Origin: Ignavibacteria bacterium
GTDB taxonomy: Bacteria > Bacteroidota > Ignavibacteria > Kapaibacteriales > Kapaibacteriaceae
NCBI GenBank assembly: GCA_947495975.1
Contig: CANMBE010000001.1
Location: 124,001 to 188,000 of the forward strand
Length of the DNA: 64,000 nucleotides
Direction of reading: 5' to 3'
Within the stretch, counting starts at the first letter, position 1; each line of letters starts with the position of its first letter. Below the pieces are notes generated by a model. That model was not told the origin of the DNA. It made no database searches and saw nothing but the letters and a program-made list of their open reading frames with translations. Made by a program: the position numbers and the translations under genes. This document shows positions 1 to 64,000 of the stretch, one piece after another.

Positions 1-465
1 GCGCAGTGGTATGGATGGGGCGATGGGGATCGAGACAAATGGTTCAACTCCAATAACGCTGTAGGCTGCGCCAAGCTTATGCTGAACTGTGCCCTGCGTT
101 ACAGATGTGCCATTTATGATGTTTCCTACAAACTCAGGCTGCGAAAGTGTACCAGAGAGGATCTGATACGTGCCACCAACACCGAGTTGCAATGGTTGAT
201 CAAAGATTCTCACGGAGAGATCAGTTTCAATTCCTGCTTTGATGGCCACGCCAAAACCAGATCCCGACGTAAAAGTGGTGCAGCAGTTAGGTACCGATGG
301 CAATGCAACAAAATTGGCGCTGTGTGTATTGAGTCCAGCAAACGCACCTCCAAACAAACGAAGTGCGGTTAACGAGGTGTCGCGCTCCTGTGATTGCAGT
401 GTTCCACAGACAAACATCAAGGCACATATTGCACGCCACGGGCGAAGAGGGCTATGTACGCTCAT
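1..465 (-). CDS. Outer membrane beta-barrel protein, N-terminal part (runs off the window)
   Basis: Reading the minus strand from an ATG at 465 gives 155 codons with no stop up to the window edge. The start overlaps the stop of the upstream gene as ATGA, which indicates translational coupling. The first 25 residues form a short signal peptide (charged start, then ALMFVCGTLQSQ). The rest alternates polar and hydrophobic residues and is glycine-rich (GGAFAGLN, GFGVAIKAGIE, LQLGVGGTYQIL), as in the barrel of a surface-exposed outer membrane protein. An LPSVPNCC element sits near residue 60. Family assignment beyond a beta-barrel of the PorT/OmpA type is inference because the C-terminus is missing. 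It may work with the secreted protein encoded just upstream. Confidence 0.7.
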   Translation of the reverse strand, partial: MSVHSPLRPWRAICALMFVCGTLQSQERDTSLTALRLFGGAFAGLNTHSANFVALPSVPNCCTTFTSGSGFGVAIKAGIETDLSVRIFDQPLQLGVGGTYQILSGTLSQPEFVGNIINGTSVTQGTVQHKLGAAYSVIGVEPFVSIPIAPSIPLR

Positions 466-3400
466 CGAATCACAACTATAAACGTTGATGTAGTATTTTT
501 CTCTGCTGTTATATAAGCAGCGTGCACACCTGACGAAAGCTTGCGCGTATCAACTTCAATAGTAGATGCACCACGGACAATATGTACGTGCTGTCTATGA
601 TGAACTACACCCTGCTGGTCGGATAGTGTGAGAGTGCCCACGGCATCATCGTCTGAGAAAATAGAAATCGTGGCAATCTCTGAAGATGGCTGGGGAGCAA
701 CAGACCTGATCTGCAATCCTGAGCTATACAGAATGTGTCTATTGGGATCAGGATTGAGAATGCGAAGGAGCCCCTTCTGATACGTCATTGCAACAGAGGA
801 TCCGAATGCGGTTGCTGTTGAGTCAAAGGTCAGCACAGATGAATCTATCTCAGCAATTCCTGCTGGCCCTAGCAATCTGGCAATTTCTTGAGTTCTCGAA
901 AACGATCCCACTACACGAAAGCGAATGTGTCGGTCACCGTCTACAATGTCTTGCGAAAGAATCTCAGCAGTACCTAAATCGCTTGATATCGTTCTTGCAA
1001 GGAAGAGTCTAGGGTTAACAAGCATCACGCCCTCAAATGAGCGTTCTCCATTATAAAGCACATTCTCAACAATCGTTGTTGTTATTGGTATCACTGCATC
1101 CCCTCGTGGGTCTGCACTCACAACTGGGGCAATAACTGTTGCCTTCCCAACGTATGAGACAAGCCGAATTCCAAGTGATGATGCACATGGCGCAAATCCT
1201 AGCGCAAGAATGTCGGTTCCACTTATTGCTCCGCCATCATAACGTATACGTAACCGTATAGAATCGTTGCCAGGTATCGATGCAGGAATTGCAGTCAATA
1301 GCGTAAAGGGGGCTCCTGCAGGAAGCACCGCAGATGTTAGCACAACCTCGTTAGCGGAATGGTTGGCAACAACAACTTCGCGCTCATCGATTTCAGGTAC
1401 GAAGGCAAGTGACGGATGTGACAATTGAATATCTGCACCAGCCCCATAGCCAATCACACGAATAGTACGAGTGACATTCACTTGACCGGCGTAAAGGATG
1501 ACAACGTCATCAGTGTCTCTTCCTAGTGTACGAGGCACAAACAAGATGTCTAGATCGAGACTCTCATTTGGTGAGAGTGACGTGCCTGAGTTGAAACCGC
1601 GAATTCGAAATTGCGATCCAATTCCCTTGCGCATATTCAAACCGTTTATAACAACATCAATTGGGTCATTATTTTGGATGAGTGAAAGTCTCGTTGAGCT
1701 TGTGTCACCAATGCAGACATTCCCAAAGTCAGTCATATCGCCAGACAGCGTCAGATTACGATCACGTGAAGTACCTTGAATAGGCACACGATACTTTACA
1801 CCACACGCTGTAAGGTCTAATGTGTCAACGAGTCTTCCAGTGTCTTGAAGAGTTGCAATAAACTGAACGCGTAAACATTCACCTGGGAGCACTGTATCAT
1901 TACGTATAGCATTAGGTAGTGCCAGCCATGAGTTAAGCTTTAATGCACCCGTTTCAAAAAGTGCTCTCACTGCGCCATTATTACATATGGTGGTTGTAAC
2001 CATAGTGTCTACACGTGTGCCAATATAATGGGCACCGAACGTGATCGACGTGGAAGACATATCCAACGGAATAATCCTAAATACACCGTCGCTTACATCC
2101 CTTTCTGGCGTGATGATGCGGCGGACAAGAATATTATTTTGAATGTCATTTGAACATGAGGCCAATGTTGAACCATCAGATCCATATTCAATGTCAGTAA
2201 GTCGATTAGAATGACCAGGCATTCCCGTGATTGGACCTGCCATTTGACGATTGATGATGTCGTACTGACGAATCTGAGGTTGGCCTTCAAATCCCATCGT
2301 CAGATATGTTTCACTCGGATTGAACGTGAGCCCAACAGAATTCGGTCCTTCACGATAGATCACGCGAATCAGCGAATTCTTCATTACATCATACATGAGT
2401 GTACGCTGTTCTTGAGCAGTGTTTCCAACACCAGGATTTGATGCGCCGGCAATAACCATCAATTGTGAGCTACCAGATGTTGACACGTTGTATGGTGCTG
2501 GGCCGCCATTTTCGGGAAGTTTTGTGGCAAACCTAGACAGCTCTTTTAACGTTGATGGATCTATACGGACAACATCACCATCAATCTGAGCAACGGTAAG
2601 TATACCATTAGCCAACTTACCTGCAGAGGACGGCGCGCTTAAAACTATCGGAGTACGTTTGGCAAGAGTTACAGGGTCAAATACGTAAACCTGCCCACCA
2701 GTGCGTCCAACCACCACTGCATTCACACCTCCCAGATCAGTACCGATTTCAACAACCTGTTGTAGTTCCACATCTACCCGCGCAACTGGTGCACGTATGG
2801 ACGTAGAAAAGCGCTGAATCTGATCATTTAAGGGGGCTTGTCTATCAAGTACAACGAGAATATCTCTTGTACTGCCAACGTAGCACATTGCTTTGATCAC
2901 TGTTACGGAATCCACAATGCCTTCTGCAACATATCGATTTACAATTGTTGAGGTAACGATATCCCATTCACTGATAACGCCATTTGAATGTGCAACGGAA
3001 AGAAAACGACCGGTTGAATTGAATGCCAGATTTGTAGCTGGCGAGGATTCTCCGGCGAGCCATCGAGCATCAGAAGCCCCTTGCTTTTGATACACTCTAA
3101 TGCGAGCGCTGTCTGTGAAATTTGCTGGCACTCGCCATACCACTGTTGAATCAAGAGTTGAGTCGATAAATTTCCACTTGCGACCATTATCGATACTGTA
3201 TTCAACGTGAGTACTGAATCCTTGTATGGCTCCCTTCCAACGAATAGTAAGATCTTGGCACGGCGTTACGCTCTCGCCACCGTTGGGCGAAAGAACTTGT
3301 AGAACCGTTGTAGCCATGTATGACGGTGTGTTTGCAAAGATCATCACATCGATGCGCGATCCACCCTCGTATACAAACGTGAGCACATCGCTCATTGGAC

Positions 3401-4124
3401 CAGCCAACTTTGGAGAGCATATCAGATCAAAACGATAGTCGCCCCCACTTTCGATGTCAACAGGAGGCGCCTTGGTTCTATATGTTCCCTTCCAAACAAC
3501 ACGGAAGTTATCTGAGCGCAAAAGAATAGTGTCGAGGTGCAAGTAACGCTCATTACCGTTTGTCCCTCGAGTAACTTCTTGGGCTCGTACGTTAAGCTTG
3601 CGCAAAGAATCCACACCAACAGCTACATCACCAAAGTCAATGAAATACGGAACAGGTCTGAATGAACTATCGAGAATCACAACGTTGCCACCGCGCGGAG
3701 GACTGAAACTCCAGGAGACTCGAAGAGCACCTACGTTTCCGTTGTCTACAGCATAAAGTGTAACTCCACTCGCAATAGAAGTAGGTATGGAATTCAATGC
3801 GGGGTTAAAGAGCGATGTTGCAAACACAGCAGTATACACGCCCTGCGACTCACTTGTTAATCTACTCAGCTTGATGTACCGATTGTCTTCGAGAACAAAT
3901 ACATCCTTCAACTCCAGCGTTGTTGGTTGCCCTTGGCGTGTTACACGAAACCTCGTAGATATAACAGGATATCGAGATACGTCAATCGATGACCCAACAC
4001 CAGGTATTGAAACGCCCGTAAGTACAAGCTGGGCATAGGCTTGCTCGCTCATAATCGCGGATAAAAGCGCAATCAAGCACACGATGAGTAACCGAGATTT
4101 TCTAACAGAACAATTCAGGAGCAT
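462..4124 (-). CDS. Large secreted protein with WD40-like repeats, ASH-type domains and T9SS sorting domain
   Basis: The product is 1220 aa if it starts at the ATG at 4124. An in-frame TTG at 4175 would add 17 residues, but the ATG gives a clean signal peptide (hydrophobic LIVCLIALLSAIM, cleavage after AYA). Order of parts: beta-rich N-terminus; a Ser-Thr-rich domain opening SPNGGE with conserved W residues near 280-360; beta-propeller-like repeats (FNSTGRFLSVAHSNG, GSDGSTLASCSND) between about 370 and 680; two choice-of-anchor-D/ASH-like segments with TDFGNVCIGD near 815; and a T9SS type A-like C-terminal domain ending FIVVIR. It is probably exported and attached to the cell surface. It lies 56 bp after the ABC ATPase gene and overlaps the next gene by 4 bp. 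The substrate or partner is unknown. Confidence 0.75.
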   Translation of the reverse strand: MLLNCSVRKSRLLIVCLIALLSAIMSEQAYAQLVLTGVSIPGVGSSIDVSRYPVISTRFRVTRQGQPTTLELKDVFVLEDNRYIKLSRLTSESQGVYTAVFATSLFNPALNSIPTSIASGVTLYAVDNGNVGALRVSWSFSPPRGGNVVILDSSFRPVPYFIDFGDVAVGVDSLRKLNVRAQEVTRGTNGNERYLHLDTILLRSDNFRVVWKGTYRTKAPPVDIESGGDYRFDLICSPKLAGPMSDVLTFVYEGGSRIDVMIFANTPSYMATTVLQVLSPNGGESVTPCQDLTIRWKGAIQGFSTHVEYSIDNGRKWKFIDSTLDSTVVWRVPANFTDSARIRVYQKQGASDARWLAGESSPATNLAFNSTGRFLSVAHSNGVISEWDIVTSTIVNRYVAEGIVDSVTVIKAMCYVGSTRDILVVLDRQAPLNDQIQRFSTSIRAPVARVDVELQQVVEIGTDLGGVNAVVVGRTGGQVYVFDPVTLAKRTPIVLSAPSSAGKLANGILTVAQIDGDVVRIDPSTLKELSRFATKLPENGGPAPYNVSTSGSSQLMVIAGASNPGVGNTAQEQRTLMYDVMKNSLIRVIYREGPNSVGLTFNPSETYLTMGFEGQPQIRQYDIINRQMAGPITGMPGHSNRLTDIEYGSDGSTLASCSNDIQNNILVRRIITPERDVSDGVFRIIPLDMSSTSITFGAHYIGTRVDTMVTTTICNNGAVRALFETGALKLNSWLALPNAIRNDTVLPGECLRVQFIATLQDTGRLVDTLDLTACGVKYRVPIQGTSRDRNLTLSGDMTDFGNVCIGDTSSTRLSLIQNNDPIDVVINGLNMRKGIGSQFRIRGFNSGTSLSPNESLDLDILFVPRTLGRDTDDVVILYAGQVNVTRTIRVIGYGAGADIQLSHPSLAFVPEIDEREVVVANHSANEVVLTSAVLPAGAPFTLLTAIPASIPGNDSIRLRIRYDGGAISGTDILALGFAPCASSLGIRLVSYVGKATVIAPVVSADPRGDAVIPITTTIVENVLYNGERSFEGVMLVNPRLFLARTISSDLGTAEILSQDIVDGDRHIRFRVVGSFSRTQEIARLLGPAGIAEIDSSVLTFDSTATAFGSSVAMTYQKGLLRILNPDPNRHILYSSGLQIRSVAPQPSSEIATISIFSDDDAVGTLTLSDQQGVVHHRQHVHIVRGASTIEVDTRKLSSGVHAAYITAEKNTTSTFIVVIR

Positions 4125-4180
4125 TATCAATAAACCGAGCTTTCTTAATGGCCGCAGAGACGTAGTAGCGGACAAGACAG

Positions 4181-4975
4181 TTACAGGATGATCGGTTCGG
4201 ACTGAACAAACCGTGCAAGAAACTCTACAACAACAGGGTCAGCCGATGCACGCAGCTCCAATACGGTTCCACTAAACTGAACCTTGCCGCTATCTATCAT
4301 GATAACCTGGTCTGCTATGTTATACACGCTGAACATATCATGGGTGATTACAACGGAAGTAACGTTTTGTGTGCTTGCAACGTGTTCGAGCAGGTCATCT
4401 ATTTGTTGTGATGTTACCGGGTCAAGACCCGTGGTTGGCTCGTCATAAAAGATGTATGTAGGCTCGCCAACAAGCGCACGTGCCACACCCACACGCTTCC
4501 TCATGCCACCAGATAGTGCACTCGGCTTCTTTGCAGCAAGCAACGAATATGCGAACTCAAATGTGTCCGTATCACTCTGTGATATGTCTGGAATCAATCC
4601 AACAGCGCTAAGAACGCGTCTACCTTCTGCATCGAGACGAGCAGCATTTGTTTCGCCGTGCTCAACAAGTCCGATAACGATGTTGTCGAACACAGAAAGT
4701 GAATCGAAGAGTGCAGCCCCTTGAAAGACATATCCAATACGCCGCCGTAGTGCAAACAATTCCTTCTTTGTGAGCTTGCTCACATCGCTTCCATCTATTG
4801 TCACAGTTCCAGCGTCGGCTTGGAGTAGTCCAACGATATGTTTTAACAAAACACTCTTGCCGCAGCCAGACCTACCAATAATACAGGTAGTCTGACCAAC
4901 GGGGATTGTTAAGTTCACTCCTCTAAGAACTGTGTTAGAGCCAAAGGATTTCTCGATACCGCGTAGCTCGATCAT
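4181..4975 (-). CDS. ABC transporter ATPase, MlaF-like (phospholipid transport type)
   Basis: A 264-aa ATPase with Walker A GRSGCGKS at residues 34-41, Q-loop Gln85, signature LSGGM at 154-158 and Walker B IFYDEP around 175-180. The LSGGMRKRVGVARAL stretch and the TTGLDP run match the MlaF/Mkl group, which powers lipid movement between inner and outer membrane. No MlaE permease or MlaD-type protein lies next to it in this window, so its partners must be encoded elsewhere. The start overlaps the stop of the upstream gene by 4 bp, so the two ATPases are probably co-translated. It could be another lipid or organic-solvent exporter subunit, but the ATPase assignment itself is secure. Confidence 0.85.
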   Translation of the reverse strand: MIELRGIEKSFGSNTVLRGVNLTIPVGQTTCIIGRSGCGKSVLLKHIVGLLQADAGTVTIDGSDVSKLTKKELFALRRRIGYVFQGAALFDSLSVFDNIVIGLVEHGETNAARLDAEGRRVLSAVGLIPDISQSDTDTFEFAYSLLAAKKPSALSGGMRKRVGVARALVGEPTYIFYDEPTTGLDPVTSQQIDDLLEHVASTQNVTSVVITHDMFSVYNIADQVIMIDSGKVQFSGTVLELRASADPVVVEFLARFVQSEPIIL

Positions 4976-6765
4976 GCGCGAGGGCGCTCCTTTGTACGAG
5001 CCCGAATCACTTCAAGCGAGCCTGTTGGAATTGCATGAATGAGCCGGCGGGTATAGTCATCCTTTGGTTGAGCATACAGCTCGTTGGACGTGTCCATCTC
5101 AACGATTCTACCAGCATTCATAACCGCAATGCGATCACTGATAAACTTCACCACACTTAAATCGTGTGAGATGAAGATGTAGGTAAGTTTAAACTCATCC
5201 CGTAGGTCTACCAGCAGATTAAGTACCTGTGCCTGTACAGACACATCAAGCGCACTAACACTCTCATCGCAGATGAGTAGCTTTGGTTTGAGGGCCAACG
5301 CACGAGCAATACAGATGCGTTGACGTTGTCCGCCAGAAAATTCATGCGGGTAATTTGAGAAGTGTCTCGGCAGGAGATTGACCTTATCGAGCAGATATAG
5401 AACGTGTTCTTTCCGTTCTGCGTCATTCGCTCCGATGTTGTGCACAGTGAGGACTTCCATAATCGCACTACCCACACTCAATCGAGGGTTGAGCGAAGAA
5501 TATGGATCTTGGAAGATGATCTGAAAATCCTTGCGCAGATTTTTTAGATCAGCCGATGATAATGAGCGCACATCCTTGCCATCAAACATTACGTTTCCAC
5601 CTGTAGGCTCAACGAGTCTTAGCACTGCTCTACCAGTAGTGGTCTTTCCGCATCCCGATTCTCCAACCAGGCCAAGCGTTTCACCTGGCTTAACGTTGAA
5701 GGTAATTCCGTCTACGGCCTTAACGTGTCCTGCTGTCCGACCAAAGACTCCTGATTTGATTGGGAAATACACCTGAAGATCTTGCACATCAAGCAATGGT
5801 TTCATCTGCGCGAGACGAGAATTACGATCGGCAATTTCTGTAGGCGAAAATTCCAATTCATGTAGCAAGGCGTCAACTGAAGTTTGCGAGCGCACAGAAA
5901 TCTCACCCGTTTCAGTTTCGTCCATAAAGTCTCGCACTGTTGGCAGAATCTTTAGCTTTTTATCTAGTCGTGGGCGGCACGCAAGAAGCCCCTTTGTATA
6001 TGGATGTTGAGGATTCTCAAAAATTTCTTGCACGGTGCCCGTCTCAACAATCTTTCCTTTGTACATCACGATTACGTCATCAGCAATTTCTGCAATCACA
6101 CCTAGATCGTGTGTTATGAACATCATGGACATACCATGCTGTTGTTGCAGCTGCCGCATGAGATCAAGGATCGTTGCCTGAACCGTTACATCAAGAGCAG
6201 TTGTTGGCTCGTCGGCGATGAGCAACGAGGGATTACATGACATAGCCATTGCAATCATCACACGCTGTTTTTGTCCACCCGAAAGTTGGTGCGGGTAGGA
6301 AGTCATCATTGACTCTGGACGAGGGAGCTGAACTTCCTTGAGGAGCTTAAGCGTGCGCATGCGGGCTTCGTCTTTACTCACGCGCTGGTGAAGGCGGATG
6401 GCTTCGATTATTTGGTCACCACAGGTAAAGACCGGATTGAGAGAGGTCATGGGTTCTTGAAATATCATTGCAATCTTGTTGCCACGATATGTCCGCATGG
6501 TCTCTTCAGAAATCTTCAAAAGATCTGTCACCGTGCCATTGTCCTCATGAAAGAGAACCTGCCCACCAGTGATTTGTCCAGGCGGCGTCTGAATAAGTCT
6601 CATCACGCTAAGGCTTGTGACAGATTTACCAGAGCCAGACTCTCCCACAATACCAAGAGTTCTGCCCTTGTGAACTGTGAACGATACATCATTCACCGCC
6701 TTAACGTCATAGATGTCAGAGCGGAATTCCGTTACGAGGTTGCGAACCTCAAGAAGTGTTGCCAT
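4972..6765 (-). CDS. Fused double-ATPase subunit of a peptide ABC transporter (DppD-DppF/YejF type)
   Basis: At 597 aa it holds two complete ABC ATPase domains in tandem. The first half has Walker A GESGSGKS near residue 42, signature LSGGQ and Walker B LLIADEP. The second half has GESGCGKT near 365, FSGGQ and LLICDES. Each half ends in the oligopeptide-binding C-terminal extension (for example [11 protein letters not shown]). This layout is known for YejF, GsiA and similar fused peptide/nickel importer subunits that energise a permease pair at the inner membrane. No permease or binding protein is adjacent. A -7 type box lies only 7 nt before the ATG, so the message probably has a very short leader. 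Confidence 0.9.
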
Positions 6766-6772
6766 AAGGGGT

Positions 6773-6780
6773 CAAAGATA
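6773..6780 (-). promoter_or_regulatory. Putative -7 promoter box TATCTTTG
   Basis: On the minus strand the box reads TATCTTTG and matches the Bacteroidota -7 consensus TAnnTTTG. It ends 7 nt before the ATG of the fused peptide-transporter ATPase at 6765, so transcription would start close to the start codon. No clear -33 TTTG was found; a TTAGG lies about 16 nt further upstream. Confidence 0.45.
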
Positions 6781-6795
6781 CCGAACGTCTGCATC

Positions 6796-8088
6796 CTAAC
6801 GGCTTGCTAGAACAGACCCAGCGGTCCATTTGAGGTAGATCGTTGATATAATCCGCCCAAGAGTCATTGAAATGGCTGCTGCAAGCGCTCCGTTGAGTTC
6901 TGTGAAGGTTACAAGCAAAACCATAATGAGGGCTATGCCCCCTACCTCAAGAACGGTTGAGATGGTCACTTTTACATTCTGGCGTGCTGAAATCAGCACC
7001 GAGCGATACAATGAATATGCCACCGCAATGGACGGAAGAACAACAAGCACCATCGTGGGCACTTTTGCGAAACCTGCCAATTGGGGCTGCAGACCATAAA
7101 GACCAGTGTACACCATGCCGAGCAACGGCGTAAAGGCAATTGCAGAAAGAATCACGGTTGTGCAGATGACGATCCCAAAACCCACTCTCCGAACAGCCGC
7201 ATAGTTCTGCTGCTTGTCTCCAATGAGGGCAACACCCACCTCTTGATACGAGAACCCAAAGCTTCGAAAGAAAAACACAAATGAATCAACAACAGGAAGA
7301 ACGGCGAGTGACGATAGGGGGTCAGGCGCGCGGCTCATGAAATACGCCAACATTGGTGTTACGGCAAACCCAAATGCAGAAGTTGCCGCAAGAGGCAACC
7401 AGAAGCGGACAATCTCAGCAGTCGAGATTCCATCACCCTCCATCACAACAGCACGCTCATACATCTTTAACACATCGCGAACCATATACTTGGTCATTGC
7501 TGCTTCGCACATTACACCGATCGTAAGACTAAGGGTGCCAACAAGTACTCCAGGTATTGTACCAATCAACATCAATGTGATGGCAGAACAGAGCATTGTA
7601 ATTAAGCGGACGATTGTACCGTACGCTACAAGTCGGGTGCGTCCATTGCGGATCAAAAGTCCTTGATAGAACCTGCGGTAGCCTATTGCTGCAGGCCATG
7701 GGATCATGCTGACAAAACCCCAATACATGAGAGTTGCCACGCTAGGGGGCAGGTGGAGCACTTCATTGGTGACGATGTTGTACACCCATGGTATAGAGAC
7801 AACAACCATCCCTGCGGTAACGATTATGTTAATTCGGTACGCAAATGTTCTCAGCGCAATCATCGATGCACGGTCTCGCGCTAGCGCCACGGAAGTGCTA
7901 AGAAGGTGTATCACTGGAGATTCAATGAACATCGCCAATGCAACGGCAACGCCATATGCAGCTAGATTACGTGTATCGAAAGGAAGACGAGCAATGAAGG
8001 ATGCAAGAATTGTCCCTTCCATCGACATCATCATCCACGTAATGCTTAGCGGGATCCAGAATCTGACTACGTTACGAGAAGTGATCAT
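6796..8088 (-). CDS. Polytopic membrane protein of the MATE/MOP flippase superfamily (ANK-like)
   Basis: A 430-aa protein that is almost entirely hydrophobic segments, consistent with about 12 membrane helices. The central RRFYQGLLIRNGRTR stretch and the overall layout resemble ANK/MATE-type transporters of the MOP superfamily, which move small anions, drugs or lipid-linked sugars across the inner membrane. The substrate cannot be told from sequence. It is first in the minus-strand run that continues with the two ABC ATPase genes, 30 bp upstream of the fused one, although that gene also has its own -7 box. It could be read as a multidrug or polysaccharide exporter; the superfamily is the safe level. 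Confidence 0.6.
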   Translation of the reverse strand: MITSRNVVRFWIPLSITWMMMSMEGTILASFIARLPFDTRNLAAYGVAVALAMFIESPVIHLLSTSVALARDRASMIALRTFAYRINIIVTAGMVVVSIPWVYNIVTNEVLHLPPSVATLMYWGFVSMIPWPAAIGYRRFYQGLLIRNGRTRLVAYGTIVRLITMLCSAITLMLIGTIPGVLVGTLSLTIGVMCEAAMTKYMVRDVLKMYERAVVMEGDGISTAEIVRFWLPLAATSAFGFAVTPMLAYFMSRAPDPLSSLAVLPVVDSFVFFFRSFGFSYQEVGVALIGDKQQNYAAVRRVGFGIVICTTVILSAIAFTPLLGMVYTGLYGLQPQLAGFAKVPTMVLVVLPSIAVAYSLYRSVLISARQNVKVTISTVLEVGGIALIMVLLVTFTELNGALAAAISMTLGRIISTIYLKWTAGSVLASR

Positions 8089-8096
8089 CCGCTAAT

Positions 8097-8252
8097 TTAG
8101 TTCAATGGAACACACAGAAATTCAATGATGACCGCATATGCTCTATAAGGTTCTCCCCGTTTCAGATCAATGGGCGTCTGTTCCCGTGGAATGATATCGC
8201 GTCCATTACGATACACGATATCGATGGTGCTTGCCGGCCAGTTAACAAACAC
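8097..8252 (-). CDS. Possible small ORF (51 codons) just before the flippase-like gene
   Basis: A GTG-started frame on the minus strand encodes 51 aa with a protein-like composition (TIDIVYRNGRDII, YRAYAVIIEFLCVPLN). It ends 8 nt before the ATG of the next gene at 8088. No ribosome binding site is obvious and an open frame of this length can occur by chance. It may also be the remnant of a longer gene, since an in-frame TGA lies just upstream of the GTG. I recognise no family. An inverted repeat GATATCG/CGATATC (8193-8222) falls inside it. Confidence 0.25.
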   Translation of the reverse strand: MFVNWPASTIDIVYRNGRDIIPREQTPIDLKRGEPYRAYAVIIEFLCVPLN

Positions 8253-8391
8253 GCAACATCAGGTAACACTTTGGTTATAATTCAAGATCGAAGCATAACA
8301 TAGACCTAACATTCTAGTGAAGTGTGCCGCATAGGTTCGCAGTTGAATCTGCATAAAGACCTTTTTTCACTCTTCATTTCGGGGTAGTTCT
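8253..8391. promoter_or_regulatory. Leader region upstream of the PhoX-like gene
   Basis: This AT-rich part of the divergent spacer between the flippase-like gene (-) and the PhoX-like gene (+) should hold the phosphatase promoter. A TTTGG at about 8270 could be a -33 element, but I found no convincing TAnnTTTG -7 box downstream of it. No Pho-box-like direct repeat was evident by eye. Confidence 0.3.
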
Positions 8392-10236
8392 ATGAGAATT
8401 ATGATTCTCACCGCAGTATTTATTGCTGCAACATTCGCCATGCACGCGCAAGACTTTCCGGTTCGTATTGAACCCGTTTCAATGATCCCCTATCTGCAAG
8501 GACGAGTAATCGTTCCACCTTCACCACTGAAGTATCAAAACATTTTTGTTGGTGGTGTTGATACTGTAGAAACCAGCCTCGGACGTGCCGCTGCAAAACA
8601 ATGGCATGACTACATTGGTTACGCTGCTGACCCATCCGGTGGATCATTGGGCTGGGCCGTTGTTAATCACGAGCTGCTTGAAGCAAATGATAAGATTGGT
8701 GACGGTGGTGGGATGACGATGTTCAAGCTTGGCAAGAAATCAGATGGAACTGTTGAAGTTCTCAATCAAACTCTATCCGATGGTCGCTCGGGTAAGTTCT
8801 TCAATGTTGACTTTAAGAATACCGTAGGCGAAACGGGAATGAACTGTGGTGGAATTTCATGGAATGGCCGCGTTTGGACTGCCGAAGAATGGTACCAAAC
8901 AAGCAACAAAGACATCTATGCACTCGGTAAAGGATTTCGTGATACCGCAGAATTTGAAATTGGTAAGATGGTACCGTCTGGCTTTGCTGGCCTTGATGGA
9001 AAGAAGATCTCAAGATATCAGAATCTCAACTGGATGGTAGAAATCAATCCAAGAGATGCAAAAGCAGTTCGTAAGCAATACAATTGGGGTCGCCAAGGTT
9101 TTGAATCTGGCGTTGTAATGGCTGATCAAAAGACTGTATATCTCTTTGAAGACGGTGATGCAGGTAAGTCACTTCTCTCGAAGTTCATTGCAGACGTTCC
9201 AGGTGATTTCACAAAGGGTAACCTGTACTTCTACAAGCAGAACGCTGGACAGTTCACAGGAACATGGATCCAAGTTCCAAATAATCCTGCAACTGACTGG
9301 GATATCCTTGTAGCGCCACACGTTTGGGCTAAGGGAAAAGGTATTACAGGATTCACGCGCCTCGAATGGGGTGAGCTCAACAAAACAGACGGCAAGATCT
9401 ACATCACAGAAACAGGAAACGATAAGCCAGGAAGTCGTTATAAGAGCGCACTTGCTGAAGGTTGGACTCTTCCAAAGCACACGTATGATCGTGCCGCCGC
9501 CCAAGGCGTTGCCATTGATAGCTCTGCATACTGGGATTATTATGGCCGGGTTCTTGTATTTGACCCAACAGACAACTCTGTGAAGTCATACATCGAAGGC
9601 GGACCGTACATCACAGATGCTCAATCTGTTCCCTCGCAATATCCAGACAAGCACCTTTCTAATCCAGACGGTCTTGGCTTCTTGTACGTAAACGGCAAAA
9701 CGTTTATGGTTATCGAAGAAGACCTCAACGGTGTTAACTGGGGTCGCATGCCAAACACCGGTATGCGTGGCACAAACTGCGAAGCTTGGTTGCTTGATAT
9801 GTCCAAGCCTGCAACGATTGACAACCTCTATCGCCTCGCTATCTCACCGTACGGTTCCGAAATAACAGGCTTTGCGTCATTTGATGATGGTAACACTGTG
9901 CTCATAAACACTCAGCACCCAGATAACGTTGCGATCAGCGATGCAGCTTCTAAGAATTCGTTGACGTTTGCCTTATCCGGCCTAAAGCAACTCGTGAGCA
10001 GCATTGACAAGGATGATCAAGAACGCCCGCAAGGTACTGTTGGTGTATTTCCAAACCCAACATCATCGCAACTGAATTTCTCTGAAGCAACAGATGCTGC
10101 GATGTATGATGCAACTGGAGCTCGTGTTCGTGTTGTTCGCAGTGCAACTACGATAGACATCGCAGACCTCGCCGCGGGAGTTTACTACATCCGCACAGCA
10201 AATGGTTCTACACAACAAGTAGTGATACAGCGCTAA
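8392..10236 (+). CDS. PhoX-like alkaline phosphatase with T9SS sorting domain
   Basis: A 614-aa protein starting with a Sec-type signal peptide (LTAVFIAATFAMHAQ) that lacks a twin arginine. The body matches the PhoX family: WAVVNHELLEAND near 90, an NCGG motif at 151, EEDLNG near 442, and NCEAWLLD then ISPYGSEITG late in the domain. PhoX enzymes are Ca/Fe-dependent phosphomonoesterases that release phosphate outside the inner membrane. The last 70 residues are a T9SS type A domain (VFPNPTSSQ at its start, DLAAGVYYIR near its end), so the enzyme is probably placed on or beyond the outer membrane. The usual second Cys of the NC-GG...TCEE stretch is Ala here (TAEEW). A strong hairpin follows the gene. 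Confidence 0.85.
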   Translation: MRIMILTAVFIAATFAMHAQDFPVRIEPVSMIPYLQGRVIVPPSPLKYQNIFVGGVDTVETSLGRAAAKQWHDYIGYAADPSGGSLGWAVVNHELLEANDKIGDGGGMTMFKLGKKSDGTVEVLNQTLSDGRSGKFFNVDFKNTVGETGMNCGGISWNGRVWTAEEWYQTSNKDIYALGKGFRDTAEFEIGKMVPSGFAGLDGKKISRYQNLNWMVEINPRDAKAVRKQYNWGRQGFESGVVMADQKTVYLFEDGDAGKSLLSKFIADVPGDFTKGNLYFYKQNAGQFTGTWIQVPNNPATDWDILVAPHVWAKGKGITGFTRLEWGELNKTDGKIYITETGNDKPGSRYKSALAEGWTLPKHTYDRAAAQGVAIDSSAYWDYYGRVLVFDPTDNSVKSYIEGGPYITDAQSVPSQYPDKHLSNPDGLGFLYVNGKTFMVIEEDLNGVNWGRMPNTGMRGTNCEAWLLDMSKPATIDNLYRLAISPYGSEITGFASFDDGNTVLINTQHPDNVAISDAASKNSLTFALSGLKQLVSSIDKDDQERPQGTVGVFPNPTSSQLNFSEATDAAMYDATGARVRVVRSATTIDIADLAAGVYYIRTANGSTQQVVIQR

Positions 10237-10265
10237 ACGAGAATACTATTTTCTTCTTGATGAGT

Positions 10266-10299
10266 GCGGGACTGATGATCTTCTGATCATCGGTCCCGC
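10266..10299 (+). terminator. Hairpin terminator after the PhoX-like gene
   Basis: A 15-bp stem with one G-T pair (GCGGGACTGATGATC against GATCATCGGTCCCGC) closes a TTCT loop. It begins 30 bp after the stop codon. The following T-tract is weak (TTCGTC), so efficiency is uncertain. Confidence 0.7.
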
Positions 10300-10329
10300 T
10301 TCGTCAGATACACCTCATACAATTCATGC

Positions 10330-12267
10330 ATGCGTTCATTTCTACTAGCCCTGCTAACAGTAAGCACTGTTCCATTTGTTCTTGCTTGGCTTTCGCCGGA
10401 CGAATATTCGGCACGTCGTACAGCAATTCGAAGCATCATATCAGAACGCACTTCTTTACTCCGTGTACAGGGCGACTCCTTTGATGCTGCATGTATTCGT
10501 GCAGATGCCAACACGTCTTCGCTGCGGGCTGCATACGAGAAACTGCGTGCCGCGTACAAGAGCACGGAGCCCCTTCTCGAATATCTAGATCCTGCAACCA
10601 TCACGCAATCCATCAATGGTGCTCCCTTAAAGCGCCTTGATACAAAGTCCCAATTCGTTGATATTATAGAACCTCAAGGCCTACAGGTTATAGATGAGAT
10701 TCTATTTAGCGATGACTCGCTTTCGTCAACTGAACGTATCGAGCTTCGATCATTGTCAGCGGCATTACGTACGTCCCTTGTTGCGTTCACAGGATTAACA
10801 GATGCTACCCAGTGGTCAGATCGTATGGTTTTTGAAGCAGCCCGCTCAGGGGTGTTGCGAATTACAGCAATGGGCATTACGGGCTTCGACCGTCCGGCGT
10901 CGGAACCACAAATCACAGATGATATACCTGCACTTGAGACCATTCGACTCATGTGCGGTGTCTATCGCAACGCACTTGAGTCCACAGGGCACAGAGCTCT
11001 TCTTGACCGTGTAGATTTTCTGTTAGACACTGCAAATACTCAGCTTAGAACTCATTCATTTAATGAACTCGATCGTGCAGAGCTGATTCGAACTTCTTTG
11101 GATCCGCTGTACGGGGCAATTGCTGACATACAGATCGCACTAGAGATAGAGCTGTCAACAGAGATAGGTCCATCTGAAACGATTGTAAATCCCTCAGCAA
11201 GAAGCATGTTCGCAACAGATGTGCTCTACCCGTCTGCAGCAAGTGGCGTTAGCCGTGCTTCAATCACACCTGCGCTCGTGGATCTTGGTCGGACATTGTT
11301 CTTTGACCCACTTCTCTCCTCAACGGGTGAACGTGCTTGTGCATCATGCCATGACCCCTCTCATGCATTCACAGATGGTAGAACAACGAGCATGGCTCTT
11401 GGCCGAACTGGGTCACTCACCCGCAACGCGCCAACGCTTATCAATGCCGTGCATTCACGTCGGTTCTTTTCTGACTTGCGAGCAATGCGCGTTCGTGATG
11501 TAATCTCTCATGTTGTAACTAATGATAAAGAATTCAATTCGTCATTACTTGATATGGTTGGTAGAGTTCGAATGTCGGATGAATATGTAACAAGATTTTC
11601 TACAGTCTTCTCTACGCAAGGGGCGCATGCTGTTGACGCTTCAAATATCAGCATAGCGATCTCGGCCTACCTCACCACGCTTGTTTCTTTCAACTCACGA
11701 TTCGACCGATATCTTCGCGGTGAGAGCGTTTACGTAAGTGCTCCAGAACGAAGGGGCTTTTCACTTTTTATGGGCAGGGCTGCGTGTGCATCATGTCACT
11801 TCCCGCCAACCTATGCTGGTTACGTTCCGCCTTCGTTCATTGACAGTGAGTCTGAAGTAATTGGCGTTCCTCGCCGGCCCGATACAGCGAACGCAATCAT
11901 CGATCCGGATCCAGGAAGAGCTTCTGGCATCGCTCGAGATAATGCGGCAATCTACCGTGGTTCGTTTAAGACACCCACTGTTCGCAACGTGAAGCTCACA
12001 GCCCCCTACTTTCATAATGGTGCCTACACCTCTCTTGAACACGTTGTTGACTTTTATGCACGTGGTGGTGGCAGAGGAATTGGGCTTGATCTGCCTTTTC
12101 AAACCCTTCCTTTTGATAACCTTCAGCTATCCACACAAGATCGCGGAGATCTGGTTGCATTCATGAATGCATTAACTGACACCGTTGGACTTACTCATCG
12201 ACCAACAAAATTGCCCGCAGTTTCTTCGCCTTCATTACACGCAAGAACCATTGGCGGTGACTACTGA
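10330..12267 (+). CDS. Di-heme cytochrome c peroxidase/MauG-family protein with a helical N-terminal domain
   Basis: A 645-aa exported protein with a signal peptide in the first 19 residues. Residues about 20-290 form a largely helical region that resembles imelysin-like domains in general character. The C-terminal 330 residues are a bacterial di-heme peroxidase: heme sites CASCH at 337-341 and 486-490, with the family stretches FKTPTVRN and FHNGAYTSLEHVVDFY. Family members reduce peroxide or modify protein side chains in the periplasm. The N-terminal helical domain is longer than in classical CcpA (about 330 aa in total). It sits between two secreted enzyme genes with short spacing to the nuclease gene downstream. 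Confidence 0.85.
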   Translation: MRSFLLALLTVSTVPFVLAWLSPDEYSARRTAIRSIISERTSLLRVQGDSFDAACIRADANTSSLRAAYEKLRAAYKSTEPLLEYLDPATITQSINGAPLKRLDTKSQFVDIIEPQGLQVIDEILFSDDSLSSTERIELRSLSAALRTSLVAFTGLTDATQWSDRMVFEAARSGVLRITAMGITGFDRPASEPQITDDIPALETIRLMCGVYRNALESTGHRALLDRVDFLLDTANTQLRTHSFNELDRAELIRTSLDPLYGAIADIQIALEIELSTEIGPSETIVNPSARSMFATDVLYPSAASGVSRASITPALVDLGRTLFFDPLLSSTGERACASCHDPSHAFTDGRTTSMALGRTGSLTRNAPTLINAVHSRRFFSDLRAMRVRDVISHVVTNDKEFNSSLLDMVGRVRMSDEYVTRFSTVFSTQGAHAVDASNISIAISAYLTTLVSFNSRFDRYLRGESVYVSAPERRGFSLFMGRAACASCHFPPTYAGYVPPSFIDSESEVIGVPRRPDTANAIIDPDPGRASGIARDNAAIYRGSFKTPTVRNVKLTAPYFHNGAYTSLEHVVDFYARGGGRGIGLDLPFQTLPFDNLQLSTQDRGDLVAFMNALTDTVGLTHRPTKLPAVSSPSLHARTIGGDY

Positions 12268-12288
12268 TAGTTCTGCCTAATTTGAGTC

Positions 12289-13461
12289 ATGAACAGAATT
12301 GTTGCGCTTATGTGTGCTGGATTTCTTTTGGTGGCCTCAACAAGGGCGTCTGATACAATCCGCATATGCACCTATAACATCCTAAAGTTCTCTCAGTCCA
12401 ATGAGGATGGGCGCATACCTCAGTTCAAGAAAATTCTCGATAGCATACGTCCACAGGTAATGCTGAATCAGGAAGTTGTAGATAACACAGCGGGACCTCG
12501 ATTTGTATCTGAGGTTCTTACGTGGGCTCCTTTTGCATCAATTCCATTTGTTGACGGACCGGACACGGAGAGCCTCCTCTTTTATGATCAGACGTATTTC
12601 GACTTGGTACATACACGTGTAATCCCTACTGAATTACGCAACATTCTAGAAGTGACTCTTGCGCTAAGACCGCATGATGCAACTCTAGCAGATACTATTG
12701 TTTTTTATTCTGTTCATCTCAAGGCCTCTGATGGGTCAGCAGAGGCCGCCCAACGCTTGCGCGAAGTAACAACAATGATCAGCACGATGACTACTCGACC
12801 AAACGTTTTGATTTGTGGAGACTTCAATATCTATTCTCCAAACGAACAAGCATATACTGCGCTTACAGGAGCCGGTGCTCTGCGACGATTCGTTGATCCG
12901 TTGGGAAATAGCTGGCGGCGAAACGATGCGGAGTTCTCAAAGATCTACACGCAGTGTACTCGCAAATCAAACGTGGCCGGATGTGGTGGCGGCGTTGACG
13001 GTGGAGTTGATGATCGGTTCGATGTAATACTTGCAAGCCAACAGCTAAGCTCACGAGTGCTTTCATCAACGTACACATCGTTTGGCAACGATGGCCTACC
13101 TCGTCTCAATGAATCAATTGATGAACCACCCAATACTATTGTGAGCGCCGAGATGGCCGCTGCCCTTAAATGTGCTTCAGACCACCTACCGTCATTTGTA
13201 GATGTGGTTCTTGGAGACATTCAAGCTTCAGTTGAAGATCACAAAGGTGTGCAGTTAGTGGCGACATGGGATGCCCCATACTTAGGAGTAGAGGGCTTAG
13301 AGATTGGGGATGTGTATCACGTGTATTCCTCTTCTGGCAGCCTCATTGCGAGCATGGTTGCGTCATCAAATAGCAAGCGCATCACGCTATCAACATTAGC
13401 GAGCGGAGTGTATACCGTAACTGGACCTCGCGCAAGCGTTCGATTTGTTGTTGTGCGTTAG
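12289..13461 (+). CDS. Secreted endonuclease/exonuclease/phosphatase-family enzyme with T9SS-like C-terminus
   Basis: A 390-aa product with a signal peptide (MCAGFLLVASTRASD). The body follows the exonuclease-endonuclease-phosphatase fold: TYNILKF near 29, QEVVD near 60, HLKASDG near 145, CGDFNIYSPNE near 178 and SDHLPSFVDV near 297, carrying the metal-binding Glu and the Asp-His pair. Substrates in this superfamily include nucleic acids, phosphoinositides and sphingomyelin, so the specific one cannot be named. The last 70 residues look like a T9SS sorting domain (LASGVYTV near the end, final FVVVR). It lies 21 bp after the peroxidase gene and overlaps the TonB receptor gene by 4 bp tail to tail. 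Confidence 0.8.
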   Translation: MNRIVALMCAGFLLVASTRASDTIRICTYNILKFSQSNEDGRIPQFKKILDSIRPQVMLNQEVVDNTAGPRFVSEVLTWAPFASIPFVDGPDTESLLFYDQTYFDLVHTRVIPTELRNILEVTLALRPHDATLADTIVFYSVHLKASDGSAEAAQRLREVTTMISTMTTRPNVLICGDFNIYSPNEQAYTALTGAGALRRFVDPLGNSWRRNDAEFSKIYTQCTRKSNVAGCGGGVDGGVDDRFDVILASQQLSSRVLSSTYTSFGNDGLPRLNESIDEPPNTIVSAEMAAALKCASDHLPSFVDVVLGDIQASVEDHKGVQLVATWDAPYLGVEGLEIGDVYHVYSSSGSLIASMVASSNSKRITLSTLASGVYTVTGPRASVRFVVVR

Positions 13462-15296
13462 TAGATCGAGGCTTCGACTCCAGCCCGAAACCAACGCGGT
13501 GCGATAGGTACAAAGCCCGCTTCAATCATCGTTGTGTTCCAAAGATTGGACGCTTCTGCGATCACACGCAAGAACCCTATGCTTCGCTGAAACCGCACGT
13601 CTCCGATGCTCCGCATCACACCGTCGTTATAGCGCTCAACAATTCTCACCGTAAACGTGCACAACACATCAAGCGGCAACGTTACGTCTGCACGAATAAT
13701 GCTCTGCCAACGTAACTGATCTCGTGTGTATCTCGTGGTTGCAGCTGATGAAGATGAAACATCAGAATAATTTACCGTCCACTGAAGTAAGGTAAGGGGC
13801 GAAGCAGCCCACAACTTTGAAACAGGAAGTGTGAGCACAGCCTCAATGCCACGAATGTCTACCGCTTCAATATTATCCGCTACAAAGATCACCCCTGTAT
13901 CACGTTCAACATAGTCGATCAAGCTGCGGCCGTTGCGCATAAACGCCGAGAGCCGAACGTCTAGTTCGCCGATCATCAATCCACCACCCACCTCACCTGT
14001 TAGAGCGTACTCAGGCTTAAGAGCTGCATTTCCAACTGTTGTAGGATCGCGGTAGTACAGCTCGGTATATGTTGGAATTCTATAACTGCGATTGAGTGTC
14101 ACGAACAGACGATGATCGGCTGACGGACGCCATTGCATATCAAGGCCAAAGCCATAGCCTGGTGTGCGGTCCGAGAATGCCATGATATTATACCCTGCCG
14201 TTGCAGAGATGTCATCGGTTAGATTAGCTCTGAGTTCAAAAGATAGCCCACCACGAACACGGTCGTGATCTCCAAGGTTAGAACTCACAATATTATCAAT
14301 GCCACCCTCGGCACCGAGGGTGAGCGTAGCGATAGAAAATGACGTGGTAGCTAATGCTGTTACAGTTGCTGTATTTGTGGTATGAGTGTTTCGATAGAAC
14401 GCGGGATCATTCCGTTTGAGGAGAAATTCATCGTTGTTCCTACGATACAGTCCAGTGATTGTGGTTGACCAGTTATCTGAAATTGGTGCCATTACTCTTG
14501 CACCTGCAAGCCATGTTGCTGTGCGCTCCCATGCATCTGGAAAGCGTGGCGAATAGAAGAGGCCAGCACCAAACGATTTGTCTACCCATCCACCTAGCCA
14601 CGAAACTGTTGTTGCGCCCTCTGTGAGGCCACCTGTGACAAGTGCCGACGTCATGTGGAGATCTGTGGACTGCCTGTAGCCGTTGTGCTGAACTCGTTGT
14701 GCTGAAACAATATTGTGAACATTATTCGACACGAGTGAGGCTGAGAAGCGGCCTTCTACAAATCCAAAGTCGCCACCAATCACAGAGCCCAATACTGATG
14801 ACGAAGTTGCTGTTCGCGTAACGATGTTCACAACACCATCCATTGCACCTGGGCCAAACAATCGCGATGCACCCCCTTTGACAATTTCAATTCTATCAAT
14901 ATCTAACGGGGCTAATGGAAGATTTAACTGATGGTGTCCGGTTTGTGGATCTGTAAGGCGCATACCGTTAAGCAGAACTGTTGTTTGCTCGTACGAACCT
15001 CCGCGAATGGAAACATCTGACTGTGCACCGTATGGACCACGAGACCGCAGATCCACGCCCGGGACAAATACGAGAGCATCTTGAATGCTTCTAGCAGGCA
15101 AACGCATGAGGTCCGCTGACTGCAAGACGTCCACAGTGCGTGCAACGGATGTGAGCTCAAGTGGTATACGAGCAGCAGTCACAATAACTGCCTTACGGAT
15201 TGAGATGGTGTCCGGACGCGTGGTGTCTGCTGTATAACCCAAACAAAGTGAAACTGATAAAATAGAGAACGCAAAAAGAAGAACTATTCGTTGCAT
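13458..15296 (-). CDS. TonB-dependent outer membrane receptor (BtuB/CirA type)
   Basis: A 612-aa protein with a signal peptide. The plug domain comes first: VIVTAARIP near 38, QDALVFVPGVDLRSRGP near 72-88, SIRGGSYEQTTVLLNGM near 96 and IEIVKGGASRLFGPGAMDGVVNIVT near 136. A 22-strand-type barrel follows and ends in a C-terminal Tyr. Such receptors import cobalamin, siderophores or other scarce ligands using the inner-membrane TonB system. The cell has a B12-dependent ribonucleotide reductase at 55-58 kb, so a cobalamin substrate is possible, but no riboswitch supports it. The gene starts right after the deoxyhypusine-synthase-like gene, so the two are probably co-transcribed. Confidence 0.85.
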   Translation of the reverse strand: MQRIVLLFAFSILSVSLCLGYTADTTRPDTISIRKAVIVTAARIPLELTSVARTVDVLQSADLMRLPARSIQDALVFVPGVDLRSRGPYGAQSDVSIRGGSYEQTTVLLNGMRLTDPQTGHHQLNLPLAPLDIDRIEIVKGGASRLFGPGAMDGVVNIVTRTATSSSVLGSVIGGDFGFVEGRFSASLVSNNVHNIVSAQRVQHNGYRQSTDLHMTSALVTGGLTEGATTVSWLGGWVDKSFGAGLFYSPRFPDAWERTATWLAGARVMAPISDNWSTTITGLYRRNNDEFLLKRNDPAFYRNTHTTNTATVTALATTSFSIATLTLGAEGGIDNIVSSNLGDHDRVRGGLSFELRANLTDDISATAGYNIMAFSDRTPGYGFGLDMQWRPSADHRLFVTLNRSYRIPTYTELYYRDPTTVGNAALKPEYALTGEVGGGLMIGELDVRLSAFMRNGRSLIDYVERDTGVIFVADNIEAVDIRGIEAVLTLPVSKLWAASPLTLLQWTVNYSDVSSSSAATTRYTRDQLRWQSIIRADVTLPLDVLCTFTVRIVERYNDGVMRSIGDVRFQRSIGFLRVIAEASNLWNTTMIEAGFVPIAPRWFRAGVEASIY

Positions 15297-16271
15297 TTAT
15301 TGTCCTAGCAGCCATGCAAAGATCAAAGGGGCTACGATCGTTGCATCAGACTCAATGATAAACTTTGGTGTATGAATGTCGAGCTTGCCCCATGTGATCT
15401 TTTCATTCGGTACAGCACCTGAGTACGAGCCGTAAGAAGTAGTGCTATCGGATATCTGGCAGAAGTACGACCAGAATGGCACGTCGTGCCACTCAAGGTC
15501 CTGATACATCATTGGCACAACGCAGATTGGGAAATCACCGGCAATGCCTCCGCCAATCTGGAAGAACCCAACACCTTTACCTGATGAATTTGCACGATAC
15601 CAATCGGAGAGCCAGATCATATAATCAATGCCACTCTTCATGGTAGTTGACACGAGTTCGCCCTTAATGCAATACGAAGCAAAGATGTTTCCCATCGTTG
15701 AGTCTTCCCAACCCGGCACAATGATTGGCAGATTCTTCTCTGCTGCAGCAATCATCCACGAGTTCTTTGGGTCTATCTCATAGTACTGTTCCATCTCTCC
15801 ACTGAGCAACATTTTGTACATGTATTCATGTGGCAAATAACGTTCGCCATTATCCTGTGCAGTCTTCCACTGCTTAAAGATGTGCTTCTGAATTCTGCGA
15901 AAGGCTTCTTCCTCTGGGATACACGTGTCCGTAACACGATTGAAGCCCCCTTCAAGAAGCTCCCACTCATCTTTTGGCGAGAGGTCTCGGTAATTGGGCA
16001 CTCGCTTGTAGTGCGAATGCGCAACGAGATTCATAATGTCTTCCTCCAGGTTTGCGCCTGTGCACGATATGATCTGAACCTTATCCTGACGGATCATTTC
16101 GGCCAAGGATAGCCCCAACTCAGCCGTGCTCATGGCACCGGCGAGTGTAACCATCATTTTACCGCCTTCGGCAAGATGAGTCTCATATCCCTTTGCTGCG
16201 TCTACCAGTGCCGCAGCATTGAAATGGAGATAGTGTTTTTCAATGAATTGTGAGATAGGTCCGCGGGTCAT
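15297..16271 (-). CDS. Deoxyhypusine-synthase-like protein
   Basis: A 324-aa protein with the deoxyhypusine synthase fold signatures: TLAGAMSTAELG near 42, ISCTGANLEEDIMNL near 69, PGWEDSTMGNIF near 186, and PNEKITWGKL near 285, whose Lys corresponds to the catalytic lysine of the eukaryotic enzyme. The eukaryotic and archaeal enzymes transfer aminobutyl from spermidine to eIF5A. Bacteria lack eIF5A, and bacterial relatives are thought to act on polyamines, for example to make homospermidine. The true reaction here is open. An AAGGAG ribosome binding site lies 6 nt before the ATG. The gene leads the pair with the TonB receptor. Confidence 0.85.
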   Translation of the reverse strand: MTRGPISQFIEKHYLHFNAAALVDAAKGYETHLAEGGKMMVTLAGAMSTAELGLSLAEMIRQDKVQIISCTGANLEEDIMNLVAHSHYKRVPNYRDLSPKDEWELLEGGFNRVTDTCIPEEEAFRRIQKHIFKQWKTAQDNGERYLPHEYMYKMLLSGEMEQYYEIDPKNSWMIAAAEKNLPIIVPGWEDSTMGNIFASYCIKGELVSTTMKSGIDYMIWLSDWYRANSSGKGVGFFQIGGGIAGDFPICVVPMMYQDLEWHDVPFWSYFCQISDSTTSYGSYSGAVPNEKITWGKLDIHTPKFIIESDATIVAPLIFAWLLGQ

Positions 16272-16294
16272 GTAGGTCTCCTTTTTGTGCCGTG

Positions 16295-16302
16295 CAAAAG
16301 TA
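16295..16302 (-). promoter_or_regulatory. Putative -7 box TACTTTTG of the deoxyhypusine-synthase-like gene
   Basis: On the minus strand TACTTTTG fits TAnnTTTG and lies 23 nt before the ATG at 16271, with an AAGGAG site between them. A TTG about 24 nt upstream could be the -33 element. Confidence 0.4.
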
Positions 16303-16316
16303 GATATATTGTGGCG

Positions 16317-17399
16317 ATGGATACCTCAACACCGTGGCAACGTGCCGGAAGCATATCTACTTCTTTGCTGGCAATCATTGCCGTTGGCATCGTACTCCAT
16401 GAGCTGAGTGGCATTCTCATACCTTTTGTGCTTGCTGGATTTCTCTCAATTCTGTTCAAGCCACTTGTGCAGAAACTCAGAGACGTCCGAGTGCCGCTTC
16501 CCATTGCCCTGATTCTGGTCCTGATCATTTCTGCGGGCGCGTTATGGTTTGTTTACCTGATCATTGCTCTCGGAGTTGATTCTTTCAATGAAAAGTCTCT
16601 GTTCTACAGTTATCAACTAAAAGTTGTGATGGCTGATGTAGAGCGCACGGTTGGATCCTTGCTTACGTCTTTTGGAAGTAAAGCTGCGTTCCGATTTGAA
16701 AAGGTGCTCACTCCAGAATCGGCGGCCGCATTTGCTACAGGTCAAGTTTCCACATTGCTTGCAATTGTTAGCGACGGCGTTATGGTGATACTTTACTTGC
16801 TCTTCATGTTGGGCAGCAGTGGCGCTTTCCCTAACAAGATACGTTCAGCATTCTCGCAGTTGCGAGGTGGTCAGGTGCTTACGGTCTTTGAATCGCTGAA
16901 CTCACGGGTGCGGAAGTACCTCGTAATGAAGACGTTATTCAACCTAGCCAATGGGGTGATCACATGGCTTATTCTTAGTGCATTTGGCGTTGATTTTGCG
17001 CCATTTTTTGGGTTGTTAACGTTCTTCTTTCACTTCATACCTAACATTGGTTCAATAATCAGCACGGTCATTCCCACGTTTGTTTGTCTCTTACAAACGG
17101 GAAACGTAACGTCTGCTGGTGGAGTAGCGTTAACACTTGTTGTGGTTCAGAATTTGATTGGGAATGTTCTTGAGCCAAAGGTGATGGGAGACCGCCTTGA
17201 GTTGAGTCCTGTTGTTGTACTCTTTGCCCTCCTTTTTTGGGGATGGATGTGGGGCATTGTTGGTATGATTCTCTCAATCCCAATCATGTCTTTCTGCAAG
17301 GCGCTCCTTGAGTCGATTCCGTCTACCCGACCATTTGCAGTGCTCATGGGTAGTGCACCTACTGATCATACTCCTTCTGAAGAAACTATTCAGACGTAA
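16317..17399 (+). CDS. AI-2E family (PerM/TqsA-type) membrane transporter
   Basis: A 360-aa protein with several predicted membrane segments in the usual AI-2E pattern: two near the N-terminus, one near 70-90, a periplasmic or amphipathic middle, and a hydrophobic C-terminal half with FFHFIPNIGSIISTVIPT and NLIGNVLEPKVMG, which is the family signature. Members export small molecules or act as Na+/H+ antiporters, so the substrate is uncertain. The ATG at 16317 is preferred over an in-frame GTG at 16287, which would add 10 polar residues. The gene leads a compact plus-strand run with FtsE-like, dapB, DUF1573-like and EVE genes. Confidence 0.8.
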   Translation: MDTSTPWQRAGSISTSLLAIIAVGIVLHELSGILIPFVLAGFLSILFKPLVQKLRDVRVPLPIALILVLIISAGALWFVYLIIALGVDSFNEKSLFYSYQLKVVMADVERTVGSLLTSFGSKAAFRFEKVLTPESAAAFATGQVSTLLAIVSDGVMVILYLLFMLGSSGAFPNKIRSAFSQLRGGQVLTVFESLNSRVRKYLVMKTLFNLANGVITWLILSAFGVDFAPFFGLLTFFFHFIPNIGSIISTVIPTFVCLLQTGNVTSAGGVALTLVVVQNLIGNVLEPKVMGDRLELSPVVVLFALLFWGWMWGIVGMILSIPIMSFCKALLESIPSTRPFAVLMGSAPTDHTPSEETIQT

Positions 17400-17408
17400 C
17401 TTTGCTCC

Positions 17409-18092
17409 ATGCGAATTGAAGTACATGATGTGACGGTTGCATACGATGAAATTCCGGCACTCAGCAATGTCTCATTGACGCTGGATGGTAGCGGAGTTGT
17501 TATGCTCACTGGACCAACGGGCGCTGGAAAGACTACGCTCCTTAGACTGATGTACGGCGATCTCTTGCCCACGCACGGTTCAGTTGCTATTGACGGAGTA
17601 TCTACAACTTCCATGCGCCATGCACAGATTCGTGCAATGCGCCGCCGTCAAGGCGTAGTGCAACAGAATTGCAGATTAGTCTCTGACTACAGCGTTTTTG
17701 AAAATGTACTCATGCCCTACGCTCTTGCTGGAAAAAGTAAGGTTGATGCAACGCGCTTGTGCCTTGACCTTTTAGCAGATATGAATATTAGTTATGTCCG
17801 CCACAAATATCCTCATCAACTGTCAGGGGGCGAGCGCCATCTCGTTGCATTAGCTCGTGCAGTGGCAACTCAACCCGAGATCCTTATTGCCGACGAGCCT
17901 ACAGGTACGCTTGATGAAAAAACAAGCGCAAGTGTTGCAACAACACTTCGGTCATGCGTAGAACGAGGGATGGGGCTCGTGATATCTACGCACAGCAGCG
18001 GATTAGTGTCTGCATTTCCCGATGCTCTCGTTTGTACGATTAATGATGGAGTATTGCTTGTGAACACGCCACAATCCGAGATCCAATCATGA
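17409..18092 (+). CDS. ABC ATPase of the FtsE/LolD-like group
   Basis: A 227-aa single-domain ATPase. Walker A is GPTGAGKT near 38, the Q-loop is GVVQQNCRL near 84, the signature is LSGGERHLVALARA near 139, and Walker B is ILIADEPTGTLDE near 160. FtsE partners with FtsX in controlling cell-wall hydrolysis, and LolD moves lipoproteins. No FtsX-type or LolC-type permease lies beside it, so the assignment to FtsE rests on similarity alone. The end overlaps dapB by 4 bp, implying co-translation with a lysine/peptidoglycan precursor gene. Confidence 0.7.
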   Translation: MRIEVHDVTVAYDEIPALSNVSLTLDGSGVVMLTGPTGAGKTTLLRLMYGDLLPTHGSVAIDGVSTTSMRHAQIRAMRRRQGVVQQNCRLVSDYSVFENVLMPYALAGKSKVDATRLCLDLLADMNISYVRHKYPHQLSGGERHLVALARAVATQPEILIADEPTGTLDEKTSASVATTLRSCVERGMGLVISTHSSGLVSAFPDALVCTINDGVLLVNTPQSEIQS

Positions 18093-18829
18093 CGAGAATA
18101 GCAATTGTTGGTTATGGGGCTATGGGTCGCGAACTCGAACGTCTCGCCCCCTCGGTAGGATGTTCCGTGACGCAGATGTTTGATGATGCTGAGCCCCTTA
18201 CTCATAAGACTTTCGTCGATTTTGATGTTGCAATTGATTTTACACAACCAGACTCCGTTCTGAGAAACGTTGAGCTTTTTTGTGCGTTGCGTTGTCCGTT
18301 CGTTATTGGTACCACGGGTTGGTACGATAAACTCTCGGACGTTGAGGCGATGGTAGACGCTGCAGGAATTGGCTGTGTGTGGGGATCGAACTTCAGCATT
18401 GGCGTGCAGATGTTCCTTCGCATTGTGCGGACGGCTGCAATCATGGCGCATGATTCGCCCGACTATGACATTATGGTACACGAATGGCATCATCACCGCA
18501 AACGTGATAGCCCAAGCGGCACAGCAATTTCTGTTGCTAATGTTATCATCGATGAAATGGAACGAAAGAATCATATCGCGGTAGAAACACAATACGAGCC
18601 AATAGACCCGTCAGCGTTACACGTAACGTCAACACGCGGCGGTGAAACTGTTGGCCGGCATATTGTGACGCTCGATAGTGCGTTTGATACAATTGATATC
18701 GTACACAACTCAAAAAATCGAAGTGGATTTGCCCATGGCGCGCTTCTAGCTGCTTCGTGGATTGCTGAGCGTAAAGGCTTTTATGAATTCACGAATGTTT
18801 TTCCAGAGATCCACGCAAGTACACTGTGA
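18089..18829 (+). CDS. dapB: 4-hydroxy-tetrahydrodipicolinate reductase
   Basis: A 246-aa cytosolic enzyme of the diaminopimelate/lysine pathway that reduces hydroxytetrahydrodipicolinate with NAD(P)H. Visible marks are the N-terminal Rossmann motif VGYGAMG near 6-12, GTTGW near 75, the catalytic and substrate-binding stretch EWHHHRKRDSPSGTA near 131-145 with its paired His and Lys, and a C-terminal segment with SGFAHGAL. Length is typical for the family. The start ATG lies inside the end of the FtsE-like gene, and the stop overlaps the GTG of the next gene. The product feeds peptidoglycan as well as protein synthesis. Confidence 0.93.
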   Translation: MTRIAIVGYGAMGRELERLAPSVGCSVTQMFDDAEPLTHKTFVDFDVAIDFTQPDSVLRNVELFCALRCPFVIGTTGWYDKLSDVEAMVDAAGIGCVWGSNFSIGVQMFLRIVRTAAIMAHDSPDYDIMVHEWHHHRKRDSPSGTAISVANVIIDEMERKNHIAVETQYEPIDPSALHVTSTRGGETVGRHIVTLDSAFDTIDIVHNSKNRSGFAHGALLAASWIAERKGFYEFTNVFPEIHASTL

Positions 18830-19200
18830 TACCTGCAATAGCCGCATTTATCGTTGCAGCAACATTACTCGCCGGACAGAATAACACTGTCCGTTTTGAG
18901 CCGCAGGTGCTAAACGTTGTGCGAGACTCCACCGGATTTGTTCAAGCAATGGTGAGCGTGTATAGTGTGACGGGAGACAGCATCCGTATTACGGGCATCA
19001 AGGGCTCTTGCGGCTGCGCTACGGCCTCCGTGCAGCGTCCGGCGATGAATGACAGTGTTCCCGGGAAAGTGTACCTCGCAATCAACGCACAACACTTAAC
19101 CGACTCATTGAACTACATAGACTTTGCTATTACACACACGGGCACGGGCTCGCCAGCTGGATACCGTGTAGTGGTCCGACTTCCGAAAGAATCTCGATGA
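18826..19200 (+). CDS. Small exported DUF1573-like protein
   Basis: A 124-aa product starting at a GTG that overlaps the dapB stop. The first 17 residues are hydrophobic (IAAFIVAATLLAG) and act as a signal peptide or anchor. The GSCGCATAS motif near residue 62 is the hallmark of DUF1573 proteins, common in Bacteroidota and built as one immunoglobulin-like beta-sandwich. The role of this family is not established. The stop overlaps the ATG of the EVE gene by 4 bp. Confidence 0.65.
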   Translation: MIPAIAAFIVAATLLAGQNNTVRFEPQVLNVVRDSTGFVQAMVSVYSVTGDSIRITGIKGSCGCATASVQRPAMNDSVPGKVYLAINAQHLTDSLNYIDFAITHTGTGSPAGYRVVVRLPKESR

Positions 19201-19601
19201 AATACTGGCTTGTAAAATCTGAACCAAGCGTTTATTCCTGGGCCCAGTTTGTGAAGGACAAGAAGACCCACTGGGACGGCATTCGCAGCTATCAAGCACG
19301 CAACAACATGAGAGACATGTCAAAAGGAGATTTGGTAGTCTTTTACCATTCCGTTGATGAGCGCTCTGCCGTTGGTATTGCCGAGGTTGTTACAACGGCG
19401 TATCAGGATCCAACCACTGATGAGGAAGCCTGGGTAGTAGTAGACCTAAAACCCGTTCGCCCCCTAAAAAACCCCGTTACGCTAGCTACCATCAAATCCA
19501 CAAAAGGGTTTGAGAACATAGCACTGGTAAAACAAGGTCGCCTAAGCGTATTGCAGCTCACAAAAGAAGAGTTTGCAACGATTGAGAAGTTGGGCTCATA
19601 G
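19197..19601 (+). CDS. EVE domain protein (thymocyte nuclear protein 1-like)
   Basis: A 134-aa protein that is one EVE domain from start to end: YWLVKSEPSVYSW at 3-15, WDGIRSYQARNNMRDM at 26-41, GDLVVFYHS at 44-52 and GIAEVV near 61. EVE is a PUA-like fold that reads modified bases in nucleic acid in several systems. In bacteria it occurs both as a housekeeping single-domain protein and within defence proteins. Here it sits at the end of a housekeeping run with dapB and shows no sign of defence context. The start codon overlaps the previous stop. Confidence 0.9.
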   Translation: MKYWLVKSEPSVYSWAQFVKDKKTHWDGIRSYQARNNMRDMSKGDLVVFYHSVDERSAVGIAEVVTTAYQDPTTDEEAWVVVDLKPVRPLKNPVTLATIKSTKGFENIALVKQGRLSVLQLTKEEFATIEKLGS

Positions 19602-19623
19602 GGCAGAGGCCATGCCTCTAGCC
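19602..19623. terminator. Weak hairpin between the EVE gene and dnaA ends
   Basis: AGAGGC and GCCTCT pair across a CAT loop, extended by GGC/GCC with a bulged A. It lies between two convergent gene ends and has no T-tract, so it may or may not terminate transcription. Confidence 0.35.
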
Positions 19624-19632
19624 TACGAAGCA

Positions 19633-21141
19633 TCACCCTCTGAGTGCCTTCTTCAAAAAGTCAACATCCTGGCGGACCTTCTTGTCCGTATCGATGTAGT
19701 TCAGTATCTGTTGGCATGAGTGCAAAACCGTGGTATGGTCCCTACCACCAAAGTGCATACCGATGCTCTTAAGCGATGTTTGAGTGAGTTGCTTAGCGAG
19801 ATACATACACATTTGGCGTGCGAGTACAACTTCGTGTTTGCGAGTCTTAGCAGAGAGAAGCGCCTGATCAAGTGAGTAGTAGGCAGATACTTCCTTCTTG
19901 ATATCGTCAATCGTCATCGTACGAGACGATGCAGAGTTGGACACTCCACGTACAACTTCCTTGGCAAGGTCTAGCGTTAGCTCACGATTATCGAGGGAGA
20001 CCTTTGCTAACAGCGAGATAAGGCAACCTTCGAGCTCCCGAACGCTGGAGGTAACGTGCCGCCCAACATATTCAAGGATATCACCTGGAAGGTCCATTCC
20101 CTCTTCCATGCTCTTTTGTTGGAGGATGGCAATTCGCGTTTCTAGGTCAGGGGGCTGGATATCTGTTGTTAGACCCCACTGGAAGCGCGAAATAAGGCGT
20201 TCGTCTAAGTCAGCCAGATCTTTTGGTTGTTTGTCACTTGTAAGGATCAACTGCTTGCCTTCTTGATGCAAGGCGTTGAACGTATGGAAGAACATGTCCT
20301 GTGTCTTCTCCTTACCACCAAGAAATTGAATATCGTCAACGATCAGTACATCAACTCCACGATAGAAATTTGTGAAGTCAGGAATCTTGTTTGTTTGAAT
20401 TGCATTGATGTACTCCATCGTGAACTTCTCGGAGTTCGTGTAGAGCACTCGAGCGTTTGGATTGCGTTGAAGGACACGATTGCCAATTGCTTGCACAAGG
20501 TGTGTTTTACCAAGACCTGTTGGTCCATAGATAACGAGTGGGTTGAACTTTGTCTTTCCCGGATTATCTGCCACTGCAATGGCAGCAGAGGTTGCGAGTT
20601 GATTGTTCTCACCACGAATGAAATTTTCAAACGTGTAACGTGGATTGAAATACGTTGGGTAGTGCGCGGTTGGGCCAGTACGCTGTTGTGACGTTGGTTT
20701 AGATTCAGAAAATGGCAAAGATGGCTGGCTAGCCCCACGGAGGCCTGGTAGCTTCACTGTGCGCTTCTCCGGCGTTGTTGCTTCTTCATCAACTACAACT
20801 TCAAATTGCAACTTCGACTTTGGACCAAGCACCTTTTGCACCGTCTTCTGAAGAAGAGAGGCATAGTGCTGTTCTATCCATTCATAGAAAAAGTGACTGG
20901 GCAACTCAAGTGTGAGTTGTATACCATCCCACTTGATAGGGCGCATCTTTTCGAACCATGTCTTAAAGACTTGATCAGAAACATTATCGCGTATGATACC
21001 AAGGCATTGAGACCAGAGTCCTTCTGCATCCGACGCGTCGTTTTGTGCAGTGCTCCGGTTCATTCCCTTTGTGGCTGTGATGATCGTAGACGTAGCAGAC
21101 ATATCTGCTGCAAACAAGTTTAGCGTATCACTCTTTTTCAC
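19633..21141 (-). CDS. dnaA: Chromosomal replication initiator protein DnaA
   Basis: DnaA binds DnaA boxes at the origin and opens DNA. Domain I begins at LWSQCLGIIRDNVSDQVFKTWF, followed by a variable linker. The AAA+ core has Walker A GPTGLGKT, Walker B VLIVDDIQFLGG and the sensor region LISRFQWGL. Domain IV ends with the GRDHTTVLHSC signature. The start is uncertain. The GTG at 21141 has GGAGG 9 nt upstream and gives 502 aa; the ATGs at 21102 and 21063 give 489 and 476 aa with no proper ribosome binding site, but the shortest fits the usual N-terminus best. dnaN does not follow, so the gene is not in a classic dnaA-dnaN operon. Confidence 0.95.
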   Translation of the reverse strand: MKKSDTLNLFAADMSATSTIITATKGMNRSTAQNDASDAEGLWSQCLGIIRDNVSDQVFKTWFEKMRPIKWDGIQLTLELPSHFFYEWIEQHYASLLQKTVQKVLGPKSKLQFEVVVDEEATTPEKRTVKLPGLRGASQPSLPFSESKPTSQQRTGPTAHYPTYFNPRYTFENFIRGENNQLATSAAIAVADNPGKTKFNPLVIYGPTGLGKTHLVQAIGNRVLQRNPNARVLYTNSEKFTMEYINAIQTNKIPDFTNFYRGVDVLIVDDIQFLGGKEKTQDMFFHTFNALHQEGKQLILTSDKQPKDLADLDERLISRFQWGLTTDIQPPDLETRIAILQQKSMEEGMDLPGDILEYVGRHVTSSVRELEGCLISLLAKVSLDNRELTLDLAKEVVRGVSNSASSRTMTIDDIKKEVSAYYSLDQALLSAKTRKHEVVLARQMCMYLAKQLTQTSLKSIGMHFGGRDHTTVLHSCQQILNYIDTDKKVRQDVDFLKKALRG

Positions 21142-21476
21142 CCAGCAATCCCTCCACCGCAACGTGCGCTACATGAACACTCTGTTACGGCGGTGTGGCC
21201 TGCCCCGTCATCGGCCCCCCAATTGGCCTCAACTATTTGGCACTTCCACACCGACGTCCCTTTTTGTTGGGGTGCAAATTTGATTAGTAGACACCATGTT
21301 CCACAAGAGAAATAGTTGGTCGGTGTGAACTTATTTTTCTTGCTTTTCTGCGTTCTGTTCTAAGTGTGTGCAAACATTGGTGGTTTTACGGTTCGGCATG
21401 ACAATTGCGATCAGTCAACCCCAAATGAAGAGCGCGTCCTGCGTATCTTCGTTCTTCACGGCTTTCAAGACAAACT
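21142..21476. promoter_or_regulatory. Divergent dnaA-tatC spacer with three CGGTGTG boxes
   Basis: This spacer of about 330 bp has no gene I can support. CGGTGTG occurs at 21191-21197 and 21321-21327 on the plus strand and inverted at 21247-21253. The first two copies extend to a perfect 8-bp inverted pair (CGGTGTGG/CCACACCG). TGTTCCACA at 21297-21305 differs from the consensus DnaA box at two positions. A TTATTTTTC element near 21330 may be part of the tatC promoter. No cluster of good DnaA boxes is present, so an origin here is not shown. Confidence 0.45.
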
Positions 21477-22229
21477 ATGCCAGAAACAGCAGAACCAAAC
21501 GCAAAGGGTGGACACGAAATGGGCTTTCTCGATCATCTTGAGGAGCTACGGTCTCGTTTGTTCAAAGCAGTGCTGGGCATTCTTATTGGCTGTGTTATCG
21601 TGGGCTTCTATGGCGATGAGGTAATGAATATCATTCTCCTGCGCCCAGCGCTTGAGGCACATGTGAAGCTCCAGAACATCGAACCCTTTGGTCAGGCCTT
21701 CATCTATTTTAAGGTGATATTTCTTTGCGGGACCATCCTGGCATTCCCGTGGGTGCTGTACCAGGTGTGGTGCTTTGCTGCTCCTGGCCTGTACATGACC
21801 GAGCGCAAGTGGGCCGGACGCATTACTGTGATCACATCGCTGTGCTTCCTTGCTGGCGTGGCTTTTGGGTACTTCCTGTTGGTGCCAAACATGATGTCCT
21901 ATGTGTCGCAGTTTGCTAACCCAAACATTGAGAACAACATCGCAGTTGGAAACTATTTCAGCTTTCTCGTAAACATGCTTCTTGCCTCAGGTTTGATCTT
22001 TGAACTGCCCATGATCACGTTTGTTTTGGCACGTGTGGGAGTTCTATCGGCCGAACTCATGTCAAAATACCGACGTCACTCGCTGGTTGTGATCCTTATC
22101 CTTGCTGCAGTCATAACACCCTCTCCTGACCCCGTGTCTCAACTCATGGTAGCCGTTCCACTGTGGATCCTGTATGAGATCAGTGTGGTTATTGCCAAGT
22201 TCACTAAATCAAAACGTGCTACCGCATGA
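21477..22229 (+). CDS. tatC: Sec-independent protein translocase subunit TatC
   Basis: A 250-aa inner membrane protein and the signal-recognition core of the Tat pathway, which exports folded twin-arginine proteins. The N-terminal MGFLDHLEELRSRL at 15-28 is the TatC signature, followed by six hydrophobic segments. Conserved features include FAAPGLYMTERKW near 94 and FELPMITFVLARVG near 175, as well as ITPSPDPVSQL near 217. The first 14 residues (MPETAEPNAKGGHE) may be an extension, or translation may start at the ATG at 21519. No tatA or tatB is adjacent. The stop overlaps the polyprenyl synthase start by 4 bp. Confidence 0.95.
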   Translation: MPETAEPNAKGGHEMGFLDHLEELRSRLFKAVLGILIGCVIVGFYGDEVMNIILLRPALEAHVKLQNIEPFGQAFIYFKVIFLCGTILAFPWVLYQVWCFAAPGLYMTERKWAGRITVITSLCFLAGVAFGYFLLVPNMMSYVSQFANPNIENNIAVGNYFSFLVNMLLASGLIFELPMITFVLARVGVLSAELMSKYRRHSLVVILILAAVITPSPDPVSQLMVAVPLWILYEISVVIAKFTKSKRATA

Positions 22230-23209
22230 GCGATACGTCAATTCGTGAAATCAGCGCCTCTGTAACAACTGAGCTAGAGCGCTTTGACGTCTACTTGCGC
22301 CAGCAAATGCGCGCTCGCACGGCCCTACTCGATACAGTTATTCGCTACATACTTCGCCAGCGCGGAAAGCGCGTGCGTCCAACGCTTGTGTTTCTTGCAG
22401 CAGGCGCCAGCGGGGGTATCACGGACAGATCCTACGTAGGTGCTACGATGGTTGAGCTTCTACACACTGCGACGCTTGTACACGATGACGTGGTGGACCA
22501 AGCAGACGAGCGCCGAGGATTAGCATCAATCAATGCTGTATGGAAGAATAAGATTGCAGTGTTGGTAGGAGACTACCTCTTGTCCAAGGGGCTCCTCATT
22601 GCGGTACACCATAATGAATTCGACTACCTACGGTTAAGTAGCGAGGCTGTTCGGCGAATGAGTGAAGGTGAATTGCTGCAGATTCAAAAGAGCAGGCAGA
22701 AGACTCTCGATGAAGAAACGTACTTCCGCATTATATCTGACAAGACCGCATCACTCATCTCAACCTGTTGTGAGATAGGCGCCATTTCTGCGTCAGGAAA
22801 TACAGAGATATGTGCTGCCATGGCCCGTTACGGGGAGCTCGTTGGCCTCGCGTTTCAGATCCGCGACGACGTCCTTGATTATACAAGCAGAAGCAGCATT
22901 CTTGGCAAGCCCGTTGGTAATGATATCAGGGAAGGCAAGATCACTCTTCCGCTACTGTATGCGTCTCAACTGTCTCCAAAATCTGAGACAAAAGACGCAG
23001 TAAAGATCGTGAAGTCTAAGAGCGGAAAACGCAAGGATATAGATGCCGTTCGCATGTTTGTGGAGCAGTATAACGGCGTAAAGCTGGCTCAGGATAAAGC
23101 CGTGGAGCTGCAACAACAGGCGATTGCAACAATCGCCTCCTTCCCAGATTCTGTTTATAAGTCTGCTCTTATAGACTTTGCACATTTTGTTGTAACTCGA
23201 AACTCATAA
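22226..23209 (+). CDS. Long-chain polyprenyl diphosphate synthase
   Basis: A 327-aa enzyme of the IspB/HepT type that adds isoprene units to make the side chain of menaquinone or a related lipid. The first Asp-rich motif is HDDVVDQADERRG near residue 88, the second is RDDVLDY near 212, and RQRGKRVRP near 46 binds diphosphate. The fifth residue before the first motif is Ala (LHTATLVHDD), which allows a long product. The exact chain length cannot be read. It is translationally coupled to tatC and followed by the Bax-inhibitor-like gene. Confidence 0.85.
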   Translation: MSDTSIREISASVTTELERFDVYLRQQMRARTALLDTVIRYILRQRGKRVRPTLVFLAAGASGGITDRSYVGATMVELLHTATLVHDDVVDQADERRGLASINAVWKNKIAVLVGDYLLSKGLLIAVHHNEFDYLRLSSEAVRRMSEGELLQIQKSRQKTLDEETYFRIISDKTASLISTCCEIGAISASGNTEICAAMARYGELVGLAFQIRDDVLDYTSRSSILGKPVGNDIREGKITLPLLYASQLSPKSETKDAVKIVKSKSGKRKDIDAVRMFVEQYNGVKLAQDKAVELQQQAIATIASFPDSVYKSALIDFAHFVVTRNS

Positions 23210-23229
23210 CCTACTTCTACGGTGAACCC

Positions 23230-23931
23230 ATGAGCATGCTATCGTCCACTTCATTCAGTAACGTTGTTTCTGCCGATGCTCTTCGCGCATACGTTCAGCG
23301 CGTCTATGCTTGGATGACCGGGGGACTGCTCCTCACCGGAATCACGGCATTCGGTATCTCTCAGTCCCCAGCTGCACTCGATGCAATATTCGGTACACCA
23401 CTATATTGGTTAGTACTCTTAGCGCCCCTTGGTATGGTCTTGTTCTTATCAGCCCGTATCGATACGATGAAGCCAAGTACTGCTGCTGGTACGTTCATCG
23501 CCTACGCGCTTATGAATGGCATTTCGTTTAGTGTGCTATTTGTTATCTACGAGCTTGGAAGCATCTTTCAAGTTTTTGTGATTGCCGCCGGGATGTTTGC
23601 CTCTGCTGCTGCCTACGGATATTTCACAAAGCGCGATCTACGAAGTTTTGGGTCGTTCCTTTTTATGGGCGTCATTGGCGTGATCATTGCCTCTGTTGTA
23701 AATATCTTTCTTCAGAGTTCAGTATTAGAATTTGCCGTTAGTCTCATCGGTGTTGGAGTCTTTACGGGGCTTACTGCATATGACATGAACCGCATGAAAG
23801 ATCAAGCCATCGTGATGTATGCTGGTGAAGGTCTTGCACAAAAGCGAGCAATCATCGGTGCACTGTCCCTTTATCTGAACTTTGTGAACCTCTTGCTTTT
23901 CCTTCTGCGTTTGCTTGGGAACCGTAAGTAG
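23230..23931 (+). CDS. Bax inhibitor-1/YccA family membrane protein
   Basis: A 233-aa protein with seven hydrophobic segments. The AYVQRVYAWMTGGLLLTG start at 15-32, the RSFGSFLFMGVIGVIIASVVNIF segment in the middle and the LTAYDMNRMKDQA stretch near 178 are typical of the BI-1/YccA/YetJ family. Structural work on YetJ indicates a pH-sensitive calcium leak; in other bacteria YccA interacts with FtsH. The gene sits in the tatC run, 20 bp after the polyprenyl synthase and 3 bp before the next gene. Confidence 0.9.
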   Translation: MSMLSSTSFSNVVSADALRAYVQRVYAWMTGGLLLTGITAFGISQSPAALDAIFGTPLYWLVLLAPLGMVLFLSARIDTMKPSTAAGTFIAYALMNGISFSVLFVIYELGSIFQVFVIAAGMFASAAAYGYFTKRDLRSFGSFLFMGVIGVIIASVVNIFLQSSVLEFAVSLIGVGVFTGLTAYDMNRMKDQAIVMYAGEGLAQKRAIIGALSLYLNFVNLLLFLLRLLGNRK

Positions 23932-23934
23932 GAC

Positions 23935-24774
23935 ATGACAAAACGTCCCGCACCATCCTTTGCAGTAACCGCAGCCTCGATGCTCCAAAAGCAAGAAGCT
24001 GTGGATGCTGCCCGGTTGTGCGCAAGTGGACTTGAGTTCTACCCAGACTACATTGCAGGCTACCTTCTGCTTGCAAAGGCCTATGCAGCATTACATCAAG
24101 GAGATGATGCTCGGCTTATTCTTGACGAAGCACAGCGCCGCTTTCCGCGGCATAATGTGCCGAAATATGTAGAACCAGTTATCACAGTTGAGTCTGGCTC
24201 TCCTATCGAGACTCCAGAGATTTCTACGCCTATTTTACCAAGAGACGTAGTAAAGAGCGTCCCTCAAAGTGCTCCACAAAGCGTGTTGCGCATTATCGAT
24301 ACAGCGCCACTTTCAAAAGACCAACGCATCATTCGCAGCACTAGCGTACGCTTGATACCAGGACTTGAATACACGTCATTACGTTTTGAAGGAATGCGCC
24401 AACGCGGACGTCGAGAAATCGCGCACTTGAGCGATCCACCTGCATTTCGTGAATTCCACACGATGCGCAGAACAATACGTCCAGCTGAAACACACGCCGA
24501 GCCAAAACGCTCCGTTTCATTAGAAGAGTTAGCAACGCGGCTTGAGAAGGCACGTATGCCAAGGCAGATGGAAGCACTACAGCCAAACATTCCTTCTCCT
24601 CACGTGAGTGGCGGACCTACTGTAGTTACTGAAACCATTGCCCGCATCTACATGCAGCAGGGTTCGTACGATAGAGCCATTGAAGCATTCCGTGTGCTTC
24701 AAAAGTCAAAGCCGCAACAACACACACACTTTGAGCAGCTCATTGCCGAATGTGAAAAGGCACGCACCTCATAG
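23935..24774 (+). CDS. Unrecognised protein with TPR-like repeats at both ends
   Basis: A 279-aa soluble-looking protein with no signal peptide. Residues 10-65 (MLQKQEAVDAARLC, YLLLAKAYAALHQGDDARLIL) and residues 235-275 (ETIARIYMQQGSYDRAIEAFRVLQ) look like tetratricopeptide helices. The 170 residues between them are Pro- and Arg-rich and probably disordered. The function is unknown. TPR proteins act as adaptors, and the position directly before an LPS-transport permease gene, with the ATG right after its stop, suggests an envelope role, but this is inference. Confidence 0.6.
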   Translation: MTKRPAPSFAVTAASMLQKQEAVDAARLCASGLEFYPDYIAGYLLLAKAYAALHQGDDARLILDEAQRRFPRHNVPKYVEPVITVESGSPIETPEISTPILPRDVVKSVPQSAPQSVLRIIDTAPLSKDQRIIRSTSVRLIPGLEYTSLRFEGMRQRGRREIAHLSDPPAFREFHTMRRTIRPAETHAEPKRSVSLEELATRLEKARMPRQMEALQPNIPSPHVSGGPTVVTETIARIYMQQGSYDRAIEAFRVLQKSKPQQHTHFEQLIAECEKARTS

Positions 24775-26115
24775 ATGGTCCTCTTCTGGTACATCTTGCG
24801 CACCCATGTAGCCCCGTTCCTTTTTGGTACTTCAGTTATCATGGCGCTTTTTCTGTTACAGTACATCATGCGATGGGTAGATCAGCTTTCTAGTAAGGGG
24901 CTTGATGTTGCAACCATAGCTGAGTTCATGATTCTTAATCTGTCGTGGATCGTGGTGCTGGCTATTCCCATTGGCGTACTCTTTAGCACACTTATGGCGT
25001 TTGGTGCGATGTCTGCGGCACATGAGATTACCGTGATGAAGGCAAGCGGTATGGGGCTCTTCAGAATGATGACACCTGTCATGATTGTAGGCACATTGCT
25101 ATGGGCGCTTTCGTTTTGGTACACGGACAAGGTGCTTCCCGATACGAATCTGCAGCTTAGCGGAATGATGCGAGACATCACGCGCACAAAGCCAACATTT
25201 GCTCTTGAGTCTGGACAGTTCACTACGCATATAGAAGGGTTCACAATCCTTGCGCGCAACGTAGACTCAATGGGTGTTATGACGGGTGTTACGATATATG
25301 ATGCTTCCAACAATGATCAAAAAACGGTTGTGTCTGCCGATACCGGACGCATGGCTTTCTCGCCATCGCTCACACGACTTATCGTACATCTTTTTCATGG
25401 TGAGATACATCAGTCGTCCGTTCGCGACCCAAATGACTATCGAGTTATTACATTCGATCGCCATCAAATGGCAATGCAAGCAGATAGATTCTTTTACGAA
25501 GAATCTGATGTTTCGGGTTCGTCTCGCAGTGATAGAGAGATGAACATAACAGACATGCAGGTGATGGTCAACAGAGCCCGTTCTGAAGAGACTCGCGCTA
25601 CATATGAGTTTGATTCAGTCTTGAGTAGCCACGTTGCATATCTTTTTACGCCTAAAACAGTTTCTACATTTGTACCCACAAAGCGAGAAGCTTTGGATAG
25701 GGCCACCACAACACTAATAGGAGTGCGATCCACTCTTGAAGGTCAAGCCTTTCGTCGCAATGCTGAGCATGAGATTGCCAATAAATATTTAGTTGAGATC
25801 TATAAGAAATACGCGATTCCCTTTGCCTGTGTGATCTTCGTACTTGTTGGGTGCCCTCTTGGCGTGCTCACCAAGGGAGGAAACTTTGGCATAAGCGCCA
25901 TGCTGTCTCTTGGCTTCTATATTCTGTATTGGGTTACGCTTATTGGTGGCGAGAAGCTCGCAGATCGAAACATTCTCAGCCCAGAAATTGCAATGTGGGC
26001 GGGCAATATTCTCATCGGCGTTATCGGCATTGTTGTTGCATTTAAAGTCAACTACGAAACAACACCGATCAAGGGGCTAATGTTGTGGGCTCGCCGCCGA
26101 TTTCAGAAGCAGTGA
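24775..26115 (+). CDS. LptF/LptG (YjgP/YjgQ) family permease
   Basis: A 446-aa inner membrane protein of the LptB2FG type. Three helices lie in the first 105 residues (FLFGTSVIMALFLLQYIMRWVD, IAIPIGVLFSTLMAFG with the conserved ESAHE-like SAAHEITVMKASGMG), followed by a long periplasmic jellyroll-like region from about 120 to 340 and three C-terminal helices including FACVIFVLVGCPLGVL. With LptB it extracts LPS for transport to the outer membrane. Only one such gene is present, so the second permease must be elsewhere unless the complex is a homodimer. It ends 2 bp from the convergent purK. Confidence 0.88.
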   Translation: MVLFWYILRTHVAPFLFGTSVIMALFLLQYIMRWVDQLSSKGLDVATIAEFMILNLSWIVVLAIPIGVLFSTLMAFGAMSAAHEITVMKASGMGLFRMMTPVMIVGTLLWALSFWYTDKVLPDTNLQLSGMMRDITRTKPTFALESGQFTTHIEGFTILARNVDSMGVMTGVTIYDASNNDQKTVVSADTGRMAFSPSLTRLIVHLFHGEIHQSSVRDPNDYRVITFDRHQMAMQADRFFYEESDVSGSSRSDREMNITDMQVMVNRARSEETRATYEFDSVLSSHVAYLFTPKTVSTFVPTKREALDRATTTLIGVRSTLEGQAFRRNAEHEIANKYLVEIYKKYAIPFACVIFVLVGCPLGVLTKGGNFGISAMLSLGFYILYWVTLIGGEKLADRNILSPEIAMWAGNILIGVIGIVVAFKVNYETTPIKGLMLWARRRFQKQ

Positions 26116-26117
26116 TG

Positions 26118-27281
26118 TTACCAAACAAATCGTTCTAGCGCCCTACTAGCGCGCGCAAAGGCCTCGTCTACAGTAACACCGGTTGCAGTAAGATGACCCA
26201 TCTTGCGGCCCAAACGAACATCCTTCTTGCCATAGAGATGTAGCGCAACATCATCGATCTTCAACATCTCTATGACGCTATCGGGAATCCCGTTGCCAGT
26301 GCGCTCTCCGAGCAGGTTAATCATACATGCAGCTGGCACTCGCATTGATGCACTACCGAGTGGCAAATTCAAAACAGCACGAACGCAATTTTCATATTGC
26401 GATGTATGGCATGCCTCAATGGTATAGTGGCCGCTGTTATGAGGGCGTGGTGCGATCTCATTGAACAAGATTTCATTGGATGACGTTAGAAACATTTCAA
26501 TGCCAAACACTCCAACACCGTTGATTGTTTCTACGCACAACAATGCAATCTCCTGGGCACGTTTTAACAAGTGCTCTTCTATGGGTGCAGGTGCAAGCAC
26601 CGTAACGCAGATATGCCCTTGCTGTATTGTCTGCACACATGGATACACGGCAGTCTCTCCGCGCTTATTGCGGGCTACTATAACTGCGAGTTCTTTGGTA
26701 AAGGTCACAAATGATTCTGCAAGTAATGGACGGGGCTCTTCCCCCTCCATAAATCTGCGCCACACCATGTCAATCTCAGTGTCTCGCTTTATCGTTGCGT
26801 TTCCGTAGCCATCATATCCGAATCGACGGGTCTTGGCAACAAACGGATAACCATGAGCAATGCCAAAGTCAACAAGATCCTGCTTGGTATGTATCTCTGC
26901 GAAGGCTGGTGTTGGAATCCCTACCGCTGAGAACGTTTGCTTCTGCGTGAATTTGTCCTGCACAAGCCGCATGGTGTCTGGCGAAGGAAAAACAAGCCGC
27001 CGCTCAGCTATATAGTCTAGGATGGCTGGGTCAATAAACTCATTCTCAAGTGTAACAACATCGGACGCAGCAATAAATTTGTCTAGCTCTTCAACATCTC
27101 TCCACCCAGCAGAAAATTCATGCTTGGTCATTACACCAGCCGGAGAATTCTCGCCATGCTCGATCACCGCAACACGGAGCCCCATACGATATGCAGCCTG
27201 GGCGGTCATCTTAGCAAGTTGACCACCACCAAGGAGACCAAGTGTGAAGGGTTCAGCAGGAGTGTAGATTGAAGGAAGCAC
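26118..27281 (-). CDS. purK: 5-(carboxyamino)imidazole ribonucleotide synthase
   Basis: A 387-aa ATP-grasp enzyme of purine synthesis that adds bicarbonate to AIR using ATP. The N-terminal LGLLGGGQLAKM near 14-25 binds the ribonucleotide. The ATP-grasp core includes FVAKTRRFGYDGYGN near 148 and NEIAPRPHNSGHYTIEACHTSQ near 268, which is the family signature. The start is a GTG at 27281. No purE lies beside it. It follows acpS and a possible 35-codon gene in the minus-strand run led by the DUF5686-like gene and prfB. Confidence 0.93.
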   Translation of the reverse strand: MLPSIYTPAEPFTLGLLGGGQLAKMTAQAAYRMGLRVAVIEHGENSPAGVMTKHEFSAGWRDVEELDKFIAASDVVTLENEFIDPAILDYIAERRLVFPSPDTMRLVQDKFTQKQTFSAVGIPTPAFAEIHTKQDLVDFGIAHGYPFVAKTRRFGYDGYGNATIKRDTEIDMVWRRFMEGEEPRPLLAESFVTFTKELAVIVARNKRGETAVYPCVQTIQQGHICVTVLAPAPIEEHLLKRAQEIALLCVETINGVGVFGIEMFLTSSNEILFNEIAPRPHNSGHYTIEACHTSQYENCVRAVLNLPLGSASMRVPAACMINLLGERTGNGIPDSVIEMLKIDDVALHLYGKKDVRLGRKMGHLTATGVTVDEAFARASRALERFVW

Positions 27282-27286
27282 GGAGT

Positions 27287-27394
27287 TCAGTAGTTAGTTG
27301 GAGAGATACAGAGATGCCGGACAACCGAAGGCCAACGTGGCGCATCATCCTCGTATTGCCACACAGTATAGAACTCAGAAAGCAAACGGAACAT
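27287..27394 (-). CDS. Candidate small protein (35 aa) between acpS and purK
   Basis: An ATG-started frame of 35 codons fills most of the acpS-purK spacer. It starts 21 nt after the acpS stop and ends 5 nt before the purK GTG. AGGA lies about 6 nt before its ATG. The peptide (MFRLLSEFYTVWQYEDDAP, then RWPSVVRHLC) is rich in aromatic and charged residues and reads like a real soluble protein fragment. I recognise no family. It may be a genuine small gene, a leader peptide affecting purK, or a chance frame. Confidence 0.4.
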   Translation of the reverse strand: MFRLLSEFYTVWQYEDDAPRWPSVVRHLCISPTNY

Positions 27395-27415
27395 TGGATG
27401 GTCCTATTGTAAAGA

Positions 27416-27799
27416 TTATGAGTTGTTTGGTTCTTCGATAACAACTACTGCAAGGCCGATGCTGGCCGTGTGAGACAGTGTTACATGTATTACGTGATTG
27501 CTCCATCGCTCAGCCATTGCACCAAAGAGTTCGATGACGGGTTCACCAGAGGGTAAATTCTTAACACCAACGAGCTTAAATGCCATGCCCTCGCGCATGC
27601 CCAACTTAATAGCCTTGGAGAAGGCTTCTTTTGCTGCAAAGCGTGCGGCGTAGTGCAAAAACCGCGTGTCACCAAAATGATCACAGTATGCGATCTCAGT
27701 CTCTGTAAACACACGTTTCAAGAAACGTTCTCCGTACTCATCAAACGAATGTTGGATGCGTGGTACATCGATGATATCTGTTCCGATTCCGTGCAACAT
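27416..27799 (-). CDS. acpS: Holo-[acyl-carrier-protein] synthase
   Basis: A 127-aa phosphopantetheinyl transferase of the AcpS type, which loads the CoA-derived arm onto acyl carrier protein. The N-terminal HGIGTDIIDVPRI at 3-15 carries the metal-binding Asp, and AARFAAKEAFSKA near 52-64 carries the catalytic Glu and Lys. Length is usual for the family. It is 37 bp downstream of prfB. Confidence 0.95.
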   Translation of the reverse strand: MLHGIGTDIIDVPRIQHSFDEYGERFLKRVFTETEIAYCDHFGDTRFLHYAARFAAKEAFSKAIKLGMREGMAFKLVGVKNLPSGEPVIELFGAMAERWSNHVIHVTLSHTASIGLAVVVIEEPNNS

Positions 27800-27836
27800 A
27801 AAAGAGAGGCTAGAGCAAAGTGAACATGACTACTTG

Positions 27837-28947
27837 TTATTGATTCATGAGGCTGTCTTCGAGCAAGAGGTATGCTTTGATGAGTTCATCCAGATCTCCA
27901 TCCATCACAGATTGTACATCAGTAATCTTAGTTTCTGTGCGGTGGTCATTCACCATCGTGTATGGCTGAAAGACATAGCTACGAATTTGGGAGCCCCATT
28001 CAATTCTCTTCTTCGTACCTTCAATGGCGGCCTTGGCAGCATCTTCTTCTTCGCGACGTTTTTGGTAGAGCCGGCTCTTGAGCATCTTCATCGCGTGTTC
28101 GCGGTTAAGTAGCTGCGAGCGTTCCTTTTGGCACGCTACAACGATACCTGAGGGAAGGTGGCGCAGACGTACGGCTGTTTCTACCTTGTTCACATTTTGT
28201 CCGCCTTTGCCGCCTGAGCGAAAGGTGTCCATCTCAACATCTGCTGGGTTTACCTCTATCTCCACCTCATCGTCCACTTCGGGGTAAACAAAGACGGAGG
28301 AGAATGACGTGTGTCTACGAGCATTGGAATCGTACGGGCTTATGCGCACCAGACGGTGCACGCCGTTTTCTGCCTTAAGGTAGCCGTAGGCAAATCGGCC
28401 CTTGATTTCTAATGTAGCACTCTTGATTCCGGCAGCTTCACCTGCTTGTTCGTCTGCAAGGTATACTTCGTAGCCGTGCTTCTCAGCCCAGCGCGTATAC
28501 ATACGAAGCAGCATCTCAGCCCAATCTTGAGCTTCTGTTCCTCCAGCGCCGGCATTGATCATGAGCATAGCATTACGGTCATCGTCTGGACCTGCAAGGA
28601 TCTTGCGCAACTCTAGCTCGTCAACAGCTTTTTGACTCCTATCAAGCTCTGCCACGATGTCTGCGTCCATCGTTTCGTCCTTTGCCTCTTCGGCAAGTTC
28701 GATAAGGGCTTCCACGTCGCTAACAGATACTTGTGCAGCCTCCCACGTTGCCACCCAGTCCTTAAGACCTGAGGTTTCCTGCATGGATTTTTGTGCTTTT
28801 TGAGCGTCGTCCCAGAAATCAGGTGCCTGGGAATACATTTCTCGTTCAGCTATTTCATCAAGCTTACGATCGATGTCAAAGGAACCTCCGAAGTTGGTCT
28901 ACGCGGTCGCGGAGTTCAGAGATGCGGTGTTTCTGTGGTTCGAACAT
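27837..28947 (-). CDS. prfB: Peptide chain release factor 2 (programmed +1 frameshift)
   Basis: RF2 ends translation at UGA and UAA. Frame zero starts at the ATG at 28947 ([19 protein letters not shown]) and reaches an in-frame TGA at codon 24. A +1 shift there joins 23 codons to the main frame, which continues [13 protein letters not shown] and then [11 protein letters not shown], for 369 aa in total, the normal family length. The GGQ catalytic motif lies in [12 protein letters not shown]. The stop-recognition tripeptide reads SPY in place of the usual SPF. A frame that starts only at 28838 would miss the first 36 residues. The gene lies 15 bp after the DUF5686-like gene. Confidence 0.95.
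28875..28889 (-). promoter_or_regulatory. RF2 programmed +1 frameshift site
   Basis: On the minus strand the order is GGAGG (28889-28885), TTC, then the slip codon CTT, the stop TGA (28878-28876) and C. The internal ribosome-binding-like GGAGG followed by CTT-TGA-C is the classic autoregulatory site. When RF2 is scarce the ribosome pauses at TGA and slips one base. Confidence 0.93.
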
Positions 28948-28950
28948 GGG

Positions 28951-28958
28951 CAAAGATA
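28951..28958 (-). promoter_or_regulatory. Putative -7 box TATCTTTG directly before prfB
   Basis: The minus strand reads TATCTTTG, then CCC, then the prfB ATG. It matches TAnnTTTG. If used, the transcript would begin at or very near the start codon and be leaderless. A TTG lies 10 nt upstream, closer than the usual -33 spacing. Confidence 0.4.
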
Positions 28959-28962
28959 CGCT

Positions 28963-31446
28963 TCACAGCAACGGGCTACTAATCGTGATTGCCCATCCGA
29001 AGGTGCCCCTTGGCGAGAGGGGGCCAACGGGCCACAGTGCATCGAAGCGGAGGAAGAAGAGGTCGCTGATGAATGTTGGGATTCTACCAATTGCAAAGCC
29101 CGCTTCCATGTAAATGCCGGGTGTTGAATCAAAGATGAGTCCTGCCACAACTGGCTGTGCTCTCTGCGTGATGTTCATTGCTGCGAATCGACCGATGAAA
29201 TCTATACCTCTTCCAGAGGAAAAGGTTGGCAGCCCAACAAGGCGCCACAACATGTCCGAGAAATTGTGCTCAGATACAACGGACAGATATTCGGTTCCTG
29301 CAAAATTGTTGATGCCCACGGTGGAGAAATCACGCGTGGATCCAAGGAATGGGAATCTGCGGGCAACGTTGAATCGCCCTTGTACGGGAGTTTGGGTTGA
29401 TTGTATGCCCGCAGAGAGAGTAACGTCTAGCCCCATTGGCACATAACCAGTCGTAAATGTGGGAATGCGCCCATCTATGGCTATATCTAAACTCAGAAAC
29501 TGCCGGTTGCTTTGCGTCTCTCGTCCAGCCAGCGCATTCACACGCATGGTAACGGGAGAAGTTTTTCCCATAACCGATTCAATAAGTCCGGGCTCAAAGA
29601 ATGTGCCCGATAGTTGGAGCACTTGATAGTCGCCTGCATCGGCACGAATAGTAACACGGTTTACAGTCTCAATGAGTGGCATGTTTATATGGCGCGTCCA
29701 CGATCCACTGAGGGCAAGTCTCACGTCCTTGGTCTTGATAGTGGCGCCAGCTTCAAAACCATCACGACGGAAAAAATCAAAGTTGTCTCTGAAGAAGAGA
29801 TTTGAAAGGTTGAGAAAACCAAGACGTTTTATGATGGTCTTAGATTCTTGCACTGTTGCAATGGCAGACATCACACCACCGAATAGTGTAAGCTGAAGCG
29901 AATTATTCTTGATGATTGATATGGCTAACTCAGCGCTTCCAACCTTGGTACCCTTTTCTCCAAATGCCACACTCGATGTAAGTGTTACGGGGCTTAGGGC
30001 AGCCTTGATTGTTCCGCCATAGAGCATTCCAGTAATTGATGAACGATTCAACAGTGGGTTTAACCCAATGCTGAGGTTACCAATTTGAGGCAAGTTTATG
30101 ATTGAGCCACCCCCACCAGTGGAGCTTTCACGATCCGCGTTTGCCCTTCTCGCTGAATCTTTCTCTCGCCCGCCCCCTGCAGCAATTGCACTGTCTTGAC
30201 GGTGGTACAGCAAACTGTCTTCAGCAGACTGTTCAGAAAATGAGTGTTCATTCCAAAATTCGGGGCGGAAAGAATCCGCGCCGGGGTCTACCGTAACGGC
30301 ACTGTTCTGTTTTTCAATACGCACGGTTGCCCCACCAGAGTCTGCCTCTGCGGTTGGCGGAGCAATTTCAGGGGCAATAAATAGTGAATCGTCAATCGGC
30401 GTGTTTACAGCAATATCTGTTACGTACGTCTGTGCTGCCACATCTGCTGTGATCTCTAGCAGGCCCGTTATAATGCGAACCTTCACACCAGCAGTCACAT
30501 TCTGATATGATGGGGCCCACACGGAGTCATTTACTTTTTCGTACCGTTGTTCATACGTAAGATCCTTTAGGAATGGGAATGCAGTCTCGTCAGTTGGCGA
30601 GAAACTAGCTGCAATCACTTGATACGTGCCCTCAACAATGGTAAGTGTGCCCTCAAAGCCGGGGAACACCCTCGCCTTGGGTGCAAAAGCAAGCTCGTAT
30701 ACCATTTGACCTCCGAGCGGCTTCTTCCACAACAATCGGTATTCATATTCATCCAGGGCGTCTGCGCCAAGGGGCGTTATCATCGTTGTCTTGAGAATCG
30801 TCAATTCATCCTGTGTGAAGTCAAAGAAGTCATCAAAGACAGCGAGGTTGCTTTGCGCACCTACGTTTGCTGTCTGCCTTCGCTGCGTTATACGGAGATG
30901 TTTTTTAGGGTCCGGACTCCGTCTGTCATAGACCTTGGAAAACGTTTCTGTGATGGATTCCTTTGGGCCATCGCCTTGGCTACCCAGGCCGCCCATGTCA
31001 ATCTTGTATTTCATCTTGGAGTACAGCGTGCTCACGATGGACGAAATGCGTGTAGCATTCTCTTTCTTGCGTTCAATTGACCGACGAATGATTTCTTCAG
31101 GGGTGATGTCCCCCAATACCCTTACGCCAGCAAGAGCGATGCTTGATGCTGGTAGCGCAATCGTCATTGCATCTTGCCGCTGATCCACCGCTATCAACCG
31201 TTCATGGTACCCAACGCTTCTTACCCGAAGTAGCTTTGCCAATCCAGGAATCGGCAACCTGAAACGGCCGCCTGAGCGCGTGTATGTGCCAGAAGTAGTA
31301 CCCTCAATTCGTATCGAAGCACCGGAGATGGGCTCATGCGTAGCACTGTCTATAACCGTGCCGGTGAGCACCATTTTTGGTGGCTGTTGAGCAGCAGATG
31401 CCATTGCGAGCAAGAGCAAAACAGACAGATATAGAGGGTGCTTCAT
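28963..31446 (-). CDS. Outer membrane protein with carboxypeptidase-like regulatory domain (DUF5686 type)
   Basis: The product is 827 aa from the ATG at 31446, which gives a clean signal peptide (LYLSVLLLLAMASAAQQ); a longer frame exists but lacks this fit. Residues about 25-110 form a carboxypeptidase-D-regulatory-like beta-sandwich (GTVIDSATHEPISGASIRIEGT), as at the start of many Bacteroidota outer membrane proteins. The rest follows the DUF5686 pattern: a helical and beta region, then a large beta-barrel from about 470 that ends in aromatic and polar alternation. The function of DUF5686 proteins is not established. It leads the run prfB-acpS-purK. Confidence 0.75.
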   Translation of the reverse strand: MKHPLYLSVLLLLAMASAAQQPPKMVLTGTVIDSATHEPISGASIRIEGTTSGTYTRSGGRFRLPIPGLAKLLRVRSVGYHERLIAVDQRQDAMTIALPASSIALAGVRVLGDITPEEIIRRSIERKKENATRISSIVSTLYSKMKYKIDMGGLGSQGDGPKESITETFSKVYDRRSPDPKKHLRITQRRQTANVGAQSNLAVFDDFFDFTQDELTILKTTMITPLGADALDEYEYRLLWKKPLGGQMVYELAFAPKARVFPGFEGTLTIVEGTYQVIAASFSPTDETAFPFLKDLTYEQRYEKVNDSVWAPSYQNVTAGVKVRIITGLLEITADVAAQTYVTDIAVNTPIDDSLFIAPEIAPPTAEADSGGATVRIEKQNSAVTVDPGADSFRPEFWNEHSFSEQSAEDSLLYHRQDSAIAAGGGREKDSARRANADRESSTGGGGSIINLPQIGNLSIGLNPLLNRSSITGMLYGGTIKAALSPVTLTSSVAFGEKGTKVGSAELAISIIKNNSLQLTLFGGVMSAIATVQESKTIIKRLGFLNLSNLFFRDNFDFFRRDGFEAGATIKTKDVRLALSGSWTRHINMPLIETVNRVTIRADAGDYQVLQLSGTFFEPGLIESVMGKTSPVTMRVNALAGRETQSNRQFLSLDIAIDGRIPTFTTGYVPMGLDVTLSAGIQSTQTPVQGRFNVARRFPFLGSTRDFSTVGINNFAGTEYLSVVSEHNFSDMLWRLVGLPTFSSGRGIDFIGRFAAMNITQRAQPVVAGLIFDSTPGIYMEAGFAIGRIPTFISDLFFLRFDALWPVGPLSPRGTFGWAITISSPLL

Positions 31447-31512
31447 GGTCTGAAGTTTATAGAACGAGTCATGGTTTTTGTACAATGATAGGGGGTCAAT
31501 CAACGAGGCGAT

Positions 31513-31544
31513 TATTACGTGTGTATTACGTATGTTACCGTAAC
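31513..31544 (+). promoter_or_regulatory. Tandem 11-bp repeats and odd palindrome before the small beta-barrel gene
   Basis: TATTACGTGTG (31513-31523) is followed directly by TATTACGTATG (31524-31534), a 10/11 match with one-helical-turn spacing, and then by the odd palindrome GTTACcGTAAC (31534-31544). It lies 57-88 bp upstream of the ATG at 31601 and in the divergent spacer with the DUF5686-like gene. It looks like an operator for a DNA-binding regulator; which one is unknown. Confidence 0.45.
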
Positions 31545-31600
31545 CCTTTAAGCAGCAAACAAAGAGGGTAATTTATTCATATCCATTAGGGGAATGTAGT

Positions 31601-32221
31601 ATGAAGCGACTCGTAACTTTGGCAGCCATTGCGCTGCTTGCATGTTCAGTATCATTTGCGCAAGGAGAATCCACGGTGCGCCGCACAGCTGGCTCTAACG
31701 CACTGCTCTTTACGCTTAACGGACTCGCCGACCTTAGCGGGGGTGATTTCATGGGAGGAATGGGATTTAATCACTTCTTGTCAAATGACGTTGCACTTCG
31801 TGCAGGTGTAGGTTTTGGCATGGCAAGCCTAACATCAGGAACAGGCACGGCGGAAGACAAGGCGTCTACAACTACAATCAATGTTGCACCTGGTATTCGC
31901 TTTAACCTCGCGAATAACAGCAACGTTGCGATGTACGTTGGCGGTCAGGTAATGTTTGGCATGTCATCTACGTCCAACACTCTTGGTGGCGCTAATGACG
32001 GTAGCACATCATCAACAAGTATTGGAGTTGGTGCGTTTGCTGGTGCTGAGTGGTTCCCATGGAACAACGTATCTCTTGGCCTAGAGTATGGCCTTGGACT
32101 TACAACTTCGAGCAGCTCTGATAAGGATGCTGCAGGCGTTGAAACAGCTGGTCCAACATTCACCTCTATCGACCTTGGAATCACCAATGTACAGTTCACA
32201 CTTGCACTCTACTTCAATTAA
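31601..32221 (+). CDS. Small outer membrane beta-barrel protein
   Basis: A 206-aa protein with signal peptide MKRLVTLAAIALLACSVSFAQ. The mature part consists of alternating strands and turns (ALRAGVGFGMASL, VAMYVGGQVMFGM, GVGAFAGAEWFPWNNVSLGLEYGLGL) and ends FTLALYFN, typical of an eight-stranded outer membrane barrel closed by a C-terminal aromatic motif. Similar proteins are annotated as PorT-like or OmpW-like, but no specific function can be read. It stands alone, with a repeat-rich promoter region before it and a strong terminator after it, which suggests high or tightly controlled expression. Confidence 0.8.
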   Translation: MKRLVTLAAIALLACSVSFAQGESTVRRTAGSNALLFTLNGLADLSGGDFMGGMGFNHFLSNDVALRAGVGFGMASLTSGTGTAEDKASTTTINVAPGIRFNLANNSNVAMYVGGQVMFGMSSTSNTLGGANDGSTSSTSIGVGAFAGAEWFPWNNVSLGLEYGLGLTTSSSSDKDAAGVETAGPTFTSIDLGITNVQFTLALYFN

Positions 32222-32264
32222 GAAGTAGATAAAGGGTTAAACCTTTTTGTACAGGAAACATCTT

Positions 32265-32296
32265 GGGTGCCATCTTTGGATGGCACCCTTTTTTTT
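32265..32296 (+). terminator. Strong rho-independent terminator
   Basis: A perfect 10-bp stem (GGGTGCCATC/GATGGCACCC) with a TTTG loop is followed by eight T residues (32289-32296). It separates the small beta-barrel gene from the next gene and shows that an in-frame start at 32267 for the next gene is not real. Confidence 0.95.
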
Positions 32297-32308
32297 AGGA
32301 TACAGAGA

Positions 32309-33883
32309 ATGACTCTTCGCATGAGACTATTTGTCATTGCACTATGTGCTGCAACCTCACTTTCATACGCACAGACGCCTACGTGGTCTGCAGATGTTGC
32401 ATCAATCGTGTATTCAAAGTGCACACCGTGCCATCGTACTGGGGAAATCGCCCCTTTTACGTTTGAGTCATACGAGGATGTTGCCAATAGGGCCGGCTCT
32501 GTCAAATACGCTGTAGAGACGCGCACGATGCCACCATGGCCGCCTACGGCTGGCCATGGGACCTTTATGGGCAATAGATCACTATCTAACGTTGAGATCG
32601 CCAAGATTTCTGCATGGGTAGATGCCGGTGCGCCCTCAGGAGACCTAACACAAGCCCCAAAGCCCCCTACCTTCCCGAGTGGATCACAACTTGGCACACC
32701 GGATCTGGTACTTGAGATGCCCCAAACGTGGCAGGTGCAAGGAAACAACAAGGATGTCTATCGGTACTTTGTGCTCCCCACAAACATTCCAGCCGATACG
32801 TACATCTCTGCAATTGAATTCCGTCCAGGAAACACAAAAGTGGTGCACCATGTCCTGTACTACCTCGATACGAGTGGAACTGGGCGCGCAAGGGATTTAG
32901 CCGACCCGCTTCCTGGTTATGCAGGCTTTGGCGACCCAGGATTTACATCGGCCGCATCGTTTCTTGGTTGGGTACCAGGCGCCCAACAACGCTTCTTTCC
33001 TCCAGAAATTGGCGTGCGTTTCTATAAGGGCTCCGATCTCGTGATTCAAGTACACTACGCCCCTTCAGAAACTGATCAAACAGATCTCTCACATGTAAAC
33101 ATCTTCTTCCATAAGAATCCTGTTTCAAGGCTGGTGCAAGAGTTCTCGCTCAATCCAACAAACCTCATCGCGGGACAGTCGTTTGTCATCAATGCGAATA
33201 CATCAAGAACTTTCACAACAAAGTACACTGTCCCGATCGATATAAGCCTCATCGGCGTTGCACCACACATGCACTTGTTAGGCATAAACGCCCGCGCTTA
33301 TGCAGTAACATCTAAGGGCGATACGATCAACCTCATAAAGATCGATGATTGGGAGTTTCACTGGCAAGGGGGCTATGCATATCGCAACCCTGTGAAAATT
33401 CCGCGCGGCTCAACGTTGTTCTATACAGCCGAATACGATAACACAGTAAACAATCCCGAGAACCCAAACTCCCCGCCAAAAACCGTTCGCTGGGGAGAGA
33501 GTACCACGGATGAAATGTTGCTCTGCTATTTTCACTGGGTTGCGTACCTAGCGGGAGACGAGACGTTGAACATGGAGAACACACCAATAACATCTGTGGC
33601 TGATGGTGCGCACAACGAAATACGTCGAATAACTGTCTACCCGTCTCCAACGCGGAGTGATCGGTCGCAGGTTGCCATTGAGTCTGCCACGGCTAGGGCT
33701 GTGCGGCTTACGATTGTAGACATTGCTGGACGCACGGTGTATAACAGCGATCAACAGCACCAACTTGTGAGCGGCCTAAACATTTTACCGCTCAATACTC
33801 ACGGCCTTGCTTCTGGTCAATACTTCGTTCGTATTGAGAGCAAGGAAGAATCAACTACAGTTGCATTTAGCGTTGCTCGATGA
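32309..33883 (+). CDS. Copper type II monooxygenase-like protein fused to a cytochrome c domain, with T9SS domain
   Basis: A 524-aa protein with signal peptide (FVIALCAATSLSYAQ). A mono-heme cytochrome c domain comes first (CTPCH at 38-42, with TMPPWPP near 73 as the distal region). It is followed by a fold like peptidylglycine alpha-hydroxylating monooxygenase with all six copper ligands in order: His180, His181, His249 for one site and His320, His322, Met403 for the other. The last 80 residues are a T9SS sorting domain (VYPSPTRSD, GLASGQYFVR). It should act at the cell surface as an oxidase or hydroxylase of unknown substrate, with the heme feeding electrons. The ATG at 32309 has AGGA 8 nt upstream. 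Confidence 0.85.
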   Translation: MTLRMRLFVIALCAATSLSYAQTPTWSADVASIVYSKCTPCHRTGEIAPFTFESYEDVANRAGSVKYAVETRTMPPWPPTAGHGTFMGNRSLSNVEIAKISAWVDAGAPSGDLTQAPKPPTFPSGSQLGTPDLVLEMPQTWQVQGNNKDVYRYFVLPTNIPADTYISAIEFRPGNTKVVHHVLYYLDTSGTGRARDLADPLPGYAGFGDPGFTSAASFLGWVPGAQQRFFPPEIGVRFYKGSDLVIQVHYAPSETDQTDLSHVNIFFHKNPVSRLVQEFSLNPTNLIAGQSFVINANTSRTFTTKYTVPIDISLIGVAPHMHLLGINARAYAVTSKGDTINLIKIDDWEFHWQGGYAYRNPVKIPRGSTLFYTAEYDNTVNNPENPNSPPKTVRWGESTTDEMLLCYFHWVAYLAGDETLNMENTPITSVADGAHNEIRRITVYPSPTRSDRSQVAIESATARAVRLTIVDIAGRTVYNSDQQHQLVSGLNILPLNTHGLASGQYFVRIESKEESTTVAFSVAR

Positions 33884-33893
33884 TCTCGTTGCT

Positions 33894-34574
33894 TTAGCGT
33901 TCGCCAAATATTGCAGTACCAACTCGCACCATTGTTGAGCCCTCTGCAACTGCCCATTCTAGATCATCGGACATTCCCATAGACAACTCTGATGTTGTAT
34001 CATGAGATGCGTCAAAGGCGTCTCGTATGACGCGCAGTTTTTCAAAGCCCGATCGAACTACACGTTCGTCCTGGCTAAGCGCGCCAATCGTCATAAAGCC
34101 TACAATGCGCAGTGGAGGCATGGTCAATATCTTTTCGATAAGGGGCTCAACGCCATCAAGTGCAACGCCGTTCTTTGTTGCCTCATTAGACACGTTTACT
34201 TCCACCATAACGTTGATAGATAGACTTTTTCTGGTGCATTCAGTGTGGAGTGCATCAATAAGCGACGGTCTATCAACAGACTGAACACACGTAACTCTGC
34301 CTACAACGTCTCGAACTTTGTTCGTCTGTAAATGGCCAATGAACTGCCATTCAATAGGCAGTTCTATCAATGCTTCACACTTGGGTACAAGCTCTTGTAC
34401 GCGGTTTTCACCAAACAACGTTTCTCCAAGGGCAGCCATTGAACGAAGAGCCTCCGCGGTCTGCTTCTTCGTTGCCAGCAGAAGTCGGATGTCTTGAGGA
34501 TTGCGGCTAACATTCATCGCAGCAACATGCATACGTTCATGAATATTGCGAAGCCGTGCTTCAGGAGTTGGCAT
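33894..34574 (-). CDS. YggS/PROSC family PLP homeostasis protein
   Basis: A 226-aa protein with a single TIM-barrel that binds pyridoxal phosphate. The PLP lysine lies in LLLATKKQTAEALRSM near 28-43. Other family stretches are LFGENRVQELVPK near 53, WQFIGHLQTNKVRDVV near 75 and ELSMGMSDDLEWAVAEGSTMVRVGTAIFGER at the C-terminus. The family keeps free PLP in balance and has no established enzymatic activity. It is 24 bp downstream of the BNR-repeat protein gene and convergent with the copper protein gene. Confidence 0.95.
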   Translation of the reverse strand: MPTPEARLRNIHERMHVAAMNVSRNPQDIRLLLATKKQTAEALRSMAALGETLFGENRVQELVPKCEALIELPIEWQFIGHLQTNKVRDVVGRVTCVQSVDRPSLIDALHTECTRKSLSINVMVEVNVSNEATKNGVALDGVEPLIEKILTMPPLRIVGFMTIGALSQDERVVRSGFEKLRVIRDAFDASHDTTSELSMGMSDDLEWAVAEGSTMVRVGTAIFGER

Positions 34575-34598
34575 TGAGTACTATTCTATGAGACGTTA

Positions 34599-37500
34599 TC
34601 AATGTTTTATAATCAACTGAGTTGATGACGCATAAAGAGTGTTGTTCGTTGTAACAGCATAGATACCACTTGCCAGATCAGCAACATTGATTGTTGCGCA
34701 GTCTGTCACAAATGCTACGCGCACCAAACGACCGTTTGCATCATGTATTGATATCTCTGTCCTATGCCCCTCTGCCTTAGTGCCTGAGCCCCTCTTTCCC
34801 ATGCAGACCGTTACAATATCACTGACAGGATTAGGCTCCACGTGGAGTGTGGTGGTAGCCGAAGGTGCTACGTCGTCTAGACTTGCAAGAAGCCCAGTTA
34901 CAAAAGACTGTCGGGCAGAGAACACACCCATAGCATCAGAATTCTCAGAGCGTGCGCGCCAAAAATAACGCCGGTTGTTTTCGAGACCTCGCACAAGGAT
35001 ACTTGTATCCACAATGCCACTCTGCTTTGAAATGATTGGATTGAAGGCTGCGCTTGTAGACAGCTCAATACCATACGTTTGCGCTTCTGGTACACGTTGC
35101 CACGTAAGGATAGCCTGTAGGATTCCGGTTGCGCTTGCAAGTGGCAACAGAAGTTTTGGAGAACGCACTGCGGTGTAAAAGGACCATGTATCAGAGGGAG
35201 TGCCACCACCGCCACCACTAAATGCTTCAACGTTCCATGAATAACGCACCGGACCTTGACGAAGCTCCGAGACTCGAAATGACTCTGTACGAATTCCTGT
35301 GAATGTTTGCTTGGTTGCAAGATCGTCAGTTTCCCAAAGCGTCAACGAATAGCTCATGGCGCTTACTACTGGCTCCCACGTCAAAACAGTGTCAATCAAT
35401 ATCCCCTTACGGCCATCAACAGGCGAAACGAGTAGCGGAATACGAGGCCGTGGAGGTAGAGTTACTATGCCACCAGAAATTACTCCTCGCCCATGTGTAG
35501 CAACAACAATGTCTCCTCTTGAACGGCGGTCAAACAACATATCACATGGAACATTTCCAATGAGCTCTGTTGCTGTTTGTGTCCACACAGTAGACATACC
35601 ATTTGTGTTTGGTGTGAAGTACAGTCCAGTAGATGTTGCCACAATGAGCACAGATGGATTCGATGCGCCATAGTTGAGCGACTCAATCCAATGAACTGCA
35701 GGACCACTTCCTTCACCAGAAACTTGGTCCTCTAGATTCCCCGAAATCGCAACCCACGATGTGCCTTTGTCATACGATTCCCACACACTCACAACGCCAT
35801 AGTTAGAGAAACAACACAACACGTGATTTGCGTTGCCTTTGTCAACGGTAATGTTGTTTACATACGCACCACGAGTCATAGATGGCGAGGTGATTTCAAT
35901 TGGTGTTGGCAAAGCGCTCAATGCATCATCGATACGAAAGATCCTACCACTTGTGGTTCCGTAATAGACAACGTGTTGAAGTCCAGCGCTTGGGTTTCCT
36001 GGAGAACACAATGCAGAGATTACCTCACTCTTCAGACGTGTAGTTGGTAGGCTATCCCAATTAACTGTAGTGGAATCATTTTTACCTGCAGGAATGTCTC
36101 GTAGATCTCGGTTTCTCCAAAGTATTGGTCCTGCGGCCAAGTAACACACTTGCTCTTCATTTGGGTGTAGAATGTATGGATTGATAAAGAGGTAGTTATT
36201 TCCTGCGCCAGCAGGATCAATTCTAGAACGGTCAACTTCATTGCCAGCAGCATCTCTTCTGATGCGAAACATTCTGCCTTGTTGTGACGAGTAATATTCT
36301 GTTCTACCACTGTCTGCAAAGTAGCAGTAGGCGCCATCTCCGCCTCCAAGTCTGCGCCAAAAAGCAGTAAATGATGTGCTATCGGTTGCCCACGTTGCGT
36401 TGTCTTGCATTCCGCCTAGTATTCTGTCTGCACCTGTGGTGAGATCTGCTGCTACTGTATAAAACTGCGTTGTGAGATAACCGCGGTTGAGATCTGTCCA
36501 CGTTACTTCAGTGGCACGAACATCTTCTGTACGCTGAATGCCACCGTCGTTCATACTTACAAGTACATTGGGCTTTGTGGGATGAAAGACAACATCATGC
36601 TGGTCAGGATGATGATTTGGATACAAAGAATACCCATCCCAAAATGGGTCTGGCTTCCAATACCCACCAATCCATGCGTTGGTATTCGTTGTTGAGAATC
36701 CATCTGTTGATCGGTAGAGGTTTGTTCCGCCAATCACTACTAGATTAGAATCGAATGGTGAAACACGAAGGAGAAGATCGTAGCCGCCTTGAGAATAGAA
36801 GTCTCCGCGTTTTTCATCTGTTAACGGAATATTTGCTGTACGGTCATCCCATTGTCCACCAACACCTGTGCCATCGCCACTCACATATGTGTACTTGAAA
36901 AGGCTGTGCCATTCGTAACGAAGTTCGCCTCGGTATAACGTTGAACCTTTAGCTCCAACACCAGGTGTCTCGGCCAGCATAAAAATTTGGTCAGGATGTT
37001 GTGGTACGGAAGCAAGTATAATTCGACCTGTTTGATTGTCTATTCCAGCGGGCGTGATCTTGGTCCACTTCACTCCATCTGTTGAACGATACACACCCCA
37101 TCGCGATGAAATGCTACCAAGACTACCGGTAAAAGCACTGAAGGCTGAATACATCGTGCCGTTGGGTGTGATAACGATATCACTGAATAGTGCATTGCTT
37201 CCCGCTACGCTCGTCCACGTTGTACCACCATTTGTGGAGCGGTATAAGCCCGACCTTGATGTTGCAGCATACACCTCGTCACTATCACGCAGTGGATGAG
37301 TTACGATGCGCCACGTGTAGGCGAACTGATTTGTTGCAGGCGTAACAATGCTTGCTGTGGAGGGCAATACAGACCATGAATTTCCGTTATCGATTGACTT
37401 CCAAATGCCGTTGCCGGATATCTGCGCGGAGTTGCCATACACTTCTCCTGTTCCATAATACCATGTGTTGCCGCGCCCCGTGCGTCTGTCCTGCGCAAGA

Positions 37501-37928
37501 GTTGTAATGCTATGAAGTTGATCAGGCTTTGTTGTTAATACCCATGAAGCCCCATCATCATTTGACTTCCACATCCCCCCTGATACCGAGCTAGAAAGGA
37601 TCGTTTCAACATTGTTTACATCGAATGATGCGGCGCGTGTTCGTCCGCCAACATTCCATGGCCCACGATGTTTCCATTGGCCAAGATCTTGTACGAACTC
37701 TCCCTCATCTTTTTGAGAGTATGCTCCGGGCATTGTGTGTGCAAATGCAAGCTCTCGGGCTCTGATGTTCTCTGGCAGTCTTCCTGTTGCTGGGTTGCGA
37801 TGCCGCAGGAGTTCAAATTCTTTTCTTCCTTGAATCGTTTGCGCATCACCAGATCCACTTGTAGAGCATGACGCAAGTGCAATAGATACAAGAGCTACTA
37901 CTATGACAAGAGGGCTTTGTGGATTCAT
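34599..37928 (-). CDS. Large BNR/sortilin-like beta-propeller lipoprotein with T9SS domain
   Basis: The product is 1109 aa from the ATG at 37928, which overlaps the stop of the flippase gene as ATGA; the longer frame starting at 38024 is not supported. The signal peptide ends in the lipobox LASC near residue 21. Residues about 80-800 contain many BNR/Asp-box-like blades (SNDDGASW, SIDNGNSW, STNGGTTW, SYDKGTSW), as in VPS10/sortilin-like and glycosidase-like exoproteins. Two fibronectin-type segments follow (TWEPVVSAMSYSLTLW, TWQRVPEAQTYGIELS). The last 80 residues are a T9SS sorting domain (VEPNPVSD, LASGIYAVTT). Having both a lipobox and a T9SS domain is unusual. Confidence 0.8.
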   Translation of the reverse strand: MNPQSPLVIVVALVSIALASCSTSGSGDAQTIQGRKEFELLRHRNPATGRLPENIRARELAFAHTMPGAYSQKDEGEFVQDLGQWKHRGPWNVGGRTRAASFDVNNVETILSSSVSGGMWKSNDDGASWVLTTKPDQLHSITTLAQDRRTGRGNTWYYGTGEVYGNSAQISGNGIWKSIDNGNSWSVLPSTASIVTPATNQFAYTWRIVTHPLRDSDEVYAATSRSGLYRSTNGGTTWTSVAGSNALFSDIVITPNGTMYSAFSAFTGSLGSISSRWGVYRSTDGVKWTKITPAGIDNQTGRIILASVPQHPDQIFMLAETPGVGAKGSTLYRGELRYEWHSLFKYTYVSGDGTGVGGQWDDRTANIPLTDEKRGDFYSQGGYDLLLRVSPFDSNLVVIGGTNLYRSTDGFSTTNTNAWIGGYWKPDPFWDGYSLYPNHHPDQHDVVFHPTKPNVLVSMNDGGIQRTEDVRATEVTWTDLNRGYLTTQFYTVAADLTTGADRILGGMQDNATWATDSTSFTAFWRRLGGGDGAYCYFADSGRTEYYSSQQGRMFRIRRDAAGNEVDRSRIDPAGAGNNYLFINPYILHPNEEQVCYLAAGPILWRNRDLRDIPAGKNDSTTVNWDSLPTTRLKSEVISALCSPGNPSAGLQHVVYYGTTSGRIFRIDDALSALPTPIEITSPSMTRGAYVNNITVDKGNANHVLCCFSNYGVVSVWESYDKGTSWVAISGNLEDQVSGEGSGPAVHWIESLNYGASNPSVLIVATSTGLYFTPNTNGMSTVWTQTATELIGNVPCDMLFDRRSRGDIVVATHGRGVISGGIVTLPPRPRIPLLVSPVDGRKGILIDTVLTWEPVVSAMSYSLTLWETDDLATKQTFTGIRTESFRVSELRQGPVRYSWNVEAFSGGGGGTPSDTWSFYTAVRSPKLLLPLASATGILQAILTWQRVPEAQTYGIELSTSAAFNPIISKQSGIVDTSILVRGLENNRRYFWRARSENSDAMGVFSARQSFVTGLLASLDDVAPSATTTLHVEPNPVSDIVTVCMGKRGSGTKAEGHRTEISIHDANGRLVRVAFVTDCATINVADLASGIYAVTTNNTLYASSTQLIIKH

Positions 37929-39400
37929 TGTTTGAGGATTCCAAGAAGAGTGCGAAGCGTTGACGTACCAAAAATGCGCGTAACGAATAGTAGGAACAGA
38001 TAGACTGGCAATGCTGCTAAGCATGCCGCAAGCTGTATGGTAGGATCATTGGGCATCATTTTCACAGCGCCATACACAACAGCTGTGATCGTGATTGTTG
38101 CACCAACACGCAAAAGATCGTACGGCACTGGATACACACGCAATAGCGAAACGTACAGTATGGCAGCACCAGCAACATATGCCGCAACCTTTGCCCATGC
38201 AGCACCCATTATTCCGTAGTGCGGAACAAGAAGCCACGTGGCTGCAACACTCACAATGGCTGCAATACCGGTGGCGAGTGGAAAGAATGACGTTCGTTTT
38301 TCAATGTGAAAACCGGCAGCAAGATTAATGAAGACGCCATTAAAGAAGTATGCAAACAACACCACGGGAATAATGTCGAGTCCAGACCAATAGAGTGGGT
38401 TGATAAACCTCCCGCCTATGAAGGGCATTTGCACGAGATACGGCATAAAGAGAGTTGTAACTAAGAACACCGCTCCGCAGACAATTGTAAAGAGTGTAAA
38501 AACACGTGCAAAGAGTTGCCGCGCTTCTGGATCATTCCGATGACCTAAATAGAATGGCTTCCACGCATATTCAAAGACCTGCACAAACATCATCATGGGT
38601 ATCGCAAGGCGAAAGTTTGTTTGATACATTCCAACCATCGTACTACTTGTAAGCATGAGCAATATTGGGCGATCAGCTACTTGCACCATCATTGCTGAAA
38701 AGCTCGAAGGCAAGGTTGGGATGCCAAACCGAAGCATTTCGCGAAGGAGTTTCATTGATGCAGAAACATCATTCATCACAGAGCGGAAAACATCAGCAAG
38801 GGAAGGAATGAAAAAGAATAACGTAGCGGCACTACCAATTAATCCTGCAAAGAGTGCCCCTTCAATTCTCATTCCCATACCAACAACAAACACGAGATTC
38901 AAAACCACTGTTACCGCCACCGAAACAAAACGAAGAATCGCAAATGTGCGAGGTTGCTTCTGCATCCGCAATCGCGCAAATGGAATCAGAACAAGCACAT
39001 CAAGCAGTGGCACAAAAGCTGCAATTGCCACGTACGATGCACCGTTTCCCTTAAGCTGTAAGAACCATGACGTGGAGATCGGACCGGCAAAGAGTATCGT
39101 GAGCGCTGTGATAACAACACCAATAGCCGCAACAGAAACAACAGACACTGAGAAAACACGTTGATTGGAAACATCATCGCCCTGTTCCCAAAAGCGCATA
39201 AAGGCGGGTTCTAGTCCAAATGAATACACCACGTTAACAAACGCAATCATCACATAGATGGACGTTACATCGCCGATTTCAGACGCTGAAAGGTAATTCG
39301 TATAGAGTGGCGTTAGCAGAAACGTTAAAAAACGCGCCACCACGGATGAAATACCATAGACAATTGTATCTGAGGCTAGGGATCGGATCTTCGACTGCAT
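37925..39400 (-). CDS. Polysaccharide/lipid flippase of the MATE-Wzx superfamily
   Basis: A 491-aa integral membrane protein with about 12-14 hydrophobic segments. The start (SLASDTIVYGISSVVARFLTFLLTPLYTNYLS at 7-38) and the later GIMGAAWAKVAAYVAGA segment are typical of Wzx/RfbX-type O-antigen and polysaccharide flippases. It probably moves lipid-linked sugars across the inner membrane. It is translationally coupled to the BNR lipoprotein gene downstream. The divergent neighbour pair (M28 peptidase and a GT9 glycosyltransferase) adds support for surface glycan work in this area. Confidence 0.85.
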   Translation of the reverse strand: MQSKIRSLASDTIVYGISSVVARFLTFLLTPLYTNYLSASEIGDVTSIYVMIAFVNVVYSFGLEPAFMRFWEQGDDVSNQRVFSVSVVSVAAIGVVITALTILFAGPISTSWFLQLKGNGASYVAIAAFVPLLDVLVLIPFARLRMQKQPRTFAILRFVSVAVTVVLNLVFVVGMGMRIEGALFAGLIGSAATLFFFIPSLADVFRSVMNDVSASMKLLREMLRFGIPTLPSSFSAMMVQVADRPILLMLTSSTMVGMYQTNFRLAIPMMMFVQVFEYAWKPFYLGHRNDPEARQLFARVFTLFTIVCGAVFLVTTLFMPYLVQMPFIGGRFINPLYWSGLDIIPVVLFAYFFNGVFINLAAGFHIEKRTSFFPLATGIAAIVSVAATWLLVPHYGIMGAAWAKVAAYVAGAAILYVSLLRVYPVPYDLLRVGATITITAVVYGAVKMMPNDPTIQLAACLAALPVYLFLLFVTRIFGTSTLRTLLGILKQ

Positions 39401-39469
39401 GAGCTATTCGTTGGTGCGCGCCCCCGATGGGGCGTAGATTTGCTTGTCCACAAACATAGGCAGTGTATC

Positions 39470-41299
39470 ATGCTCTCACTCCGTCCTCAAAGCTTTGTAG
39501 CGTTCACAATGTGCCTGATTGGCTCCATCGCCCTCTATGGGCAGCAGCCGATTACTCTTGAGGGGCAGCGAATCTTTAATCACATACAGTTTCTTGCCTC
39601 TGATGAGTGCAAGGGCAGGGCGCCCGCCTCAGAAGGCATCGATAAGGCCGCTGAATACATTATGAAGCAATTCGCGGCAGGGAAGGTGCAGCCCGCTGGG
39701 CTCAATGATTACTCTGATACCTTTAGGCTTACAACTGGCGTAAAGTTGGGCCCAGTTAACTCCGTTTCTTTTGACGTTATCATCGAAAAGCCTGGTGTGC
39801 CCCGTGAGCAGATCAGACCTACCAAGATCGGCTGGAAACTAGGCGTTGACTTTCAGCCATGGGGATTTAGTGAATCCGGCAGTGCATCAGGCCACGTGGT
39901 GTTTGTTGGGTATGGCATTTCATCGCCCACGTATGATGACTACAAGAACATCGACGTTAAGGGAAAAATCGTCATTGTTCTTCGTGGGCTTCCAAAGTGG
40001 GCTGAAAATGATGAAGTGATGAAGCCCCTTGCATCGCTGCGAAACAAGTCTACTCTAGCTCGCGACAAAGGTGCATTGGCAATTGCATTTGTTAATGAGA
40101 ACGGCGACTCCAGTGATGTGCTTGCGCGCTTTGGACTAGACCAACTGGGGAAAAATTCGGGCATCATTGCACTACAAGTGCGCCGTACGCCGTGCTCTAG
40201 AGTATTTACACCAACAGGGACAACGCTGTTTATGGCAGAAGTGGCAATTGAAAAAACAAAACAACCGCAATCGTTCACCCTACTCAATACAAAGGTTGTC
40301 ATTACTACAACACTTGATTTTGAGGAGGGTGTTACTCAAAACATTATAGGAGTTGTTCGAGGTACTGATCCAGCATTGGCAAACGAATATGTTGTTGTTG
40401 GCGCACACTATGACCACATCGGGATGGGCGACGAGAACTCACTCGCCGCATCAACTGCTCCAATGATTCATTATGGAGCCGATGATAATGCTTCTGGCAC
40501 AGCAGGTGTTATTGAACTTGCAACACGCTTTGCAAGCCAACCCGCGAAACGTCCAATTCTCTTCATGGCGTTTAGCGGAGAGGAGAAGGGGCTTCTTGGC
40601 TCAAAACATTGGGTAACACATCCAACAGTACCTCTCAATCACATCGTGGCAATGATCAACATGGACATGATCGGCCGGCTCAAGGATGGCAAGGTTAACA
40701 TTCAGGGAACTGGCACATCTACCATTTGGCCTGCTGTTATTGACTCTTCAAAGAAGGGATTGCCCCTTACCGTAAGCACCACAGCAGACGGATTTGGGCC
40801 AAGTGATCACTCGTCATTTACTGGGAAAGGTATTCCCGTCCTCTTTTACTTTACTGGGCTCCACAGCGACTACCATCGTCCGAGCGATACATATGATAAG
40901 ATCAACGCCGATGGCGAAGCAACTGTTCTCACCATGGTTGAAAAGTCCATGCGTATTGTTGCAGATATGCCGAGCAGGCCAGATTTCACAAAGGGCGCAG
41001 ACAAACCATCGGCCACTCAGTCTAGTAGCATTGCTCTAAAGGTTTCACTTGGCCTTGTGCCAGACTATTCAGATGATCCGCACGGTCTGCGCATTACAGG
41101 AGTCAAGCCTGGTTCGCCTGCAGAGAAGGCGGGGCTAACGGCAGATGATATTGTAACAAAGGTTGGTCCAACACAAATCAAGAATATCTATGATTTAATG
41201 TCGGCCCTTGGATCATTCAAACCCGGAGACACAACAGATGTATCTGTCTTGCGCGATGGGAAAACTGTAACAGTGAAGGTTACCTTCGCAGGTAAATAA
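39470..41299 (+). CDS. M28-family zinc aminopeptidase with PA and PDZ domains
   Basis: The product is 609 aa from the ATG at 39470; an in-frame TTG at 39440 would add ten polar residues before the signal peptide (AFTMCLIGSIALYGQ). A PA-like insert lies at about 105-260. The M28 catalytic core has the zinc ligands and general base in order: GAHYDHIG, YGADDNASG, SGEEKGLLG, NMDMIG and HSDYHRPSDT. A PDZ domain fills the last 90 residues (SPAEKAGLTADDIV). It acts outside the inner membrane, cleaving N-terminal residues from peptides. It sits 6 bp before the GT9 gene. Confidence 0.9.
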   Translation: MLSLRPQSFVAFTMCLIGSIALYGQQPITLEGQRIFNHIQFLASDECKGRAPASEGIDKAAEYIMKQFAAGKVQPAGLNDYSDTFRLTTGVKLGPVNSVSFDVIIEKPGVPREQIRPTKIGWKLGVDFQPWGFSESGSASGHVVFVGYGISSPTYDDYKNIDVKGKIVIVLRGLPKWAENDEVMKPLASLRNKSTLARDKGALAIAFVNENGDSSDVLARFGLDQLGKNSGIIALQVRRTPCSRVFTPTGTTLFMAEVAIEKTKQPQSFTLLNTKVVITTTLDFEEGVTQNIIGVVRGTDPALANEYVVVGAHYDHIGMGDENSLAASTAPMIHYGADDNASGTAGVIELATRFASQPAKRPILFMAFSGEEKGLLGSKHWVTHPTVPLNHIVAMINMDMIGRLKDGKVNIQGTGTSTIWPAVIDSSKKGLPLTVSTTADGFGPSDHSSFTGKGIPVLFYFTGLHSDYHRPSDTYDKINADGEATVLTMVEKSMRIVADMPSRPDFTKGADKPSATQSSSIALKVSLGLVPDYSDDPHGLRITGVKPGSPAEKAGLTADDIVTKVGPTQIKNIYDLMSALGSFKPGDTTDVSVLRDGKTVTVKVTFAGK

Positions 41300-41305
41300 C
41301 CAACT

Positions 41306-42349
41306 ATGGCCGCTCACACCTTCCTTGGCGATGAACGTCGGTATCTCCTTGCATCAGTCCTAGCCAGCAAGCTCTTGAATATGGGCGTTGTTGCATCTGC
41401 GGTGCAGCCACTCTCCATTCTTGTAATCAAGATTGACGAGATTGGAGATATGGCACTGTCTACCCATGTCTTTGCCTATCTAAAGCGCGACTTTCCCAAT
41501 GCACACATTACCGTTTTATGTAAGCCGCTTGTGAAGGGGCTTATCATTGCGGACCCAAACATTGATGCCATCATCACATCCGTTGATGATTGGACGAGTA
41601 GGTTTGACGTTGTTGTTGAATTACGGGGAACGTGGGCAACACTGAGGAAGGCTCTCGTTCTGCGCCCGCGCCTTCGGCTCGATAGGGCCACTGTTCGGCT
41701 ACGGAGAAAGTTCTCATATGGTCAATTGCACGAGACAGAAACAAACTCCCTCATCGTAGAACCGTTGCTTCGGAACAAGGAGCCCCTTGATCCACTCATC
41801 TATGTTGATGAAGATTCACGACAAACGGTTGTTAGGTTTTTACAGGATTGTGGCCTTGAATCATACGCCGTTGTAGCGCCAGGAGCACGTCAACTTTTGC
41901 GGCAATGGCCATCTGAGAGATTTGCGGACATTATTCGATGGGTCTATGAGCGTTACGGACTTCGGTCTGTGTGTGCTGGTGGTCTAGATGATGCAGCCAA
42001 GATCGAAGAAATCATTGCAATGTGCGGAGGCGCTGCTATTGCTGCTCCACGCTCCTTCTCGCTCACCAACTTTGCAGGTCTTTGTAAAGGTGCATCACTA
42101 TTTGTAGGCAATGAAAGTGGACCCCTGCATATCGCAGCTACGTTCAACATTCCACTTGTTGGCATCTATGGTCCGGGTGTTCCACGTGTTTTCAATCCAA
42201 TCGGTGCGCGGAGTGTTGTGGTTCATCGTGTACTCGAGTGTAATCCGTGTGATCAGATACACTGCGTGCATCCCGACAATCCCTGCATCCGTCGCATAGA
42301 CACGTCTGAAATACGCGATGCCATCATAGACGTGTTATCGCGCCTTTAG
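41306..42349 (+). CDS. Glycosyltransferase family 9 (heptosyltransferase-like)
   Basis: A 347-aa cytosolic or membrane-associated enzyme. The N-terminal ILVIKIDEIGDMALSTHVFAYLK near 34 and the C-terminal donor-site stretch FVGNESGPLHIAATFNIPLVGIYGPG near 265 are typical of ADP-heptose:LPS heptosyltransferases and relatives. Family members extend the LPS inner core or related glycans. A C-terminal Cys cluster (LECNPCDQIHCVHPDNPC) near 311-328 is also seen in GT9 proteins and may bind metal or form disulfides. It pairs with the upstream peptidase gene; its stop overlaps the convergent M28 gene by 4 bp. Confidence 0.85.
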   Translation: MAAHTFLGDERRYLLASVLASKLLNMGVVASAVQPLSILVIKIDEIGDMALSTHVFAYLKRDFPNAHITVLCKPLVKGLIIADPNIDAIITSVDDWTSRFDVVVELRGTWATLRKALVLRPRLRLDRATVRLRRKFSYGQLHETETNSLIVEPLLRNKEPLDPLIYVDEDSRQTVVRFLQDCGLESYAVVAPGARQLLRQWPSERFADIIRWVYERYGLRSVCAGGLDDAAKIEEIIAMCGGAAIAAPRSFSLTNFAGLCKGASLFVGNESGPLHIAATFNIPLVGIYGPGVPRVFNPIGARSVVVHRVLECNPCDQIHCVHPDNPCIRRIDTSEIRDAIIDVLSRL

Positions 42350-43683
42350 AAATTGGCAAAACACCACGCAACAACTGCCATCGCATAGACACAGTCGTTC
42401 ATTTCTTGCTCATTCAATTTGTCAATGGTATCTCCCTCAGTATGGTGATACCAGAAGTAGCGCTCACCTGCAACGTTGAGCTCCATCGTTGGCACTCCGC
42501 GCTCTAGCAGTGGGCTCGTGTCTGCGCCGCCATCACCAGTTTCGATGGTTGTTGCGTGTACCGGGGCTAATAGCCTTACAACGTCCTCTGCTCTAGCCCT
42601 AAAGGCGCCCGTATCGCTACACGTGAATCCAGTAGGAGCGAACACCCCGGCATCACTTTCCAATCCTAAGACGTGTTTCTCGGTGAGCGTTTGATCCGAA
42701 TACGCCTTTGCTCCACGCAGACCATTCTCTTCATTCGTCCAAAAGCAGACGCGTATTGTACGTTTTGGCTTCAGCCCGAGCGAACGCATCATGGACAAGG
42801 CGCGCCACGTTACAAAACAGCCCCCTGCATCATCCATTGCCCCTGTTCCAAGGTCCCATGAATCAATATGTCCACCCATCACAACTACCTCATTCGGTAG
42901 TTCTGAGCCCTTCATTTCTACGATAATATTTCTGGAGGGGGCGTCAGGTTGCCATTTTGCCTCCATTGATAACTGCAGTTCAATGGGCTCGCCGCGGTCC
43001 TGCATGCGCTTAAGGAGCAAGGCATCTTCAATGGTAATCGCCCCTGACGGAATCTTGGATACAGAATCATTGTAACCCATTGCGCCGGTGTGGACGGTTT
43101 GAATACCGAATGGGCCCACACTGCGCACGAGTGAGGCAACTGCTCCAAGGCGAGCGGCCTGCTGGGCACCATTGTAGCGGTATTGAACCGTAGCCGAATA
43201 CTTCGTGAATGGCACATTGTAGACAACAATTTTGCCCCGTACCTCAGCCGCTCGCTGCTTAAGCTCTTCGAAAGAAGCAACAACCAGAACTGGTGCTTTT
43301 AGCGGACTCCCATCGGTTCCAATGCTTCCACCGAGTCCGCAGAACTCCATTGTGCGGTTCATTGGCGACGTCATAATGAGCGATTCTTTGCCCCGCTTCC
43401 AGTTTGGAACCATAACGGGCTGGGTTCGCACGTTCCATCCGTCTGCCGTCATCTTGGCAATGATCCAGTCCAGTCCTCGTTCGAGGTTTTGAGACCCACT
43501 TATCCGACGCGGAAAGTGGTCTGTAAAATCGGCCAGCAACGGATAAAGGCCATTATCGGCCTTCGTCCAGGCCAGCATACGCTCGGCCACAGGGCGGAAC
43601 TGGTCAGCCCCCTCCCCAGCAGTTGCTGGTACTGTGATGAGAGCGGCGAATAGCAGAACGAGGGGCAAGATGATACGCATCAC
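42346..43683 (-). CDS. M28-family peptidase, carboxypeptidase Q-like, with PA insert
   Basis: A 445-aa exported protein (signal peptide ILPLVLLFAALITVPATA). A PA-type insert at about 115-225 precedes the metal core, whose ligands are visible in order: GGHIDSWDLGTGAMDDAGG, FWTNEENGLRG, LESDAGVFAPTGF and WYHHTEGDTIDKL. The layout matches plasma glutamate carboxypeptidase/carboxypeptidase Q relatives in Bacteroidota. It degrades peptides in the periplasm or outside the cell. It is a different subfamily from the PDZ-bearing M28 enzyme at 39.5-41.3 kb. Confidence 0.9.
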   Translation of the reverse strand: MMRIILPLVLLFAALITVPATAGEGADQFRPVAERMLAWTKADNGLYPLLADFTDHFPRRISGSQNLERGLDWIIAKMTADGWNVRTQPVMVPNWKRGKESLIMTSPMNRTMEFCGLGGSIGTDGSPLKAPVLVVASFEELKQRAAEVRGKIVVYNVPFTKYSATVQYRYNGAQQAARLGAVASLVRSVGPFGIQTVHTGAMGYNDSVSKIPSGAITIEDALLLKRMQDRGEPIELQLSMEAKWQPDAPSRNIIVEMKGSELPNEVVVMGGHIDSWDLGTGAMDDAGGCFVTWRALSMMRSLGLKPKRTIRVCFWTNEENGLRGAKAYSDQTLTEKHVLGLESDAGVFAPTGFTCSDTGAFRARAEDVVRLLAPVHATTIETGDGGADTSPLLERGVPTMELNVAGERYFWYHHTEGDTIDKLNEQEMNDCVYAMAVVAWCFANF

Positions 43684-43740
43684 AGTACACTCTTTGGATG
43701 ATAGAATGATATCCTAAAAGATACGACACAAAGAGGTTGG

Positions 43741-43748
43741 TATCTTTG
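43741..43748 (+). promoter_or_regulatory. Putative -7 box TATCTTTG before the GNAT-like gene
   Basis: TATCTTTG matches TAnnTTTG and lies 39 nt before the ATG at 43788, which also has a TGAGG ribosome binding site. No proper -33 TTTG was found at the right distance. Confidence 0.4.
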
Positions 43749-43787
43749 TACTCAGAAGAATTTGAAATCACGCTCATCTGAGGCCAC

Positions 43788-44912
43788 ATGAGTCTTTCAA
43801 TCCGCGCACTTCACACGCGCGACACTCTTCGATTTATCAAGGCGCAGTGGTTATTCTATAAGGACGATCCTTATTGGGTTCCGCCAATGTTGATGGATCG
43901 CAAGAAGCTGCTACATGTAGACAAGAACCCGTTCTTCAAACATTCGAAGATGCAGCTGTTTCTTGCCGAACGAGACGGAGAGATTGTAGGTAGGATTGCT
44001 GCAATCATAAACGACAATCATAACATCGAGCATAACGACACTGTTGGATTCTTTGGATTTTTTGAATGTATTCAAGATCAGAGTGTAGCAACATCATTGT
44101 TTACTGCTGCCGAACAGTGGCTGCGTGGCAATGGAATGACTGTCATCCGAGGTCCAGTAAACCCATCCCTCAATGACGAGTGCGGGCTTCTTGTGAACGG
44201 CTTTGATGGCCCTCCTGTAATACTCATGACGTACAACCCTCCATACTATGCACAACTCATAGAGGGCGTTGGGTGTAAAAAGTCGCAGGACTTGTATGCC
44301 TATCTCTTGCGCAACGAAAACTATGCATCCGAGAAAATGAACCGGTTGTTTGATGTAGTTGTAAAGCGCAATGAACTTGTCTTTCGAAGTTTTGATTTTA
44401 AAGACAAGCATAAATTCAAGCGCGATGTTGAGACATTGAAACATATCTACAATGCGGCATGGGAGAAGAATTGGGGCTTTGTTAAATTCACTGATGAAGA
44501 GTTTGACTTTCTTGCTGCCGACCTTAAGCAAATCGCAGATCCAAATCTTGTCTTCATTGTTGAAAGCAAGGGTCGCATCGCTGGCTTTTGCTTAGCGCTT
44601 CCCGATGTAAATCAGTCGCTTATTCACAACAAGAATGGCGGACTTCTCAGAGGCGCCTATCATCTTCTTACGAAGAGCAAGAAAATTGATCTGTGTAGAA
44701 TCATTGTCCTCGGCGTTCTTCCGGAGTTTCGCAACACTGGTATTGATGCCACCATCTATATGGAGATCGGAAATCGTGCATTGAGCAGAGGGATCAGGCT
44801 TGGAGAGGCTAGTTGGATTCTAGAAAGCAATGAGATGATGAATAAGGGGCTTACCAACACCATGCATGGTGAACGGTATCGCACGTATCGCTTGTATGAT
44901 AAATCACTTTAG
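43788..44912 (+). CDS. GNAT-superfamily acyltransferase-like protein
   Basis: A 374-aa cytosolic protein. The region FLAERDGEIVGRIAAIIND near 64-82, then GFFECIQDQ and VIRGPVNPSLNDECGLLVNGFD near 120-150, fits an uncharacterised GNAT-type family common in bacteria. A second GNAT-like half begins near 235 with LVFIVESKGRIAGFCLALPDVNQ, and LGVLPEFRNTGID near 307 resembles the acetyl-CoA loop. The acyl acceptor is unknown. The start is supported by TGAGG 6 nt upstream. It leads a run with yebC and purF. Confidence 0.75.
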   Translation: MSLSIRALHTRDTLRFIKAQWLFYKDDPYWVPPMLMDRKKLLHVDKNPFFKHSKMQLFLAERDGEIVGRIAAIINDNHNIEHNDTVGFFGFFECIQDQSVATSLFTAAEQWLRGNGMTVIRGPVNPSLNDECGLLVNGFDGPPVILMTYNPPYYAQLIEGVGCKKSQDLYAYLLRNENYASEKMNRLFDVVVKRNELVFRSFDFKDKHKFKRDVETLKHIYNAAWEKNWGFVKFTDEEFDFLAADLKQIADPNLVFIVESKGRIAGFCLALPDVNQSLIHNKNGGLLRGAYHLLTKSKKIDLCRIIVLGVLPEFRNTGIDATIYMEIGNRALSRGIRLGEASWILESNEMMNKGLTNTMHGERYRTYRLYDKSL

Positions 44913-44927
44913 TGAGCCATAATCCCT

Positions 44928-45644
44928 ATGGGCAGAGCCTTTGAATTTAGAAGAGCACGAAAAGAGAAACGTTGGGCCAACATGTCGAAAATCTTTACCA
45001 AGCTTGGTAAGGAGATTTCGGTTTCGGTAAAGCAGGGCGGAGCAGACCCTGATCTAAACCCGCGTCTTCGGATGATCATTCAAAACGCAAAAGCGGCCAA
45101 CATGCCGAAGGATAACGTTGAGAATGCTATTAAGAAGGCAATGGCAAAAGATTCGGCACTGCTCGAAGAGTCCAACTACGAGGGATACGGGCCACATGGA
45201 GTTGCAGTATGGGTAGAAACAGCTACTGACAACCCAACACGCACTGTAGCGAACGTGCGCTCATACTTCAACAAAGTACATGGTCAGCTCGGTACGTCTG
45301 GCTCACTTGAGTTCATCTTTGAGCGCAAGGGTGTTTTCACTATTTCTGCAGCTGGCGTAGATCATGATGAACTTGAGATGACGTTAATCGAGAATGGAGC
45401 TGACGACATTCAAGTGCAAGACGATGACATTGTGGCCTATACTTCATTTGCCAACTTCATTTCGATGCAACATGCGTTGGAGGCTGCGGGCATAAATGTA
45501 TCAAGCGCTGAATTGCGTCGTATTCCAAACACGACTGTTACTGTAACAGATGAGCAGGCCGAAGAAATCATCAAGCTTCTCGACCGGCTTGAAGAAGACG
45601 ACGATGTTCAGAACGTCTTCCACAACATGAATGAAAGCGAATAA
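44928..45644 (+). CDS. YebC/PmpR family protein
   Basis: A 238-aa protein with the complete YebC fold. The N-terminal GRAFEFRRARKEKRWANMSKIFTKLGKEI is a family hallmark, followed by GGADPDLNPRLRMIIQNAKAANMPKDNVENAI, the YEGYGPHGVAVWVE segment near 83, and a C-terminal domain with GTSGSLEFIFERKG. Members are described as DNA-binding transcriptional regulators, and some are reported to help ribosomes pass proline stretches. The TAA stop overlaps the purF ATG by one base (TAATG). Confidence 0.95.
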   Translation: MGRAFEFRRARKEKRWANMSKIFTKLGKEISVSVKQGGADPDLNPRLRMIIQNAKAANMPKDNVENAIKKAMAKDSALLEESNYEGYGPHGVAVWVETATDNPTRTVANVRSYFNKVHGQLGTSGSLEFIFERKGVFTISAAGVDHDELEMTLIENGADDIQVQDDDIVAYTSFANFISMQHALEAAGINVSSAELRRIPNTTVTVTDEQAEEIIKLLDRLEEDDDVQNVFHNMNESE

Positions 45645-47101
45645 TGTGCGGTATCGTTGGCGTCTTTAATCATCCGCAAGCAGCGGTTCTCTCGTATTAC
45701 GCACTTCACGCCCTTCAGCATCGAGGTCAAGAAGCATCGGGCATCGTTACGATGTATCACGATGAAGAAAAAGACAAGATGCGTTTTGGCGTCCATAAAG
45801 GTGAAGGCCTCGTTTTAGATGTTTTTTCTGAACACGAATTGTTCACAAAGTCTCTTAGAGGGCATTCAGCGGTTGGTCACAACCGCTATTCCACAACTGG
45901 AAGCAACTCACTCGCCAACATTCAACCATTTCATTTCAATTACACCGGTGGCAACTTTGCACTGGCACATAATGGGAATCTTACGAATACAAGATCTCTC
46001 CGTGCAAAAATGAAGAGTGATGGCGCGATATTTCAGACCACAACAGACAGCGAGCTTTTTTTGCATCTGATTGCAAGAAGTAGACAGACCTCACAGATTG
46101 AACAGATTCGCGAAGCAGTGCAAACAGCACAAGGAGCATATTCACTTGTGATGTTATCCGAGAACGCACTGTATGCCTCTCGCGACCCGCATGGATTTCG
46201 TCCGCTCTGCATTGGACGCATTAAGCACGATGGCGGTTATGCCTATGTAGTGGCATCTGAAACGTGTGCGCTTGATATCATCAGCGCTGAATACGTGAGA
46301 GATGTTGAACACAACGAGATTCTTGTGATTGACCAAAAGACGATTGATACCGGCGAGTTTACCTCGTACTACATCAATGAATCGATGGCGGAATCCAGAA
46401 ACTGCATCTTTGAATACGTTTATTTCTCGCGTCCAGATTCGCAGATTTTTGGCAATCCTGTAGACAAGGTCCGAAGGAAGATGGGCAAGAACCTAGCTGA
46501 GGAAAGCCCAGTCTCTGGAACAGAAGAAGACAAAGTTGTGGTAATTGCTGTGCCCGATTCAGGCAACACAGCCACGCTGGGATATGCTCGTGTTAACGAG
46601 AAACAGTTTCCTACGAGATACGAGATTGGACTTATTCGCTCGCACTATGTAGGGCGAACATTTATTGCGCCTGGGCAAGACAAGCGTGAGTTTAAAGTTA
46701 AGACCAAGTTTAACGTAGTGCGTGGCGTACTTGCAGGAAACAAGGTTGTAGTTGTAGATGACTCTATTGTGCGCGGCACTACGTCTAAATCACTTGTGAA
46801 TCTCATTCGCGAGGCAAAACCCCGCGAAGTGCATGTACGAATCACATCGCCCCCTGTAAAGCATCCATGTATGTATGGCATGGATTTTCCGAGTGGAGAC
46901 GAGCTGATAGCAAATCACCATGCCACTGAGGAAGCCATTGCGGCAGAGCTTGGAGCCGATTCATTGAAATACCTCAGCGTTGAGGGCCTAATGGATTCTG
47001 TTCCGCAGGGTGCAGGTATTGGTTATTGCACTGCGTGCTTTACTGGACTCTATCCGGTGCGAGTAGATCTTGCGTCAACAAAATTGGCGATGGAAGAATG
47101 A
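45644..47101 (+). CDS. purF: Amidophosphoribosyltransferase
   Basis: A 485-aa enzyme of the first committed purine step, making phosphoribosylamine from PRPP and glutamine. The sequence begins MCGIVGVFNH, so removing Met exposes the catalytic N-terminal Cys of the class II glutamine amidotransferase domain with no longer propeptide. The PRPP loop is VVVVDDSIVRGTTS near 366. Cys residues in ESRNCIFEYVYF, HPCMYGMDFPS and GYCTACFTG correspond to the iron-sulfur ligands of the Bacillus-type enzyme. It is coupled to yebC upstream and overlaps the next gene by ATGA. Confidence 0.95.
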   Translation: MCGIVGVFNHPQAAVLSYYALHALQHRGQEASGIVTMYHDEEKDKMRFGVHKGEGLVLDVFSEHELFTKSLRGHSAVGHNRYSTTGSNSLANIQPFHFNYTGGNFALAHNGNLTNTRSLRAKMKSDGAIFQTTTDSELFLHLIARSRQTSQIEQIREAVQTAQGAYSLVMLSENALYASRDPHGFRPLCIGRIKHDGGYAYVVASETCALDIISAEYVRDVEHNEILVIDQKTIDTGEFTSYYINESMAESRNCIFEYVYFSRPDSQIFGNPVDKVRRKMGKNLAEESPVSGTEEDKVVVIAVPDSGNTATLGYARVNEKQFPTRYEIGLIRSHYVGRTFIAPGQDKREFKVKTKFNVVRGVLAGNKVVVVDDSIVRGTTSKSLVNLIREAKPREVHVRITSPPVKHPCMYGMDFPSGDELIANHHATEEAIAAELGADSLKYLSVEGLMDSVPQGAGIGYCTACFTGLYPVRVDLASTKLAMEE

Positions 47102-47745
47102 GCGCGCCCCACGAGTCAATGCTTCCGCCGTCAACGAAGAATGGGTGGAAAATCGTACTTGCCCTTTTTGCACTTTTAGCGACTACGGGGCTCGTGTTGT
47201 CGATTCTTTACCGTGATAGTGCAAAACCAGGCGAGGTGATACGAAAAGCTCAGCGCAAGGCTGCTACACGTGTTGTGTACACAATTGTGTTCAGCAGCAT
47301 TGACGATGGGTCTGCCGATCGCATTATTCGCGAGATAGTGCAAGACTTGGGAGCCGATACATCTACCGCTGATTTAATTATCGGATCTCCTGTTACGGAT
47401 CCTTGGTGCGCTTCCATAGCAGAGTACAAACGGAATCTTCGCAAAGCAATGACGGAGACAAGGGAAATGCCTATCGGCAAGCAATCCGTTGTTGTTTCGA
47501 TGGTTGCTGGCCTCCTCACAAAAAACGAGCTACCGGCGCGGGTATATCTTGTGGGACGAATCAATGGTGAGGATGTGAGCACGATTGCAGGGAGAACGTC
47601 AAGAACCGCAGCCGCGATTGAACTACGTTCAAATATGATGGGGCCCGTTACGGTTATCTCGTATCTCTCGCCACCAGAGGCACCGGCAAACCGCAACTAT
47701 GTGCGGCTCTTTGAAGGGAAAGCCTTCACTGTAGAGCGCCGTTGA
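47098..47745 (+). CDS. Unrecognised membrane-anchored protein
   Basis: The product is 215 aa from the ATG at 47098, which overlaps the purF stop; an earlier in-frame start inside purF is unlikely. One hydrophobic segment (IVLALFALLATTGLVLSILY at about 19-38) anchors a C-terminal region of 175 residues. That region alternates helices and strands (RVVYTIVFSSIDDGSADRI, SVVVSMVAGLLTKN, ARVYLVGRI) and resembles a Rossmann-like or VWA-like fold only in general pattern. The function is unknown. It ends 9 bp from the convergent VWA-OmpA gene. Confidence 0.6.
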   Translation: MSAPHESMLPPSTKNGWKIVLALFALLATTGLVLSILYRDSAKPGEVIRKAQRKAATRVVYTIVFSSIDDGSADRIIREIVQDLGADTSTADLIIGSPVTDPWCASIAEYKRNLRKAMTETREMPIGKQSVVVSMVAGLLTKNELPARVYLVGRINGEDVSTIAGRTSRTAAAIELRSNMMGPVTVISYLSPPEAPANRNYVRLFEGKAFTVERR

Positions 47746-47754
47746 TACGGCTGT

Positions 47755-49083
47755 CTATTTTGCGATAATGATGATTTCAGTTCTGCGGTTCAACCACCTA
47801 CCAAACTCAGTTGTATTGTCCGCAATTGGACGAGCAGGTCCATGGCCCAATGTTTGCAGTCTGCGCTGGTCAATACCATGCTGCACAATGTAGGCTTTTA
47901 CTGTCTCCGCCCGTTTCAATGAGAGCACTTTGTTCGTGCGCACTGAACCTGTGTTGTCCGTATGGCCTTCAATACGAACTTGAACAGCCGGCCTACTTTT
48001 CATGAACTCCATCAAAATGTCTAGCTCTTCTACTTTTGGGGGCAGCGTTGCGCTTCCTATTGGAAAGAGGAGGTTTTCAATGATGAATTTTCTTCCAATT
48101 TCTACGATTGGTATGATCTGCTTAACGAGCTCGCGTTTGTTCTCGTCAAGTATAGAAACGCTGATCGAATCGCGAAGCATCTTGGAATCGCTGCGATACA
48201 TCACAGCATAAAGATTGGTCAATTGCATCGAATATTGATCAAGGATTCGTGAGAAGGGTTGTTCAATATCAAACACTGCACCACGTGTTGACTCAGAAAT
48301 CAGTTTATACTCATGCAGTTGTGGCGGCACAATTGAAAAGAGTCTCACCTTATTGTCTCTGAGCAACGGAATAATTGTCTCCGTTGTCATGTAGGTTCTG
48401 CCATTCCCCTTCTCACCAAATTGATGATAAGGGGCATCTGTGATTATCACAGCCACACGGTTCGCAGATGGCATCCACTTTGCTCGAGTTACGTCCTTGA
48501 TCGCTTCTAGAGCATTTTCTTTTTCATCAAAGCCACCACTTGCGTACACCTTTGCAAGCCACGAGAGAAACTCTTTCACATCAGATGTTGGCTGATACGA
48601 ACGCTCAACAAAGTCACTAAAGAGAACGAGGCCTAGTCTGTATTCTATTCCTCGTGTACGCAGCGCATCTACAAAGCCTTCAATGTTGTCCTTCACACCA
48701 TTGATGTGAGATTGCATCGTACCTGTAATGTCCACAATGAACATAAAATCAACCGGAATGCGCTCGCTAATCGTAATCTTTTCAACGCCTATCACGGTCT
48801 TCGTCACTCCATTTTCAACTACTGTAAGAGTGCTTGGGTCCAGGCTTTCCATTGCGCGGGCACTATCGTCGAGGACTTCAACGATGAGTTTCACTAGCGG
48901 GAATTTTGTGATGTCAACATTCTGAATCGTCATCTGCACACCACTGAGCGATGACCGAATGAGCGCATCTTCAGCAACACGCTTTACTTTGTCCAACGAG
49001 TCCTGCTGTGCACTACACAATGAAACTGCCATCACGCTGAGCGTGATCGTTAAAAGCAGGAAATACAGAGTACGGTATATCAT
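47755..49083 (-). CDS. VWA domain protein with OmpA-type peptidoglycan-binding domain
   Basis: The product is 442 aa from the ATG at 49083 (signal peptide TLYFLLLTITLSVMAVSLCSAQ). A von Willebrand A domain occupies about 100-270, starting DFMFIVDITGTMQS, a metal-site variant with Thr in place of the usual Ser residues. The last 110 residues are an OmpA domain (LLFPIGSATLPP, VRIEGHTDNTGS, LSLKRAETVKAYI, GHGPARPIADN), which binds peptidoglycan. It should be a periplasmic protein tethered to the wall and able to hold a partner through the VWA domain. It closes the envelope run that begins at 54.9 kb, after a terminator-like hairpin. Confidence 0.85.
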   Translation of the reverse strand: MIYRTLYFLLLTITLSVMAVSLCSAQQDSLDKVKRVAEDALIRSSLSGVQMTIQNVDITKFPLVKLIVEVLDDSARAMESLDPSTLTVVENGVTKTVIGVEKITISERIPVDFMFIVDITGTMQSHINGVKDNIEGFVDALRTRGIEYRLGLVLFSDFVERSYQPTSDVKEFLSWLAKVYASGGFDEKENALEAIKDVTRAKWMPSANRVAVIITDAPYHQFGEKGNGRTYMTTETIIPLLRDNKVRLFSIVPPQLHEYKLISESTRGAVFDIEQPFSRILDQYSMQLTNLYAVMYRSDSKMLRDSISVSILDENKRELVKQIIPIVEIGRKFIIENLLFPIGSATLPPKVEELDILMEFMKSRPAVQVRIEGHTDNTGSVRTNKVLSLKRAETVKAYIVQHGIDQRRLQTLGHGPARPIADNTTEFGRWLNRRTEIIIIAK

Positions 49084-49096
49084 TGCTGAAAACGAC

Positions 49097-49128
49097 AAAG
49101 CCCCTTCAATCAACATGAAAGGGGCTTT
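49097..49128. terminator. Hairpin terminator made of two inverted AAGGGGCT copies
   Basis: AAAGCCCCTT and AAGGGGCTTT form a 10-bp stem around a 12-nt loop, with a short T run on the plus side. It lies between the stop of the upstream outer membrane gene (49148) and the start of the VWA-OmpA gene (49083), so it may partly terminate the minus-strand run. Each arm contains one copy of the dispersed octamer. Confidence 0.75.
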
Positions 49129-49147
49129 TAGTGGTCATGATGTTTCG

Positions 49148-50536
49148 TTAAAAATTGAGTCGTAGAACCGGGGAGAACATAAAGAAGTTCTTAATCTCAA
49201 ACGGTCGTGCGTCGCGCAGTGGAGTTGAGTATCTACCTTCGAGGTAAAGCCAATCGCCAAGGATAGGCACGTAAGCACGTGCTAAGAGCATTTGGTTTGA
49301 ATATTGAAGACTAATACCAAATGGGAATGAAGCTTGGCTACGATACTCAACCTTTGCGTAGATCCAATCGAGGGCTTCATTTGGCTTCCAGGTCATGAGG
49401 CCAGTTACGCCAGCGCGCCCAAGGTACACAGCTGTTGTGTCATTGAAAACAGCAACTTCCTGCACTTCGGCGTAACTAACACCGAGGTCAAAACGGAAGA
49501 AATTCTCCGGTACTTTTCGATCCAACCAAAGGTTGTAGAAAAGTGTTGCCTGACCCGTAGAGCGAATGATATTCGTAGTGGCGTTTGGATTAACATTAAA
49601 AGACGGTGCTGTTATTCGACGCGTTTCATCATTGAAAAGGTAATACGTTGTTGTATCAATGGTATTCTCTGGCGAGATGCCTTGTAGTGGCAGTTCAACG
49701 TTGAGGGCAAGTCCAAACTGTGGGTGGAATGGCAAGTAGAAGTCTAATCCGCCAACGATTTTACTTCCAGCTGAACCATTGAGTTTGCGACCAGGAATAA
49801 AATCGAGCAGTCTGCTCTGACCATCAAGACTACTTGTTAGACGATAGCCAAAACCTAAACGCACATTCAATAAATATGGAATCGGCTTGCGTGTATCAGG
49901 ATCAGAGTTTTCATAGAGTGGCCGTTGTAAGAATACACGTCCCTCACCTGAACTCCAGAACGTGTAGCCAACTTGGTCAGTACCTATTGACGACTTTAGC
50001 CAAAATCCAGAGTTGCCAATTTTCAGCGATTGTTCGAAGGCCGATAACGTGAACGAGTGCGTCACATTCGTCGGCTCTATATAGCTGATGATTTCGGCGA
50101 TCTGTGGAGCAGATGGTGGAGTTGACGGAGGGATCTCGTTGAAGCAGTATGGCCGTTTTCCATCTGCCAAGCGAGCTGCTAAACGCTTCATGTTTGAAGA
50201 GATCTCAGAAGCAACCATTCTTTCTGAGCCACATTCAATAAGAATGAGTTCGAAGTCTTGACCTGCTTCACCCTCTTTAACAGGAGCGGCTGTAATCACG
50301 ATTGATTTATCGTCGAGATTGCTTTTTGGATAACCCATAAGAGCAAACGATTGTTTGATCTGCACTTGAAGATCTGGTTCACATATTCTCCACCGTGGAA
50401 AATATTGAAGAATCTCTGGGTCAATGGTCTTAAGTGCCGCTAATGCCGTGTCGGCAAACGTCTGTGCCCTTACTGGTGTGGCAACACAAGCGAGAGCTAC
50501 AATGGCACAGAAGGCTAAACGGTACATGATCTGCAT
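49148..50536 (-). CDS. Outer membrane protein, tandem paralogue 2
   Basis: A 462-aa exported protein (signal peptide FCAIVALACVATPVRAQ). The first 140 mature residues are soluble-looking and helical, with several Cys (RICEPDLQV, LIECGSERM, KRPYCFNEI). From about residue 165 the sequence alternates as in a beta-barrel, ending SPVLRLNF with a C-terminal Phe for barrel insertion. The C-terminal 60 residues resemble those of the protein encoded next upstream, so the two look like paralogues. AAGGA 9 nt upstream supports the ATG at 50536. I recognise no named family. Confidence 0.7.
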   Translation of the reverse strand: MQIMYRLAFCAIVALACVATPVRAQTFADTALAALKTIDPEILQYFPRWRICEPDLQVQIKQSFALMGYPKSNLDDKSIVITAAPVKEGEAGQDFELILIECGSERMVASEISSNMKRLAARLADGKRPYCFNEIPPSTPPSAPQIAEIISYIEPTNVTHSFTLSAFEQSLKIGNSGFWLKSSIGTDQVGYTFWSSGEGRVFLQRPLYENSDPDTRKPIPYLLNVRLGFGYRLTSSLDGQSRLLDFIPGRKLNGSAGSKIVGGLDFYLPFHPQFGLALNVELPLQGISPENTIDTTTYYLFNDETRRITAPSFNVNPNATTNIIRSTGQATLFYNLWLDRKVPENFFRFDLGVSYAEVQEVAVFNDTTAVYLGRAGVTGLMTWKPNEALDWIYAKVEYRSQASFPFGISLQYSNQMLLARAYVPILGDWLYLEGRYSTPLRDARPFEIKNFFMFSPVLRLNF

Positions 50537-50564
50537 AATTCGAGTTCCTTCGTTGCGCTTTAGG

Positions 50565-52214
50565 TCAGAAGTTGAAAATGAAATTCACTGCAGGCATTAC
50601 GATGGCGCTGCTCTCCCAAATTCTTGGGTCCCGGAATACCGGTGCAAATACCTTCGCATCGAAGCGTACGGCAAATTGATCCATGATAGGAACTTGGAGC
50701 CACGCTTTACCAAGGATGGTCTGGTCGAAATATGACAGCGTAAAGCCAATTGGGGTTGACCACGCGGTTGTCATAAAATCAACGGCACCAGATAAGCCGC
50801 CAATCGTTTCATTATCAACCTTGCTGTACACGACTGCTGTGTCTTGGTCTAGTCCACGAATTGATGACCATGACTCCATGTTATACACGGTTCCACCCAG
50901 GCGCAAGCGGAACATGTATGCCTCATCAATGCGGATTGCAAACGTGTATTGCATTATCGCATGGAATCGGACAAGGTAATCTTCATAACGGCTTGATGCT
51001 TCATTGTACACCATGTGGTCTGACATCTTCGCGTCAGAAAACACATAGCTTGCTCCGAAGTGAAACACGCCCGATTCAGAGATCACGCGGATTGGGAAAT
51101 CGAATGCCCCATTAATACCAAGACCACCTGTGGTCATGGTCTGCGCAGAGCCCAAATCTTTGGAGATACTGGCCCACCCATTGGTAGGCATAACAACACC
51201 AAGATGTGCGGCACCCCAAACAGCATTCAGCGTTAGACGATTAGACCAAATAGACGGATAGTTCAGATCTTCGAGACCATATTTCAGTTCCAGACCATAC
51301 TTTGGCAAGTAGGTATTCGTGGATATGGCGGAGTCTACATCCGAGTCATTCAACGTTGGGCGTTCAAAGCGACGGTACGAAATACCATCAAGTGCACTAA
51401 GAATGATCTCGTTGTTGTTTTGGTAGTCTTTTGGAAGACCTTCTGTAATGCGCATAAACAACGGTGAAGAATCTTCGCTTATTCCCGTTGTTGCACCGTA
51501 ACGCTTCTTCACAAAACGAATACCTTCCTCGCCAATACCCTGTGCTTCTGGAGTTACATTCTCCATGTTGCCTTGCATCACCTGATTTGAAACATATTGA
51601 TACAGCGTGTTTGTGCTGGTCTCTAGGATTTCCCGACCCTTCTTCGCTACGCCGTTTACCAATATCTGCTCATCGAGGTTTTTTGCTTCAAGTTCACTGG
51701 CTAGAAATTGACCACTTGGTGGATCGAGGTCCTGTCGCAGCCCGTAGAAGCTTTCTGTGTTCTTCTGAACAAGGAGTGCAATTACCTTGAACGATTCACC
51801 CGGTTGGTAACGAGTTGTTACGACAAAAGCTTTTTTGAACTGTGCTTTTTCCCATGCAATGCGTTGGGAATAATAACGCTCATACGCTTTGCAACCTGGC
51901 GATCTCATCCACTTCTGATACTCTTTCTCGTCGCTGCCTTCACCGCCAGAAAGCACGTATCCCTCGATATCGTCCTTCACGTTGCACAGTTTGGCTTCTT
52001 CGGGAATGACTGGTTCTGGAGGACCAAGAAGCATGTTGAACTTCGTGACCGTTCCATCCTCCTCATTCACACGAAAGACGGAGATCATTCCGTAACGCCA
52101 GTTCTTGTATTTATTAAGAATGGTAGATACCTGCGAATTTTGTTGCGCAGATACCGCCACTACTGCAATTGTCCCCAGCAGTATTGCGCAGAGAATTTTC
52201 CTCGTGGAAGTCAT
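50565..52214 (-). CDS. Outer membrane protein, tandem paralogue 1
   Basis: The product is 549 aa from the ATG at 52214, chosen because AAGGA lies 5 nt upstream and the signal peptide then begins directly (KILCAILLGTIAVVAVSAQ); earlier in-frame starts reach to 52250. The first 280 residues are polar and mixed helix and strand (KYKNWRYGMISVFRVNEED, KKAFVVTTRYQPGESFKVIALLV). The remainder looks like a beta-barrel (LTLNAVWGAAHLGVVMP, IGGLSGAVDFMTTAW) and ends AVNFIFNF. It shares its C-terminal pattern with the next gene. It lies between the GldM-like gene and its paralogue. Confidence 0.7.
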   Translation of the reverse strand: MTSTRKILCAILLGTIAVVAVSAQQNSQVSTILNKYKNWRYGMISVFRVNEEDGTVTKFNMLLGPPEPVIPEEAKLCNVKDDIEGYVLSGGEGSDEKEYQKWMRSPGCKAYERYYSQRIAWEKAQFKKAFVVTTRYQPGESFKVIALLVQKNTESFYGLRQDLDPPSGQFLASELEAKNLDEQILVNGVAKKGREILETSTNTLYQYVSNQVMQGNMENVTPEAQGIGEEGIRFVKKRYGATTGISEDSSPLFMRITEGLPKDYQNNNEIILSALDGISYRRFERPTLNDSDVDSAISTNTYLPKYGLELKYGLEDLNYPSIWSNRLTLNAVWGAAHLGVVMPTNGWASISKDLGSAQTMTTGGLGINGAFDFPIRVISESGVFHFGASYVFSDAKMSDHMVYNEASSRYEDYLVRFHAIMQYTFAIRIDEAYMFRLRLGGTVYNMESWSSIRGLDQDTAVVYSKVDNETIGGLSGAVDFMTTAWSTPIGFTLSYFDQTILGKAWLQVPIMDQFAVRFDAKVFAPVFRDPRIWESSAIVMPAVNFIFNF

Positions 52215-52253
52215 GGTGTTCCTTGGCATGCTTCGAATCTTCATGTTCAAATA

Positions 52254-54488
52254 TTAGTTCGTCACTGAAACAGATTGTGACTTGGCCCGAGGTTTAGAAG
52301 TTGCACCTTGTGATCGCGCTGTTGCCGAGATCGACAACGTTACGTTTCCTTTCACTTGGTTCTTTGTGAGCGGAATCTTTCCGCCTTGCAGCTTTAGCGT
52401 CACTTCATATTCATTGCCGGTAATCTTGCGAGCTTTTCCAACCACAACAACCTTGTAGGTTGTGTTTGTCTTTAGATCTCTCACATTGGAAGCGCTTACT
52501 TGTACTTCTACGTCACCAACTTCTGCACGCTCAGTATCGGAGATCTGTGGAGGCTTCACAATGATACCCTTAACCTTGAATTCAGGGTCACTGTTATTCA
52601 TAATTGGGTCAACTTTGATGTCTGCCGTAAGCACCATTGGCTTCTTAAGACCAACGTCTCCACTGCCACTATAGATTTCAACAACGTCGCCCGATTGTGG
52701 GTCTTTCCAAGAGATCGTTAGCTCAACTTTATCAGAACCCGCTGGAATCTTCACGTTATCAGACTGACCAATAGCAAGCTTGCGAATTGGAGGTGTTTGT
52801 GTACCAGCACCAAGATTGAAATTCATGACGAACTCATCCTGCTTGATCGTACTTCCCGATGAAGGAATAGCAACAAGTTCTAGCGCGTCGCCCCATGATG
52901 CCTCAATGGCACTCTTTATTTCATCAGGATTGGTCAGATTTGAAGGATACACGTACACCGAGCATTGCACAATCTCAGACTTCTTACCATTGGCATTTTG
53001 AAGTACGTCAAAGATGTACGGTTCATCTCGAGCAGACAGATTTCCTGCAACCGGAATTTCGAGATTGCGATTTACCCATTGTACACCGGCGCCACCTGAT
53101 GCAGATGCTGATGCGCCAGAGCCATTCGTAATGTTTGCAGTGCCTGGCTTCTTCGCGATTTCCGTTGTGCCTGTAGCAGGCGAAACCTGGAACGGAAGTG
53201 AAATCTTCGCAAGCTTGTCAAAGACACGGACAACAGTCTTGAGATCCGCAATCTTTGGTTCAGCCGTAGGAATATTCGGTTTAACAACACGGACCGTGAA
53301 GCCCATACTTGCCTGATTCTGCATAAGCTCGCCCGATTGGTTAGGGCTAAGAATCATACTGATGTATGCATACAGCTTTGCCTGACGAGCAAGATCTGGA
53401 TCAGAGTTTTGAAGTTCAATCACTCTCTTGTCAACTTCGTCGCGATATAGTCGACCAGAAATTTGACTTGATTCAAACTTCGTTGTGAGCTCTCTCACTG
53501 GTACGTCGCTCATCGTGCGGTCAAGTTCTTTGATCACACTTCTAAGATCTTTCACTGTGAGTTGCACTGTACCAATGTTGATTTTCTCTTCATCATCGGC
53601 TTGGACGTTTGTTGAATTCACGTCGCGCCGGATACCGAGGATCTTATTCGTACGAGAGAAGAAGTGCAGCTTGTATATGCCGGTACGTCCTGATGGCTTA
53701 AACCGCGCCATAAAGGAGCGTACTTTGAGCGAAACAGGAAACTTGTTTGTTCCAGGAGCTAGAGTTGTGTCGTGGTCATATCCATATTGTTGCTTTCCAT
53801 CCATACCATTCCAGTATGACGTAAAGTCACCAACTGGTGCCTCCAGATTATAGACTGGGGCTGCGGTTTGGAACCATCGAATGGTTTCTGGAAGATCAAG
53901 AGGGATGTTTGAATTTTTTAGCCAGTTTTGATCGAACGTAGCTAGCTGATAGCCAAGCATCGTCCAACCATGTGACTCTGTATTAACCCCTGTTCCTTTT
54001 TCAAGAATGTCACCAATTTCACCGTCTGTCGGGAAATCTGTGATGTTCTTGTTGTCATCTGACGAGTGCCATATCTGGTAATAGATTTCTCGGACGTTAG
54101 AAGCAAGCACAAAATCGCGAAGACGATTTTCCTTCTGCCCCTTGTCTAGCTTCTCGTCCTTGAGAACCTTACTCAGGTCATTCATTACGTCTGTAACGCC
54201 TACCTCTACGAGGTATTCGCGCTCTTCCTTGATAAGATTCATGCCCGGCTGGTTAGCCCAAGCTGCATCCTTCAGTACAATCTGATCCTGCGGTCGGGTA
54301 CTAAGACCCTCTACACCAGTACCGGTTTGGAGTTGCGCCAAGATCGATTGAACGATCTTCATCGACTCCTTTTGTTTCGCAATAAGATGCTCTTCCGCTT
54401 CATCTCTCTCCACAATAATGATGAGGAGTTCGAGAATTACAGCTAGATACAATACGAAATAGACTTTTCCAGCTCCGCCCTTGGACAT
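52254..54488 (-). CDS. Single-TM periplasmic protein with Ig-like domains, GldM-like layout
   Basis: A 744-aa protein with a strong GGAGG site 6 nt before the ATG. One N-terminal helix (VYFVLYLAVILELLIIIVE at 9-27) carries a Glu inside the membrane. A helical region follows (EEHLIAKQKESMKIVQSILAQLQ and on to about 150), and then a long beta-rich region to the end made of several immunoglobulin-like units (VQLTVKDLRSV, RNLEIPVAGNLSA, ADIKVDPIMNNSD, GNVTLSISATARS). GldM/PorM of the T9SS motor has the same order: one helix and stacked periplasmic domains of about 520 aa. Sequence identity with GldM cannot be shown by eye, so the assignment is a hypothesis. Confidence 0.55.
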   Translation of the reverse strand: MSKGGAGKVYFVLYLAVILELLIIIVERDEAEEHLIAKQKESMKIVQSILAQLQTGTGVEGLSTRPQDQIVLKDAAWANQPGMNLIKEEREYLVEVGVTDVMNDLSKVLKDEKLDKGQKENRLRDFVLASNVREIYYQIWHSSDDNKNITDFPTDGEIGDILEKGTGVNTESHGWTMLGYQLATFDQNWLKNSNIPLDLPETIRWFQTAAPVYNLEAPVGDFTSYWNGMDGKQQYGYDHDTTLAPGTNKFPVSLKVRSFMARFKPSGRTGIYKLHFFSRTNKILGIRRDVNSTNVQADDEEKINIGTVQLTVKDLRSVIKELDRTMSDVPVRELTTKFESSQISGRLYRDEVDKRVIELQNSDPDLARQAKLYAYISMILSPNQSGELMQNQASMGFTVRVVKPNIPTAEPKIADLKTVVRVFDKLAKISLPFQVSPATGTTEIAKKPGTANITNGSGASASASGGAGVQWVNRNLEIPVAGNLSARDEPYIFDVLQNANGKKSEIVQCSVYVYPSNLTNPDEIKSAIEASWGDALELVAIPSSGSTIKQDEFVMNFNLGAGTQTPPIRKLAIGQSDNVKIPAGSDKVELTISWKDPQSGDVVEIYSGSGDVGLKKPMVLTADIKVDPIMNNSDPEFKVKGIIVKPPQISDTERAEVGDVEVQVSASNVRDLKTNTTYKVVVVGKARKITGNEYEVTLKLQGGKIPLTKNQVKGNVTLSISATARSQGATSKPRAKSQSVSVTN

Positions 54489-54550
54489 GGTGATCCTCCA
54501 GGTAGTGGGTTAAACAACAGGATCCCCTTCTGCCTCACATCTCCAACCGA

Positions 54551-54883
54551 TCACTTTACCTCAGTAGTTGGCGCAACAGCAGCTGTTTCCGTTGTTGGCG
54601 CAACTGCGGTTGACTTTACATCTTTGGCCTTCATAGAGCAGCAAGACGAAGAAGCGCTTGTCTTCTTTACCTTAACCGCAGTTGTTGAGCACGATGTGCT
54701 TTCTTCAGTTGAGCATTCCTTATCGGACATCTTTTTGGCTGCATTTGAAGTTGTGCTGCAGCAAGAAGAAGATTTTGCCTTCTTCACAGTTGCCTTTTCG
54801 TCACACTTCACACCACCAGCTATTGAGATAGCACACGAGGCTACTGCAACAAGTGCCATCATTGAGATCATTCGAATATTCAT
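54551..54883 (-). CDS. Small Cys-rich putative lipoprotein
   Basis: The product is 110 aa from the ATG at 54883, with GGAG about 6 nt upstream; an in-frame TTG at 54895 is less likely. The first 17 residues (MNIRMISMMALVAVASC) form a lipoprotein signal with lipobox VASC. The mature part is Lys-, Ser- and Thr-rich with seven more Cys: VKCDE, two SSSCCS pairs, KECST and TSCST. The end repeats APTTE twice (VAPTTETAAVAPTTE). Paired Cys suggest metal binding or disulfide cross-linking; the role is unknown. It is first in the run that continues with the GldM-like protein 62 bp downstream. Confidence 0.6.
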   Translation of the reverse strand: MNIRMISMMALVAVASCAISIAGGVKCDEKATVKKAKSSSCCSTTSNAAKKMSDKECSTEESTSCSTTAVKVKKTSASSSCCSMKAKDVKSTAVAPTTETAAVAPTTEVK

Positions 54884-55006
54884 GTCTGACTCCAAATCTC
54901 TTTGTTAAATTCACTGCCTTCGGTTACGTCTAAGGCATAAAATAGGCCCTAACTCCCTGTATTCCAAAGGAAATGCCGTTCCAATAAGCTGCCAAAGTAC
55001 AACTTT

Positions 55007-58000
55007 TCAGCTGCAACCCGTCGTTGTCCCACAATTGATACACATCGTACAGGCCCCATTTCGAACAACCTGGGTAGACTGGCACTTGGAACATGACTCC
55101 CCTGTAAATCCCATTTTTTTGGGATCTAGCTTCTTTAGAAGGTCAAACTCCGATGATTGTTCGGACCCGCCAGACACAACTTCCATTACGTCGTCAAATG
55201 TGGCAGGGGGCTCACCAGACTCGCGATCCTTACTCTCTGCCTCGAGACTTGGCAATGTGGTTTGATCCACAGCGTTCACGTGAACAAAGTCTGTACGCTT
55301 CAGATAGTCGTAGCCAAGTGTGCGGAAAATGTAGTCAATAATGGATGTGGCGTTCTTGATTGCCTCGTGGCCATCTACAAAACCTGCGGGTTCGAAACGT
55401 GTAAACGTGAACGTGTCTACGAGCTCATCCAGAGGCACTCCGTATTGCAAGGCCTTTGAGGCAAGCACGGCAAAACAATTGAGAAGCCCCTTAAATGATG
55501 CTCCCTCTTTGTACATGTCAATGAAGATTTCGCCGAGCTGACCATCATCAAATTCACCGGTACGGATGTATACCTTGTGTCCACCAACGGTGGCTTCGCG
55601 TACGAATCCATGCCGACGTTTTGGAAGGCGTCTTCGTTCTGCACGCTGGTAGACTCTCTCTACGATAACTTTTTGCAAGGCCTTGTTGTCAACCGTTTCA
55701 TCCCAATCATCCTTATCACCCAAGAGCACGAGTTCATCAAACTCGTCGGCGCTGGCATTGAGTGGCTGAGAAAGTTTTGAGCCATCACGATATAAAGCAA
55801 TCGCTTTGAGCATCAGTCTCCACGATGCTGTGTGAACGTCGCCAACATTATCTACAGTGGCTTCGCTCGGCATGTTGATGGTCTTGGAGATTGCACCGCT
55901 GATAAACGGTTGTGCTGCCGCCATCATGCGAACGTGCGCCATGTAGTCGATATACCGCTCACCATATTTACCGCACTTGTTTGCGCAGTCAAAAATAGGA
56001 AGGTGCTCATCCTTGATATGAGGAGCCCCTTCAATCATCATGGTACCACAAACAAAGCCGTTAGCTTCTTCTATTTGCTTTGACGTGAATCCAAGTGCAG
56101 AGAGTATGTCAAAGGTTGGATCGCTGAGTTGTACGTCAGAAAAACCTAGTGAGTGGCAGAGCTCTTCGCCCAATGTGTAGCGGTTAATAGTAAAGCGTAG
56201 ATCGAAGGTTGCATCGAGTTGCTTTTCTATTGCCTCTAGTGCATCGTCCGTAAAGTTTAGCGCCTTCAATGCTTGGCGGCTAATATTTGGGCAACCGGCG
56301 AGTGTGCCATGCCCCTTACAATACTTCTCGATGTCATCTATCTGTTGGTCTGTGTAGCCGAGCTTTGTAAGCGCCTTGTGCACAGACTGATTTACGATCT
56401 TAAAGTAGCCTCCGCCGGAAAGCTTCTTGTACTTCACAATTGCGAAATCAGGCTCGATACCCGTTGTGTCACAATCCATGACAAGACCGATTGTACCCGT
56501 AGGTGCAATAACGGTGGACTGTGCGTTCCGGTAGCCGTGCTCTTCCCCAAGAGCAAGAGCACGATCCCATGCCATACGGGCCGCTGTAAGAAGCTCGTCT
56601 GGGCAATGATTTGGATCTATCCCCTGTGGTCTAATTGTTAGACCTTCGTATTCCGCTTCCTCTGCGTTGTTTGCTGCACGCCTATGATTTCTGATAACGC
56701 GAAGCATGTCTTCGCGATTGTTTTTGAATTTTGGAAATGGCTTTACGTCACGTGCCATTTCTGCACTCGTTGCATATGATTCACCCGTCATGATCGATGA
56801 GATAGCACCACACAAGGCCAGAGCCTTTGGTGAGTCATAAGGAATTCCCATCATCATGAGCACCGTTCCGAGGTTAGCATACCCAAGACCAAGTGTTCGG
56901 AAATCATAACTACGCTGCGCAACTTCTTTTGATGGGAATTGTGCCATCAACACAGAGATTTCAAGAACTACGGTCCACAAACGCACGGCGTGACGGTAGT
57001 CGTCAACCTTCATCGTCTGCGAATCTTCATCGTAGAAGTGTGCAAGGTTGAGCGATGCAAGATTACATGCAGTATCATCAAGAAACATGTACTCAGAACA
57101 TGGGTTGGATCCATTAATCCGGCCATCGTTTGGACAAGTGTGCCATTCATTGATTGTAGTGTCAAACTGCAATCCTGGATCCGCGCTCTTCCAAGAACTA
57201 AGATTAATCTTGTTCCAAAGATCACGCGCTCTAACTGTTGTGCCCTTAGAGCTGTCAGTCCGCCACGTAAGCTCCCACGTTCCATCGGTCATCACTGCTT
57301 CCATAAACTCATTCGTTACGCGAACGGAGTTGTTGGAGTTCTGACCCGAAACAGTTTGGTATGCTTCGCCTTCATAATGCGTATCAAACGATGCAAAATC
57401 AAGAGTGGTGACGCCTTGCTTAACAAGCGCCAACGTTCGTTGGATCATGTTGTATGGCAGACCACGGTTAAGTGCGCGCTGAATCAAGACCCGCAGACGT
57501 TCGTTATTGCTTTCATCTGATCCACCTGTAAGCGCACTGTCAACAATTGCTTGGAGGTAGGTTGATGAAATCTTTGATCCAGCAACAAGAGCAGCAACCT
57601 TCTCTTCTTCTTTTGCTTTCCACTCTATGAATTTTTCGATGTCAGGGTGATCAACATTCACAATCACCATCTTGGCCGCACGGCGTGTTGTTCCACCACT
57701 CTTGATCGCACCTGCGGCGCGGTCAAAGATTTTGAGGAAGGACATCAAGCCACTCGATACGCCTCCACCAGAGAGACGTTCTTGCTCGCCACGAAGGTTT
57801 GAAAAGTTTGAACCCGTGCCCGACCCATATTTGAAAATGCGAGCCTCGCGCGTAGCAAGATCAAAGATCCCGCCTTCGTTTACGAGATCGTCTTCAACGG
57901 ATTGGATAAAACATGCATGGGGTTGCGGATGCGTATACGCATCCACCGAACGTGTTAGCTTCTTGCTGTCTGGATCAACATAATAATGCCCCTGCGCACT

Positions 58001-58423
58001 ACCCGTAATTCCGTACGCAAAGTTCAGTCCAGTATTAAACCACTGCGGTGAGTTTGGTGCAGCCATCTGCTTGAGTAGCATATAGGCCATCTCGTCGTAG
58101 AATGCTTCAGCATCTTCTACGGTATCAAAGTACCCATACTTCTCACCCCACCATCTCCAACAGCCAGCCATCCTGTGCACAACTTGGCGCACCGAGGTTT
58201 CTGCTCCCGTTTCATCATTGCCTGTTGGTACTCCGGCCTTGCGGAAGTACTTCTGTGCAAGAATATCTGTTGCTACCTGAGACCATGCTTCAGGTACTTC
58301 GATCTTCTCCATGCGGAAGATCTCTTTGCCACTTTGATTGCGAAGAACAGAGTCCTTCAGCGTATACCGGAACATATCGTACGGGCTGGTGCCCGCCGTA
58401 GTAAACCGGCGCGAAATATTCAT
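55007..58423 (-). CDS. nrdJ: Adenosylcobalamin-dependent ribonucleoside-diphosphate reductase (class II)
   Basis: A 1138-aa enzyme that makes deoxynucleotides using vitamin B12. The start ATG at 58423 has GGAG 8 nt upstream. Marks are [12 protein letters not shown] near 124, [13 protein letters not shown] near 200, [25 protein letters not shown] near 445 (active-site and substrate residues), [19 protein letters not shown] near 640, and a C-terminal zinc-ribbon-like Cys set (CSKCQSTQ and [14 protein letters not shown]). The length and the C-terminal Cys ribbon fit NrdJ of the long type. It allows growth with or without oxygen provided cobalamin is available. A long structured leader precedes it. 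Confidence 0.95.
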
Positions 58424-58816
58424 GAAGCGACTCCGTGTGATCAAAATGTTCTACCCCCGAGGGGGGGTAAAAACCCTCACGATCACTCAGCCTAAAACCT
58501 CTACGGGGCGATATTTCCGCTGCGGAGCGGGAAATTTCCGGCCGTTCAAAGTAAAAAGGTGTTTGGTTGTGGGATCGTAAAGATATTTCGTTGCCTCTTG
58601 CGGCGTAAGCCGCTTTTCCTCTCCATGCTGCTAGATTCTTGGAGACAACGCTTGGCAAAATAATGTGTTGGCGCGCTCACTTCAAGGGTATAAAAGTCCA
58701 TGTGGAAAACTATAGAGTTATACGGGAGTTTTATAACGAGTTATCTCCGAATCACATCGAATTCTCAACAGATCTACTGGCGCTTCAACGCGTCGAAAAA
58801 AAGCTAGGTTGCGTTC
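58424..58816. promoter_or_regulatory. Divergent nrdJ-PAP2 spacer with GC-rich hairpins
   Basis: No gene is supported in these 393 bp. On the nrdJ transcript side, TACCCCC/GGGGGTA pair around a short loop at 58452-58469, about 30 nt before the start codon. TTCCGCT/AGCGGGAA pair near 58514-58533, and GCGGC/GCCGC pair with a GTAA loop at 58600-58613 followed by TTTT on the plus strand. A TATCTTTA element on the minus strand at 58578-58585 may be the nrdJ -7 box. TTTTCCACA (minus strand, near 58703-58711) is a single near-consensus DnaA box in an AT-rich stretch. No cobalamin riboswitch box or NrdR box was seen. Confidence 0.4.
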
Positions 58817-59374
58817 ATGATCAACGCGCTTACTCATATCGATACATGGCTCTTCTACGCAATCAATCATGGATTTTCAAACCCAGTGTTTGATATTCTC
58901 ATGCCATTGATCACCAACGTCGCACTATGGTATCCGCTGTATGCGATAGGCATCATCGCCTTGCTAGTAAGGGGCTGGCAAGGTCGTTCCACTGTTGAAG
59001 GCCACAGATTTTTCTGGTGTGCGGCGTTGTTAGTCGTAGCGGTTGCTGTGCTTGACCAAACAAGCCACCGACTTTTAAAGGAAGTCATTGCCCGACCTCG
59101 GCCCTATCTCGTTTTAGCAAACGTCTTTCAACTTGTTGGATCTGGAGGGGGCTCCTTCCCAAGCAACCATGCAATGAATAACGCCGCGGTAGCGGTAATT
59201 CTTACGTGGTTTTTTCCCAATAAGCGTGTTGTCTTTTGGGCAATTGCTTTGGTAGTAGCTTTTTCACGCATCTATTGCGGGGTGCACTACCTAAGCGATG
59301 TGCTTGGCGGACTGATTATCGGTACAATTGGCGGACTATGTGCTATTGCGATAGCGCGGCGGTGGATGCGATAA
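58817..59374 (+). CDS. PAP2-superfamily lipid phosphatase
   Basis: A 185-aa inner membrane protein with about five hydrophobic segments. The three phosphatase motifs are complete: KEVIARPRP near 88-96, GSFPSNHAMNNA near 113 and SRIYCGVHYLSDVLGG near 153-168. Family members remove phosphate from undecaprenyl diphosphate, phosphatidic acid or phosphatidylglycerophosphate. The specific substrate cannot be read. The 3' end overlaps the convergent HpnE-like gene by 32 bp, which is unusually long for this window. Confidence 0.9.
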   Translation: MINALTHIDTWLFYAINHGFSNPVFDILMPLITNVALWYPLYAIGIIALLVRGWQGRSTVEGHRFFWCAALLVVAVAVLDQTSHRLLKEVIARPRPYLVLANVFQLVGSGGGSFPSNHAMNNAAVAVILTWFFPNKRVVFWAIALVVAFSRIYCGVHYLSDVLGGLIIGTIGGLCAIAIARRWMR

Positions 59375-60644
59375 CGCCACTTCTTGCCGCGCCCTCCAAT
59401 GTTGCTGGGAGACCCGTTGCAGTCCAGTCTCCGGCAAGAAACAGATTTGATGCCATACTTGTTAGTTCCGAAGCAGCCGGCCGCTCCTGAAGCATTTCTG
59501 GTGTAAGCAACGGCGTTGCATGCTTTTCCTTGATCACAAAGCCTCGCTTAAAGGTTGCAGAAGCCATTCCCGGGAAGAGCGTGCGCAACTCTGCGTCACA
59601 AAGCGCCACGATATCTTCAGAGTTTTCCATGACGATGCCAGACCCGGCGCTCACCGTAACAGCTACTAGCCCCTGTTGTATGCGGCGTTTATCAAAGACC
59701 CACTGAACAGTTGTACCCAATGCGGCTACAAAATCGGTCGGCATCCACTGCTTGTCATACCATAGGTATACGCTAACTATAGGGCTGGATGGTGTTGCCT
59801 TTGCACGGAGTTGGTTCATGTCTGAGCCAATGAGTAATCGATGTAAAGCTCTTTGTGGTATGCAACTTATGACGCGGTCCGCGACTATTGATGTGCCGTT
59901 GGAGAGCCGAACCGAACAAACTTTGCCATCCAAAATCTCAAGTGCTTCAACACCAATTCCAATGATGCAACGCCCTCCGCGTTCTGTCAGCCATTTTTCA
60001 AAGGGGCGAATCAATTCACTTAGACCTGTGGTTGGAATCAGGATCTGAGAATCATTGCTGGACCCTAAAAACGCCAGGCTCATAACTGATACGAGAAGCT
60101 CTGCTGAGGCAGAGCTCAACGGGGCGTTGATCGTAGCCAGCACGATTGGCTCCCAGAAGCGCTTAATCGCGTCAGCTTGTTGTCCATGTTTGCGTAGGAA
60201 TTCGGCGCAGGTAAGCCCCTTACCAGATGCCCATCCAAGTGAAATGAAGAGCGCCAGACGTATTGCAGAAAGCCGTGCGTACACGGAAATGCCGCGCAAC
60301 CGGAGGAGTCCAAGAACAAGGCCTCGTTTGCCTGGCAACGCAGATGAATCTAGGATATCTATTTGCGATGAGCTATCTACAAAGGCAACACGAAGCGATG
60401 CCTGTCTCTCTAGCAGGTGTTCAGTACCCAAAGTTTGAGCAACATGTAAGAGTGCGCGGTAACATCCCATCATTACATGCTGCCCGTTGTCTATCTCATC
60501 GCCCGATATACGGTCAACAAACGACCGAGCTCTGCCCCCCAGATATTGCCGCTCTTCAACTACCACTACCGTTGCCCCACGCTTCGTGGCTTCTATTGCT
60601 GCTGCAATGCCAGACCAACCACCACCAATCACCAGTATCTTCAT
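59343..60644 (-). CDS. hpnE: FAD-dependent oxidase, hydroxysqualene dehydroxylase (HpnE) type
   Basis: A 433-aa flavoprotein. The N-terminal KILVIGGGWSGIAAAIEATKRGATVVVVEER is a full FAD Rossmann motif, followed by YLGGRARS and EIDNGQHVMMGCYRALL near 55-65, typical of the HpnE/carotene-desaturase group. The C-terminal FAD loop is FLAGDWTATGLPATLEGAARSG near 400. HpnE reduces hydroxysqualene to squalene for hopanoids or related lipids. Partner genes hpnC and hpnD are not in the window, so a related phytoene-desaturase-like role remains possible. Confidence 0.75.
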   Translation of the reverse strand: MKILVIGGGWSGIAAAIEATKRGATVVVVEERQYLGGRARSFVDRISGDEIDNGQHVMMGCYRALLHVAQTLGTEHLLERQASLRVAFVDSSSQIDILDSSALPGKRGLVLGLLRLRGISVYARLSAIRLALFISLGWASGKGLTCAEFLRKHGQQADAIKRFWEPIVLATINAPLSSASAELLVSVMSLAFLGSSNDSQILIPTTGLSELIRPFEKWLTERGGRCIIGIGVEALEILDGKVCSVRLSNGTSIVADRVISCIPQRALHRLLIGSDMNQLRAKATPSSPIVSVYLWYDKQWMPTDFVAALGTTVQWVFDKRRIQQGLVAVTVSAGSGIVMENSEDIVALCDAELRTLFPGMASATFKRGFVIKEKHATPLLTPEMLQERPAASELTSMASNLFLAGDWTATGLPATLEGAARSGVIASTAALSQ

Positions 60645-60655
60645 ATTATGACTTT

Positions 60656-60918
60656 ATGGACGCTACATGGGCAGACTTTGAGAGGCTAAACTTACGCGTT
60701 GGTACGATAGTACAAGCTTAGGAATTTCCCGAAGCGCGCAAGCCAGCATACAAGTTATGGGTTGATATTGGAGGCGGAGAAGTTTACCGTTCTCATGCTC
60801 AACTCACAGATCTCTATGGCTTTCTGAGATTTTGGTAACGGGGTTCCACCGCCCGGATGGATCCGTTGTTCTCTCTGTTCCGCAATCAGAGATCCCCACA
60901 GGAACGCTGCTGAGATAG
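60656..60918 (+). pseudogene. Broken csaA-like tRNA-binding-domain gene
   Basis: Translation from the ATG at 60656 gives MDATWADFERLNLRVGTIVQA, then a TAG at codon 22, and continues in frame EFPEARKPAYKLWVDIGGG and SHAQLTDLYG. This is the start and middle of CsaA, a small chaperone-like protein with an EMAP/tRNA-binding fold. The frame then ends at a second stop, and the CsaA C-terminus resumes in another frame (GFHRPDGSVVLSVPQSEIP, then TGTLLR and stop at 60918). About 30 residues of the usual middle are missing. The lesions are a nonsense codon, an internal deletion and a frameshift, so the gene is dead but recognisable. Confidence 0.85.
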
Positions 60919-60937
60919 AATGTTGGGGCGATTTTCG

Positions 60938-60945
60938 TATCTTTG
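60938..60945 (+). promoter_or_regulatory. -7 box TATCTTTG of the tRNA-Leu transcription unit
   Basis: TATCTTTG matches TAnnTTTG and ends 8 bp before the mature 5' end of tRNA-Leu, the expected promoter position. A TTGG lies 12 bp upstream, shorter than the usual -33 spacing. This promoter probably also serves tig and perhaps clpP-clpX. Confidence 0.6.
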
Positions 60946-60952
60946 CGGTTCT

Positions 60953-61033
60953 GCGGGAGTGGCGAAATGGCAGACGCACCAGACTTAGGATCTGGCGGGG
61001 CAACCTGTGAGAGTTCGAGTCTCTCCTTCCGCA
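60953..61033 (+). tRNA. tRNA-Leu, anticodon UAG
   Basis: The 81-nt gene folds as a tRNA with a long variable arm. The acceptor GCGGGAG pairs with CTTCCGC with one G-U. The anticodon stem CCAGA/TCTGG encloses CTTAGGA, giving anticodon TAG, and the T-arm is GAGAG-TTCGAGT-CTCTC. The discriminator is A and CCA is not encoded. It reads CUA and other CUN leucine codons. Confidence 0.97.
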
Positions 61034-61054
61034 CAACTGTTACTGTTTGGCTAC

Positions 61055-61059
61055 AAGGA
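61055..61059 (+). promoter_or_regulatory. Ribosome binding site AAGGA that sets the tig start
   Basis: AAGGA lies 8 nt before the TTG at 61068. The upstream TTG at 61047 has no such site and sits only 13 nt after the tRNA end. Starting at 61068 also places GFRKGK at residue 43, close to its position in the E. coli protein. Confidence 0.7.
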
Positions 61060-61067
61060 ACCTGAAT

Positions 61068-62333
61068 TTGGAACGCACCCTTAGCACGGTTGAAGCATGC
61101 ACCCGTGAAGTTCGCATTGAACTTTCAGAAATCGACCTCAAGCCACATTTTGAAACGGCCTACCTGGGCGCTCAGGCCAGCATTTCCCTTCCCGGATTCC
61201 GCAAGGGCAAGGTTCCGATTCCTATCATTAAGCAACGCTTTGCTCGAGATATCGAGAATGAAGCACTTGATACGATTGCGGATTCTGAGTTTCGACGTTT
61301 TGCCACTGAGGAAAAAATCCGCGTTGTTGGAAATCCAGCACTCACGGATATTCAGAAGTCGCCAAGCGGTGTAACGTTTACAATTCGGTTCGATATCATG
61401 CCTGACTTTGAACTTGGTTCATATCGTGGCCTTGTGGTTGACCGACACATCAAAACGGTAACTGAAGAAGACGTTCAGGCCGAAGTAGATCGCATTTGCC
61501 TTCGAGCTGCTACGTTTGAGCCTGCTGAGCAGATCATTAACTCGATGTTCGTAGCTACGATCTCCATGAACGAGCTCGACCGTGAAACGTCTATGCCTAT
61601 CATCGGTGCCGAGGCAAAGGAAGAGCGTGTGTTCTTGGATGATGACAATGTGGACATGCACCTGCGCTCATCACTTGCCAACACCAAGGTTGGAGACACG
61701 TTCTCATATGTAGCCGAAACTGAAAATGAGAATCAGCAGCCGAGCAACTCTCGCGTAACTGTGACGGACATTCAACGTGTTGCTCCTGCTGAGTTCACCA
61801 ATGAATTTGTAGAGTTAATCACAGCAAATCGGTTCAAAACAACTGAAGAACTTCGCTCCGATATTGAACGTCAGCTCAACGAATACTTCAATCAAGCTTC
61901 TCGCGAAAGCCTAGAGAACCAGATTGTAGATCAGCTTGTGAAATCGCATGAGTTTGAGATCCCCGAACCACTTGTCCATGCCGTTATTCACCAACTCTTT
62001 GACGACTTTAAAAAGCGCAATGAAGGGGCACCTGGCATCGAAAAGGTTACTGCTCATGACGTAGAACCACAGTTCCGTCCTTCAGCAGAGCGTATCGTAC
62101 GTTGGGAGCTCATTCGCGATAAGATCATCGAAGCAGAAGGCATTGTTGCTACAGATGAAGACATTGTGGCCGCATCCGGACGATATGGCCTTGAGGAAGA
62201 GCAACTTCGAATGATCATGCGTCAGAACCACACAGTTGAAGATCAGATACTTGCCGAGAAGGCTGTCCGCTCGATCATAGACTACGCTATTATTAATGAC
62301 GTCAACGTAGACTCCGAACAACCTGTCATTTAA
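61068..62333 (+). CDS. tig: Trigger factor, ribosome-associated chaperone
   Basis: The product is 421 aa from the TTG at 61068. The ribosome-binding N-terminal domain carries PGFRKGKVP near 42, the loop that docks at the exit tunnel. A middle FKBP-like prolyl-isomerase domain spans about 145-245 and is divergent. The C-terminal helical arms begin near 250 (FKTTEELRSDIERQLNEYF). It holds nascent chains as they leave the ribosome. It is followed by clpP and clpX, the usual order. The tRNA gene lies directly upstream, so its message is probably cut out of a tRNA-tig transcript. Confidence 0.93.
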   Translation: MERTLSTVEACTREVRIELSEIDLKPHFETAYLGAQASISLPGFRKGKVPIPIIKQRFARDIENEALDTIADSEFRRFATEEKIRVVGNPALTDIQKSPSGVTFTIRFDIMPDFELGSYRGLVVDRHIKTVTEEDVQAEVDRICLRAATFEPAEQIINSMFVATISMNELDRETSMPIIGAEAKEERVFLDDDNVDMHLRSSLANTKVGDTFSYVAETENENQQPSNSRVTVTDIQRVAPAEFTNEFVELITANRFKTTEELRSDIERQLNEYFNQASRESLENQIVDQLVKSHEFEIPEPLVHAVIHQLFDDFKKRNEGAPGIEKVTAHDVEPQFRPSAERIVRWELIRDKIIEAEGIVATDEDIVAASGRYGLEEEQLRMIMRQNHTVEDQILAEKAVRSIIDYAIINDVNVDSEQPVI

Positions 62334-62351
62334 CGGAGCATAGAAAACACA

Positions 62352-62942
62352 ATGCAGAATCAACTTGTGCCGATGGTGGTTGAACAGACGAGCCGCGGTG
62401 AACGTGCGTATGACATTTATTCGCGGCTTCTTAAAGAGCGAATCATATTTATCGGCACTCCGATCGATGATTATGTTGCAAGTCTTACCATTGCTCAACT
62501 TTTGTTTTTGCAAAGTGAAGATCCCAGCAAGGACATTTCAGTCTATATCAACTCTCCTGGTGGAAGCGTATCTGCAGGATTGGCGATTTATGACACGATG
62601 CAATTTGTAAAGCCAGACATTTCTACAATATGTGTTGGCATGGCTGCTTCTATGGCACAAGTTCTGTTGTGTGCTGGTGCTAGCGGGAAGCGCTTTGCGT
62701 TGCCGAACTCGCGCATCATGATGCACCAACCTCTTGGTGGTACGCAGGGTCAGGCAACGGATATTGAGATATACACAAAAGAGATGCTTCGCATTCGTGA
62801 TACTCTCTACGCTATCATCTCAAAGCACACAGGCAAAGACTATGAGACCATTAAGAAAGATGCCGACCGCGATAATTATATGTCGCCGCAGGAAGCATTG
62901 AATTACGGTCTGATTGATAAGATCTTGGAGCGCACTTCCTGA
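62352..62942 (+). CDS. clpP: ATP-dependent Clp protease proteolytic subunit
   Basis: A 196-aa serine peptidase that forms the 14-mer barrel. Ser is in [10 protein letters not shown] near 98, His in [10 protein letters not shown] near 123, and Asp in [10 protein letters not shown] near 172. Length and sequence are typical. It lies 18 bp after tig and 78 bp before clpX. Confidence 0.97.
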
Positions 62943-63020
62943 TCATTTGTTGGGATTAACACTGGACTGTCTGTCATTGCGGTGTTTTGCACTCACCAAA
63001 GGGTAGGCTTAAGGGGGAAC

Positions 63021-64000
63021 ATGAGCACGATCGACACGACAAATACCAGCCAACCTGAAGAATTGCACTGCTCATTTTGTGGCCGCAGTTCGCGTGAGGT
63101 TGTTAGTCTGATCGCTGGCAAAGGTGTTTATATCTGCGACATTTGTGTCCAGAACTCGGTGGAAATTCTTCGCAAAAACCAACCAGCACAAACTCTCCGC
63201 TCAGATGTGAAGACCCTTCCACGTCCGTCTGAAATCAAGCGTCAGCTAGACAGTCACGTTATTGGCCAAACACATGCAAAAGAAGTTCTTTCAGTTGCGG
63301 TGTACAATCACTACAAGCGTATTCAGGCTGAGAATCTCGTTAGTGCGTTTGATGACGTTGAAATTGAAAAGAGCAACATCCTTATTCTCGGACCAACAGG
63401 CACAGGCAAGACGCTCCTGGCGCAAACGCTTGCAAGAATCCTAGATGTACCTTTCGCCATTGCAGATGCAACCACGCTTACAGAAGCCGGCTATGTTGGG
63501 GATGATGTTGAGTCAATCATCGTTAACCTTTTACAAAATGCCGACTACAACGTGGAACGCGCCGAGCGAGGCATCATCTATGTTGACGAAGTTGACAAGA
63601 TTACTCGCAAGAGCGACTCCGCATCTATAACACGTGATGTTTCTGGCGAAGGTGTACAGCAAGGGCTTTTGAAGATCCTTGAAGGCACTATTGCGGGAAT
63701 TCCGCCGAAGGGTGGCCGCAAACATCCAGAGCAGCCTCTTATCTACGTTAACACGCGCAACATCCTCTTCATTTGTGGTGGTGCATTTGAAGGCCTAGAA
63801 AAGATTATCGCACGCAGGAAGCGTCCATCTACCATGGGCTTCATGGCTCAGACACCAGCAACCGTGGAAGAATCTAGCGAGCTGCTCCGCACAGTAGAGC
63901 CAGAAGACCTTATGCACTTTGGTTTTATTCCTGAGTTCATTGGCCGCCTGCCGGTAATTACCGCGCTAGATCCGTTGAGTGACGAAGCAATGCTAGACAT
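63021..64000 (+). CDS. clpX: ClpX, ATPase subunit of Clp protease (3' end outside window)
   Basis: The ATG at 63021 follows an AAGGGGG ribosome binding site, and the frame is open to the window edge (about 326 residues seen). The N-terminal zinc-binding domain has the two CxxC pairs CSFCGRSS and CDICVQ. The AAA+ core has Walker A GPTGTGKT near 124, [12 protein letters not shown] near 153, Walker [11 protein letters not shown] near 184, and the [14 protein letters not shown] segment near 305. It unfolds substrates and feeds them to ClpP. Confidence 0.97.

Follow-up and report, generated by a model that had tools for sequence, protein, structure and literature searches.

How can a type IX secretion system (T9SS) be operated when its motor appears to be missing? 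The class to which our organism belongs raises this question, because SprA is present in nearly every one of its genomes, yet no recognisable ring or motor genes were found in the genomes tested. According to current models, GldLM supplies the power for T9SS export by acting on a ring or track of GldK/N. The window analyzed here, a stretch of 64,000 nucleotides from an Ignavibacteria bacterium, contains a run of envelope genes that may contribute to an answer. ORF calling placed all five ORFs that had been proposed from the sequence alone on the minus strand at positions 47755-54883. Four of them, encoding proteins here termed M744, OM561, OM462 and VWA453, constitute a tight envelope operon with intergenic spacings of 3, 28 and 31 bp in that order. 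Across the operon, VWA and OmpA domains are the sole families recognised by Pfam and NCBIfam.

The window genome has a T9SS. It encodes the SprA translocon (917 bits, above the cut-off), a PorU-like C25 sortase (E 2e-63 to PorU models, with a score below the curated cut-off of 450 bits) and CTD-bearing cargo, with 66 matches to the sorting-tail model TIGR04183 above the cut-off. Sorting-tail matches are also situated inside the window at 10045-10227, 33635-33862 and 34605-34835 on ORFs of 553-1148 aa, and T9SS cargo is thus encoded within the window itself. In the class as a whole, SprA is found in 148 of 149 genomes. It has been noted that T9SSs "may also be present" in Ignavibacteriota and Chlorobiota (PMC11285876), and our literature search found no paper on the T9SS motor of Kapabacteria or Ignavibacteria. 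GldK, GldL, GldM, GldN and PorP were not detectable in the genomes searched: GldL (TIGR03513) was absent above the cut-off from 60 relatives, GldN (TIGR03523) and GldK (TIGR03525) from five Kapabacteria including the window genome and three sister-class genomes, PorP/SprF (PF11751) from the window genome and seven relatives (again five Kapabacteria and three sister-class genomes in all), and GldM (PF12081) gave no match in the window genome; these genome-wide absences are results of HMM scans, which very divergent versions could escape. Three Bacteroidia-type control genomes with canonical gldKLMN yielded strong scores for GldN, GldK and PorP/SprF, with about 40 matches to PF11751 across the three. 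The arrangement of a canonical gldKLMN locus, with gldK, gldL and gldN beside the gene for M744, was not found, and in the window genome the operon adjoins no recognised T9SS gene. The earlier suspicion of a T9SS-type motor is therefore backed by genomic context (SprA, PorU-like sortase, sorting tails and no recognisable GldKLMN) and not by homology of M744 to GldM.

The four-gene module is real, order-wide and more than a product of chance, since M744 was recovered in 96 of the 99 genomes of the same order and the sequence M744-OM561-OM462-VWA453 is intact in 61 of the 67 loci with long enough flanks, labelled mostly Kapabacteria or Ignavibacteria. The six remaining loci deviate only in that no OM462 or no VWA gene was detected within range. 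The gene-neighbourhood survey that the sequence-only reading had called for has thus revealed strongly conserved core neighbours. The same reading had reckoned that a structure unlike GldM, together with homologues scattered among varying neighbours, would speak against it; as the neighbours of M744 are strongly conserved, this combination does not occur. The operon does shrink from the proposed five genes to a kept core of four. The gene for the Cys-rich small secreted protein (54551-54883, minus strand; the 114-aa ORF spans 54551-54895 with an ATG at 54883), which features eight Cys and a possible lipobox VASC, has homologues confined to some loci of the family to which the window belongs, and it was rejected as a member of the conserved unit.

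M744 (744 aa; 52254-54488, minus strand) is a single-TM periplasmic shaft protein and a candidate for a GldM-like role. Nowhere is the operon more conserved than at the N-terminus of this protein. The first 35 residues (MSKGGAGKVYFVLYLAVILELLIIIVERDEAEEHL) hardly vary across the order, and in an alignment of 47 homologues nearly all positions of the membrane helix (residues 8-29, KVYFVLYLAVILELLIIIVERD; 54402-54467, minus strand) are invariant, among them Glu20, which lies midway along the predicted helix and is found in 47/47. The predicted structure (m2502cd45d060, mean pLDDT 82.8) features a long helix from residue 5 to 55 that includes E20, an alpha/beta region and then stacked Ig/Fn3-like beta-sandwich domains at about residues 392-744 (52257-53315, minus strand). 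Residues 409-744 of this model align to three-domain fibronectin fragments with Z about 9 (VIA-align). Both the single TM with a Glu in the membrane helix and, at the level of prediction, the stacked Ig-like domains had been read correctly from the sequence.

The plan of GldM is one TM plus the domains D1-D4. With its single N-terminal TM helix, multi-domain periplasmic shaft and beta domains, the model of M744 resembles this plan, in outline only. M744 matched none of the families in Pfam and NCBIfam at E values up to 1, and comparison with canonical GldM by hhalign gave E 0.06 over the full length and, for the TM region, E 0.17 alone and 0.026 pooled, which is below the permuted maximum. The M744 profile found no match among the sequences of solved structures. 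Foldseek and VIA searches with the model returned, among the matches listed, generic Ig/Fn3 arrays, mostly of the animal Ig/cadherin type, and none of the solved GldM/PorM chains (6ys8, 6ey4-6ey6). Since neither the family models nor the profile comparison with its permutation controls gave a positive result, M744 was rejected as a recognisable GldM. The earlier impression that the layout recalls GldM holds for the overall domain plan of the model and is not borne out by sequence or profile comparison. By plan, then, the module would work like GldLM, while its sequence does not place M744 in the GldM family.

Downstream of M744, the operon encodes OM561 (561 aa; 50565-52250, minus strand) and OM462 (462 aa; 49148-50536, minus strand), which had been described as outer-membrane paralogues. 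Their C-terminal barrels indeed match each other in a profile-profile comparison (E 3e-11). In the model of OM561 (m653e6016015e) the barrel comprises residues 265-561 behind a periplasmic alpha/beta domain, and its fold matches TbuX with Z 14.3 and FadL/TodX with Z 12-14. PorP/SprF barrels are of the FadL-like type, and the barrel sought as a likeness to them is thus present in the model. VWA453 (453 aa; 47755-49116, minus strand), a secreted protein, carries the VWA (Pfam E 1.6e-10) and OmpA (E 2e-18) domains that had been recognised in it. Asp387 and Arg402 of its OmpA domain are invariant in 17 homologues, and VWA453 is likely the peptidoglycan anchor of the module. Against the PorE model NF052230 it scores 63 bits, far from the cut-off of 600, over the OmpA part and the flank just before it. 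An OmpA/Pal-type domain, outer-membrane barrels and a protein with a single TM and a long periplasmic part are also what would be expected of an operon for outer-membrane stability or transport of the Tol-Pal/TonB type, in which M744 would be a TolR/ExbD/TolA-like arm and the VWA-OmpA protein a Pal-like anchor. We regard this as improbable, given that M744 has no Pfam or NCBIfam match and that the neighbour of M in sister orders is a GldL-like two-helix protein.

This neighbour came to light when the M744 profile, run over 296 genomes of the phylum, reached sister orders of the class. There, a two-helix GldL-like protein (174-355 aa) is encoded directly before a short M protein of 186-222 aa, and the TM helices of this short M and of M744 are homologous (hhalign E 6e-14). 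The short M gene is followed by one for a secreted protein of 360-400 aa and, in most loci, by a series of outer-membrane genes. Detectable relatedness to OM561 is confined to the last part of one sister-order outer-membrane family (E 2e-6). The idea that M744 is split in sister orders into short M and its 365-aa neighbour was dropped: the 365-aa protein yields E 0.14 to M744 and 0.03 to GldM, and the TM segment is therefore the only part of short M with a demonstrated counterpart in M744. In several of the sister-order operons, a gene for a DUF2254 membrane protein resides upstream of the GldL-like gene (locus L173, 6443-8035; locus L176, 6918-8531), and loci L177 and L178 feature the same type of gene as judged by size and TM pattern. 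This upstream gene of 530 aa was also considered as the N-terminal part of GldL1/GldL2, two of the GldL-like proteins treated below; it shows no similarity to them and contains a DUF2254 domain.

The sister-order two-helix proteins exhibit the motif 'YxGAAxLIIIVGLRG', as compared to 'YGxGAAVVIxGALFKI' in canonical GldL. Common to both are G-A-x, a basic residue (mostly Lys/Arg) 11 positions on and a Glu in helix 2 that is invariant in the sister-order set. In Flavobacterium, GldL E49 is an experimentally essential proton residue (PMC8986121). A pooled hhalign comparison of GldL-like proteins with canonical GldL reached a score of 21.6; the highest of 200 column-permuted controls scored 18.8, and a reversed control 12.7. 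The GldL3 subgroup, the copy closest to canonical GldL, alone gave E 2e-6, and in the tree a very long branch separates canonical GldL from the GldL-like sequences. From these comparisons, good evidence points to a shared plan of GldL-like proteins and canonical GldL, and homology of the two is weakly indicated.

A two-helix partner with a Glu in helix 2 therefore exists, and its gene is linked to that for M in sister orders and in family f7 of the window's order. These pairings also bear on the possibility that the operon encodes a static transenvelope scaffold which, devoid of any motor, sets the spacing of inner membrane, wall and outer membrane. A wall-binding domain and barrel proteins would indeed span the envelope; an ion-coupled motor is the better fit both for a TM segment of 30 residues that is almost completely invariant and has a Glu buried in it and for the gene pairing with GldL-like proteins bearing a conserved helix-2 Glu, and we give little credence to a mere scaffold.

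In the window's order, the GldL-like family occurs in 60/60 genomes, mostly in three copies and outside of the M744 operon. In denying a GldL-like two-helix partner, the sequence-only reading is hence correct locally and incorrect genome-wide, with three GldL-like genes residing elsewhere. GldL1, a protein of 343 aa in the window genome, is encoded after a dnaK-like gene and has no adjoining M gene, and it was discarded as half of an M pair. In its locus (L211, 8448-14353, contig C1 of the window genome), the dnaK-like gene flanks it on one side and a pair of AAA_16/BNR-type proteins, a single 1603-aa ORF in a relative (G014), on the other. GldL2 (455 aa) is encoded directly upstream of a PorU-like gene in four of the five genomes examined. 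In family f7, tree and neighbourhood agree that a gene of the GldL2 clade directly adjoins a second M744 copy on its upstream side. M744 is thereby linked to GldL2, and GldL2 to the T9SS, through the adjacency in family f7 and the PorU-like neighbour, respectively. The second M744 paralogue of family f7 with its own GldL2-type gene (loci L220, L221 and L228) is a candidate duplicated motor, and no recognised barrel genes are located alongside it.

Downstream of GldL3 (309 aa), a single-TM M-like protein of 493 aa (M493) is encoded in all five Kapabacteria genomes examined. In the window genome this pair is found on contig C3 (locus L213, 7813-10189) and looks like a separate GldLM-type motor. 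It gives rise to the main rival of our reading, namely that GldL3 and M493 form the real T9SS motor, with M744 as the axle of a second GldLM-like motor without a role in secretion, which might, for example, move surface adhesins or act as an envelope-tension or stress machine with the VWA-OmpA protein as its anchor. The proximity of GldL3 to canonical GldL, its own adjoining M-like gene, the relatedness of the M493 and M744 helices (E 1.7e-5) and the presence of three GldL-like paralogues, suggestive of more than one motor, all agree with this. What makes us consider it rather unlikely is that GldL2, whose clade includes the genes beside M744 paralogues, stands before the PorU-like gene in four of the five genomes, and that M493 would lack the outer-membrane parts, since neither a VWA-OmpA protein nor partners of the OM561/OM462 type are present in its immediate neighbourhood.

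We therefore favor, with a probability of roughly 55%, the view that the four-gene operon encodes the axle of a proton-driven GldLM-like motor, along with its outer-membrane components and its wall anchor, and that this motor energises the T9SS of Kapabacteria. For this motor we infer stoichiometry, proton flow, rotation, barrel contact and the T9SS as client machinery as follows. M744 would form a dimeric membrane axle with a periplasmic shaft of Ig-like domains, surrounded by a ring of GldL-like two-helix subunits whose gene lies at another locus; the most likely ring proteins are the 455-aa GldL2, with its gene before the PorU-like gene, or else the 343-aa GldL1. Ion flow past the helix-2 Glu of the GldL-like protein, and perhaps Glu20 of M744, would turn or flex the shaft, which would act on, that is drive or load, the two FadL-like outer-membrane barrel proteins. 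VWA453 would tie the unit to peptidoglycan, and barrels and VWA453 together would take the place of GldK/GldN/PorP.

If this is true, the missing T9SS power source is supplied for Kapabacteria and sister lineages, and a new branch of ion-driven 5:2 motors is added in which a Glu resides in the axle itself. As a replacement, the operon and the unlinked GldL-like genes would allow the question of which motor parts are indispensable to be tested independently. We propose only tentatively, as a possible rather than a probable generalization, that nothing in the motor and outer-membrane apparatus with which the class runs its T9SS translocon corresponds to GldK, GldM, GldN or PorP. Divergent GldL-type rings in three specialised paralogues would work there with the unrelated axles M744 and M493, and the part of the GldK/N ring or track would be played by paired barrels together with a VWA-OmpA anchor. 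The T9SS motor module would then have been replaced or have evolved twice.

Among known systems, GldL-GldM/PorL-PorM of Bacteroidia is close in plan. Both combine a single-TM axle, whose extended periplasmic region comprises several domains and terminates in beta domains, with a two-helix partner that has a helix-2 Glu and, 11 positions beyond the GA motif, a basic residue. M744 differs in that it is without detectable sequence homology to GldM, carries a membrane Glu in the axle itself and has no gldK/gldN beside it; the partner gene of the window genome is unlinked and present as three paralogues, of which GldL1 and GldL2 possess an extra N-terminal TM region. As with PorP/SprF, an outer-membrane barrel gene adjoins the gene for the motor axle and the barrel of OM561 is FadL-like, whereas a PF11751 match above the cut-off is lacking and a large N-terminal periplasmic domain and two tandem paralogues are present. 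VWA453 shares with PorE secretion and a C-terminal OmpA-like peptidoglycan-binding domain; it differs by a VWA domain in front, by a location apart from a PorP/PorK set and by matching NF052230 only in and just before the OmpA part (63 bits versus 600). Finally, although neither M744 nor the GldL-like proteins match any family of MotAB, ExbBD or TolQR, the proposed principle of an ion-driven ring around a single-TM axle is that of these 5:2 motors, with which GldLM has been grouped (PMC9389320).
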